From an uncultured Geobacteraceae bacterium (GTDB lineage: Bacteria; Desulfobacterota; Desulfuromonadia; Geobacterales; Pseudopelobacteraceae), in contig CAIOXL010000109.1 in assembly GCA_903862245.1 (NCBI GenBank), positions 1-42,900 on the forward strand: DNA of 42,900 nucleotides, given 5' to 3'. The translations under genes and the position numbers were made by a program. Positions 1 through 42,900 of this stretch are shown one piece after another (the first letter of the stretch is position 1; every line of letters starts with the position of its first letter). Below the pieces are notes generated by a model, which saw only the letters and a list, made by a program, of their open reading frames with translations, was not told where the DNA came from and searched no databases.

Positions 1-53
1 ACAAGAACTGCGGCAACGGCAACCATACTTTTGAGACAACGATTGAGCTTCAT
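1..53 (-). CDS. N-terminus of an exported protein, cut by the window edge
   Basis: On the minus strand an ATG at 53-51 follows a strong AGGAGG ribosome-binding site at 62-67. It opens a frame reading MKLNRCLKSMVAVAAVLV, a basic start followed by a hydrophobic stretch as in a Sec signal peptide. Only 17 codons lie inside the window, so the mature product is unknown; in Geobacter, such starts are common on multihaem cytochromes and other exported proteins. A sigma-54 promoter lies about 50 bases upstream of the start codon. Confidence 0.6.
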   Translation of the reverse strand, partial: MKLNRCLKSMVAVAAVL

Positions 54-115
54 GCGGTGTTCCTCCTTTTGTGGTGCAGGGTGGGGTGTCAACATAATTG
101 ATTTTTGTATACGTG

Positions 116-133
116 TGCAACTGAAGTGCCAAC
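116..133 (-). promoter_or_regulatory. Sigma-54 (RpoN) promoter
   Basis: The minus strand reads TTGGCACTTCAGTTGCA, with the -24 GG and -12 GC separated by exactly 10 bases as in the consensus TTGGCAC-N5-TTGC. The predicted start near 105 would leave a leader of about 50 bases before the AGGAGG site and ATG of the edge-truncated exported protein. The upstream 130-200 interval is AT-rich, which would suit activator or IHF binding, but no enhancer site was identified. Confidence 0.7.
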
Positions 134-212
134 AATACGAACTGTGTTAACATGCCGATATATCGTTCTATTTTATCATATACAAAATTTATGTCTTGTT
201 TCAAAGCTGTTT

Positions 213-255
213 AGTGGCTAATACCGGCCATTATAGGTGGCGGTATTCAGCCACT
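213..255. repeat. Large inverted repeat, possible terminator
   Basis: GTGGCTAATACCG at 214-226 pairs with 241-254 across a 14-base loop, with a single bulged C; an A-T pair at 213/255 extends the stem. It lies just past the 3' end of the methyltransferase gene (minus strand), so it may end that four-gene run. There is no clear T tract on either side, so it would be an imperfect intrinsic terminator or an mRNA-stabilising hairpin. Confidence 0.5.
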
Positions 256-307
256 TTCTGGAGAAATGAGGAGGAGTTTGGTAGGTATGGCCAAGCGGGG
301 GATTGTA

Positions 308-1135
308 TTACGGGGTGAAAAAGCGGTGCGTCAGTCCTTCAAGTCCCAGAGTGTTCAGCAGTTCATTAAGCCGTTCCGTTGGTCTGCGCCGGGGCAGGTC
401 CTTGTAGCTGGCAATGATCAGCTCGTTTTTCATGGAATGCTCCCAGCCAACCAACTCGGTAACAGTCACCTGGTAGCCGTGAGCCTCTAGCTGCAGACAG
501 CGCAGTACATTAGTGACATGACTGCCGAATTCACGCGTATGCAGCGGATGCCGCCACACCTCTGTCAGACATCCTGATGCAAGTGCGGCGCCCTTGTTTT
601 TACGAAGGACGGCGGCTACTTCAGCCTGGCAGCAGGGCACCAGTACAATAAAACGCGCTTTTTTCTTCAGGGCGAAAAGGATGGCATCGTCCGTAGCGGT
701 ATTGCAGGCATGCAGGGCGGTAACGATATCTACGGATGCGGGAAGTACATCGGAATAGATCGATTCGGCAACAGACTGGTTCAGAAACGACATGCGCGAA
801 AACTGGAGCCGCTCTGCAAGCTTACGTGATTTTTCAACCAGATCGTCACGCGTTTCAATGCCGAAAATACGGGAATCGTTATCCTGATATTTGAAAAACA
901 GGTCATACAGAATAAAGCCAAGGTATGATTTCCCTGCACCATGGTCGACCAGCGAGATATCGTCATGGTCCCTCAGCACATCAGAAAGCAGCGGTTCGAT
1001 AAATTGATACAGGTGGTTGACCTGTTTCAGTTTTCGCCTGCTGTCCTGATTCATCTTTCCGTCACGGGTGAGAATATGCAGCTCTTTCAACAGCTCTGTT
1101 GACTGTCCCGGTTTAATTTCATGTTTTTCGGTCAT
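308..1135 (-). CDS. Class I SAM-dependent methyltransferase (Methyltransf_32-like)
   Basis: A 275-residue soluble protein. It has a Rossmann SAM-binding motif I (VDHGAGKSYLGF, about residue 63), an acidic end of the next strand (FGIETRDDL), and the motif HACNTATDDAI near 142. That last motif resembles the HACDTATDDAL signature of the Methyltransf_32 group, which includes tRNA methyltransferase relatives and the GSTCD C-terminal domain. The substrate cannot be read from the sequence. The gene starts 18 bases after the response-regulator gene and is probably the last of the run PATAN protein - PilT-like - regulator - methyltransferase; its ribosome-binding site is weak, which fits translation from a long transcript. 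Confidence 0.8.
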   Translation of the reverse strand: MTEKHEIKPGQSTELLKELHILTRDGKMNQDSRRKLKQVNHLYQFIEPLLSDVLRDHDDISLVDHGAGKSYLGFILYDLFFKYQDNDSRIFGIETRDDLVEKSRKLAERLQFSRMSFLNQSVAESIYSDVLPASVDIVTALHACNTATDDAILFALKKKARFIVLVPCCQAEVAAVLRKNKGAALASGCLTEVWRHPLHTREFGSHVTNVLRCLQLEAHGYQVTVTELVGWEHSMKNELIIASYKDLPRRRPTERLNELLNTLGLEGLTHRFFTP

Positions 1136-1153
1136 AATTTATGGCACCCGGCT

Positions 1154-2554
1154 CTATAACGCATATTTATCCATTTTGTAGCGAAGTGTGCCGCGGGGAA
1201 TCTTAAGCATGGCTGCCGTCTGCAAAACATTGCCACGGGTTTTTTCCAGTGCCTGACGGATAATGTTTTTTTCAAAGAGTATCACCGCGTCATCCAGCCC
1301 CGTTTCCAAGGAAAGTACCGCATTTTCAGAACATTGCTGCACCGGTAGCAGCCCGCCCGCCGGTTCAGCACACCGGATTTCCTGCGGGAGATGTTCCGGC
1401 AGCAGTGTGGGTCCGTAGTTCATGATGCAGATACGTTCAATGACGTTGCGCAGTTCACGGATATTGCCCGGCCATCTGTACTCTTCCATCAATCGGGCGG
1501 CTTCCGGAGAAAGGGACTTGAAGCTCCGGCCAAAAGAACGGCTGAAGGTATCCAGAAAATAGGCCGCTATAATAGCGATATCGTCTTTACGCTCTCTGAG
1601 TGACGGGACATGAATGGGAAAGACATTGACTCGGTAATACAGGTCTTCGCGAAAAGAACCGGCAGCTATGTTTTCCAGAAGGTTGCGATTGGTTGCTGCC
1701 ACAATACGGACATCAATATGTATATCTTTAACTCCGCCAACTCGACGGATGGTCCGTTCCTGCAGGACCCGGAGCAGTTTAGCCTGCATGGAAAGGTCCA
1801 TTTCACCTATTTCGTCCAGAAAGATCGTACCGCAGTGCGCCTCCTCAAACAGTCCTGTTTTTCGCGCAACGGCGTTTGTGAAAGCCCCTTTCTCGTGACC
1901 AAAAAGCTCACTTTCCAACAGTGATGCGGGGATTGATGCACAATTTATGGCAACAAACGCGGCGTCATTGCGGTCAGAAAGGTCATGAACAGCACGGGCG
2001 ATCAGTTCCTTGCCGGTTCCGGATTCTCCGGTAATGAGCACTGTTGAAGGGATACGGGCAATTCCTCGTACCTGTTCAATGACATCAAGAAACGGCTTAC
2101 TCCGGCCGATCATCGGGGTGCGCCCCGGCAGACAGCTATCGGCACGCTTCAGGTTGCGTACTTCACGTTTCAGAATCTGGGTTTGCAGCGCAAGCTTGAC
2201 TATAACCCTCAGGGCATCTGCCTTGAACGGCTTCTTCATGTAATGAAAAGCCCCCATTTTGAGGGCATCAACGGCGCTTTCGACTGAACCGAATCCGGTA
2301 ATAATAATTACCAGAAGATCGGGATCAAGTTCTTTTAGAACTTTTAGGACGTCAATACCGTTTTCCGGACCAAGGTTCAGATCCAGCAGTGCCAGATCAA
2401 TTTCACCGGAAGCGACCTGTTCACTCGCCTCAAGCATATTGGACGCCTGACAGACCTGGTAACCGTCATCAGACAGAATCCGCGAAACATTTTCCCGGAT
2501 GAAAGCTTCATCATCAATAATAAGAATTTTTTCCATAGATACCATTTTGTGCAT
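1154..2554 (-). CDS. NtrC-family sigma-54-dependent response regulator
   Basis: A 466-residue regulator in three parts. An N-terminal receiver has an acidic pocket at D14-D15, the phosphoryl site at D58 (LALLDLN) and Lys in YMKKPF. A central AAA+ domain has Walker A GESGTGKE (176-183), Walker B IFLDEIGEMD, and an arginine-finger region (FREDLYYRVNVFP). A C-terminal Fis-type helix-turn-helix lies near 440-462 (GNVLQTAAMLKIPRGTLRYK). The sigma-54-contacting GAFTGA loop reads GAFTNA (223-228). The start may instead be M7 (2536); neither start has a strong ribosome-binding site. The gene lies 6 bases after the PilT-like gene and no sensor kinase is adjacent. Its role is inferred to be transcriptional activation, possibly of pilus or motility genes. 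Confidence 0.92.
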   Translation of the reverse strand: MHKMVSMEKILIIDDEAFIRENVSRILSDDGYQVCQASNMLEASEQVASGEIDLALLDLNLGPENGIDVLKVLKELDPDLLVIIITGFGSVESAVDALKMGAFHYMKKPFKADALRVIVKLALQTQILKREVRNLKRADSCLPGRTPMIGRSKPFLDVIEQVRGIARIPSTVLITGESGTGKELIARAVHDLSDRNDAAFVAINCASIPASLLESELFGHEKGAFTNAVARKTGLFEEAHCGTIFLDEIGEMDLSMQAKLLRVLQERTIRRVGGVKDIHIDVRIVAATNRNLLENIAAGSFREDLYYRVNVFPIHVPSLRERKDDIAIIAAYFLDTFSRSFGRSFKSLSPEAARLMEEYRWPGNIRELRNVIERICIMNYGPTLLPEHLPQEIRCAEPAGGLLPVQQCSENAVLSLETGLDDAVILFEKNIIRQALEKTRGNVLQTAAMLKIPRGTLRYKMDKYAL

Positions 2555-2560
2555 GGGTAG

Positions 2561-3631
2561 TTAGTTGTCAAACATCAGCCTGCGTTCAAAATCCATTGAG
2601 TGCGTCAGCCGCTGGGCGTCTTTCAACGTGATCAGGTCCTGACGATAGAGCTGCAGAAGATGCATGTCGAGGGTTTGCATGTGATACTGGGATGCCCCGT
2701 TTTCAATATGCTTTTCAATCTCTTCAAGACGCCCTTCACGAATACAGGCCTGAATAGTTGTCGTCGACCGCAGAATTTCAACCACCGGCAGAATATTCTC
2801 CCCGGATTTATCCTTGATCAGGCGGATCGAAACGGTAGCAACCAGGATATCGGCCAGACGATGGCGCATTATTTCCTGGGCATCCGGCGGGAAGTGTCCA
2901 ATGATTCTGTTGATAGTTGAGACCGCTCCCTGGGTATGCAGGGTCGATAACACCAGGTGACCGGTTTCGGCCGCTTTAATGCAGGAATCAATCGTATCCC
3001 TGTCCCGCATTTCGCCAACCATTATGACATCGGGGTCCATCCTGAGAGACGCATTCAGAGCAGATGCAAAGCTGTCAGTGTCAACTCCTATCTCTCGCTG
3101 AACGATACAGCTCTTTTGCGATTTAAACAAAAACTCTATTGGATCTTCAATTGTTATAATATTATAGCTTGAGTTTTCATTGAGGTATCTCAGCATGGAG
3201 GCAAGCGTAGTTGACTTGCCGTTACCGGTCGGTCCGGTCACCAGTATCAGACCGTTAGGCACCTGAATAATTTCACCCAGCACCTGAGGGAGATTCAGAT
3301 CATCAAACGTTCCTATGACCGCTGGAATAACCCGCATGACAATGCCGAAATGTCCCCTTTGCCGAAAGATACTGACCCTGAAGCGACCGCCGGACGGAAG
3401 AGAGTAGGGCACATCGCTCTCCTTGAGATCACTGCCCAGCGTGCGACCGTTGTGGGCCAGGACAGTTTCAGCTATGAACCGGGTATCAGCAGGAGCTAGA
3501 TTCGGCATTCTGGCGCGAACCAACTGCCCTCGCCCCCTGAAAAACGGAGGGTTGTCAACCTCAAAGTGGAGATCTGATACTTTCTTCTGGAAAGCAATGT
3601 CCAGAATCTGATGTAACATATTGGTGTCCAT
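2561..3631 (-). CDS. PilT-family twitching motility retraction ATPase (paralogue)
   Basis: A 356-residue hexameric secretion/pilus ATPase. It has an N-terminal PAS-like domain (about 1-100), Walker A GPTGNGKST (133-141), Asp box ITIEDPIE, Walker B MDPDVIMVGEMRD, and His box TGHLVLSTLHT, the order found in PilT/PilU. The C-terminal AIRNLIRE motif essential for retraction in PilT is degraded to roughly TIQACIRE, suggesting a paralogue rather than the principal retraction motor. Start choice is supported by AGGGGG seven bases before the ATG. It lies between a PATAN-domain protein (57 bases upstream) and a sigma-54 regulator. Confidence 0.88.
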   Translation of the reverse strand: MDTNMLHQILDIAFQKKVSDLHFEVDNPPFFRGRGQLVRARMPNLAPADTRFIAETVLAHNGRTLGSDLKESDVPYSLPSGGRFRVSIFRQRGHFGIVMRVIPAVIGTFDDLNLPQVLGEIIQVPNGLILVTGPTGNGKSTTLASMLRYLNENSSYNIITIEDPIEFLFKSQKSCIVQREIGVDTDSFASALNASLRMDPDVIMVGEMRDRDTIDSCIKAAETGHLVLSTLHTQGAVSTINRIIGHFPPDAQEIMRHRLADILVATVSIRLIKDKSGENILPVVEILRSTTTIQACIREGRLEEIEKHIENGASQYHMQTLDMHLLQLYRQDLITLKDAQRLTHSMDFERRLMFDN

Positions 3632-3688
3632 AACATCCCCCTGCCGTAACTGAGTAATGGTTAAAAGGAAGCGTGATTCATGGGAGCG

Positions 3689-5425
3689 TTAAAGACTCTT
3701 CTGATACAGAGCGGCGTCCAGTACCGTTCCGGCGTACTGGGCCAAAGCTGCCAGCAGATTAATCCTGGTCGGGGAAACAGGTTTAGCTCCAAAATCCGCA
3801 TAGATAACGGCAATAACCGTATCCCTGCTTATAATCGGGATTACCAGGACCTTTGGACTGCGCGGCGCACCGATCTGTTTGTACAGCTGGTTCGTCAGTA
3901 CTGCATCGCTGCGTTGTCCGTAATACAGATGTTTCTTCCGGACAACCTCCTGAAAAATTGACTGTTTTTCAAGCGGAATAGTAAACATGAGCGGAGGAGT
4001 CGGACCATCCTGTTTTTCAGAGGATATTCCGATAGATTTTTCTGCAATCAACTCTGTCTTTGCCATGACAAGCGTCAGCACCCGCTCAAAGAGCAGCGCA
4101 GTAAAGCGGAGCAGTACCTGGGCAATTTCGGAGGTATTGGCTAGTGATTTCAGCTGATTGAGTGACGCAAGGAAGTCAGAATCCAGATCAGCCTGCGGCA
4201 CTGGAGTAATTGATGTAAAATATTCACCAATCCGGGGGATGAATCCAATAAAATCGGTTGTATATGAATCTTTTTGACAGCTAACGCAGGGGCGGGGAAT
4301 AATTGATCTAGCGCCGGCAGCAAGTGCATCCATACCTATGGTATGCCAGATATGACGGCAGGCTGCGACCATAACTGATATGTGCGGATACGCAGCAACT
4401 TTTTGGCGCACAAGAGCAAGCGCCGCTGTTCCATCGTCATCATGGGGAACATCAATAAGCAGAATCGGGTGCAGTTCCCTGCAGAGTGATTGCTCAATAA
4501 CCGTATCCAGGCCGGTTTCTTCGTCAGAAGCAAAAATGTACAGATTGATCTGCTTGCATACTGCTGAAAGCGCATGAGACAGAAGTTCATTTTGCGTCAG
4601 CAGTACAATTGCCGATACCGGCAGGACCAATCCAGACACCGCCGGCGTTGAAACAGCCGACAGAAAATGCACCAATTGATCCTGCTGATCAATTGGTGCT
4701 TCCGGAAGTGTGCGGGCTACCAACTGCCGGTGGGCAGCCACAGGATCGTGATCCTTGAGGCCTATGAACACATCCGGTATCTTTTGGGATAGTTCATCAA
4801 GCGCAGTAAGGCCAAGCAGTTCAGCGGTAATTTCTATTGCTTCTGAACCGGCGGGAGGGGAGGGGACAGCAGCTTCATCCGTATTAAACAGCCTGCAGAG
4901 AGAACCGTCATGCAGCTTTTCGTCGTATATCCGGAGTGATTCCATCAGAATACCCTGCGCATTCAGCAAAATTTCCTGATGCAGCTTTTCCGGAAAATAC
5001 CGATATTCATCAGAAATATAGGTATCTGCAGCATCAAGAGAGAACGAACCGCTTGCCCAGGTCAAAACCTCGACAATAGTCATCTCAATTAACGTTTCCA
5101 AGCCTTTGTAAGCGGTAACCTTGTCAATCGCACCCTGTTCAATCAGCATGGCAATAAGCGGTTTACGGTTCACCCCCGCCGTATTCTGTTCTGCCAGCGC
5201 CAGGTTGAGAATCTCATCGGTAATGACGTTCATATCAACCAGTATGTTACCGACCCGGACACTGTTATGTATATGATTGGCACTGACAAAGAAGCCTTCG
5301 CGAAAAACAAGCTGGCTCTCTCCCTTGGGGCTTATTAAATGCAGACCCCCGGATTTTCCGGTCATGTGCAGCAGCTGAATAATATCAACCAGCGGAATAT
5401 GTTCGAGATCACCGTTGAATGACAT
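3689..5425 (-). CDS. PATAN (DUF4388) and GAF domain protein
   Basis: A 578-residue cytoplasmic protein. The first 110 residues form the PATAN/DUF4388 fold (MSFNGDLEHIPLVDIIQLLH, then GGLHLIS and REGFFVSANH), which continues into a helical part typical of the family. A middle region (about 270-390) resembles a receiver-like alpha/beta domain without an obvious full phosphorylation set. The C-terminus (about 430-570) looks like a GAF domain ending in FGAKPVSPTRINLLAALAQYAG. PATAN proteins are common regulators in delta- and cyanobacteria, often linked to pili or c-di-GMP, and this one begins the run with the PilT paralogue. The function is inferred only from domains and context. Confidence 0.8.
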   Translation of the reverse strand: MSFNGDLEHIPLVDIIQLLHMTGKSGGLHLISPKGESQLVFREGFFVSANHIHNSVRVGNILVDMNVITDEILNLALAEQNTAGVNRKPLIAMLIEQGAIDKVTAYKGLETLIEMTIVEVLTWASGSFSLDAADTYISDEYRYFPEKLHQEILLNAQGILMESLRIYDEKLHDGSLCRLFNTDEAAVPSPPAGSEAIEITAELLGLTALDELSQKIPDVFIGLKDHDPVAAHRQLVARTLPEAPIDQQDQLVHFLSAVSTPAVSGLVLPVSAIVLLTQNELLSHALSAVCKQINLYIFASDEETGLDTVIEQSLCRELHPILLIDVPHDDDGTAALALVRQKVAAYPHISVMVAACRHIWHTIGMDALAAGARSIIPRPCVSCQKDSYTTDFIGFIPRIGEYFTSITPVPQADLDSDFLASLNQLKSLANTSEIAQVLLRFTALLFERVLTLVMAKTELIAEKSIGISSEKQDGPTPPLMFTIPLEKQSIFQEVVRKKHLYYGQRSDAVLTNQLYKQIGAPRSPKVLVIPIISRDTVIAVIYADFGAKPVSPTRINLLAALAQYAGTVLDAALYQKSL

Positions 5426-5474
5426 GCACAGTCCTTTTTCCCGGTAGGCTACCGCTGATTATGGTCATTACCAT

Positions 5475-6359
5475 CTAGTCCCTGAACCGCTTCAATAAGT
5501 CGCCGTACTCATCAATCCTTCTGTCTCGCAGAAAGGGCCAGATACGGCGAACCCGCTCGCTTCGTTCACGATCAATTTCAACCAGCAGAATTTCTTCGTT
5601 TTCCTGTGAGGCAACCGCAAGAATTTCCCCTTGCGGACCGGCAGCAAAACTTCCTCCCCAAAACTTGATTCCGGTCTCCGGTTGCTGCTGCGATGGCTCA
5701 AAGCCAACCCGGTTGACCGCCAGAAGCGGCAGGCCGTTAGCCACTGCGTGCCCACGCTGAACGGTGCGCCAGGCATCATATTGCCGCCGCTGTTCATCAG
5801 CTGTATCTTCAGGGTCCCAGCCGATGGCGGTCGGATAAATCAGCAGGTCGGCACCCGCCAGTGCCATCATTCTGGCAGCTTCGGGATACCATTGATCCCA
5901 GCAGACAAGTACCCCGAGCGTGCCAACCGAGGTTTTGATCGGATTAAATCCGGTGTCTCCCGGGGTGAAGTAAAATTTTTCATAGAAGCCGGGATCGTCG
6001 GGTATATGCATCTTACGGTACATTCCGGCAATGGTACCGTCCCTCTCGAGAACCACCGCCGTATTGTGGTATAACCCGGCAGCACGACGTTCAAACAGCG
6101 ATGTTACCAAAACGATCCCCAGTTCTTGTGCCAGAGTTCCGAAGGCCACCGTGGAAGGGCCGGGGATCGGCTCCGCAAGATCAAACAGGGGGGGGGACTC
6201 AACCTGACAAAAATATGTGGAGGTATGCAGTTCCTGGAGAATGACCAGTTCGGCTCCGGAAGCTGCAGCCTGGCGTACCATTGCTGATGATTTGGAAATA
6301 TTGTCAGCTCTGCTGCCGGTGCAGCTCTGTTGGATCAGTGCAACATTGAGCGGTGTCAT
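5475..6359 (-). CDS. aguB: N-carbamoylputrescine amidase (nitrilase superfamily)
   Basis: A 294-residue carbon-nitrogen hydrolase that cleaves N-carbamoylputrescine to putrescine, CO2 and ammonia, the last step of the agmatine route. The nitrilase triad is visible: E43 (LILQELHTS), K116 (YRKMHIPD) and C153 (LVCWDQWYPEAAR). The frame is open for 24 more codons upstream, but the start MTPLNVALIQ is chosen because AGGGGG precedes it and its ATGA overlaps the aguA stop by 4 bases, a coupled arrangement. Length and motifs are typical. Confidence 0.93.
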   Translation of the reverse strand: MTPLNVALIQQSCTGSRADNISKSSAMVRQAAASGAELVILQELHTSTYFCQVESPPLFDLAEPIPGPSTVAFGTLAQELGIVLVTSLFERRAAGLYHNTAVVLERDGTIAGMYRKMHIPDDPGFYEKFYFTPGDTGFNPIKTSVGTLGVLVCWDQWYPEAARMMALAGADLLIYPTAIGWDPEDTADEQRRQYDAWRTVQRGHAVANGLPLLAVNRVGFEPSQQQPETGIKFWGGSFAAGPQGEILAVASQENEEILLVEIDRERSERVRRIWPFLRDRRIDEYGDLLKRFRD

Positions 6360-7381
6360 GGCAGCACCCCCTGGGGAAGCTGCATGGTAACGCAGTGGAG
6401 AGATCCATGCTGTTCCAGGAGCGAGAGACAATCAATACCGATGGTTTCACGTCCCGGAAACGCTTGGGCGATACGCTCCAAAGCGGTATTGTCGTTTTCA
6501 GGATCTCGATAGGTTGGCACCAGTACCGCACCGTTGATAATCAGGAAATTGGCATAGGTTGCCGGCAGTCGGTGAGCCTGTTCATCAAATTGCGCCTTGG
6601 GCCACGGCAGTGCTATCAGGCGGTAGTGGGAGCCATCAGGTGCTACAAAGGACTTTAATTCTTGCTCCATGAGTTTAAACTGCTCAAAGTGCTCATCGAG
6701 AGGGTGATCGCACCCCTGATAGATAATCGTATTATTCGGGCAGAAGCGGGCCAAGGTATCAATGTGAGAGTCAGTATCATCGCCGGCAAGAGCGCCATGA
6801 TTAAGCCAGAGCACCCGTTTAGCCCCCACAAGCGATGCCAGAGCCTGTTCAATCTCGCTCTTGTCCAGTTGAGGGTTGCGATTTGGCGACAGGAGGCATT
6901 CAGAGGTGGTCATAATCGTACCCAGGCCGTCACTTTCAATGCTTCCGCCTTCCATGATCAGGCCGATTGTGTTCAGATTGGGAAGCAGCGCCCCACGTTG
7001 TTTGAGGTGTCTGGAGATAATGTTGTCATGGTATGCCGGAAATTTGAGTCCCCAGCCGTTAAAACCAAAATCCAGAAGGGTCGGCTTATTGTTGAAAAAG
7101 ACGGTAATAGGCCCAAAATCACGGGCCCAGGTATCATTGTTCCTGATTTCATGGATGGTAACCCGGGACATTTCAACGCCGGCGTTAGCTAGGTATTTTG
7201 CCGCTGATGCAGCAACGGGAGCGGTGAGCAGCACCCGCTCGAAGCGGCTGATTTGCTTGATGATATCAGCGAATACCGGCTTGATGTCATCCAGCATGTA
7301 GGCCCAGTCCGTTCCTTCGTGCGGCCAGGACATCAGTATCCCGTCCTGAATTTCCCATTCGGCTGGTAATCGTGGATTCAC
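6356..7381 (-). CDS. aguA: Agmatine deiminase
   Basis: A 341-residue member of the peptidylarginine deiminase superfamily that converts agmatine to N-carbamoylputrescine and ammonia. Family motifs in order are LMSWPHEGTDW near the N-terminus, NDTWARDFGP (substrate/acid region), LIMEGGSIE, GDDTDSHID (general base/His region) and the nucleophile in GSLHCVTMQ (C330). The start is GTG at 7381-7379 with GGAG ten bases upstream. It heads a two-gene putrescine operon with aguB and is transcribed away from infA; a candidate promoter is listed at 7446-7497. Confidence 0.93.
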   Translation of the reverse strand: MNPRLPAEWEIQDGILMSWPHEGTDWAYMLDDIKPVFADIIKQISRFERVLLTAPVAASAAKYLANAGVEMSRVTIHEIRNNDTWARDFGPITVFFNNKPTLLDFGFNGWGLKFPAYHDNIISRHLKQRGALLPNLNTIGLIMEGGSIESDGLGTIMTTSECLLSPNRNPQLDKSEIEQALASLVGAKRVLWLNHGALAGDDTDSHIDTLARFCPNNTIIYQGCDHPLDEHFEQFKLMEQELKSFVAPDGSHYRLIALPWPKAQFDEQAHRLPATYANFLIINGAVLVPTYRDPENDNTALERIAQAFPGRETIGIDCLSLLEQHGSLHCVTMQLPQGVLP

Positions 7382-7445
7382 GGTTGTGTATCTCCATTAG
7401 TTCAAATATGCAGAGTCAGGGTATGTCTGGTCTTCTCGGCGGTGG

Positions 7446-7497
7446 AGTATAGACCATTTAACTGTTGCCTTGCAAGAGTTGACGTAGCGGCTATACA
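7446..7497. promoter_or_regulatory. Candidate divergent promoters sharing one -35 element
   Basis: The 369-base gap 7382-7750 separates aguA (minus) from infA (plus). The self-complementary TTGCAA at 7470-7475 could serve as -35 in both directions. On minus, an 18-base spacer leads to TATACT (7446-7451) about 65 bases before aguA. On plus, a 16-base spacer leads to TATACA (7492-7497), leaving a long leader of about 250 bases before infA. A TTGACA at 7629-7634 on plus lacks a good -10 at the right distance. No riboswitch or tRNA is visible in the rest of the gap. Confidence 0.4.
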
Positions 7498-7750
7498 CTC
7501 AGTCACTTCATGCCTTGATCGTTATTCTCCAAGCGGTTTTATATTCGCATTTTCGGGGGGAGGAGTGATCTCAGATATCTACTGCTTGCATGTCTGAAAC
7601 CGGCTACATTTTCCACCACGCTACGTACTTGACATAATATATCTTATGGGACATTTGCCTGGGGCGGTACAAATTAGCTTGCATTTTCAAGGCACTATCA
7701 GTAATGTTACGCATCCGTTCGAAACGTATTACTGAGGAGCAGGTTAACGT

Positions 7751-7969
7751 ATGAGTAAAGAAGAAGCAATTGAAGTTGAAGGAACCGTTATTGAGCCGCT
7801 GCCAAACGCAATGTTCCGTGTCAAGTTGGAGAATGAACATGTTGTGCTCGCCCATATATCCGGTAAAATGCGCAAATACTTTATCAAAATTCTCCCCGGT
7901 GACAAGGTTACTGTGGAGCTTTCTCCGTACGATCTCACCAGAGGCCGTATCACCTATCGCGCCAAGTAA
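7751..7969 (+). CDS. infA: Translation initiation factor IF-1
   Basis: A 72-residue OB-fold protein that binds the 30S A site during initiation. It aligns throughout with bacterial IF-1: an [18 protein letters not shown] opening, [33 protein letters not shown], and a basic end. GAGGAG stands about 11 bases before the ATG. It is followed by a probable terminator and then efp, so a translation-factor neighbourhood is clear. Confidence 0.97.
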
Positions 7970-7996
7970 ACCGACGCCTTTCTGACTTACTAAGTA

Positions 7997-8030
7997 CAGG
8001 CCCGTCCATTCTGGAGGGCTTGTGTTGTTT
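7997..8030 (+). terminator. Probable intrinsic terminator of infA
   Basis: CAGGCCCGTCC (7997-8007) pairs with GGAGGGCTTG (8013-8022) across a five-base loop, with one bulged G and one G-T pair. It is followed by the T-rich TGTTGTTT. It lies between infA and efp, so efp may need readthrough or its own start. This region also argues against the upstream GTG start for efp. Confidence 0.55.
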
Positions 8031-8054
8031 CAAAATACACTTTGCGAGGAATTC

Positions 8055-8618
8055 ATGTATACCGTTGCAGACCTGAAAAAAGGATTGAAGATAACTCTGG
8101 ATGGTGACCCGTATCTGGTTGTGGCTTTTGATTTTGTCAAACCGGGTAAAGGCCAGGCACTGTACCGCACCAAGATGCGTAATATGATTAATGGAACTCT
8201 GCTAGACAGAACCTACCGTTCCGGTGAAACTTTTGAACCGGCAAGCCTTGAAGAACGTCAGATGGAGTATCTTTACAAGGAAGGCGATCATTATACCTTT
8301 ATGGACCAGCAGACCTATGATCAGGTTGTCATGGAGGAAGAAACCCTTGGTGACGCTAAAAACTACCTGCTTGAAAATCTCAAGGTCGAAGTCATGCTTT
8401 TCGGCGAAAAGGCCATCGGCATTTCCCTCCCTAATTTCGTTAACCTGCGTGTCACAGCAACTGAACAGTGGGCCAAAGGAGACACCAGCGGTAATGACTC
8501 AAAACCTGCCACTGTTGAAACCGGCTATGTCCTGCGCGTCCCCCCTTTCATTGAAGAAGGCGAACTTATTGTAATCGACACCCGTACCGGCGAATATTCC
8601 ACCCGAGTAAAGGGATAA
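8055..8618 (+). CDS. efp: Elongation factor P
   Basis: A 187-residue tRNA-like factor that relieves ribosome stalling at polyproline. It has the KOW-like N-terminal domain followed by two OB domains, ending in IDTRTGEYSTRVKG. The modifiable lysine is K32 in the loop VKPGKGQA, equivalent to E. coli K34 in sequence context. The ATG at 8055 is chosen over a GTG 33 bases upstream because GAGG lies just before it and the length then matches the family. The neighbours epmA and an EpmB-like gene indicate beta-lysylation of K32. Confidence 0.96.
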   Translation: MYTVADLKKGLKITLDGDPYLVVAFDFVKPGKGQALYRTKMRNMINGTLLDRTYRSGETFEPASLEERQMEYLYKEGDHYTFMDQQTYDQVVMEEETLGDAKNYLLENLKVEVMLFGEKAIGISLPNFVNLRVTATEQWAKGDTSGNDSKPATVETGYVLRVPPFIEEGELIVIDTRTGEYSTRVKG

Positions 8619-8622
8619 GTCC

Positions 8623-9531
8623 ATGAAAATTGACGCCTTGTGGTTTCGGGCGCATGTTATAAAAGCTGTTCGTGATTTTTTCTGGGATCGGGGGTTTCTT
8701 GAAGTTGAGACCCCCCTTCTTATTCCTGCCAATGCTCCGGAAGAACACATTAATCCGGTCATCACCCTCCCCTCCTGGCAGCTCCAGACATCACCCGAAA
8801 TCTGCATGAAGCGCCTTCTCTGCCGAGGGCACCAGAAACTGTTTCAAATATCCCGTTGTTGGCGCGCTGATGAACGCGGCTTGCGTCACCTGTCCGAGTT
8901 TACCATGCTTGAATGGTATCGGGCAGACGCCGACTATCATACCCTGATGGCAGATTGTGAGGAACTGCTTCAGCATGTTGTCTCCTCATGCCTGCCAAAA
9001 GACCGAGTATTCAGGCGTAATTCAGCAAAAATTGACCCGTTTGCCCCCTGGGAACGTATACGCGTCCAGGAGGCGTTTTCCCGTTTTGGCCAGGTAAGCG
9101 TATTCGATTGCGTCAAGAAGGGGCTCTACGAGGAAATTCTGACAACCGTAATTGAGCCTGCCCTTTCGCAATTTGACTCCCCTGTTATCCTGATGGACTA
9201 CCCTGCGGAATTAGCCGCACTGGCTCGCACCAAACCGGAAAACCGGGAGCTGGCTGAACGCTTTGAATTATATCTTGGGGGGCTGGAGCTGGCGAACGGT
9301 TTCAGTGAACTGACGGATCCCGCTGAACAGCGTTCTCGATTTGAAGAGGCGAACCGTGCTCGCAAAGCATCCGGTCAGATTGAACTGCCGCTGCCGGAGC
9401 CGTTTCTGAAGATTCTCGCTGCGCTGCCAAAATCGGCAGGAATTGCCCTGGGTATCGACCGGCTGGTAATGCTGACAGCAGGAGCAGATGCTATTGATGA
9501 TGTTGTCGCGTTTACTCCTGAGGATCTGTAG
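8623..9531 (+). CDS. epmA: EF-P lysine ligase EpmA (PoxA/GenX)
   Basis: A 302-residue class II lysyl-tRNA-synthetase paralogue without the anticodon-binding domain, which attaches beta-lysine to EF-P. Class II motif 1 (FLEVETPLLIP), motif 2 (FQISRCWRADERG, then FTMLEWYRAD) and motif 3 (GIALGIDRLVML) are present. The length matches EpmA (about 325 in E. coli) rather than full LysRS (about 500). It begins 4 bases after the efp stop. Its last 20 bases overlap the end of the convergent KamA/EpmB gene. Confidence 0.94.
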   Translation: MKIDALWFRAHVIKAVRDFFWDRGFLEVETPLLIPANAPEEHINPVITLPSWQLQTSPEICMKRLLCRGHQKLFQISRCWRADERGLRHLSEFTMLEWYRADADYHTLMADCEELLQHVVSSCLPKDRVFRRNSAKIDPFAPWERIRVQEAFSRFGQVSVFDCVKKGLYEEILTTVIEPALSQFDSPVILMDYPAELAALARTKPENRELAERFELYLGGLELANGFSELTDPAEQRSRFEEANRARKASGQIELPLPEPFLKILAALPKSAGIALGIDRLVMLTAGADAIDDVVAFTPEDL

Positions 9532-10552
9532 TAATATCTTGATAGATTACCCGCTCACCGGTATAGGTGCGAAGGTGCAGGGTCGTGCCCTGTATGACGC
9601 AATCATCGGGGAGAACCGCAACTTTTCCTTTTCCTCCCGGCAGATCGATAACGTAATGCGGTACAGCCATGCCGGAGATGTGGCCACGCAGGCCGCGCAT
9701 TATTTCCAGACCGGTACGAACTGAAGTCCGAAAATGTGCCGTACCCTTTACTAGATCCATCTGGTGCAGATAATACGGCTTGACCCGCAGGGAAAGCAGT
9801 CCGACCATCAGTTCCCGCATGATATCAACCGAGTCATTGACCCCCTTCAACAGAACCGTTTGATTGCCCAGCTGAATCCCGGCATCAGCCAGTAACGTGC
9901 AGGCAGCTGCTGAATCCGCTGATATTTCGGCGGGATGATTGAAATGGGTGTTGATATAAAGTGGGTGATATTGTTTCAGCAGAGTGCACAGGCCGGGAGT
10001 TATCCGGGCAGGAAGCGTAACCGGCACCCGGGTTCCGATCCGGATTATGGCAACATGGGCAATCATGCGCAAGCCCGATAAAATCAGTGACAGGGATTCA
10101 TCGTCAAGCATCAGCGGATCGCCACCGGACAAAATTACGTCATGAATAGAAGGATGGGCGGCAATATACTCAAGAGCCTTGTAAAGATCTGCTTCAGTCA
10201 TTGGAGCATCACCGCACCCCACAAGCCGTTTCCGCATACAGAAACGGCAGTAGACCGGACAACGGTTGGAAACAAGCAGTACTACACGGTCAGGGTAACG
10301 GTGGATAAGGCCTGAAACCGGGCTTAGGATATCCTCAGCCAGAGGATCAAGACACTGGTCAGCATCCTCAAGTTCTCTGACATCCGGCATGCACTGCTTC
10401 CAGATGGCATCATCCGGTTGCCTGATAAGACCGGCATAATAGTCTGTCAGCCGTACGGGATACCGTGAGGAAACAAGATCAATACTTTTACTAGATTCTA
10501 TGTTAGTCGCTTTTTTATAGTTAGTTGCGCTAGTATATTTAATGTATTGCAT
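9512..10552 (-). CDS. epmB: KamA-family radical SAM aminomutase, probable EpmB
   Basis: A 346-residue radical SAM enzyme. The [4Fe-4S] motif CxxxCxxC is at C98, C102 and C105 (CPVYCRFC), followed by LSGGDPLML and a Gly-rich PLP-lysine region (LPGGKGK). Lysine 2,3-aminomutases make beta-lysine from alpha-lysine; EpmB supplies EF-P modification. The C-terminus looks more like stand-alone KamA (LRGHISGMAVPHYVIDLPGG) than E. coli EpmB, so a wider lysine 2,3-aminomutase role is possible. Proximity to efp-epmA favours EpmB. The first 28 residues are AT-rich with no clear ribosome-binding site, so the start is uncertain. The 3' end overlaps epmA by 20 bases. Confidence 0.82.
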   Translation of the reverse strand: MQYIKYTSATNYKKATNIESSKSIDLVSSRYPVRLTDYYAGLIRQPDDAIWKQCMPDVRELEDADQCLDPLAEDILSPVSGLIHRYPDRVVLLVSNRCPVYCRFCMRKRLVGCGDAPMTEADLYKALEYIAAHPSIHDVILSGGDPLMLDDESLSLILSGLRMIAHVAIIRIGTRVPVTLPARITPGLCTLLKQYHPLYINTHFNHPAEISADSAAACTLLADAGIQLGNQTVLLKGVNDSVDIMRELMVGLLSLRVKPYYLHQMDLVKGTAHFRTSVRTGLEIMRGLRGHISGMAVPHYVIDLPGGKGKVAVLPDDCVIQGTTLHLRTYTGERVIYQDITTDPQE

Positions 10553-10706
10553 TATAGTTATGCCTGCCTGTGATAGGGATGGGATGTGAACATAGAAATA
10601 TGTTATTTGCTTGAAAATAGTCAGCTTTTATGAAATACACAACACATTATTAATCCACGTATCTCCCCTGATTTTCAGTTAATTCACTCAAAAACGGTTA
10701 CCTGCC

Positions 10707-12401
10707 ATGTACACAAAATACTATGGATTCAACGAAAAACCGTTCACATTGACGCCGAATCCCCGATTTATGTTCCTGAGCAAAAATCACCGGGAAGCGT
10801 TTGCCCATCTGCTGTTCGGCATCAACAACCATTACGGATTTATCGAACTTGTCGGCGAAGTCGGCACCGGGAAAACCACCGTGCTCCGTTCACTTCTCTG
10901 CCGTTTAGGCGATGACACGTACCGGTCTGCACTTATTTTCAATCCTTGCATGACCGGTGTCGAACTGTTTCGCAGCATTAATCATGAATTCGGCCTCCAG
11001 TCCGGGAGTGAATATATCAGCGAGCTTTTGGAAGAGCTCAACAGTTTTTTGCTCAGGGAGAATGCGCGAGGCGTTACCGTCGTTCTCATAATAGACGAAG
11101 CCCAGAACCTGTCACCAACAATTCTTGAACAATTACGGCTTATATCCAATTTTGAGACCGAAAACGACAAACTGATACAGATTGTCCTGGCGGGTCAGCC
11201 AGAGCTCTCGACGCTTTTAGGCCTGCCGGAGTTGAGACAGCTGAATCAGCGCATCACCGTACGTTACCGGCTTTTGGCCATGGACGGTGACGATACACGT
11301 TCCTACGTCCATCACCGGATGGTGGTGGCAGGCGAAACGGGCGGAGTTTCTTTCAACCGCACAGCACTGGCGTTAATACAACTCTACTCCCGCGGCATCC
11401 CCCGTCTTATCAACAATCTCTGCGACCGTGCGCTGCTGGTTGGTTATGGTGATGAGCGTAGAATCATTACCGCTCGCATCGTTACCAGGGCGATAGTGGA
11501 GCTGGTTACCGTGCAGCACGGCAGACGCCTGTTTTTGGCGACAATCGGCATGGTAACAGTTGTTGCCGTGTGTTTGGGTGCCTTCCTGTCTCTGGATTAC
11601 AGCGGAAGGCTTTCAGGCAATCAAGCCACAACCGGCTCTCCACGGCAATCGCCCCCACAAGTTCATTCAGTAATTCCTGCAAAAGCTGCTGTCGTTACTT
11701 CCCCCCCTGCCCCTTCCCCTGCTCGAGGACCAAATCCAGAAACAGCGGTTGCGCTTCCCATCGTTACGGAAAAGAACTTCTCGCAACTTCAACGGGAAAT
11801 CCTGTCCTTTGATCAGAATGATGTTCACCTTCGTGCCTTTAACACAATCGCAGATGTGTGGGGAGCCGGTCCTAACGACCGTTCACGCACTGCTGTGAAG
11901 AAGAAACTTCGGGTAACAATCTTCAGGGGGACCCTGGCCGAAGCAATCCGTTTTGACCTGCCATTTCTTGTTCTGACAAAAGTGACCGGCAGAATGGGTG
12001 GATACTGTATTGCGGTTACTTCTACAGGAAATAATTCAGTGTCAATCTCCCCATCATTGTTCGGCAAGGGTACCCTGACCAAAAACGAACTGAATTCAAT
12101 TGCCAGCGGAACATTTTATCTGGTATGGCAGAATTCAAACCGTATACCAGACGACGTAAAACAAGGTAACAGTAGCAATAATATCAAAGAGCTGCAGCGA
12201 CTTCTCCAGCGGTCCGGCGCATACAGCGGTCCAATTGACGGTGGTTATGGCGCTGCAACAGTTAAAGCGGTCAGTGATTTTCAGCGCTCAGCCGGGATTG
12301 CCCATAATGAAACAGTGGGAGAACTGACTCTCGCTGCCCTCTCAAGATACGATACCACCATAAAAATCCCATCCCTATCATCGGTAGGAAATTCAAAATG
12401 A
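10707..12401 (+). CDS. gspA: GspA/ExeA-type AAA ATPase with peptidoglycan-binding domain
   Basis: A 564-residue inner-membrane ATPase that, with GspB, helps the type II secretion secretin pass through peptidoglycan. It has an N-terminal AAA domain with Walker A GEVGTGKTT (50-58) and Walker B VVLIIDEAQNLS, and one transmembrane helix near 274-296. A Pro-rich linker leads to a C39-peptidase-like periplasmic region (GGYCIAVTSTG...FYLVWQ). A C-terminal PG_binding_1 domain carries IKELQRLLQRSGAYSGPIDG. Its stop overlaps the gspB start by 4 bases. No other T2SS gene is in the window, so the partner secretin lies elsewhere. Confidence 0.88.
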   Translation: MYTKYYGFNEKPFTLTPNPRFMFLSKNHREAFAHLLFGINNHYGFIELVGEVGTGKTTVLRSLLCRLGDDTYRSALIFNPCMTGVELFRSINHEFGLQSGSEYISELLEELNSFLLRENARGVTVVLIIDEAQNLSPTILEQLRLISNFETENDKLIQIVLAGQPELSTLLGLPELRQLNQRITVRYRLLAMDGDDTRSYVHHRMVVAGETGGVSFNRTALALIQLYSRGIPRLINNLCDRALLVGYGDERRIITARIVTRAIVELVTVQHGRRLFLATIGMVTVVAVCLGAFLSLDYSGRLSGNQATTGSPRQSPPQVHSVIPAKAAVVTSPPAPSPARGPNPETAVALPIVTEKNFSQLQREILSFDQNDVHLRAFNTIADVWGAGPNDRSRTAVKKKLRVTIFRGTLAEAIRFDLPFLVLTKVTGRMGGYCIAVTSTGNNSVSISPSLFGKGTLTKNELNSIASGTFYLVWQNSNRIPDDVKQGNSSNNIKELQRLLQRSGAYSGPIDGGYGAATVKAVSDFQRSAGIAHNETVGELTLAALSRYDTTIKIPSLSSVGNSK

Positions 12402-13075
12402 GTTCGATCATGAAAGCCCTTAAAAGGCTTGAAGATGACAAAGTCATGCACCAGCCTGACGAGATGAAAATAGATGCGGAAATAGTACGGGCCACCACTC
12501 ACCGTCCGGCATCTTCAGCGCGCATGCTGTTGATTTCACTGATTCTTATGGCATGCGGCTCCGCAGCAACATACCTGTTTATGAAACACGACAGGACACC
12601 TGTTTTTTCATCCCGGAAAGAACCCGTTATTTCCAGTCAAAAACAGCCTGCTGCACCGACCGCTCCGGAAATAAAAACAGAACAACTTCCGGAAGCAATC
12701 ATCGTGGTTCCTGCAGCGGACACCAGGAAGAACAAAACGGCAGCCCCGGCAACAATTCCCCCCCCGCTCACTCATGCAGAACAGGACAAAAAACATCCTG
12801 TCGCATCACGCCCCGCTCCCCAGGAACAGACGCCCTCCCCCGTTATCCTTCCATTACCTGCACCCGCCAAGACAGCCGCCGCCCCGGCTCTCAGAGTAAA
12901 CGGCATCGCCTATCAGAATGGCTCTGTTGACAATATGGCGGTCATCAATGGCATTCCCGTGTTACGTGGATCAACTGTTGAAGGGGTCATCGTAGAGGAA
13001 ATTCAGAAGGATCGAGTCCTGTTTCAATACAACGGGGAAAAATTCGGGATTTCGCTCGGGCAGTCAAATCGATAG
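12398..13075 (+). CDS. gspB: GspB-like general secretion pathway protein
   Basis: A 225-residue bitopic membrane protein. It has a cytoplasmic start (MSSIMKALKRLEDDKV), a single transmembrane helix near 41-60, a long Pro/Ala/Lys-rich periplasmic linker, and a C-terminal T2SSB domain from about 165 (LRVNGIAYQN...MAVINGIPVLRGSTVEGVIVEEI). That domain recalls GspB and the GspC HR domain. It is coupled to gspA by an ATGA overlap. It ends 7 bases from the convergent pgsA gene. Confidence 0.85.
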   Translation: MSSIMKALKRLEDDKVMHQPDEMKIDAEIVRATTHRPASSARMLLISLILMACGSAATYLFMKHDRTPVFSSRKEPVISSQKQPAAPTAPEIKTEQLPEAIIVVPAADTRKNKTAAPATIPPPLTHAEQDKKHPVASRPAPQEQTPSPVILPLPAPAKTAAAPALRVNGIAYQNGSVDNMAVINGIPVLRGSTVEGVIVEEIQKDRVLFQYNGEKFGISLGQSNR

Positions 13076-13082
13076 AGCAGAC

Positions 13083-13679
13083 TTACCTGACGATAATCTT
13101 GATAAAGCGTATCAGATAATCTACACCGGACCAGACTGTCAGGATGGTGGCAATCCAGAGGTAAAACATGCCAACGTTATGCATATTGACGGTCAGAAGT
13201 GTGTGGGAAATTCCAAAAAACCAATTGTATTTGTAATGCAGAACGAGCCCTAGTATGGCAACTATCTGAAAGATCGTTTTGTATTTACCCAGATCACTTG
13301 CCTGAATCACAATGCCTTCGCTTGAAGCGATGCCGCGCAGCCCGGTAATGATGATCTCCCTCGCCAGAATTACAAGCACCATCCAGGCCGGAACCCGGTT
13401 AAACGGCAGGATCATAATTAACGCAGCCATGACTATCAGCTTGTCAGCGATCGGATCAAGAAACTTACCAAAGATAGTGACAATTCCCATACGGCGCGCC
13501 AGATAGCCATCAAGCCAGTCTGTGATTGATGCCACAGCAAAGAGGGCCGCCGCCCAAAAGCAGGCTGACCGGGACGGCGACATCAGAAGCGCTGCAAGGA
13601 GCGGAATGGCAGCTATTCGCATCATGGTGAGGATATTCGGTAGGTTGAGTATCTGATTCGGCTGGCTGGTCGATGTCAT
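13083..13679 (-). CDS. pgsA: CDP-diacylglycerol-glycerol-3-phosphate 3-phosphatidyltransferase
   Basis: A 198-residue polytopic membrane enzyme that makes phosphatidylglycerol phosphate, the committed step to phosphatidylglycerol and cardiolipin. The CDP-alcohol phosphotransferase motif D-x2-DG-x2-AR-x8-G-x3-D-x3-D is complete: it starts at DWLDGYLARR and ends at FLDPIADK. About five hydrophobic helices are visible. It starts 4 bases after the lytic transglycosylase stop and is probably cotranscribed with it. GGAAAG precedes the ATG. Confidence 0.94.
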   Translation of the reverse strand: MTSTSQPNQILNLPNILTMMRIAAIPLLAALLMSPSRSACFWAAALFAVASITDWLDGYLARRMGIVTIFGKFLDPIADKLIVMAALIMILPFNRVPAWMVLVILAREIIITGLRGIASSEGIVIQASDLGKYKTIFQIVAILGLVLHYKYNWFFGISHTLLTVNMHNVGMFYLWIATILTVWSGVDYLIRFIKIIVR

Positions 13680-13683
13680 TATT

Positions 13684-14316
13684 TTATATACCGCTTTCCT
13701 GGTAAGACTTCATGTAGGAAAGAACCCGGTTCACATAGGTTCGTGTTTCGTTATAGGGTGGAATTCCACCATATTTGGCAACTTTATGTAATCCTGCATT
13801 GTAGGCCGCAAGCGCAAGCGAAACATCCCCGCGAAACGTATCAAGCAAAAATCGAAGATATTTCACCCCACCTTCAACATTATCTTTTGGGTTATACAGG
13901 TCAGCAACTTTCAGCGATCTGGCTGTTTCAGGCATAAGCTGCATCAAACCGCCAGCCCCTTTGCTGGAGACGGCATTGGGATTGTACCCTGATTCGGCGT
14001 GAATTACAGCCTTCACCAAACTCGGATTAACACCGTATTTATCGGAGCAGATTTTGATAAGCTGCTCATATTCTGCAGGATTAACTGAAGAAGCGTACTT
14101 GAGTTTTGTCCGGAGCTCCCTGTCTTTCTTCAGGTCACGCATAAAGACCTTGTAGCGCTTATCCGTCGGTGCGTCAGTGAAATGAACAATACCATCATCA
14201 TCAACATAACGGTAGATATCTGCTCTAACGCTACCCGGTACGGCCAGAGCGCTGATGAGCGCAATACTGAGGCAGACCATACTACGAGCACCATATGACA
14301 TGATTCGCGATAACAT
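13684..14316 (-). CDS. Exported lytic transglycosylase (DUF4124 + SLT)
   Basis: A 210-residue envelope enzyme that cleaves peptidoglycan glycan strands to 1,6-anhydro-muropeptides. It has a signal peptide with an Ala-Leu-rich core ending near VRA (about residue 32). An N-terminal DUF4124 segment follows (IYRYVDDDGIVHFTDAPTD). An SLT lysozyme-like domain begins near 84, with catalytic E108 in HAESGYNP, then SSKGAGGLMQLMP and AAYNAG. It is divergent from purM and upstream of pgsA. Confidence 0.9.
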   Translation of the reverse strand: MLSRIMSYGARSMVCLSIALISALAVPGSVRADIYRYVDDDGIVHFTDAPTDKRYKVFMRDLKKDRELRTKLKYASSVNPAEYEQLIKICSDKYGVNPSLVKAVIHAESGYNPNAVSSKGAGGLMQLMPETARSLKVADLYNPKDNVEGGVKYLRFLLDTFRGDVSLALAAYNAGLHKVAKYGGIPPYNETRTYVNRVLSYMKSYQESGI

Positions 14317-14391
14317 AGCGTCAATAATCCCAGAGTACCCGTATTTGTCAAGAGATATTCTGTTTTATATAGTGGCTGAACCAGTTTGAAA

Positions 14392-14420
14392 TTGACTTTT
14401 GAGAGGCCATGTTCTACTAA
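14392..14420 (+). promoter_or_regulatory. Candidate sigma-70 promoter of purM
   Basis: TTGACT (14392-14397) is separated by 17 bases from TACTAA (14415-14420), about 28 bases before the purM ATG, which has AAGGGGGA as its ribosome-binding site. The -10 match is only partial. It would drive purM-purN and, in the absence of an obvious terminator after purN, possibly the arn genes. No purine riboswitch or clear PurR box is visible. Confidence 0.45.
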
Positions 14421-14447
14421 TATCGCTTTCGTAAGGGGGATATTTCA

Positions 14448-15500
14448 ATGAGCAAAAAACCTGTTACCTATAAGGATTCCGGGGTGGATATTGCTGCTGG
14501 AAACAGTTTTGTCAACCTGATCAAGCCGTTGGTCAAGGCTACGTCGCGTCCGGAGGTACTTGCGGACATCGGCGGATTTGGCGGCCTGTTTTCTCTCAAT
14601 ACGGCAAAGTATAAAAATCCAGTCCTGGTTTCCGGGACTGACGGCGTCGGCACCAAACTTAAGATCGCCTTTCTGGCGGACCGCCACGACACCGTTGGTA
14701 TAGATCTTGTGGCAATGTGTGTAAATGACATAATTGTTCAGGGTGCGGAACCACTCTTTTTTCTGGATTACCTTGCCACAGGAAAGTTGTTACCGGAAAA
14801 AGGTGCCGAGATTGTCAAGGGAATCGCCGAAGGGTGCAAGCAGGCAGGCTGTGCATTGATTGGCGGAGAAACTGCTGAAATGCCCGGTTTCTACTCTGAT
14901 GGTGAATATGATGTTGCCGGTTTTACAGTTGGAGTCGTTGATCGAGAAAACATTATTGATGGCTCGGGTATATCTGTCGGCAATAAATTGATCGGCATTG
15001 CTTCAAGCGGATTACACAGCAACGGGTATTCTCTGGCACGAACGTTGATATTTGACCAACTTGGACTCACCGTACATGATACTTTTCCCGGTTCTGATTC
15101 TTCAGTTGCTGATGTACTGCTGACTCCCACCCGGATTTACGTCCGCTCGATTCTGAACCTGCTGAAAGATTATGCCATTAATGGCATCGCCCATATCACC
15201 GGGGGCGGTTTATTGGAAAATGTTCCCCGGGTGCTCCCTAAGGGGTGCCAGGCCAATATTTTCACCGATACGTGGCAGCGACCGAACCTTTTTACTGTTT
15301 TGCAAAAAGCAGGTAATGTTGAGCGCGATGAAATGTACCGCACCTTTAACATGGGAATTGGCATGGTGTTGGCGGTTGCGGAGAGCCTGGCAGAGGAAAT
15401 TATTGACCGCTTGAACGGGATGGGCGAATCAGCCTGGATTATCGGCGATATAGCTGCCTGCACCGAAGGTGATGAACGAGTTGAACTGGTTGAGGGCTAA
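14448..15500 (+). CDS. purM: Phosphoribosylformylglycinamidine cyclo-ligase (AIR synthetase)
   Basis: A 350-residue enzyme that closes FGAM to aminoimidazole ribotide with ATP in purine synthesis. It matches PurM end to end: [13 protein letters not shown] at the N-terminus, the Gly-rich [13 protein letters not shown] region, [46 protein letters not shown], and [16 protein letters not shown]. purN follows after 3 bases, so the two are cotranscribed. Confidence 0.97.
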
Positions 15501-15503
15501 GTT

Positions 15504-16124
15504 ATGTCTGGGAACGCGCCATGCAGACTGGGTGTCCTGGTATCGGGAAGCGGCACTAATCTGCAAGCCATAATTGATCGCATTGAATCCGGCGATCTTA
15601 ATGCCGAGATAGCCTGTGTTATCAGCAACAAAGCCGATGCCTATGCCCTCACCCGTGCAGCGCGGCATGCAATTCCGGCTGTCGTCCATAGCAACGCACA
15701 CTTTTCCGAGCGGAGTTCATATGACGCCGCTACAGTTGAGATACTACGCAGTCACAAGGTGGATCTGGTAATTCTTGCCGGCTTTATGAGGATTCTGACG
15801 GACACCATGGTACATGCCTTTCCTAATGCGATCATGAATATCCACCCCGCCCTGCTCCCCTCATTCCCGGGCCTGCATGCCCAGCAGCAGGCACTTGACT
15901 ACGGTGTTCGCTATTCCGGATGCACCGTACACTTTGTTGACTGTGGCACCGATACCGGCCCGATAATCATGCAGACGGTAGTTCCGGTTGAGCAGGACGA
16001 TACAGAGGAAACCCTGTCAGCCCGAATTCAGAAGGCGGAACACCACACGTTTGCGGCAGCGATCAAGCTTTTCGTAAACAATAAAATCCAGGTACATGGG
16101 CGAAAGGTTCGAATACTCCCATAA
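15504..16124 (+). CDS. purN: Phosphoribosylglycinamide formyltransferase (GART)
   Basis: A 206-residue enzyme that transfers a formyl group from 10-formyl-THF to GAR. It has the phosphate loop VSGSGTNLQAIID, the folate/catalytic segment NIHPALLPSFPGLHAQQQAL (Asn and His catalytic), and the Asp in CGTDTGPIIMQ. It is followed after 39 bases by arnT without a visible terminator, which suggests readthrough into the lipid A modification genes. Confidence 0.96.
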   Translation: MSGNAPCRLGVLVSGSGTNLQAIIDRIESGDLNAEIACVISNKADAYALTRAARHAIPAVVHSNAHFSERSSYDAATVEILRSHKVDLVILAGFMRILTDTMVHAFPNAIMNIHPALLPSFPGLHAQQQALDYGVRYSGCTVHFVDCGTDTGPIIMQTVVPVEQDDTEETLSARIQKAEHHTFAAAIKLFVNNKIQVHGRKVRILP

Positions 16125-16163
16125 CCCATCAACTTTATTAAATTCACCTTCAAAAGGAAGAGC

Positions 16164-17825
16164 ATGCAGCACATCGTGAATTTTCTAACTGCCAGGATCA
16201 ATTCAGCCCGCCAGGACTTGATGGTTCTGGCAGTTGTCTTTGGGACAGCCTTCTTCCAATTCCTCTGGAAATTCCCCCTCATGGAACCGGATGAAGGGCG
16301 GTATAGTGAAATCCCCCGTGAAATGCTGGAACGGGGCGATTTTATCACTCCCATGCTCAATTACGTCAAATACTTCGAAAAACCGCCGCTGCACTACTGG
16401 CTGAATGCGCTGTCCATGACGGTTTTTGGTGAAAACGAGTTTGCCACCCGCTTTCCGGGAGCGCTCTGCGGTCTCCTGACGGTTCTATTTACCTATCACG
16501 TCGGCACGAAGCTGTTTGGTCGCCGTGAAGGACTCATGGCGGCACTCATACTTGGATCGTGTACTGGATTCCTGCTGCAGGGGCGCATTAATCTGACTGA
16601 TATGACCCTCACCTTCTGTATGTCCGCTTCCATCGGCTGTTTTCTGCTGGCAACCCGTCCCGCGGAGCGGAGCAAGGCGGTTTATTACTATCTGTTTTAC
16701 ACCTTTGCCGCCCTGGCCGTTCTTGCCAAGGGACTCATCGGCCTTGTCCTGCCCGGCGGCGTAATCTTTTTCTACCTGCTTGCCTGCCGGCGCTGGTCAC
16801 TCCTGAAGGAAATGCGTATTTTCACTGGCATTGCGCTGTTTCTGGCGATTGCAGCACCCTGGTTTGTCCTGGTCTCCGAGCGGAATCCGGAGTTTTTCCA
16901 GTTCTTTTTTATTCGTGAGCATTTCCAGCGTTTTCTGTCCAATGTCCATGGTCGCCACCAGCCATTCTGGTTTTTCCTGCCGATCCTCCTGCTGACCATG
17001 CTTCCCTGGTCTTTTTTCATTCCGCAGGCCCTTCTGGCCGCCTGGCGTAAGCGGAAGGAACAGGGGGGAGAGCCTCTCCTTTTTCTCATCATCTGGGCCG
17101 CAGTGATCTTCCTGTTTTTCTCAAAGTCCAACTCAAAACTGATCCCCTACATACTGCCGGTTTTCGCGCCGCTTTCACTGCTGGTGGGCCTGTTCTTCTC
17201 GCATGTATTTGATGGCGAAACGGTTCCCCGCCGCACCGGAAAATTGGTGTCAGTTATCCTCGCCCTGCTCGGCTGCGGCGTCATCCTGTATCCCCACGTT
17301 GTTGCCGATACCTACATTTCCCCAGTGGGTGGGATCGTGCTGGGAACGGTCTTTCTGGTTGAGGGAGCTTTGGTTTTCTTTGCCGCACGACGCAGCGACC
17401 CTGTTGGCCTGTTTGCCTCCCTCTGCACAGGTGGGCTGCTGCTGGCACTGGTTGCCCCGCATGCGGCCTTTTCGACAATTTCAGCACGAAATGCCAGTTC
17501 CGTTGAACTCTGCCGGATGGTAGCATCGGTGGCAACTCCGGAGACAGCGGTTGTGTCTGTCGGCTACGAACAAGGACTTCCCTTTTATGCCCGACGCCGT
17601 GTTATAGTGGCAGACGGAATTGGTGAGCTGGAATTTGGGGCCAAGATTGGTGACCAGTCAGCCTGGTTCATGGATCTGGCGCGTTTCCATCAGCTCTGGG
17701 ACTCCGGACGGCATGTGGTTGCGCTGGTTCAACCGGAGGAGTTGCCCCGCCTCTCTTCGGAAGCCAGGACACCGGTAAAAATACTGGGGAAAGACTTGCG
17801 ACGTGTTCTGATCACCAACCGCTGA
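16164..17825 (+). CDS. arnT: ArnT-like polyprenyl-phosphate glycosyltransferase (GT83/PMT_2)
   Basis: A 553-residue polytopic inner-membrane enzyme, here presumed to move L-Ara4N from undecaprenyl phosphate to lipid A on the periplasmic face. It has the first-loop motif EPDEGRYSEIPREMLERGD, followed by YFEKPPLHYWL, both characteristic of ArnT-type GT-C transferases. About a dozen hydrophobic helices are visible and the length is normal for ArnT (about 550). Linkage to arnB-C-A-D supports the substrate. A related sugar, or a protein O-mannosylation role, remains possible from sequence alone. GGAAGAG precedes the ATG. Confidence 0.85.
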   Translation: MQHIVNFLTARINSARQDLMVLAVVFGTAFFQFLWKFPLMEPDEGRYSEIPREMLERGDFITPMLNYVKYFEKPPLHYWLNALSMTVFGENEFATRFPGALCGLLTVLFTYHVGTKLFGRREGLMAALILGSCTGFLLQGRINLTDMTLTFCMSASIGCFLLATRPAERSKAVYYYLFYTFAALAVLAKGLIGLVLPGGVIFFYLLACRRWSLLKEMRIFTGIALFLAIAAPWFVLVSERNPEFFQFFFIREHFQRFLSNVHGRHQPFWFFLPILLLTMLPWSFFIPQALLAAWRKRKEQGGEPLLFLIIWAAVIFLFFSKSNSKLIPYILPVFAPLSLLVGLFFSHVFDGETVPRRTGKLVSVILALLGCGVILYPHVVADTYISPVGGIVLGTVFLVEGALVFFAARRSDPVGLFASLCTGGLLLALVAPHAAFSTISARNASSVELCRMVASVATPETAVVSVGYEQGLPFYARRRVIVADGIGELEFGAKIGDQSAWFMDLARFHQLWDSGRHVVALVQPEELPRLSSEARTPVKILGKDLRRVLITNR

Positions 17826-17887
17826 TTATATTAAATCTGGTTCGCTGATTCGGTGAGCAGCGGACCGTTATTGTACTGGAGGACGTA

Positions 17888-19051
17888 ATGCGCAGTGATT
17901 TTCTTCCATTTTCAACCCCCACGCTGGAAGATGCGGAGATCAATGAAGTTGTTGATTCCCTCCGCTCAGGCTGGATCACGACCGGTCCCAAGGTCAAACG
18001 GTTTGAGGAGGCGTTCCGTTCCTACGTCGGCGCTCCGTTTGCCGTATCCCTCAGTTCGGCAACCGCCGGTCTTCATCTGACCCTGCTGGCCTTGAAAATA
18101 CAGGAAGGTGATGAAATTATCACCACACCGATGACCTTTGCCTCCACCGTCAGTATGATTGTCCTGTGCGGCGCAAAGCCGGTGCTGGTCGACATTGAGC
18201 CGGGGACTCTCAACATTGACGCCGCGAAAATACGGGAAAAGATCACCCCCCGAACCAAAGCAATCATCCCGGTACATTTTGCCGGCCAATCCTGCGATAT
18301 GGACCCGATTTTCGCTCTTGCTGAAGAATTCAAGCTTACCGTTATTGAAGATGCAGCACATGCCGCCGGAACCGAGTACAAGGGACAGCGCATCGGCTCA
18401 CTCAACAGTATTTCCATCTTTTCTTTTCACCCCAACAAAAACATCACTACCGGTGAAGGAGGGATGGTCTGCACCCCTGATGAAGCAGTGGCTGAAGAGG
18501 TGTCACTGCTCAAGTTTCACGGTATGAACAGGGAGGCATGGAAACGCTTTGCCGCCTCGGGAACACCCAGCTACGACATTGTTCTGCCCGGCTTCAAATA
18601 TAACATGATGGATATCCAGGCGGCACTCGGCATTCATCAGTTGCCGAAACTGGATGATTTCATCAACAAACGTCAGGTAATTGCAGAGTTCTACAACCGT
18701 GAATTTGCCGACATCCCGGAACTTGCCCTGCCGGTCTCTGCCCCCTATGAGCAGCGCCACGCCTGGCACCTGTACACACCGCTGGTGAGAATCGAAAAAT
18801 TATCAATTGATCGTGATCAGTTCATGGCGGAGCTGAAGGGGGAAAACATCGGTTCCGGCCTGCATTACAAGGCGATTCACCATCATGCCTGGTATCGGGA
18901 GAATCTGCCCCAGGCGGATGGTTCACTTCCCAACGCTGATTACGCCTCGGACCGGATCCTTTCGCTGCCGCTCTTTCCAAAGATGAACCTGGAAGATGCC
19001 GGCGATGTCGTTACCGCTGTTAAAACCATTATAGCGAGAAACAGAAAATGA
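17888..19051 (+). CDS. arnB: UDP-4-amino-4-deoxy-L-arabinose aminotransferase
   Basis: A 387-residue PLP-dependent DegT/DnrJ/EryC1 aminotransferase that converts UDP-Ara4O to UDP-L-Ara4N with glutamate. Its N-terminal PFSTPTLEDAEINEVVDSL is close to ArnB. Asp of the PLP pair lies in TVIEDAAHA. The Schiff-base lysine is K184 (FHPNKNITTGEGGMV). GGAGG precedes the ATG. Its TGA overlaps the arnC ATG by 4 bases. Confidence 0.93.
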   Translation: MRSDFLPFSTPTLEDAEINEVVDSLRSGWITTGPKVKRFEEAFRSYVGAPFAVSLSSATAGLHLTLLALKIQEGDEIITTPMTFASTVSMIVLCGAKPVLVDIEPGTLNIDAAKIREKITPRTKAIIPVHFAGQSCDMDPIFALAEEFKLTVIEDAAHAAGTEYKGQRIGSLNSISIFSFHPNKNITTGEGGMVCTPDEAVAEEVSLLKFHGMNREAWKRFAASGTPSYDIVLPGFKYNMMDIQAALGIHQLPKLDDFINKRQVIAEFYNREFADIPELALPVSAPYEQRHAWHLYTPLVRIEKLSIDRDQFMAELKGENIGSGLHYKAIHHHAWYRENLPQADGSLPNADYASDRILSLPLFPKMNLEDAGDVVTAVKTIIARNRK

Positions 19052-19983
19052 CCCCGTATATTTCTATTGTTATACCGGTTTACAATGAAGAGCCGAACAT
19101 CCAGCGGCTCTTTACCCGCCTCTACCCCGTGATGCAGGAGATCGGCAAGCCGTTTGAGATCATCTTTACCGATGACGGCAGCCATGACCGCTCTCTTGAA
19201 ATGCTCAAGGCACTGGCGGCTGACCATTCCGAGGTCCGGGTCGTTGAATTTAACGGCAACTTCGGCCAGCACATGGCAATCATGGCTGCCTTTGAGATCA
19301 GTCGCGGCGAGATCGTTATCACCCTTGATGCCGATCTGCAGAACCCGCCGGAGGAAATTCCCAAACTGGTTGCCGCAGTGGAACAGGGGCACGATGTCGT
19401 CGGGACGATCCGGCAGCAGCGTCAGGATTCCATTTTCCGCAAAACGGCATCGCGTCTGGTCAACATCACAACCCGCAAGATAACCGGCATAAAAATGAGT
19501 GACTACGGCTGTATGCTCCGTGCATATCACCGTAACATCGTGGAAAACATTAACCGCTGCGGTGAAAGTTCCACATTTATTCCCGCTCTGGCACAGACAT
19601 TCGCCGCTAACCCCTGCGAGATTGCGGTTGCCCATGCCGAACGGAGTGAAGGAGAAAGCAAATACTCTTTCTACAAATTGATCCGTCTCAATTTTGACCT
19701 GATGACCGGTTTTTCGGTAGTGCCGCTCCAGCTCTTCGCCCTGATGGGAATCATGACTTCAATCTTCGCCATTGCCTTCGCACTGTTCCTGCTGATTCGC
19801 CGCTTCGTTGTCGGTGCAGAGGTTGAAGGGGTCTTCACCCTGTTTGCGATCATGTTTTTCTTCCTCGGCATTACAATTTTCGGCATCGGCATTGTGGGTG
19901 AATATGTGGGGAGGATCTACCAGGAGGTACGACGTCGCCCGCGCTATGTGGTGCGCAAGGTGCACGGAGCCGACCATGAATAA
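19048..19983 (+). CDS. arnC: Undecaprenyl-phosphate 4-deoxy-4-formamido-L-arabinose transferase
   Basis: A 311-residue membrane GT2 enzyme that puts Ara4-formyl-N on undecaprenyl phosphate. The N-terminal GT-A domain has ISIVIPVYNEEPNIQRL, FTDDGSHDRS, and the metal-binding DADLQNPPEEIP. Two hydrophobic helices near the C-terminus (about 230-255 and 265-292) anchor it in the membrane. It overlaps arnB by 4 bases and the formyltransferase gene by 8. Confidence 0.92.
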   Translation: MTPYISIVIPVYNEEPNIQRLFTRLYPVMQEIGKPFEIIFTDDGSHDRSLEMLKALAADHSEVRVVEFNGNFGQHMAIMAAFEISRGEIVITLDADLQNPPEEIPKLVAAVEQGHDVVGTIRQQRQDSIFRKTASRLVNITTRKITGIKMSDYGCMLRAYHRNIVENINRCGESSTFIPALAQTFAANPCEIAVAHAERSEGESKYSFYKLIRLNFDLMTGFSVVPLQLFALMGIMTSIFAIAFALFLLIRRFVVGAEVEGVFTLFAIMFFFLGITIFGIGIVGEYVGRIYQEVRRRPRYVVRKVHGADHE

Positions 19984-20899
19984 TATTGTTGTGGCGTGTG
20001 CATACCACAATGTCGGGTATCGCTGCCTTGAAGAACTGCTGCGCCAGGGTGCCGATATCCGGCTTATTTTCACTCACGAAGATTCCCCTGCCGAGGAGAT
20101 CTGGTTCGCATCGGTCCGCGAACTTGCTGATCAGCACGGCATCCCGTATGTTACCACGTCAATCAACGAGCCTGAAAATCTGGTGCGGATACGGGACATT
20201 GCGCCGGACTTTCTTCTTTCGTTCTACTACCGGAACATGATAAACAGTGAAGTGCTGGATGTGCCCACGTGCGGTGCCCTTAACCTGCATGGTTCCTACC
20301 TCCCTCACTACCGCGGCAGGGTTCCGGTAAACTGGGCGGTCATAAACGGAGAAACCGAAACCGGTGCGACACTGCATTATATGGTGGCAAAGCCTGACGC
20401 CGGCGATATCGTTGACCAGGAGAAAGTGGCAATCGCCTTTACCGATACCGCATTCCATGTCTTTTCTAAAGTAACGGATGCGGCGGTAACGGTTATCAAG
20501 CGCGCCTGGCCGCAGTTGCTGGCCGGAACGGCACCGCGCATCGCCATGGACCTGAAGGCGGGTAACTACTGCAACGGCAGGCGGGCGGAAGACGGCAGGA
20601 TTGACTGGAGCAAAACGTCACACCAGATATACAACCTGATTCGTGGCGTTACCCACCCCTACCCCGGTGCCTTTACGTACCTGAACGGCAGGAAAATCGT
20701 CATCTGGCATGCCTGCCCCACCGTCGGCAGCGGCATTCCGGGCCAAATCGTTTCCCTGGCACCGCTACTGGTCGGCACCGGTGACGGACTGCTGGAAATA
20801 CAAACAGTACAGATGGAAGGTGAAGCAGAACTGGCAGCGGCGGACTTCGCCATCTCACATGATCTTGAACTGATCGCCCGTCCACAACAGCTGGACTAA
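19976..20899 (+). CDS. UDP-L-Ara4N formyltransferase (ArnA N-terminal half as a separate protein)
   Basis: A 307-residue formyltransferase using 10-formyl-THF on UDP-L-Ara4N. The catalytic Asn-His segment LNLHGSYLPHYRGRVPVNW and the Asp in KPDAGDIVDQ match the ArnA formyltransferase domain. A C-terminal OB-like region includes GAFTYLNGRKIVIWHA. The open frame extends upstream inside arnC, but the start MNNIVVACAYHNVGYRCL at 19976 is chosen as it begins the family domain. In E. coli this domain is fused to the dehydrogenase; here a stop codon and 25 bases separate them. Confidence 0.92.
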   Translation: MNNIVVACAYHNVGYRCLEELLRQGADIRLIFTHEDSPAEEIWFASVRELADQHGIPYVTTSINEPENLVRIRDIAPDFLLSFYYRNMINSEVLDVPTCGALNLHGSYLPHYRGRVPVNWAVINGETETGATLHYMVAKPDAGDIVDQEKVAIAFTDTAFHVFSKVTDAAVTVIKRAWPQLLAGTAPRIAMDLKAGNYCNGRRAEDGRIDWSKTSHQIYNLIRGVTHPYPGAFTYLNGRKIVIWHACPTVGSGIPGQIVSLAPLLVGTGDGLLEIQTVQMEGEAELAAADFAISHDLELIARPQQLD

Positions 20900-20924
20900 C
20901 AAATACTGATAGATAGGACACAAC

Positions 20925-21965
20925 ATGAAAGTACTTATTCTTGGTGTAAACGGTTTCATCGGCAACGCCCTCACCCACCGCATCCTCACCACGACTGACT
21001 GGGAAGTCTATGGCCTCGACATGGCCTGTGACAAGCTTGAACGCTCCATCGGTGAGGACCGGTTCCATTTCCTTGAGGGAGACATCACCATCAACAAGGA
21101 GTGGATCGAGTATAATATCAAAAAATGTGATGTGGTGCTGCCGCTGGTAGCCATCGCCACCCCGGTTACCTATGTGAAGGACCCGTTACGGGTTTTTGAA
21201 CTCGATTTCGAAGAAAACCTGAAAATTATCCGCCTCTGCGCAAAATACAAAAAACGGGTCATTTTCCCTTCCACCTCGGAAGTGTACGGCATGAGCCCGG
21301 ATCTGGAGTTTGATGAAGAAAGCTCACCGCTGATGCTCGGCCCGATCAATAAGGAGCGCTGGATATACTCCTGCGCCAAGCAGATGCTGGACCGTGTTAT
21401 CTACGCCTATGGAGCCCACGAGGGGCTTCAGTACACCCTGTTCCGCCCCTTCAACTGGATTGGCCCCAAACTGGACAGCATCAGCACGGCCAAAGAGGGG
21501 AGTTCACGTGTTCTGACCCAGTTTTTGTACAACATCCTGGCCGGTGAACCGATTCAGCTGGTGGATGGCGGCAACCAGCGCCGCTCCTTCACCTATGTGG
21601 AAGACGGCATCAGCTGCCTGATGAAGATTATTGCCAACGTGGACGGCTGCGCTGACGGCGGCATATTCAATATCGGCAACCCGCACAATGACCTTTCCGT
21701 CAGGGAGTTGGCCGAAAAACTGATCGCCTTGATCAAGGAGTATCCTGCCTACCGGGACAAGGCAGAGAACTGCCGCATTGTGGAAGTAACGTCTGACAGC
21801 TTCTACGGCAAAGGTTACCAGGACATGCTGACACGGGTACCGTCCGTGAAAAATGCCAAGGATCGCCTCGGCTGGGAACCGGAGACAACTGCCGATGATG
21901 CACTGCGCAAAACCATGGATTTCTACCTGATTGAAGATCGGGAAAAGATCAAGCACCTGCTCTAG
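20925..21965 (+). CDS. UDP-glucuronate oxidative decarboxylase (ArnA C-terminal half as a separate protein)
   Basis: A 346-residue extended SDR that oxidises and decarboxylates UDP-glucuronate to UDP-Ara4O. It has the NAD loop GVNGFIGNALTHRIL and the ArnA-type PSTSEVYGM, with Ser and Glu of the active site. The catalytic Tyr and Lys are in YSCAK, and QRRSFTYVEDG carries the arginine position used in decarboxylation. It corresponds to E. coli ArnA residues of about 305-660. No UDP-glucose dehydrogenase gene (ugd) is in the window. Confidence 0.92.
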   Translation: MKVLILGVNGFIGNALTHRILTTTDWEVYGLDMACDKLERSIGEDRFHFLEGDITINKEWIEYNIKKCDVVLPLVAIATPVTYVKDPLRVFELDFEENLKIIRLCAKYKKRVIFPSTSEVYGMSPDLEFDEESSPLMLGPINKERWIYSCAKQMLDRVIYAYGAHEGLQYTLFRPFNWIGPKLDSISTAKEGSSRVLTQFLYNILAGEPIQLVDGGNQRRSFTYVEDGISCLMKIIANVDGCADGGIFNIGNPHNDLSVRELAEKLIALIKEYPAYRDKAENCRIVEVTSDSFYGKGYQDMLTRVPSVKNAKDRLGWEPETTADDALRKTMDFYLIEDREKIKHLL

Positions 21966-21992
21966 GGGTGACCAAGCGGGGTTTATTGATTT

Positions 21993-22892
21993 ATGGAATT
22001 ACCGGCACCGACAACCGTAGCTTTAAAAGTTGATGTTGATACGTTTATCGGTACACGCGACGGCATACCGAAGCTGCTGAATACGCTTCAGCAGTTCGGT
22101 ATCCGGGCAACATTCTATTTTTCCCTCGGCCCTGATAATTCGGGGAAAGCCATCCGGCGGATCGTTAAAAAGGGTTTTCTCAGCAAGATGCTGCGTACAC
22201 GAGCCCCTTCAATGTACGGTTTGCGGACCATGCTGTACGGAACGCTGCTCCCGCCGCCCCGGATAGGTGCCCTGTTACCCGATGTGATACGCAGTGTCAG
22301 ACAGGCCGGGCATGAAGTCGGGATTCACTGCTGGGATCATGTCAAATGGCACGACTATCTTGGCCGATTCACAAAACAGGCGGTTGCGGAAGAACTGAAC
22401 AGCTCCGCAGGAATGTTTGAAAAAATCTTCGGATTTCCGGCCAGAACCACCGCAGCCCCGGGCTGGACCGTATCGGCCGATTCTCTTGAGATCCAGGACA
22501 GCATGCGGCTTGCCTACAGCAGCGATTCCAGAGGCACCGCACCGTTTTTTCCGGTTATGGACGGCCGGCGCTTTACAACCCTGCAGATCCCTTCCACCTG
22601 GCCCACCATGGATGAGCTTCTTGGTGAAAACGGCATAACTCTCGATACTATCAATGACCAGTATCTTGCATTCCTGAAGCCGGGTCTCAATGTTCACACC
22701 ATCCACGCCGAACTTGAAGGCAACGCGCTGAACAGTACGTTTATTGATCTGCTTACCCGACTCTCCGCACACAACGTCCGCTTTATAACCCTTGCTGAAG
22801 CTGCTGAAGAGTTTGCGGTACACGCGCCAGAGTGCAGCCTGAAGATGGGCGCTATTGCCGGGCGTGCCATGCCGGTGGCACTTCAAGGGTAA
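21993..22892 (+). CDS. arnD: 4-deoxy-4-formamido-L-arabinose-phosphoundecaprenol deformylase
   Basis: A 299-residue polysaccharide-deacetylase (NodB) fold enzyme that removes the formyl group from the undecaprenyl-linked sugar. The metal-site Asp-Asp is in KVDVDTFIGTRDG; the His-containing motif is GIHCWDHVKWHDY; and FYFSLGPDNSGKAIRR and NVHTIHAELEG follow E. coli ArnD closely. It is the last gene of the cluster; a strong hairpin follows at 23009-23047. No arnE/arnF flippase subunits are seen downstream. Confidence 0.92.
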   Translation: MELPAPTTVALKVDVDTFIGTRDGIPKLLNTLQQFGIRATFYFSLGPDNSGKAIRRIVKKGFLSKMLRTRAPSMYGLRTMLYGTLLPPPRIGALLPDVIRSVRQAGHEVGIHCWDHVKWHDYLGRFTKQAVAEELNSSAGMFEKIFGFPARTTAAPGWTVSADSLEIQDSMRLAYSSDSRGTAPFFPVMDGRRFTTLQIPSTWPTMDELLGENGITLDTINDQYLAFLKPGLNVHTIHAELEGNALNSTFIDLLTRLSAHNVRFITLAEAAEEFAVHAPECSLKMGAIAGRAMPVALQG

Positions 22893-23000
22893 TTCATTAT
22901 TTCTGACCTTCCCCCTTTTTTGTCTGCGTAACAGCTGTTTTTCGGCAAAATACTCCGGTAGATTCTGGTACTGGTAACGGTGTCAGCTTATGCATTCGGT

Positions 23001-23047
23001 ATCAACAAAAACAGGCACATACAGTTTATGCCTGTATGTGCCTGTTT
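23001..23047 (-). terminator. Bidirectional intrinsic terminator between arnD and the OMP gene
   Basis: A perfect 16-base inverted repeat, AAACAGGCACATACAG at 23009-23024 with its complement at 23032-23047, has a 7-base loop. On minus it is followed by TTTTG from the A tract at 23007-23010, so it fits best as the terminator of the outer-membrane protein gene ending at 23103. On plus it closes the arn run with only a short T stretch. Confidence 0.8.
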
Positions 23048-23102
23048 AACTAATTCAGGTATGTAATGCCGCAGCGTTCATGTACTCGGCATATTGAATG
23101 GT

Positions 23103-23636
23103 TTAGAAGTGAAATGCTACCCCGGCAGAGACAGAAAGATACCCATCAGCAATCGCATGGTAGAGCATATTAGCAGTAATGCCAACCTGCTGATTGATCG
23201 CAAATTCACCACCAGCACCTAAAACGACACCAAAATGGGTTTCATTAGCTTTGGCCGATACTAATGTATTGCTATTGTAACCCTTAGCTTCGTCAAAACT
23301 GAGTTCCAATCCACCCTGTCCAAAAACATTGAGCTGTTGAGTCACCGGGATAAAATACCGGCCACTGATATCGATAGGAAGTCTTGTGTAGGTAAGCTCT
23401 ACCCCATTATCTGTTTTGTTTGCCCGTAAATAGGAAAAATCGCCTCTAACCTGAATGTTTTTTGCCACTTCAACACCGGCGCCGACTGTTCCGCCAAGTA
23501 AGGACCCTACACCAGATGCCGGTTCAGTTCCGAAGGTACCGGTTACCTCCAGTGATTTGTCGCCCTGTTTGGCAAAAGCAGATACACCCACCAGTAACAT
23601 ACAAGCCATCACTGCCATTGAAACGATCTTCTTCAT
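23103..23636 (-). CDS. Outer-membrane beta-barrel protein
   Basis: A 177-residue small barrel. It has a signal peptide (MKKIVSMAVMACMLLVGVSAFA, cleaved after AFA), then alternating amphipathic strands (VAKNIQVRGDFSYLR, RLPIDISGRYFIPV, TQQLNVFGQGGLELSF) and a terminal Phe (GVAFHF), which the BAM machinery recognises. It resembles the OMP_b-brl/porin family of unknown role. The open frame has an earlier Met, but GGAGG stands just before the ATG at 23636. A candidate promoter is at 23679-23707. Confidence 0.8.
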   Translation of the reverse strand: MKKIVSMAVMACMLLVGVSAFAKQGDKSLEVTGTFGTEPASGVGSLLGGTVGAGVEVAKNIQVRGDFSYLRANKTDNGVELTYTRLPIDISGRYFIPVTQQLNVFGQGGLELSFDEAKGYNSNTLVSAKANETHFGVVLGAGGEFAINQQVGITANMLYHAIADGYLSVSAGVAFHF

Positions 23637-23678
23637 AGTGCCTCCCATCATGATTTTGTATGCCTTCAACGCACATAG

Positions 23679-23707
23679 TAAATACCAGCAGTACAGGGTT
23701 ACGTCAA
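23679..23707 (-). promoter_or_regulatory. Candidate promoter of the OMP gene
   Basis: On minus, TTGACG (23707-23702), a 17-base spacer and TATTTA (23684-23679) lie about 43 bases before the chosen ATG. The -35 is good and the -10 is partial. Confidence 0.4.
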
Positions 23708-23711
23708 TTAC

Positions 23712-24818
23712 TTACTGCACAACACGGCCTGCATGGAGAAACCAGCGGTCGAGAACGACATGCCGGGTGAACCAGCTGCTGGAGAGTAGCCTGGCCCCGA
23801 CATACCGCGACAATTTTGAAAGACAGGGGTGCCTGGAGGTTATTGAACTTTCGGCGCTGAAGTGACGGGTCAGTTGCACCGGGTACGGCTCCAGTTTTTC
23901 GCGCCGATAATCTCCATTGGCTGAAACTATGGTTTCCGCAGCCATCAGGGCGGACTCAATCGCCGGCAGGATACCTTCACCGCTGAGTGGGCTGGCAAGC
24001 CCGGCCGCATCTCCGATCAGCAGAGCCCCATCATGGACGCACCTGCGCCTCCGTTTGCTAAACAGCTGATACGCGTGCCCCTGGAAAGTCCTGAAGCTGC
24101 CGGGAAGGTCCCCCCTCTGTGTAAGGAACGAGGAGAACTCGCTGAAAGCACGGTTCACATCCCCTGTATCCGCTCGTCCCAGGCCGATATTGAGATAGTT
24201 CTCCTTCCGGAACAGCCACCCGTACCCTTTCATATCCCGGCTGAAGAACAGCTCCGGCGTACCGGGTTGAATACGGCACGTTCGTGCCTCTTTCTCACTC
24301 AAGGCGTATTCTCCTGCCCGGGCTGCAACAACCGCCTCCCGGCCGATACCCGCACCAAGAAGGCGTGCCACCGGGCAGAAGTGCCCCCCCGCTCCCACCA
24401 GCAACCGGGCCTTGATCCGCCCGTTTACCACCCACCAGCCGTCCGCCCGGCCCAGCGTAACTGCCGATTCCCCCAGCAACTGCTGCACGTGACAGCGCTG
24501 CAGGAGAAAATGATCAAATTCACTCCGTCTGATGCCGTAACTGACGGTTGTATTGTAGCGGGTAACAACTGCACTCCCGTTCATGAGACCGGTGCGAAAA
24601 CTGCTGATTTCCTGAAGTATCCGCCCCTGGCGATACTCATCTGGATCAAGCCCCAGCGTCTCAAACACCGCCGGGGTTATCCACCCCGCGCACGGCTTTT
24701 CTCTCGGGAACCGGGCCTTGTCCAGCAACAGCACATCAGCTCCCGCTTCCCTCAATTTTCCGGCACAGCTGGAACCTGCAGGTCCGCCACCGATGACAAG
24801 CACATCGCAGGATTCCAT
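23712..24818 (-). CDS. FAD-dependent geranylgeranyl-reductase-family oxidoreductase
   Basis: A 368-residue flavoprotein. It has the dinucleotide loop VLVIGGGPAGSS, then DKARFPREKPCAGWITP (the PxxKxCxG motif of the geranylgeranyl reductase group) and the FAD motif GDAAGLASPLSGEGI. The ATG at 24818 shares one base with the stop of the CFA-synthase-like gene (TAATG), so the two are translationally coupled. The 40 upstream codons still open in the frame lie within that gene and are excluded. The family reduces isoprenoid or acyl double bonds; the coupled methyltransferase suggests an acyl-chain substrate here, which is an inference. Confidence 0.85.
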   Translation of the reverse strand: MESCDVLVIGGGPAGSSCAGKLREAGADVLLLDKARFPREKPCAGWITPAVFETLGLDPDEYRQGRILQEISSFRTGLMNGSAVVTRYNTTVSYGIRRSEFDHFLLQRCHVQQLLGESAVTLGRADGWWVVNGRIKARLLVGAGGHFCPVARLLGAGIGREAVVAARAGEYALSEKEARTCRIQPGTPELFFSRDMKGYGWLFRKENYLNIGLGRADTGDVNRAFSEFSSFLTQRGDLPGSFRTFQGHAYQLFSKRRRRCVHDGALLIGDAAGLASPLSGEGILPAIESALMAAETIVSANGDYRREKLEPYPVQLTRHFSAESSITSRHPCLSKLSRYVGARLLSSSWFTRHVVLDRWFLHAGRVVQ

Positions 24819-26092
24819 TACGGCTCCAGAGGCGGGTTGAGATACCGATCCCGGGTCCAGGGAAGCAGATTGTTGCCGGAACGGGCAAAGAGAACCTGAA
24901 ACAGTTGCAGGGAACCGATGTTGAAATTGGCAATGCAACCGGACAGATACAGCCGCCAGGCGCGGATAAAAGTTTCATCGAACATTTTCCGTACCTGGTC
25001 CAGATTTTGTTCATAGCGGTCCAGCCACTGTTCGCATGTTTTGGCATAATGAAGCCGCAGGTTTTCCACATCCAGCACTGTAAAATCACGAGTTTCAAAG
25101 ATCGCCATCATCTCCCGAAGAGTCGGGGGATAACTGCCGGGAAACATGCGTTTCAGAAACCAGGGACTCATGGGCGTCGCCCTGTTCTGCCCGATGGTTT
25201 GGATCAGGCCAACCCCCTGTTCAGTAAGGGTACGATCGATCACTCCGCCCAGTTCCTGATAATGGTCCGGCCCCACATGCTCCAGCATCCCCACAGAAAC
25301 GAACACATCACAACGACCCGTAATGGTGCGATAGTCATCTTCGATATATTCCACCCGCCCCGCCACCCCTTCGGCACCAGCCCTCTGACGGGCATGGGTG
25401 ATCTGCTCACGGGAAATGTTATATGCCTTGACCGTGACCCCGTATTTCCCCGCCATGTGGCGGGCCAGCGCTCCCCAGCCACAACCTGCCTCCACCACGG
25501 TCTGTCCGCTCCGCAGTCCGAGCTTGCGACAGATCAATTCCATCTTGGCAATCTGGGCATCGTCCAGCGAGGCATCAGGGGTTGAAAAATAGGCGCAGGT
25601 ATACTGCATCTCCGTATCAAGCCACAAACGATAAAAATCATTGCCGATATCATAGTGGTGATGGATATTTTTCCGTGCCCCCAGGAGGGTGTTGAGATTT
25701 GGCTGATTGCGGCGGTACGCGGCACTGTCCGAGTTCTGCCGGAACCTTGGCGTTGCCGCCATTGACCGATACACAACTTCCATGTACCGGACCAGACCGC
25801 CCTCGATCTCGATGCGACCGGCACTGTAATCGTCACCAAAATGGAGGAGCGGATTGACAAGGAACCTCCAGAGGGTGCCCCGGTCATGGATTATCATGGT
25901 GATGTCGGGCGATGATCCAACCTCCGAAACAGCACCACCGCCCCATAGTACGATCCGCAACGGCGGATCACCTAAGGCGTGCAGGATTTTTTGCGCCAGC
26001 CACCTGTCCATGGTGGTGCACCTGCCGCTGTTGTTCCGGCCACCCTTCCGGCCGGAGGAAACAGCGAATGTGCCCGTTGCCGGATTATTCAT
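24818..26092 (-). CDS. Cyclopropane-fatty-acyl-phospholipid synthase-like methyltransferase
   Basis: A 424-residue SAM enzyme of the CFA/mycolic-acid cyclopropane synthase family, acting on unsaturated acyl chains of membrane lipids. It has an N-terminal lipid-binding part (to about 150), the conserved YTCAYF, SAM motif VVEAGCGWGALARHMA, and SVGMLEHVGPDHY with the bicarbonate/active-site Glu-His. The first 27 residues look unlike the family, and MDRWLAQKILHALG at 26011 is a possible alternative start. It follows the exported HExxH protein by 41 bases and is coupled to the flavoprotein. Confidence 0.88.
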   Translation of the reverse strand: MNNPATGTFAVSSGRKGGRNNSGRCTTMDRWLAQKILHALGDPPLRIVLWGGGAVSEVGSSPDITMIIHDRGTLWRFLVNPLLHFGDDYSAGRIEIEGGLVRYMEVVYRSMAATPRFRQNSDSAAYRRNQPNLNTLLGARKNIHHHYDIGNDFYRLWLDTEMQYTCAYFSTPDASLDDAQIAKMELICRKLGLRSGQTVVEAGCGWGALARHMAGKYGVTVKAYNISREQITHARQRAGAEGVAGRVEYIEDDYRTITGRCDVFVSVGMLEHVGPDHYQELGGVIDRTLTEQGVGLIQTIGQNRATPMSPWFLKRMFPGSYPPTLREMMAIFETRDFTVLDVENLRLHYAKTCEQWLDRYEQNLDQVRKMFDETFIRAWRLYLSGCIANFNIGSLQLFQVLFARSGNNLLPWTRDRYLNPPLEP

Positions 26093-26133
26093 ACCCTGCC
26101 CTTATACGCCTGCGATTTGCATACTGTTCACCA

Positions 26134-26826
26134 TCAGTCCGGAAGCCCTTCCCGCAATAATTTTCCGATAAATGCGCCGCCATTTCCCGGTTTTGAAAAA
26201 TGGAGGTACGCATTGACAGAAAACCTGCTTGGATCGAGCAGGTAATACCCGAATGTTATTTCACCAATGTTTTCAAACCCGGACAACTCAGGGTAATGGC
26301 TGATTATCTGATCACGCTCCGCAGTCGGCAGAGTTGCAATCAGGGATACTGAAGCGATGTACTCACTGGCGGTACAGACCGGCACACCTGCCCGGAACTT
26401 CTGCTGAGCCGCTGCGTGGGCTAATTCGTGGACCACATAACCGCGCCATATATCCCGGTTCATTGGGATCCCGAAAGCCGGCGGCGACTGGGCGGATCTG
26501 GCAACCACCGCCCCGTAGTCCAGCAGACGTATTTCATTACTGCGTGCATCATACTGTCCGACGACGCTTGCATGGCCGGCACCGGATATGGTTTTCACCA
26601 GAGCGATGGTCAGACTTCCTGAATAATCAAGACCTATGGAGCCAAGGAATTCGCGGCCGGCCTGTACAGCGGAGCAGACCGCTTCCAGCTCACTGCGCTG
26701 CTCTGCACTCACCGTAATTTTGGAAGCGCCGCACCTCCCCTGAAAAGCGTGCAGCACTCCGGGTGCGGCGCACCACGCGAACAGCACCAGTACATAACAA
26801 ACGAATTTCTTCAGGAGTACGGCCAT
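26134..26826 (-). CDS. Exported HExxH putative metallopeptidase
   Basis: A 230-residue protein with a signal peptide (hydrophobic YVLVLFAWCAAPGVLHAF, cleavage near residue 27). The zinc motif HELAH is in YVVHELAHAAAQQ near 134; a downstream acidic residue in TASEYIASV could be the third ligand. There are cysteines near 32 and elsewhere that could form disulfides. No known family was recognised with certainty. It stands first in a likely three-gene run with the CFA-synthase-like and flavoprotein genes; a functional link to lipid modification is not evident. Confidence 0.65.
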   Translation of the reverse strand: MAVLLKKFVCYVLVLFAWCAAPGVLHAFQGRCGASKITVSAEQRSELEAVCSAVQAGREFLGSIGLDYSGSLTIALVKTISGAGHASVVGQYDARSNEIRLLDYGAVVARSAQSPPAFGIPMNRDIWRGYVVHELAHAAAQQKFRAGVPVCTASEYIASVSLIATLPTAERDQIISHYPELSGFENIGEITFGYYLLDPSRFSVNAYLHFSKPGNGGAFIGKLLREGLPD

Positions 26827-26888
26827 GGTGTAAACTCTCGCTCTGCCAAATATTCAGAGGCTGTCAGGATGTAGTGCGCCGGCCGGCC

Positions 26889-27092
26889 TTATCCCCTCTG
26901 GACATTTTCCGCCTGGAGACCTTTCGGCCCTTTGACGACGTTAAAGGTAACCCGGTCCCCTTCTGCCAGCGACTTGAAGCCGTCACCGATGATTGCCGAA
27001 AAATGAACAAACACATCACCGCTGCCGTCAGCCTGCTCAATAAACCCGAAACCTTTGCTGTCGTTGAACCATTTAACTGTTCCTGTTGCCAT
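26889..27092 (-). CDS. Cold-shock domain protein
   Basis: A 67-residue OB-fold nucleic-acid chaperone with RNP-1 KGFGFIEQ and RNP-2 DVFVHFSAI, opening with [20 protein letters not shown] precedes the ATG at 27092; the 17 codons still open upstream are not part of the family. It usually acts as a single-gene unit, here 68 bases after a STAS gene. Confidence 0.95.
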
Positions 27093-27160
27093 TACTCTTC
27101 TCCTTTTAACCTGCGATTGTATGCTGCATATACGGTACTGCAAAATTCAGCCGGATTTTG

Positions 27161-27529
27161 TTACTGCTGGCTGGAAATCATTGTGTTTTCCGATAGATCA
27201 TTTGTTTCAGAGGAAGGTGGACTGAATATGACATCGGTAAAATATTTGCTAAAGCCAAGGTCGCGGATAGCGCGCTGCATGCGGTCCGTAACATTCACCA
27301 GCTTTGCTTCAATACCCCGCAGTCTGGCGCACTCCATCCAAACGCTCAGAAGCTGCAAACCGCTTGTGTCCGGCTCTTCAATCTGTTCGCAATCGATCAC
27401 AAAACTTTTCTCACCTTCAGATTGCATCTGATTAAGCGAGAGAATGACAAGATCAATGTTTTCCGGCACCCCTGCCATGGTCCAGTCCCCCTCAAGATGG
27501 GCCACTGTACCGTCAATACGGACACTCAT
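27161..27529 (-). CDS. STAS-domain protein 1
   Basis: A 122-residue stand-alone STAS protein (anti-sigma-factor-antagonist/chemotaxis-like fold). The start MSVRIDGTVAHLEG at 27529 follows GGAGG. The phospho-loop reads D54-T55-S56-G57 (EPDTSGLQLLSVWMECAR), so a hydroxyl residue is kept at the position phosphorylated in SpoIIAA/RsbV. It is clearly paralogous to the STAS protein at 32286-32594, with shared LQLLSVWM and LVNV segments and the same residue numbering. A dissimilar C-terminal tail of about 20 residues ends it. No partner anti-sigma kinase of the RsbW type is adjacent. Confidence 0.85.
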   Translation of the reverse strand: MSVRIDGTVAHLEGDWTMAGVPENIDLVILSLNQMQSEGEKSFVIDCEQIEEPDTSGLQLLSVWMECARLRGIEAKLVNVTDRMQRAIRDLGFSKYFTDVIFSPPSSETNDLSENTMISSQQ

Positions 27530-27786
27530 ACACGCCTCCATGGACACAGCCAGTAAAATGTAGAATGTACTGGACATTACATTGTCCGTGCCAAGCGAGA
27601 TAAATGTTTTATGCTGTTATATCGGTATGTTACACCTGTGACAAAGGATCTGATCTGTGCAATAAATATTACCGGGCCGGAAGTGTTCGGGCAGTAGCAC
27701 GGTAACTGTCTGAAAGTTTTGATATTTATGGTGAGGTAACAATTTTGCCCTCCGTTCCGTTTATGACATACGCCTTTGCCGTTAAG

Positions 27787-27821
27787 CTCCCCCTCTTAAG
27801 ATAAGAGGGGGTTAGGGGGAG
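27787..27821. repeat. Palindromic repeat with two alternative hairpins
   Basis: This lies in the 27530-27877 gap between the ATPase 3' end and the STAS-1 start, which otherwise shows nothing clear. CCCCCTCTTA (27789-27798) pairs with TAAGAGGGGG (27802-27811). Alternatively CTCCCCCT (27787-27794) pairs with AGGGGGAG (27814-27821). There is no T tract on either strand, so it looks like a dispersed intergenic repeat rather than an intrinsic terminator, though it may stop or stabilise ATPase mRNA. Confidence 0.55.
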
Positions 27822-27877
27822 TTATGAGCCTCTTGCGGCAAATTAGAACGAATCAGGTAACATATTGAACCGTTTTA

Positions 27878-30574
27878 TTACGCCGGCGCCTGACCGGTTT
27901 TCAGAATATCCACCCGGAGCATCCAGCGGCGCACTTCATCCATACAGACCAACCCCACGGCAAAAGGCCAGGCGATGAAGAATTCATACAGGGACAGTGA
28001 AGCGGTGCCAAACCAGGGCTGCAGCGCCGGGATTCCGGTTATGGCCACCGCAAGGCTCAATTCCGCCGCTATGCCAAAAAGCAGCCAGCGGTTTGAAAGC
28101 AGCCCCTGGTGAATAATGGACTGGCGGCTGGTCTTGCTGATAATGCCGTTGGCCGCCTGGCAGAGAATAACCGCAGTAAAGAAACCGGATACCGCTTTCA
28201 GGTACAACGGGTCCGACGGGGCAAGCCCCTGCCCCCACTGCCAGCCGCCGGCGTAAAGAATAGAAAAATACGAGTAGAACCCTGCGGCGGATTCAATCAA
28301 GCCGAACAGTCCGTAGGCCAGCAGCATCAGCCGCGCATTCACCAGATGCGATGACCGCTCTCGTGGCGGGATGTGCATAATATCGCGCTCCGCCGGTTCC
28401 GAGCCGAGAGCGATCGCCGGCAGCATATCAGTGCCAAGGTCAACGGCAAGAACCAGCAGAACCGTGAGTGGCAAGGGGACTCCCAACAGCAGAAAGGCAA
28501 GAAAAGGTGTGATTTCGGCAACATTGCTGGTGAGAATGTAGGAGCTTGCTTTGCGGAGATTGTCAAAAATTGTCCGTCCCTCGCGCACGGCGGGGAGCAG
28601 TGTGGCAAAATTGTCGTCCAGAAGCACCATATCCGCCGCCTCACGGGCAACGTCGGTGCCGGACAACCCCATGGCGACACCAATGTCAGCCTGTTTCAGC
28701 GCCGGGGCATCGTTAACCCCGTCGCCGGTGACCGCAACCACTTCGCCCCGGCGCTGCAGCGCCTGAACAATGCGCAGTTTCTGGTCAGGAGATGTGCGCG
28801 CGAAAATGACCTCCGCCTGTTCCAGTTCCCAGTCAAGGTGCGCGTCAGCCATACCGCGCAGCTGTTCCCCATTGATAACAAACGGCGCTTCGCCGCTGAC
28901 AATCCCCACCATTCGTCCGATAGCAAGGGCCGTAGTCTGGTAGTCACCGGTCACCATGATTATCCGCACCCCCGCTTCCCGCAGCGCGGCAACAGCGCCG
29001 GGTACCTCCGCACGGGGCGGGTCGAACAGACCGGCAAGACCGATAAATATGTAGCCGCCCCGGGGAAGATCAGAAGAAGTCCATTCGTCACGGGGGGTAA
29101 GCTGCTGATAGGCAAACAGCAGCACCCGTTCCCCCCTGCGCGCCAGCTCTTCATAAGCTTTCAGGTAGGCCTGGCGATCCGCTTCAAGCAGCGGTCGCGG
29201 TTCACCGTTTATGAGGATCTGGTCGCATACATGGATGGCCACATCCGGAGCCCCTTTCAGGCAGGCCACGCTTGCACCGTCAATCCGGTTGACCGTCACC
29301 ATCAGCTTGGTAGCAGCGGTAAACGGTTCCTCAAACAGGCGGGGTGAAACAGCACGAACTGCAGCAGGGTCATGGAATTTACTGCCGAATGTGAGCAGAG
29401 CGGTTTCCGTCGGATCGCCGGAAAAACCGCCGTCAGGCTTCAGGTGGGCGTTGTTGCACAGAGTGGCTACCAGCAGGAACTTTTCCAGCTCCTCCGCCCC
29501 GAAATCGGTGTCGGCCTCACTGTGGATGCACTCATTGAGAAAAAGGCGCTGTACCGTCATGCGGTTGGTTGTCAACGTGCCGGTTTTGTCCGTGCAGATT
29601 ACCGTGGTGCAGCCCAGGGTTTCAACGGACTCCAGATTCCTCACCAGCGCCTTCTGGCCGGCCATGCGCCGGGCAGCGATGGAGAGGCTGAGAGTGACGG
29701 TTGCCATTAACCCCTCCGGCACGTTGGCAACAATGATTCCTATGGCAAATACCAGCTTGCTCCAGATCGGCGTATCAACCCAGGCCAGGCTTACCAGAAA
29801 GACCAGAACCCCCATGACAACCGCCACGACCGATATGATGCGGGTAAAGCGCCGTATCTCGCGGTTAATCGGAATTTCCCGCGCCGTCACACTCTGGGTC
29901 AGGTCGGCGGTTCGTCCGATCTGGGTTTTCATCCCTGCGGCGAAAACCACCGCCCGCCCGTTGCCGGCCATAACCTGCGTACCGGAAAAAACCACATTTC
30001 TGCTTTCCAGCAGCCGGTGACCGGTCGGTTCCACCGTTCGCAGCTGCGGCTCCGATTCCCCGGTCAGCGATGAATTATCAACCTTGAGACCGGCAACCGC
30101 CACCAGACGCGCATCAGCCGGTACCTGCCCCCCCTCTTCCAGAACAAGCAAATCTCCCCGCACAACCGCCGAGGCCGGGATTTCAAGCAGGACTCCGTCA
30201 CGCAGTACGGTGGCCCGCCTGGGGAGCAGGTCGCGGAAGCTGTCCATGATCGCTTCCGCCTTATGCGCCTGCCAGTAGCTGAAACCGCCGTTCAGCAGGA
30301 CAACGCCGATCAGGGCGATGGCAATGGCAAGGCTACCCTGGCCCGGCACCAGATACTCTGCCACTAGCGAAAATCCGGCACCACACCAGAGCAGCAGGGC
30401 AAAAAGGCTTGTAAGCTGCCGGAGGAACTTGAGAACCTCCGAATCTTTCTCTCGCTGAATCAGGACATTGGGGCCATCCCTGCGAAGGCGTTCCGCAGCC
30501 TCAGCCTGACTGAGGCCACGCTCCGCATGGCTGCGCAGCCGCCGGATGAATTCGCTGAGCGGAACCTGATGCAT
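27878..30574 (-). CDS. P-type cation ATPase of the Na,K-ATPase-like (P2C) type
   Basis: An 898-residue membrane pump. The actuator motif TGES is at 171-174, the phosphorylation site D329 in DKTGTLT, and the hinge TGDGVNDAP at 617-625. Family type is read from the membrane ligands. M4 has VANVPEGL (E287); M5 has LTSNVAE (S683, N684, E687); and M6 has VDLGTDM (D712, D716), followed by PAIALGSEPAERDIM. These match Na,K-ATPase E327, S775, N776, E779, D804 and D808. Ser at the M5 site rather than Lys argues against the H,K type. There is no beta-subunit gene nearby. It begins 6 bases after the histidine kinase gene and should be cotranscribed with it. The cation is inferred, probably Na+ and/or K+. 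Confidence 0.9.
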   Translation of the reverse strand: MHQVPLSEFIRRLRSHAERGLSQAEAAERLRRDGPNVLIQREKDSEVLKFLRQLTSLFALLLWCGAGFSLVAEYLVPGQGSLAIAIALIGVVLLNGGFSYWQAHKAEAIMDSFRDLLPRRATVLRDGVLLEIPASAVVRGDLLVLEEGGQVPADARLVAVAGLKVDNSSLTGESEPQLRTVEPTGHRLLESRNVVFSGTQVMAGNGRAVVFAAGMKTQIGRTADLTQSVTAREIPINREIRRFTRIISVVAVVMGVLVFLVSLAWVDTPIWSKLVFAIGIIVANVPEGLMATVTLSLSIAARRMAGQKALVRNLESVETLGCTTVICTDKTGTLTTNRMTVQRLFLNECIHSEADTDFGAEELEKFLLVATLCNNAHLKPDGGFSGDPTETALLTFGSKFHDPAAVRAVSPRLFEEPFTAATKLMVTVNRIDGASVACLKGAPDVAIHVCDQILINGEPRPLLEADRQAYLKAYEELARRGERVLLFAYQQLTPRDEWTSSDLPRGGYIFIGLAGLFDPPRAEVPGAVAALREAGVRIIMVTGDYQTTALAIGRMVGIVSGEAPFVINGEQLRGMADAHLDWELEQAEVIFARTSPDQKLRIVQALQRRGEVVAVTGDGVNDAPALKQADIGVAMGLSGTDVAREAADMVLLDDNFATLLPAVREGRTIFDNLRKASSYILTSNVAEITPFLAFLLLGVPLPLTVLLVLAVDLGTDMLPAIALGSEPAERDIMHIPPRERSSHLVNARLMLLAYGLFGLIESAAGFYSYFSILYAGGWQWGQGLAPSDPLYLKAVSGFFTAVILCQAANGIISKTSRQSIIHQGLLSNRWLLFGIAAELSLAVAITGIPALQPWFGTASLSLYEFFIAWPFAVGLVCMDEVRRWMLRVDILKTGQAPA

Positions 30575-30580
30575 CCTCCG

Positions 30581-31402
30581 TCACACCTCAATCCTGAACT
30601 CCATCCCGCCATCCACATTTCGAGCCGACAAGCGCCCGCCCAGACGCTGCTCCACGAGTATTTTAGAGATATACAGGCCAAAGCCGGCCCCGTAGTCCGG
30701 GGGGGTGGCGCTAATGGCCGGAGCAAACAGACCGGGCAGAGCGTCCTCCGGAACAGCACCAAAGTTATCACGGACAATCAGCACCCCGTGGCCGTTTTCA
30801 CGGGTGACCCGAATATCGATGCGCGGATCGGCAGCGAAGCGACCACGGCAGACACTTCGGCAGTGGGAGAGTATGCCCAGCAGTACCTGCGCACATTCGT
30901 TCTGTCGGCCGACAGCGTCAACTTTTGTATCTGCCTCTACTTCAACCCGGATGTTTTTCGCCTGGAGAGATGGAGAAACCAGCGGCATGACATTTCTTAC
31001 CATCTCACTGATGCTGAAGCGCTGTGGATCTTTCTCCTCACGCAAAAAGCTGGGGAACTCCCGGATAGAACCGGACATCTTCATGATGATGGCCATGGCG
31101 TCCCGGATAGTGCCATGGAACTCTTCTCTGGTAAGCGCTCCGGAATCGTACTCGATCTGCAGCCCCTGAATAATCATGGCCAGGTTATTGAGCGGTTGCC
31201 GCAACTGGTGGGCTATGGTGTCCAGCATCTCTCCCATGACCGCCGTACGGTTTTGCTGCACCAGCATCCGGTCTTTCCAGCCCAGTTCCGCAACCAGTGC
31301 GGCCACCCGTGCTTCGAGGGCGGTAACATTTTCCGCCTGGCTCAGTGAACGAACCGCATCTGCGGGGCCGGTATCGGCTGAGTGCATACAGTGTGTGGTC
31401 AT
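30581..31402 (-). CDS. Soluble histidine kinase with a degenerate N box
   Basis: A 273-residue protein without membrane segments or a recognised sensor domain, with a coiled-coil-like start (residues 15-50). The H box is MGEMLDTIAHQLRQPLNNL (H65). G1 is VRDNFGAVPED (D212) and G2 is GAGFGLYISKIL (238-249). The N box ECAQVLLGILSHCRSV lacks the Asn pair expected for Mg-ATP binding in this kinase family (ILNNAKDA type). It may therefore be a weak kinase, a phosphatase or a pseudokinase. It is placed 12 bases after the lytic transglycosylase gene and 6 before the ATPase gene; the nearest receiver is the protein at 32847-33320. Confidence 0.85.
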   Translation of the reverse strand: MTTHCMHSADTGPADAVRSLSQAENVTALEARVAALVAELGWKDRMLVQQNRTAVMGEMLDTIAHQLRQPLNNLAMIIQGLQIEYDSGALTREEFHGTIRDAMAIIMKMSGSIREFPSFLREEKDPQRFSISEMVRNVMPLVSPSLQAKNIRVEVEADTKVDAVGRQNECAQVLLGILSHCRSVCRGRFAADPRIDIRVTRENGHGVLIVRDNFGAVPEDALPGLFAPAISATPPDYGAGFGLYISKILVEQRLGGRLSARNVDGGMEFRIEV

Positions 31403-31414
31403 AGTTTGCTCCTG

Positions 31415-32032
31415 TTATCCTGCCAACTGCCGGTCGTACAGAGGTGAGCGGTTCTCCGGCGGAAGATAATCAACGGCAACCTGGAGATGCTTCGCCCGTT
31501 TCAGAACCCTTTTGGCATACCGGTAACTTTTGCCGGGTGGAGATGTGCCGCCGTTATAGTGCGCCAGCGCCTGAACGCGGTCGCCATTGCAGCTGTTCAG
31601 CAGAGCACGGATTATTTTTTCCGCCTGACCGGCCTGAGCATGGAGATCCTTTGGCACCGTTCCCCAATCGGTGGGTTTAACCTGCCATGCCCCCAATTCT
31701 CCTGCCGCTCCAACCGCCGCCGGGTCACCCCGGCTTTCTTCGATGGCCACGCTGATCAACAGATGTGCCAGGGGACTATGCCTGACTGCCGCCACAAGCC
31801 CGGCCGGGTCTGACACTCCGTGCTCGGCGGCAAATTTTAACCGTTGTTCGTGGATAACATCAAGCACACCTGAATAGTGTGCCATGAGCCGCTTTCCGCC
31901 GCCTGCCCCGGCCATCTCCCCCATGCCGGCGTATCCATCCTGCGGGATGCCGGCTCCGGAGAGCAATCCAGACAGGAGTGCAGCAATCACCATGCTGCAT
32001 AGTGTAAATGTTATTGAATAAATTTTAACCAT
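31415..32032 (-). CDS. Exported transglycosylase SLT-like protein
   Basis: A 205-residue protein. The start MVKIYSITFTLCSMVIAALL is chosen at 32032 because CGGAG precedes it and it gives a signal sequence; the frame stays open further upstream. The lysozyme-like domain has the likely catalytic Glu in VAIEESRGDP (E99), then GELGAWQVKPTDWG and ALAHYNGG, as in SLT transglycosylases. It is shorter than most. It lies between a small Cys-rich frame and the histidine kinase gene. Confidence 0.75.
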   Translation of the reverse strand: MVKIYSITFTLCSMVIAALLSGLLSGAGIPQDGYAGMGEMAGAGGGKRLMAHYSGVLDVIHEQRLKFAAEHGVSDPAGLVAAVRHSPLAHLLISVAIEESRGDPAAVGAAGELGAWQVKPTDWGTVPKDLHAQAGQAEKIIRALLNSCNGDRVQALAHYNGGTSPPGKSYRYAKRVLKRAKHLQVAVDYLPPENRSPLYDRQLAG

Positions 32033-32060
32033 AATGCTCCGGATAATGCTATCGACAGGC

Positions 32061-32240
32061 TCACATGCTGTCCTCTCGCCAAACGCACTCCTGCTGTCCA
32101 CATCTGAAAGAAGAGCTGCAGTAATAACAGCGCTTATCACCGGAGGATGTCCGGACCGTCTGCCCGACACCGCTCCAATCGGTTTTTCCGGAGTTGCCGG
32201 TCTGCTGTCTGGTTATGATGGCGATGCCACAGTATTTCAT
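32061..32240 (-). CDS. Possible small Cys-rich protein (59 aa)
   Basis: A short frame starting MKYCGIAIITRQQ at 32240, with GGGGGAAG just before the ATG. It carries CYYC, then FRC and QEC near the C-terminus, a four-Cys spacing that could bind zinc. It fills the space between STAS-2 (45 bases upstream) and the transglycosylase gene (28 bases downstream), which suits a real small gene. No family was recognised, and it may be a chance frame. Confidence 0.33.
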   Translation of the reverse strand: MKYCGIAIITRQQTGNSGKTDWSGVGQTVRTSSGDKRCYYCSSSFRCGQQECVWREDSM

Positions 32241-32285
32241 TACTTCCCCCATGCCGGAAACAGTTCAAATAGTTTTCCCACACCG

Positions 32286-32594
32286 TCATTCAGCGCAGAT
32301 ATCCGCAAAGCAGTCACCCATAAGTGCTTGCATGGCATAGCGCAGCTTTTCAGGTACATTGACCAGGGTGGGGTCAGCGCCACGGAATCTGGCACACTGC
32401 ATCCAGACGCTCAGAAGCTGTAATCCGCTCATGTCCGCATCCTTCATCTGGCAGCAGTCGATCCGCAGCTTATTTTCACCGTACGGTTTCAACTGTTGCA
32501 GTGATTGAGACAAAGAATCAATATTGCGTGTTACTTCGGTAAGAGTCCAATTCCCCTCAAAACGTATCTCCGATTCTGTCATGCAGATTGTCAT
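32286..32594 (-). CDS. STAS-domain protein 2 (phosphosite Met)
   Basis: A 102-residue stand-alone STAS protein. The start MTICMTESEIRFEG follows GGGAGG at 32594; the open frame upstream is not conserved with STAS-1. At the phospho-loop it reads D54-M55-S56-G57 (DADMSGLQLLSVWMQCAR), so the residue phosphorylated in SpoIIAA-type proteins is Met. It is a clear paralogue of STAS-1 at 27161-27529. It heads the run small frame - transglycosylase - kinase - ATPase. Confidence 0.82.
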   Translation of the reverse strand: MTICMTESEIRFEGNWTLTEVTRNIDSLSQSLQQLKPYGENKLRIDCCQMKDADMSGLQLLSVWMQCARFRGADPTLVNVPEKLRYAMQALMGDCFADICAE

Positions 32595-32846
32595 ACAAAC
32601 CTCCCCGTCCGTGTATTCTGTCCGGTGGTGGTTTACACAAGGTATGCCAAGAGTGTCTGCTACAGTTCCGGTTAAATACCGAATAGTTACAGACTGTATG
32701 GATATGAACGACGTAAACATTATAAAATCAGGCGAGGGAATAATTGGCGGAAAAACGATAGATGTACCTGTGTTTGCAGAGAGTTACACAACCGGTATAT
32801 TTTTTTACCGATGCTCGATTTGCAACAATGTGCTGAGAGAAAAAAA

Positions 32847-33320
<474 letters not shown>

Positions 33321-33376
33321 GGCATATCCCTTATTTCCGCTTTGACGACAGGCGGTTATTTACAGTCACACATGGG

Positions 33377-33404
33377 ATTCTACCATACAAAAATAAAAAA
33401 TCCA
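33377..33404 (-). promoter_or_regulatory. Candidate promoter of the receiver gene
   Basis: On minus, TGGATT (33404-33399), a 16-base spacer and TAGAAT (33382-33377), with TGG just before the -10, lie about 57 bases upstream of the receiver ATG. The -35 is weak. Confidence 0.3.
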
Positions 33405-33459
33405 GCAGTTAGAGCAGGTTATCTGGCCTGCCGTCAAGGCTGACGTCGGGAAATCATTC

Positions 33460-33720
33460 TCAACCTTCGGACAATATCAAAGCATCACCTCTTCGGGGAC
33501 TGATTCCAGAACTCTCTCCAAGGATCTTCCGCGCGTGTCGCCTCTCGTGACCGGTATACACACCAGCTCTGTCCGTGCAACGAGTTGGGGTCACACCAGG
33601 CATTACCCAGCCTTCGTGCCGTTGAAACTCCCGCACTTTGCCCGCCTCCAGCAGACGATCCAGAACATCAGGACTGACCATATCAAACCGGTCATCCACA
33701 TATTTGACCCTGATAAGCAT
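33460..33720 (-). CDS. Small conserved Geobacter-type protein (GSU3473-like)
   Basis: An 86-residue basic protein opening MLIRVKYVDDRFDMVSPDVL and carrying EFQRHEGWVMPGVTPTR and a Gly-x-x-x-Gly-x-Glu-Arg-Arg-like end (GVYTGHERRH). From memory this matches a short family named after G. sulfurreducens GSU3473; function unknown. GGAGGG stands before the ATG. No membrane segment or catalytic motif is seen. Confidence 0.6.
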   Translation of the reverse strand: MLIRVKYVDDRFDMVSPDVLDRLLEAGKVREFQRHEGWVMPGVTPTRCTDRAGVYTGHERRHARKILGESSGISPRRGDALILSEG

Positions 33721-33776
33721 GAATTTTCCCTCCAGTCTTCATAAAAATTGTGGTGCTGTTTGCCGGGGCGAGCGCC

Positions 33777-34775
33777 CTACCCACCCTGTAATTCGATAGA
33801 CGAATGATCACCGATGTTCATGCGACGGGCCGAGCTGATCAGGTTCACCGCATCTCCAAGTATCGAGTTTTGCAGGATCATATTCCTGACAATGGACTTG
33901 CCGTTGATGATCGAATTCCTGATGATGCTTGCTTCGATAACACTTCCCGCAGCAACGGAAACGTTCGGCCCAAGTATGGAGCCGCGCACGACAGCCCCCT
34001 TTTCTATATGAACCGGCTTGATAAGCACCGAGTCTATGGACGAGCCATGGACATGGTGGCGACCGGCAAGCAGATAGCTGTTTGTTTCAAGGAGAGTCTC
34101 CGGCTTTCCGCAGTCCAGCCAGGCATCAATCTCCGGTGCCCTGAACGTTCGGCCATCCTGGATCATGCGCATGAATACGGAGGGCAGATAATACTCCCCC
34201 TTGACCATATCTCCGTCTTGTATGCTCTGGTTCAGATACTGCATAAAATCAGCAGCGTCCTTCAGATAGTACATACCGACCTGCGCAAGCTTTGAAACAG
34301 GAAGGTCCGGTTTTTCCACCATCGCCGTGATGAATCCGTCCCTGACAACGTTGACGCCAAAGCGCTGGTAATCTTCAACCTCCTTGGAGTAGATCAGACC
34401 GTCGCATCCGTCGCAGAGGCGGTGAATGCGGCTCAGGTCTGTATCGAAAATCGTGTCGTTGAACACAATAAGGAGGTCATCACCGTTCTCAATAAATGGT
34501 GCCGCAAGGGAGACCGCGTGGGCCGGGCCTTTCTGCTCTTTCTGAACAACGTAGCGACAGGAGAGCATGGGGAACTGTTCCTCCATAAATGCCCGAATCT
34601 GCCCGCCGTTTTCATCGGTTATGAAAATAAACTCCGCCTCCGTGAAGTGGCCGAGGCGGCTGATAATATGCTCAAGCACGGTTTTACCCGCAACACGCAC
34701 GAGAGATTTCGCTTTAGTCTGCGTGTGTGGTCGCAGACGGGTTCCCTTACCTGCCACAGGAAGCATTATTTTCAT
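33777..34775 (-). CDS. Sugar-1-phosphate nucleotidyltransferase
   Basis: A 332-residue enzyme that activates a sugar phosphate with an NTP, probably for surface polysaccharide. It has the N-terminal nucleotide-binding loop (AGKGTRLRPHTQTKAKSLV), the family D/G motifs (FGVNVVRDGFITAMVEKP, then DAWLDCGKPETLLETN), and a C-terminal left-handed beta-helix hexapeptide region (VHIEKGAVVRGSILGPNVSV). It is close to the RfbA/GlmU-like type; sugar and nucleotide cannot be read. The start is MKIMLPVAGKG with GGAG upstream; nine codons open upstream are excluded. Confidence 0.87.
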   Translation of the reverse strand: MKIMLPVAGKGTRLRPHTQTKAKSLVRVAGKTVLEHIISRLGHFTEAEFIFITDENGGQIRAFMEEQFPMLSCRYVVQKEQKGPAHAVSLAAPFIENGDDLLIVFNDTIFDTDLSRIHRLCDGCDGLIYSKEVEDYQRFGVNVVRDGFITAMVEKPDLPVSKLAQVGMYYLKDAADFMQYLNQSIQDGDMVKGEYYLPSVFMRMIQDGRTFRAPEIDAWLDCGKPETLLETNSYLLAGRHHVHGSSIDSVLIKPVHIEKGAVVRGSILGPNVSVAAGSVIEASIIRNSIINGKSIVRNMILQNSILGDAVNLISSARRMNIGDHSSIELQGG

Positions 34776-35091
34776 ACAGGGGCTCCGTTGTAGATATTCC
34801 ATTATATTGGATAGACAGCTCCAGACTATGGAGGACTATCCACATTTTGAGCCAAGTAATATTATTCATGATTCCGGCATATTACATAAGATTACGGGGA
34901 AAATATCCTGTTAGGTCTGGATGCAGGAGAATCGCAGGGAATGCTGCAAAAGCAGTGGTGCCGTGAACTGGTGAGATTGGAAAAAATACCACCTTTGTTA
35001 TTATTTTTGCGGGGACATTTTTGCGGCTCGTAGGGGCGCGGCTTGCTGCACCCAATCCGCGTCCATTCCAAGCCGCCCGTCCTCCCTCTTG
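34776..35091. other. Intergenic region, no gene called
   Basis: About 315 bases lie between the nucleotidyltransferase start and the terminator of the Ig-like gene. The 34930-35070 part carries GC-rich pieces such as TAGGGGCGCGGCTTGCTGC (35032-35050) and two copies of TTTTTGCGG (35004 and 35019 areas), resembling degraded intergenic repeat material. A 67-codon minus frame here shows no family features. Confidence 0.4.
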
Positions 35092-35093
35092 CC

Positions 35094-35129
35094 AAAAAAA
35101 GGCTGCCCCCCTGAATCAGGGGGGCAGCC
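35094..35129 (-). terminator. Intrinsic terminator of the Ig/DUF4082 gene
   Basis: GGCTGCCCCCCTGA (35101-35114) is complementary to 35116-35129, giving a strong GC stem. It is followed on minus by seven T (A7 at 35094-35100). It lies about 40 bases beyond the stop codon at 35172. Confidence 0.9.
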
Positions 35130-35171
35130 GGTTATAAACGCATCTGGCGTTAGATATTGGTCAGAATTGTT

Positions 35172-38009
35172 TTACGGATTAAACACCACATCCACCCAGT
35201 AATTGGTACTCAGATAGCTCTGGGTCGGAAATTTGCTGGCTGTTCCGTACGCATACACGCTGTTTGTTCCGGACACCCCGTTCGCCAGTGCGTGCAGCGG
35301 GCCGTTGTCAACCCCCTTGCTGGCAAAGTAACTCTGAGTGTCACTGTAGTGACCCACGTTGGTGTGGTAAGAGGCTACATACACCGTACTGGCTGCGATC
35401 GCCACCGGAGTGGCAAAACTCACCTGCTGCCATCCTGAAGCCGTTTCACCGGCAAAGGTTGCCGTCGCCAATAATTTACCAGCGCTGCTCCAGAGATTTG
35501 CCACGTGTGTGCCGGTATTTGTCGATGCCTTGTAAAAACGGATGCCGGAAATAGTTCCCTTCACATCAGAGCGGAATTTTACACCCAGCTCTACCGCACT
35601 GTCCGGACCGGAGTCCACAACCGACGGAACCGTTGTGGCAGGCCAGAATGAGTATTTTGTCGGTGTCACCACGGCATTTGCAACCGTAACCGTGATAGTG
35701 CTGCTTGTCGCACTGTTACCGGCGGCGTCAAAGGCCTTGGCTATCAGATTACAGGCCCCGTCAGCAGCGGATGCTGTATTCCAGCTGAAGCTGTAGGGTG
35801 ACGTGCTGTCACTGGTTTGCAGTACACCGTTGAGATAAAATTCCACCCTGCTTACCGCCACGTTATCGGAAGCAGCAGCGGTAACCGATACGGTGCCGCT
35901 GACCGTGGCGCCGGTGAGCGGAGCGGTCACGGATACGGCCGGAATTGTGGTATCCGCCACGACATTGTTTACCGTAACCATAACGGCTGACGACTGCCCC
36001 ACATTACCTGCGGCGTCGTACGCCCTGGCGGTCAGACTGTAGGAACCGTTGGTCAGGGCAGCAGTATTCCATGAGAAGGAGTAAGGTGCAGCCGTATCAG
36101 CGCCCTGAAGCTGGCTGTTGACATAAAATTCAACTTTACTGACTCCGACGGTGTCCGACGCAGTGGTAGTAACGGTGACAGTGCCGCTGACGGTAGTGCC
36201 GGACGCAGGTGAAGAGACCGCCACAACCGGAGCTGTCGCGTCTGCAGGAACAGAACCAGAGGGAGTGAACGTCACATCGACCCAGTAGTTGGAACTTTTC
36301 CACCCCATACTGGGGAAGCTGCTGGTGGAACCATAGGCATAGGCGCCGGAATAACCGGAGGTTCCGTCTGCCAGGGCGTGAAGTGGCGGGCTGTCCACCC
36401 CCTTACCGGTGAAATAGTTCAGGTCGGCACTGTAGTGCCCGGTATTTGTATGGTATGAAGCCACATACACTGTATTTGCTGCAATAGCCGCCGGAGTCGA
36501 AAATTTCACTGTCTGCCATCCAGAAGCGGTTTCACCTGAGAACGTTGCAGTGGAGATCAGTTTCCCGGTATTGTCCCACAGATTGCCGACGTGGGTGCCG
36601 GTGTTTGTGCTGGCTTTATAGAAGCGGATGCCGGTGATGGAGCCTGCGGTGTCGGAGCGGAATTTTACGCCCAGCTCTACTGCGCTGTCCGGCCCGGAGT
36701 CGATGACACCCGGAACCACCGTATCGGCCCAGAGGGAGCTGGATGAAAGAACCGGATTACTGACCGTAACCGATATCGCTACAGACTGCCCCTTGTTACC
36801 GGCCGCATCGTACGCAGCAGCGCTTACCGTGTAACTGCCGTTTGCCGCAGAAGCGGTATCCCAGCTGTAACTGTAGGGAGCAGAAGTTGCGGTCGCCTTG
36901 AGAGCTCCATTCACGGAGAACTCTACTCTGGATACGCCCACGTTGTCCGTAGCGCTGGCGACTACCGTAACGATTCCGCTGACCGTGGCACTGTTGACCG
37001 GAGCGGTGACAGAAACGGTCGGAGCGGTGGTATCAGCGACCGGATTATTCACTGTCACCGGGACATTTGCAGACGTGGTGACATTCCCGGTATTGTCATA
37101 AGCCCTGGCGGTCAGAATATAACTGCCGTTAGTAGCTGCAGCCGTATTCCAGCCGTAGCTGAATGGCGATACGTTGGTTACGTACAGGAGCGTGCCATTG
37201 GCATAAAACTCGACCTTGCTCACACCAACATTGTCGCTGGCGCTCGCTGTTATCACCGTTGTCCCGCTCACGATAGCATTGGCAACGGGAGAGGTTAGGG
37301 ATACGGTTGGAGCAATGGTGTCATTGACAACCGTGACGGAAATGGTGCCGGACAGGCCGATATTACCCGCTGCATCATAGGCTTTGGCCTGTAACGTGTT
37401 GGCTCCGGTTGCCAGTGAGGCAGAGTTCAGTGAGTAGAGATAGGGAGTTGACGTGTCGGTTATGGCAAGAATGCCATTCAGATAGAACTCTACTTTCGAA
37501 ACTCCGACATTGTCAGTTGCTGTGGCGGTGACCGAAACGGTTCCGCTTATGGCGGAGTTCGGTGCCGGTGACGTAATGGAGACCGTCGGCGGGGAAGCTT
37601 CCGGGACAGAGACAATGTTCGAATAGGGACTTTCGGTGCCGGCGGCGTTGTAGGCCGTTACGGCAAAATAGTAGGCGTGGGCCGGATCAAGACCGGTAAG
37701 TGTAGCCGTTGTAACCTTTTTGACATCATAGGGAGACGCCCCCTGTGACGCTCCTGTCCCGCTGAAAGGTGCGCTTGCGCTATCGGCATTGTAGTACAGC
37801 TTATAGCCGGTGATGGTAGTGTCCGTACTGGCGTCCCACAGCACTGTTACGTCCCGTGCCTGGCTGTTTGTCGTCAGTACCGTACAGAGCATACACACAC
37901 AGAGCAGTAATGTGGGCAGGCCGTAACCGGCTCTGTACCCCGCTCCGGCGTACCGTTGTTTCAGTAACGTTCGTATCCTGTTTATCAGGGTGTGGGTGTG
38001 ACTTTTCAT
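35172..38009 (-). CDS. Secreted multi-domain Ig-like/DUF4082 surface protein
   Basis: A 945-residue extracellular protein. It has a long signal peptide ending near SQA (about 51), then an Fn3-like domain (VTVLWDASTDTTITGYKLYY, to about 135). Three Big_9-type Ig domains (about 139-420) each open with a PTVS-type strand and contain DNVGVS(K/R)VEF. A DUF4082 domain (about 423-586), two more Ig domains (about 590-780) and a second DUF4082 (about 786-945) follow. The two DUF4082 copies share DSGPDSAVELGVKFRSD and GIRFYKASTNTGTH. It is likely an adhesin or matrix/sugar-binding protein. Expression should answer to the riboswitch and CRP-like box upstream; GGAG precedes the ATG. Confidence 0.88.
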   Translation of the reverse strand: MKSHTHTLINRIRTLLKQRYAGAGYRAGYGLPTLLLCVCMLCTVLTTNSQARDVTVLWDASTDTTITGYKLYYNADSASAPFSGTGASQGASPYDVKKVTTATLTGLDPAHAYYFAVTAYNAAGTESPYSNIVSVPEASPPTVSITSPAPNSAISGTVSVTATATDNVGVSKVEFYLNGILAITDTSTPYLYSLNSASLATGANTLQAKAYDAAGNIGLSGTISVTVVNDTIAPTVSLTSPVANAIVSGTTVITASASDNVGVSKVEFYANGTLLYVTNVSPFSYGWNTAAATNGSYILTARAYDNTGNVTTSANVPVTVNNPVADTTAPTVSVTAPVNSATVSGIVTVVASATDNVGVSRVEFSVNGALKATATSAPYSYSWDTASAANGSYTVSAAAYDAAGNKGQSVAISVTVSNPVLSSSSLWADTVVPGVIDSGPDSAVELGVKFRSDTAGSITGIRFYKASTNTGTHVGNLWDNTGKLISTATFSGETASGWQTVKFSTPAAIAANTVYVASYHTNTGHYSADLNYFTGKGVDSPPLHALADGTSGYSGAYAYGSTSSFPSMGWKSSNYWVDVTFTPSGSVPADATAPVVAVSSPASGTTVSGTVTVTTTASDTVGVSKVEFYVNSQLQGADTAAPYSFSWNTAALTNGSYSLTARAYDAAGNVGQSSAVMVTVNNVVADTTIPAVSVTAPLTGATVSGTVSVTAAASDNVAVSRVEFYLNGVLQTSDSTSPYSFSWNTASAADGACNLIAKAFDAAGNSATSSTITVTVANAVVTPTKYSFWPATTVPSVVDSGPDSAVELGVKFRSDVKGTISGIRFYKASTNTGTHVANLWSSAGKLLATATFAGETASGWQQVSFATPVAIAASTVYVASYHTNVGHYSDTQSYFASKGVDNGPLHALANGVSGTNSVYAYGTASKFPTQSYLSTNYWVDVVFNP

Positions 38010-38079
38010 AAACGGGCTCCTTTGAATGTGTGGTGCGTGACTGGCTTTTTTCGATTGCTCACAACAGCGCTTTCAGAGC

Positions 38080-38231
38080 AAAAAAAAAGGGACAGTCCGC
38101 TGCTGTTGAATTAACAACCAGGGGAACCTGTTCCTTCGCCAACCCGGCTATCCTGAACTCCCAGGAACTACTCAGGACCCGCGGCTTTGTGCCCCCAGGT
38201 CACCCTGGGTTTACCTCTTCGGAAACAGCAC
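38080..38231 (-). promoter_or_regulatory. GEMM-I cyclic-dinucleotide riboswitch with terminator platform
   Basis: Read on minus, the leader has the class I GEMM core: GAGGTAAACC, then P2 CCCAGG-GTGA-CCTGGG with a GNRA loop, GGCACAAAGCC, P3 TCCTGA/TCAGGA followed by TAGCCGGGTTGGCGAAGG. P1 forms from CTGTTTCC (38228-38221) and GGAACAG (38134-38128). The same GGAACAG strand lies within AAGGAACAG (38136-38128), which can pair with CTGTCCCTT (38095-38087; one A-C mismatch) just before nine T (38088-38080), making a terminator. Ligand-stabilised P1 would prevent termination, predicting an ON switch for the Ig/DUF4082 gene. Whether the ligand is c-di-GMP or 3',3'-cGAMP was not decided. Confidence 0.88.
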
Positions 38232-38242
38232 TTCTTTTGTCC

Positions 38243-38287
38243 ATACTATCGGCCAATAAAGAAAATATTTATGTGACACGTATCACG
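38243..38287 (-). promoter_or_regulatory. CRP/FNR-like operator and -10 upstream of the riboswitch
   Basis: TGTGA-N6-TCACG at 38272-38287 matches the CRP consensus TGTGA-N6-TCACA at 9 of 10 positions. TAGTAT (38248-38243 on minus) could be the -10; the predicted start near 38236 puts the operator at about -43, close to a class II activator position. No good -35 is present, which suits activator dependence. Confidence 0.55.
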
Positions 38288-38401
38288 AAATATTCACATG
38301 TCTGGAAAATCAGGGCATCGAATACTGGTGTGCACCCTACGGAGCGGATCTATGGCACCGTTCCCGGAGATGTGCTGTGATGCAGGGCACAAAATACAAA
38401 A

Positions 38402-38433
38402 AAGCCGGGAACCCTGTAACAGGCCCCCGGCTT
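38402..38433 (-). terminator. Intrinsic terminator of the Big_2 lipoprotein gene
   Basis: AAGCCGGG (38402-38409) pairs with CCCGGCTT (38426-38433). On minus it runs into a T stretch (A-rich 38398-38403), about 35 bases after the stop at 38469. Confidence 0.85.
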
Positions 38434-38468
38434 GGTTTGCTCGTGCAATGCGCTTCTATCTTACGCCA

Positions 38469-40019
38469 TCAGTCTGACGTTTTTTTCAGGTTGAATATAT
38501 AACTGCAATTATACCCGCCATTGAAGTTTTCAAGAACGCTGCCGGTCATGGCAGCATCCGTAAGCAGTGCTGTACCGAGATTCACCATGACATTTGCAGA
38601 TCCTGGACGAATATAGGTATAGGTAAAAGTGAGCCGTCGCCCGTTCAGATTTCCTTCGGTAAATTTCCCCTCAGCCTCTACCTGGCCTGTGGTGTTATAG
38701 CGCAATGAAGCCGCGCCGGTAACGTTGTTGCCGCTTTGGCCGAGAATCAGTTTGAACGTATATGTGCCGACCTGACTTTTATCAAGCGCGTCATAAATTG
38801 TATAGGTTCCCTCCCAGGTTCCGGTTACGTTCCCAGAAGTTACATTCAGGCTTTGTGATCCGGATATACCGCCATGGGTGGCACTAATCACGGTTGTGCC
38901 TGCGCTGGCAGCGGTCACCAGACCGTTCTGGACGACATCGGCAACGGAGGCGGAGGAACTGTTCCAGAGAGCCTGAGCGGTGAGATCCTGTACCGAATTA
39001 TCCGAAAAAATTCCGGTGGCTACGAACTGCCTGATAGTTCCTGCGGCAATGACCGGGGTGGTCGGCGTGACGGTGATGGAAACCAGCGAGGCGGGAGACA
39101 CATTCAGCATCGTTGAACCGGTTACGGCACCGAACGAGGCAGTAACGGCCGTCTGGCCACTCGAAAGAGCTGTGACGACGCCGTTACCGGCAATGCCGGC
39201 AACTGATCCGGCGGAGGAGTGCCAGGTCACCTGGCTGGTCAGGTCCTGGGCGGTATCATCAGAATAGGTTCCTGTGGCGCTGTAGTGTTGCGCTGTACCG
39301 ACGGCAATGACCGCATTGGCTGGCTGGATGGCAATTGAAACGAGCCGGGCCGGGGATACATTCACTGTTGTTGTTGCCGATACACCGTCCAATGCTGCCG
39401 TAATTGACGTATGTCCGGCTGAATACGCTGTTGCCATACCAGAAATGGTAATGACAGCAACAGCGGAGTTGGAGGAGCTCCAGACAACTGATGGGGTCAG
39501 GTCCTGAAAAGTTCCGTCAGAGTAGGCCCCGACTGCCGTGAACTGTAGGTTGGTATTAATGCCGAAGGTCTGATTGGCCGGGGTGACCCTGATTGAAACA
39601 AGTGTCGTCACGGGCACCGTCAATGTGGTTGTACCCGTGATGTCACCCATTGAAGCCGTAATTGTTGTCTGTCCGGCAGCAACCGCCGATACCACACCGG
39701 TATCGCTTATTGGTGCAACTGATGGTGATGATGAGTTCCACGTCACTGTTTGACCCAGCCCGGAGGTGGTCGTACCGTCCGTGTAGGTACCCACCGCCGT
39801 AAACTGCACCGTTTTGTCGACCGCCAGTTTGTTGTCGGCAGGCTGGATAGCAAGTGATGCCAGCACTTTTTTAGCCGGTGCATTACCGCTGCCGCTGTCG
39901 CCACTACCGCCACTGCACCCGCACAGCCAGGCCGTAACCGCAAACATCACTGCACAAGATGTCGTCAGATACCACCGGGACCGTGCCCTGTTCAAAGGTT
40001 GTTCGTTTTCCCTCCTCAT
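38469..40019 (-). CDS. Lipoprotein with four Big_2 Ig-like domains
   Basis: A 516-residue surface lipoprotein. The start at 40019 follows GGGGAGGGG; the frame is open 27 codons further but without a signal. The signal peptide ends in a lipobox LCGC (C35), then a Gly/Ser-rich tether. Four Big_2 domains follow (about 52-390), each with an L(A/V)SI-x-(V/I)-x-P start, QF-x-A-x-G-x-(Y/F)-(T/S)-D mid strand and G-x-(A/V)-T-A-type turn. A C-terminal beta-rich domain (about 392-516: TGTWEGTYTIYD...GYNCSYIFNL) is unassigned. It probably acts as an adhesin or matrix anchor. Confidence 0.85.
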   Translation of the reverse strand: MRRENEQPLNRARSRWYLTTSCAVMFAVTAWLCGCSGGSGDSGSGNAPAKKVLASLAIQPADNKLAVDKTVQFTAVGTYTDGTTTSGLGQTVTWNSSSPSVAPISDTGVVSAVAAGQTTITASMGDITGTTTLTVPVTTLVSIRVTPANQTFGINTNLQFTAVGAYSDGTFQDLTPSVVWSSSNSAVAVITISGMATAYSAGHTSITAALDGVSATTTVNVSPARLVSIAIQPANAVIAVGTAQHYSATGTYSDDTAQDLTSQVTWHSSAGSVAGIAGNGVVTALSSGQTAVTASFGAVTGSTMLNVSPASLVSITVTPTTPVIAAGTIRQFVATGIFSDNSVQDLTAQALWNSSSASVADVVQNGLVTAASAGTTVISATHGGISGSQSLNVTSGNVTGTWEGTYTIYDALDKSQVGTYTFKLILGQSGNNVTGAASLRYNTTGQVEAEGKFTEGNLNGRRLTFTYTYIRPGSANVMVNLGTALLTDAAMTGSVLENFNGGYNCSYIFNLKKTSD

Positions 40020-40530
40020 GCCTTTCCCCTCCCCGCATGACTGTAATTGTCGGCTGGTACGAAGTTTCCCTGCCGATATCACATAATAATCATGAATCAT
40101 GCCAAAACAGCTCCGGATTTATCCAGTAATTACAGAGTGTTGCACTGCATTATCTGGCAGAGGATGTTAACTCCGAAACATGAAAAACAGTACTGGCGGC
40201 TCCGGAAGGCGCAGGTATGCACTTTGGCACTGCTGGTAAAATGTTTCGCTATGTTAGTAAATGCGCTCCTTACGCCCGGTGCAAATAAGGTAACAAAGAT
40301 AATATTTTTCCCCTGGCCGTCCCCACCCCGCTCATCCTGCACACTCGCCATGCCACGCCGTTATCTGCGAAAATTGAATAACACCGGCATCACCGGTAAT
40401 AACCGAAACTATTGAGTAATTACCGGCAGTTATGATGTGGCACTGAATGTGAAACAAAAGCAGCGAAGATCGGGGAGCCGGCAGAACAACTTCTTAAGGT
40501 AATAGCCACTATGCAACCACCGGAGACCGC
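40020..40530. promoter_or_regulatory. Divergent intergenic region with an inverted repeat
   Basis: About 510 bases separate the Big_2 lipoprotein (minus) from the glycosyltransferases (plus). CCGGTAAT (40393-40400) and ATTACCGG (40419-40426) form an 8-base inverted repeat with an 18-base gap, about 105 bases before the glycosyltransferase start, a candidate operator. TGGCACTGAATGTGA at 40437-40451 resembles sigma-54 but lacks the -12 GC. No gene is called here. Confidence 0.4.
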
Positions 40531-41703
40531 ATGAGTAGGGGACGTAATTCAAAAATGAAGGTTATCCATATAATCTCGGGCGATCTCTGGGCCGGGGCTG
40601 AGGCCATGGCCTTCAACCTGCTCCGGCATCTGCAGGGCTACCCGGAGCTCGACCTTGGTATTATCCTCCTGAACGAAGGAAAGCTGGCCAGAAAGCTGAG
40701 ATCCATCGGTGCCACTGTTCATGTCCTTGACGAAAAGCGCCTGCCGTTTTGGGATATTGTACTTCGTACCCGCGCAGTTCTGCGCTCATCCGGTGCCGTC
40801 ATTGTGCACTCCCATCGCTACAAGGAGAACATTCTGGCGACGCTGGCATCAGGCTTTAACCGCAGCATAAAACTCATTGCCACCCAGCACGGATTACCGG
40901 AAACAGCCGAAGATAAACGCACCGTTACCAACCGGTTTGTTGCCAAAGCCAATTTCAATCTGCTTTCACGATATTTCACCGCAACGGTGGCGGTTTCCTC
41001 GGATGTCAGAAACTACCTTGTCAAACAACATGCGTTCCGAGAGGGCAGCGTGGAGGCGATCCACAACGGCATTGATATCCCTGAAACCCGGCTGTCCAGG
41101 ACAGGAGCAGGGCCTTTTGTCATCGGCTCATCAGGCCGCCTGTTTCCGGTCAAGGACTATCCGCTCATGGTTGACATTGCCGGCGCTATCGCCGCAGCCA
41201 ACGTCCCGGATATCCGTTTTGCACTGGCCGGTGACGGCCCGGAACGTCCGCGCCTCGAAGCCAGAATTCAAGGGTACGGGCTGCAGGAGCAGTTCATTTT
41301 GAAAGGGCATCAGGAAGATATGGATTCATTCTATCGCGGCGTGGATCTCTATTTGAACAGCTCCGTTCACGAAGGAATCCCCATGACCATTCTTGAAGCC
41401 CTGGCTCGCGGGATTCCTGTCATAGCCCCTGCTGTGGGGGGGATCAGGGAGATCATTACCGACGGGGTGGAAGGTTTTCTGATCGGGAGCCGAAATCCGC
41501 AGGACTTTGCGGATAAATGCCTGCTGCTCCGAGACAACGGCGAACTGCGGGAGAAGATGGCGAAAGCGGCGCGAGCCAGAGCGGAACAGGCCTTTTCAGC
41601 AGATAGCATGGCCGACCGGTATTACCGCCTGTACCGCCGCGTGGCTGCACCGGTCCGGCAGCAGCAGTGGCATCAATCAGGTGCCGTTACGCTGGCACAA
41701 TAA
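40531..41703 (+). CDS. Glycosyltransferase family 4 (GT-B)
   Basis: A 390-residue GT-B enzyme for surface or exopolysaccharide. The N-terminal Rossmann half starts KVIHIISGDLWAGAEAMAFNLL. The C-terminal half has GSSGRLFPVKDYPLMV, FALAGDGPERPRLEA and the E-x7-E motif in HEGIPMTILEALARGIPVIA, typical of GT4 retaining transferases. The start could also be M9 at 40555. Donor and acceptor are unknown. It is followed after 11 bases by a GT2 gene. Confidence 0.87.
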   Translation: MSRGRNSKMKVIHIISGDLWAGAEAMAFNLLRHLQGYPELDLGIILLNEGKLARKLRSIGATVHVLDEKRLPFWDIVLRTRAVLRSSGAVIVHSHRYKENILATLASGFNRSIKLIATQHGLPETAEDKRTVTNRFVAKANFNLLSRYFTATVAVSSDVRNYLVKQHAFREGSVEAIHNGIDIPETRLSRTGAGPFVIGSSGRLFPVKDYPLMVDIAGAIAAANVPDIRFALAGDGPERPRLEARIQGYGLQEQFILKGHQEDMDSFYRGVDLYLNSSVHEGIPMTILEALARGIPVIAPAVGGIREIITDGVEGFLIGSRNPQDFADKCLLLRDNGELREKMAKAARARAEQAFSADSMADRYYRLYRRVAAPVRQQQWHQSGAVTLAQ

Positions 41704-41714
41704 AGGAGTATTCC

Positions 41715-42836
41715 ATGAGGCTGGTATTTGTTCTATCCATGTTACTGGTATTCCACGCGTATTTTGGCTACCCCCTGACCCTCCGCTTTTTCAGACGGAA
41801 ACCAACGACTAAAGCACCATTTGAACCGCGCGCAACCCTGATCATCACCGCCTGCAACGAAGAACGCAGAATCAGGGATAAGCTCGAAAACACCCTCACC
41901 CTTGACTACCCGAGGGAAAAGCTTCAGGTGCTGGTGGCATCCGATGGCTCCAACGACAGGACCAACGATATTGCACGGAGTTACGCCCGCCACGGGATTG
42001 TGCTCCTTCCTTTTCAGGAGCGGCGCGGCAAGGAAAGTGCGCAGAAAGATGCCCTGCTCCACGCAACGGGTGACGTCATCGTCTTTTCCGATGTGGCAAC
42101 CCGCATTGAACCGAACGGGCTCAGGGAGATCATTGCTAATTTTGCCGATCCCGACGTCGGTTGCGTAAGCAGCAGCGACAAGGTACTGGGACGCGATGGC
42201 AAGCCGTGCGGCGAGGGTTTTTACGTCAGGTACGAAATGTGGTTGAGGGATCTGGAGTCTCAGGTCAACTCTCTGGTCGGCCTCAGTGGATCTTTTTTTG
42301 CCGCTCGTGCCGCAGTATGCCGTGACTTCTCCGGGGAAATGCAAAGCGATTTCAGAACGGTACTCAACAGTATGAGGCTGGGGATGCGCGGGGTCAGTGA
42401 TCCTGACGCCATTGGTTACTACCAGGATATTGCCGACAGCAGGCGTGAGTTCGACCGCAAAATCCGCACGGTACTCAGAGGGTTGACGGTATTTTTCCAT
42501 AATCCGGAATTTCTTAACCCCTTCCGTTACGGCCTGTTCGCCTACCAGTATTTCTGCCACAAATTGCTGCGTTGGCTGGTACCGCTTTTCCTTGTTTCCG
42601 CGCTTGTTGCCAATGCTCTGTTAAGCGTTCAGTCACCCGGGTATTCACTACTTTTACTGTTTCATCTTGGTTTCTACGGGATCGCCCTGGCGGGGTGGTG
42701 TGCCAAATCGGCCCATACTCATACGCTATTCAGGATTCCCCTGTTTTTCGTCACCGTTAACGCCGCCATTTTTGTGGCTTGGTGGCGCTACATGAGGGGG
42801 AGAAGAATGGTTATGTGGGCACCGTCCGAGAGGTGA
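41715..42836 (+). CDS. Membrane glycosyltransferase family 2
   Basis: A 373-residue GT2 enzyme. A short hydrophobic N-terminus (MRLVFVLSMLLVFHAYFGYPL) precedes a GT-A domain with TLIITACNEERRIRDKLENTL, LVASDGSNDRTNDIA and the later FSDVATRIEPNGL in place of a DxD. QSDFRTVLNSMRLGMRG follows in the catalytic half. Several hydrophobic helices (about 290-360) lie at the C-terminus. The start at 41715 follows AAGGAG; the frame extends upstream inside the previous gene. It is likely part of an exopolysaccharide pathway with the GT4 gene. Confidence 0.88.
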   Translation: MRLVFVLSMLLVFHAYFGYPLTLRFFRRKPTTKAPFEPRATLIITACNEERRIRDKLENTLTLDYPREKLQVLVASDGSNDRTNDIARSYARHGIVLLPFQERRGKESAQKDALLHATGDVIVFSDVATRIEPNGLREIIANFADPDVGCVSSSDKVLGRDGKPCGEGFYVRYEMWLRDLESQVNSLVGLSGSFFAARAAVCRDFSGEMQSDFRTVLNSMRLGMRGVSDPDAIGYYQDIADSRREFDRKIRTVLRGLTVFFHNPEFLNPFRYGLFAYQYFCHKLLRWLVPLFLVSALVANALLSVQSPGYSLLLLFHLGFYGIALAGWCAKSAHTHTLFRIPLFFVTVNAAIFVAWWRYMRGRRMVMWAPSER

Positions 42837-42900
42837 AGTTTCGGACTATTGACCTGAATCTTATGGTTTATTACTCGTAAATGGCTGACAACCACTAATG

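Follow-up and report, generated by a model that had tools for sequence, protein, structure and literature searches.

A GEMM-I leader with a purine at pocket residue 92 and a P1 strand shared with a predicted terminator upstream of a secreted surface protein in Geobacterales

The discovery of cGAMP signalling in Geobacter goes back to GEMM-I riboswitches in which one base of the ligand pocket, residue 20, is changed. The GEMM-Ib cGAMP riboswitches of Geobacter (pgcA/GSU1761) have A20 together with C92 and follow an ON logic upstream of surface and extracellular proteins. In the available text of PMC9262584, the pilM riboswitch of Geobacter metallireducens is a cGAMP ON switch whose ligand-bound form pairs strand P with strand A and whose terminator uses strands A, T and H. 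According to the same text, residue 92 (Vc2 numbering) is a C that forms a Watson-Crick pair with the ligand in both Cd1 and pilM, where it is C75; the accessible part of PMC9049102 describes C92 as less conserved than A47. The class I fold is also found in two Rfam variants, c-di-GMP-I-UAU (RF03168), with consensus U20 and U92, and c-di-GMP-I-GGC (RF03167), with consensus G47 and C92, and the triplets in these names appear to correspond to consensus residues 20, 47 and 92.

We analyzed a leader on the minus strand of a 42,900-nucleotide stretch (the window) from an uncultured Geobacteraceae genome (2.92 Mb in 204 contigs, 92.65% complete). A covariance-model search matched RF01051 (Rfam c-di-GMP-I, which includes Vc2 and Cd1) at positions 38225-38135 with 58.1 bits (E = 6.1e-9; gathering score, 35), the alignment spanning the model from its first through its last position, and the Rfam covariance models gave no second match over gathering in the whole window. 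The Infernal check proposed in the first-pass annotation thus bore out the class I GEMM fold it had claimed, and the core elements GTAAACC, GNRA-capped P2, CACAAAGCC and TAGCCGGGTTGGCGAAGG were located where it had placed them. P2 occupies 38209-38194, with the GNRA loop GTGA at 38203-38200, and P3 occupies 38186-38141. A47, which lies between the two ligand bases by stacking in Vc2, was assigned by alignment to 38188 and is A in all 115 distinct rows of the alignment described below. The interhelical residues C44 (38191) and G83 (38148) are both invariant in an alignment of 14 leaders from 13 genomes and are assumed to pair as in the available descriptions of the family. The window therefore shows the family features of RF01051, namely a score over gathering, a GNRA-capped P2, A47, and C44 with G83. 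Residues 20, 47 and 92, the three that contact the ligand, are numbered by what we take to be the Vc2 positions, cross-checked against the Rfam consensus lines and the published passages available.

The pocket differs from those of the known systems above. Residues 20, 47 and 92 of the window read G/A/G. In J1/2, alignment gave G at 38217 (about position 18), A at 38216 and G at 38215 (position 20), and position 92, which is C in canonical c-di-GMP and cGAMP members, is a G at 38139 that appears as a mismatch in the RF01051 alignment. The window thus has the G20 of the c-di-GMP-binding GEMM-Ia aptamers, but their C92 is replaced by G, as C75 of the cGAMP-sensing pilM riboswitch is. The cGAMP marker A20 of GEMM-Ib is absent, so that the window aptamer is not of the usual cGAMP type of Geobacter; and because residue 92 is G rather than C, the cyclic dinucleotide to be sensed cannot be assumed to be c-di-GMP. 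We accordingly rejected the duality between cGAMP and c-di-GMP by residue 20 alone that the first-pass annotation had implied, because residue 92 also differs. Its structural reading is right and its observation is confirmed, its interpretation is partly supported, and the interesting part is residue 92, which it had left unremarked.

Two assignments to named variants were also rejected. In a permissive scan of 401 bases, RF03168 ranked above RF01051 within the clan, but its 57.3 bits lay below its gathering score of 65.9, and the window has G20 and G92 where the RF03168 consensus has U20 and U92. RF03167 was rejected because the window has A47 and G92 against its consensus G47 and C92. Two copies at another locus (L047; 496-574 and 2777-2855, minus strand) reach 66.7 bits against the RF03168 gathering score of 65.9 despite G20 and G92, and Rfam would therefore label both as UAU. 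The G92 variant of the pocket was not found under a name in Rfam or in the literature searched, where nothing was found for C92G; Kellenberger 2015, Nelson 2015, Weinberg 2017 and Ren 2015 might contain it.

We next consider the strand that connects this aptamer with termination. The P strand, CTGTTTC (38228-38222), recognized from the sequence and from comparison of the leaders, is the 5' strand of the outer P1 helix and is able to pair with GGAACAG; it is invariant in the 14-row leader alignment, but the search pattern for those rows demanded CTGTTTC. The A strand, AAGGAACAG (38136-38128), is the 3' strand of P1 and is also able to pair with the H strand, CTGTCCCTT (38095-38087), with one A·C mismatch in the window copy. 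Nine T follow (38088-38080), so that positions 38095-38080 contain the 3' arm and tail of an intrinsic terminator. A single strand serves both as the 3' side of P1 and as the 5' terminator arm, as on the pilM-type platform.

A search with the subtype pattern found 19 sites in 15 of 141 genomes of the order, which yielded 18 distinct leaders. The predicted minimum free energy (MFE) fold was the terminator, without P1, in all 18, with 8-9 A-H pairs and T runs of 7-9, and forcing the five outer P1 pairs cost 2.6-11.4 kcal/mol across the set; these MFE folds differ from the Rfam P3, and the energy model knows no ligand. The terminator hairpin of the window had a folding energy of -16.3 kcal/mol (z = -2.04; 6 of 200 shuffled sequences were equally good), and its whole leader was without unusual stability (z = -1.08; 29/200). 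Because these single-sequence statistics are modest, the claim of a shared strand is carried by the comparative evidence from the 18 leaders. The arms also covary: the A strand is GAGAAACAG in six leaders, and the H strand is CTGTTTC in 6/6 of these and in 2/12 of the others. At least five predicted A-H pairs were found in 17/20 G92 rows, 3/5 A92 rows, 9/63 G20/C92 rows, 1/13 U92 rows and 2/10 A20/C92 rows of the wider alignment, where a missing or earlier T run was scored as a miss. Counting against the scheme, transcripts that end 20 bases beyond the A strand had P1 in their MFE fold in only 8 of the 18 leaders; the window was not included, its GGAA pairing with UUCC. A window transcript of 106 bases did form P1 with 7 pairs.

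With the A-H terminator in 18/18 relatives and the nine T in the window, the earlier proposal that a P1 strand doubles as a terminator arm holds. The strand swap and its mechanism are not new, since the available text of PMC9262584 already presents the shared strand for pilM. Without ligand, the A strand is predicted to join the H strand in an intrinsic terminator. With ligand, the aptamer would keep the A strand paired to CTGTTTC in P1, terminator formation would be blocked, and the secreted fn3/Big_7/DUF4082 surface protein would be made. The pilM riboswitch, as far as that text describes it, has the same P/A pairing with ligand and the same passage of the A strand into the terminator without it; since the pilM layout is an ON switch, the predicted ON direction is likely the one for the window. 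The ON switch that the first-pass annotation had predicted follows from the shared strand and agrees with pilM, and its dependence on a ligand is what we infer. We consider it fairly probable that the leader controls a surface protein as a transcriptional ON switch of the pilM kind whose pocket has been remodelled, and that it represents a Geobacterales subtype with G or A at residue 92 (R92). On the 3' side of the terminator (38088-38045, minus strand), GCTC and the T run can fold back on GAGC and an A-rich stretch (-11.1 kcal/mol, z = -1.03), and a similar GCTC...GAGC arrangement follows the T run in several relatives; this fold might shield read-through mRNA.

The gene behind the leader encodes a large secreted Ig/DUF4082 protein, as had been claimed. 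The ORF (38009-35172, minus strand) has 945 amino acids, with Pfam domains fn3, Big_7 (five stretches) and DUF4082 (two stretches); an N-terminal hydrophobic stretch was read by eye as a signal peptide, and AAAGGAG (38023-38017) is the likely ribosome-binding site. Within the DNA examined, a readable ORF with a plausible ribosome-binding site lies behind 17 of the 18 subtype leaders. The target is conserved: sixteen of these 17 ORFs share a related secreted fn3-type N-terminus, as judged by reading and confirmed with Pfam for five besides that of the window, and the remaining one encodes a GH26 glycosidase. Other R92 leaders precede polysaccharide-lyase-like proteins (L132, L242), a Big/Glucodextran_B protein (L228), an ABC exporter (L227), a Big_7 protein (L241) and ORFs without a Pfam match (L229, L244); behind one R92 leader (L157) no ORF was found. 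Our literature search found no report of DUF4082 together with a riboswitch.

An intrinsic terminator with a 13-pair stem and a T-rich tail was detected by a terminator scan at 38433-38402 (minus strand). It closes the upstream gene, which suggests that the window leader has its own promoter; a promoter/terminator scan found no sigma-70-like promoter for this leader. At about 38260-38240 (minus strand), CGATAGTAT or a close form lies approximately 25 bases before P1 and is kept in many leaders, and this region may belong to the leader promoter. The upstream gene itself (40100-38469, minus strand) encodes a Big_2-repeat protein with a lipoprotein-like start and its own terminator behind it. Elsewhere in the window, a response-regulator-like ORF (33320-32847, minus strand) starts with a Gln-Ala repeat run (about 33290-33250) encoded by a simple hexamer DNA repeat, which is perhaps variable in length.

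To place residue 92 among its relatives, we aligned 124 aptamers of the order with Infernal. In the 115 distinct rows, residues 20/47/92 were G/A/C in 63, G/A/G in 20, G/A/U in 13, A/A/C in 10, G/A/A in 5 and other combinations in 4, so that R92 appeared in 25/115 (20 G and 5 A); because the rows were taken from the top of a list ranked by subtype similarity, these shares are biased toward the subtype. We also took a census in four genomes selected on grounds other than the subtype, although G039 among them has it; 69 of 71 sites were aligned. The combinations were A/A/C in 41, G/A/C in 16, G/A/U in 5, G/A/G in 2, G/A/A in 2 and others in 3; R92 was therefore present in 4/69, of which one G/A/A row (L312) scores under the Rfam cut-off and is possibly misaligned. 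R92 is a minority type among the GEMM-I aptamers of the order. Aptamers with G20/U92 are fairly common there (13/115 and 5/69) and precede varied kinds of genes (L261/L131, L252, L262, L272, L311 and others).

The subtype pocket is marked by G, more rarely A, instead of C at residue 92 and by G two bases before residue 20, at about position 18. The latter was present in 21/25 R92 rows compared with 3/89 other rows with a readable residue 92 (24 in total); since the rows are related and Fisher tests treat them as independent, such tests of these associations serve for orientation only. G20 and A47 are kept in 25/25 R92 rows, and residue 90 tracks residue 92, with C90 in 5/5 A92 rows and T90 in 20/20 G92 rows. 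The effective sequence number of the aligned rows was 21.6 with 80%-identity weights. Columns of the P3 loop match position 18 in mutual information with 92, a value confounded by relatedness and by gappy P3 columns. Pairing between residues 18 and 92 was rejected, the combinations being chiefly A/C, C/C and G/G. L013/L128 has the P strand of the window and a subtilase and Big_7 target, but C at both 18 and 92; compared with it, the pocket change at 18 and 92 is clean, as read from the aligned sequences. This change is conserved within the subtype, and it is presumably under selection.

GEMM-I aptamers were present in 58/58 genomes of the relatives search, and R92 occurs in several genera belonging to two or more families. 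The source genome has four GEMM-I aptamers: that of the window, one on contig 160, and a tandem pair of A20 aptamers on contig 30 before an ORF with CxxCH-like haem motifs (identified by eye). Scanning 395 genomes of the phylum with an R92 pattern gave 28 loci in 22 genomes, and the subtype model matched only that of the window and three of G039; a reversed control pattern likewise gives scattered matches, and the remaining loci therefore look like chance. No R92 aptamer was found outside the order in these 395 genomes with this pattern, which holds several bases constant and would overlook divergent forms. In a genome contig collection, a pattern scan gave 12 stretches, whose carriers were Geobacter sp. 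OR-1, other Geobacter, Desulfuromonadaceae, and Deltaproteobacteria or Proteobacteria MAGs.

We further examined 25 homologue loci that hold the N-terminus of the target. GEMM-I lies directly upstream in 18, with R92 in 9, A20 in 9 and G20/C92 in none; six had no GEMM-I over gathering in the examined flank, and one (L055), with 11 upstream bases only, was left unjudged. L054 and L059, whose aptamers lie behind the gene, were not counted as having an upstream GEMM-I. Given the 16/69 of G20/C92 in the census, 0/18 would be an event of about 1% for independent loci, but these loci are not independent. L044, one of the nine R92 loci, has R92 and A20 aptamers in one leader, and elsewhere (L126/L142; G129) an R92 and a G20/C92 aptamer form a tandem. 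On the Geobacter sp. OR-1 contig that also holds L099 (L123, G052:C26; 1321-1745, minus strand), one leader contains two A20 aptamers and one G92 aptamer and precedes a single fn3/Big_7 gene; it is possible that this three-aptamer leader forms a two-signal gate. At a further locus (L057, 966-1042), a GEMM-I aptamer upstream of a homologue has T at residue 20, and its neighbour has A.

Using the Hypr signature given in the available text of PMC6456294, we classified the GGDEF domains of the source genome: one is of the Hypr type (GHxxGS, GGDEY), three have the canonical Asp (GHxxGD), and one is divergent. Both c-di-GMP and cGAMP are therefore likely present. The Hypr-type domain (L249, G000:C194), which carries Ser instead of Asp together with GGDEY, is likely to be the cGAMP synthase of this genome.

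As to the ligand, we regard it as possible, though short of probable, that the replacement of C by G or A at residue 92 is a recoding, such that c-di-GMP is no longer read and another dinucleotide is sensed, either cGAMP in reversed orientation or a G-plus-pyrimidine type not known in the order. In Geobacterales, such sensing would be coupled to glycan enzymes and to secreted surface proteins of the Ig-like kind, sometimes as a two-input gate with cGAMP aptamers in one leader.

Alternatively, the leader may be an ordinary c-di-GMP riboswitch, in which G92 reads the second guanine by non-Watson-Crick contacts (e.g. Hoogsteen), as G20 reads the first, and the pocket change is a matter of tuning. 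This explanation is credible, if doubtful. It fits G20 and A47, which are those of c-di-GMP members, the three canonical GGDEF domains, and the tandem of R92 with G20/C92. Moreover, U92 is common (13/115) and C92 is less conserved than A47 in the part of PMC9049102 available, so that a changed residue 92 does not by itself imply a new ligand. The Watson-Crick pairing of residue 92 with the ligand in Cd1 and pilM, and the absence of G20/C92 from the 18 homologue loci with upstream GEMM-I, argue against it.

The reversed orientation of cGAMP, one of the two forms of recoding, would have G20 read the G and residue 92 (a purine here and U in other members) read the A. The same protein family stands under A20, cGAMP-type aptamers at 9/18 loci and under R92 at the other nine; L044 has both, and the OR-1 leader joins two A20 aptamers to one R92 aptamer. 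The source genome likewise contains the Hypr-type GGDEF domain and, elsewhere, the A20 tandem. However, a plain U92 would read A better, purine-purine pairing at 92 is unproven, and, with A20 at 41/69 and G20/C92 at 16/69 in the census, the lack of G20/C92 from 18 related loci is weak evidence. We consider this form unlikely on balance.

The second form, a different cyclic dinucleotide such as G plus a pyrimidine, seems to us improbable. G92 and A92 would both pair with U, and G92 with C, in line with the interchange of G92 and A92 before the same kind of gene (A92 in L119 and L120), and 3',3'-cyclic UMP-GMP is described as the product of the CD-NTase BdCdnG in the accessible text of PMC10442399. 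No source enzyme was seen, however: no SMODS-type CD-NTase was found in the source genome, and among the 12/138 genomes with one, only G013 and G039 belong to the 15 subtype carriers. A CD-NTase as a general source of a new ligand is therefore unsupported. The strict coupling of A92 with C90 and of G92 with T90 might reflect local geometry instead. Finally, decay of the aptamer before a working terminator, for which loss of the ligand-pairing base would be the expected outcome, is very improbable: among the 14 leaders, which come from 13 genomes, 57/101 positions are invariant, 20 distinct rows share the change at 92, and the terminator is intact in 18/18.

In the R92 leaders of Geobacterales, a second ligand-contacting base, residue 92, is changed, and the change is conserved ahead of a defined group of secreted proteins. 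Should the ligand differ, R92 aptamers would point to a further dinucleotide signal or to a second way of reading cGAMP, and they would be ready-made sensors for finding it.
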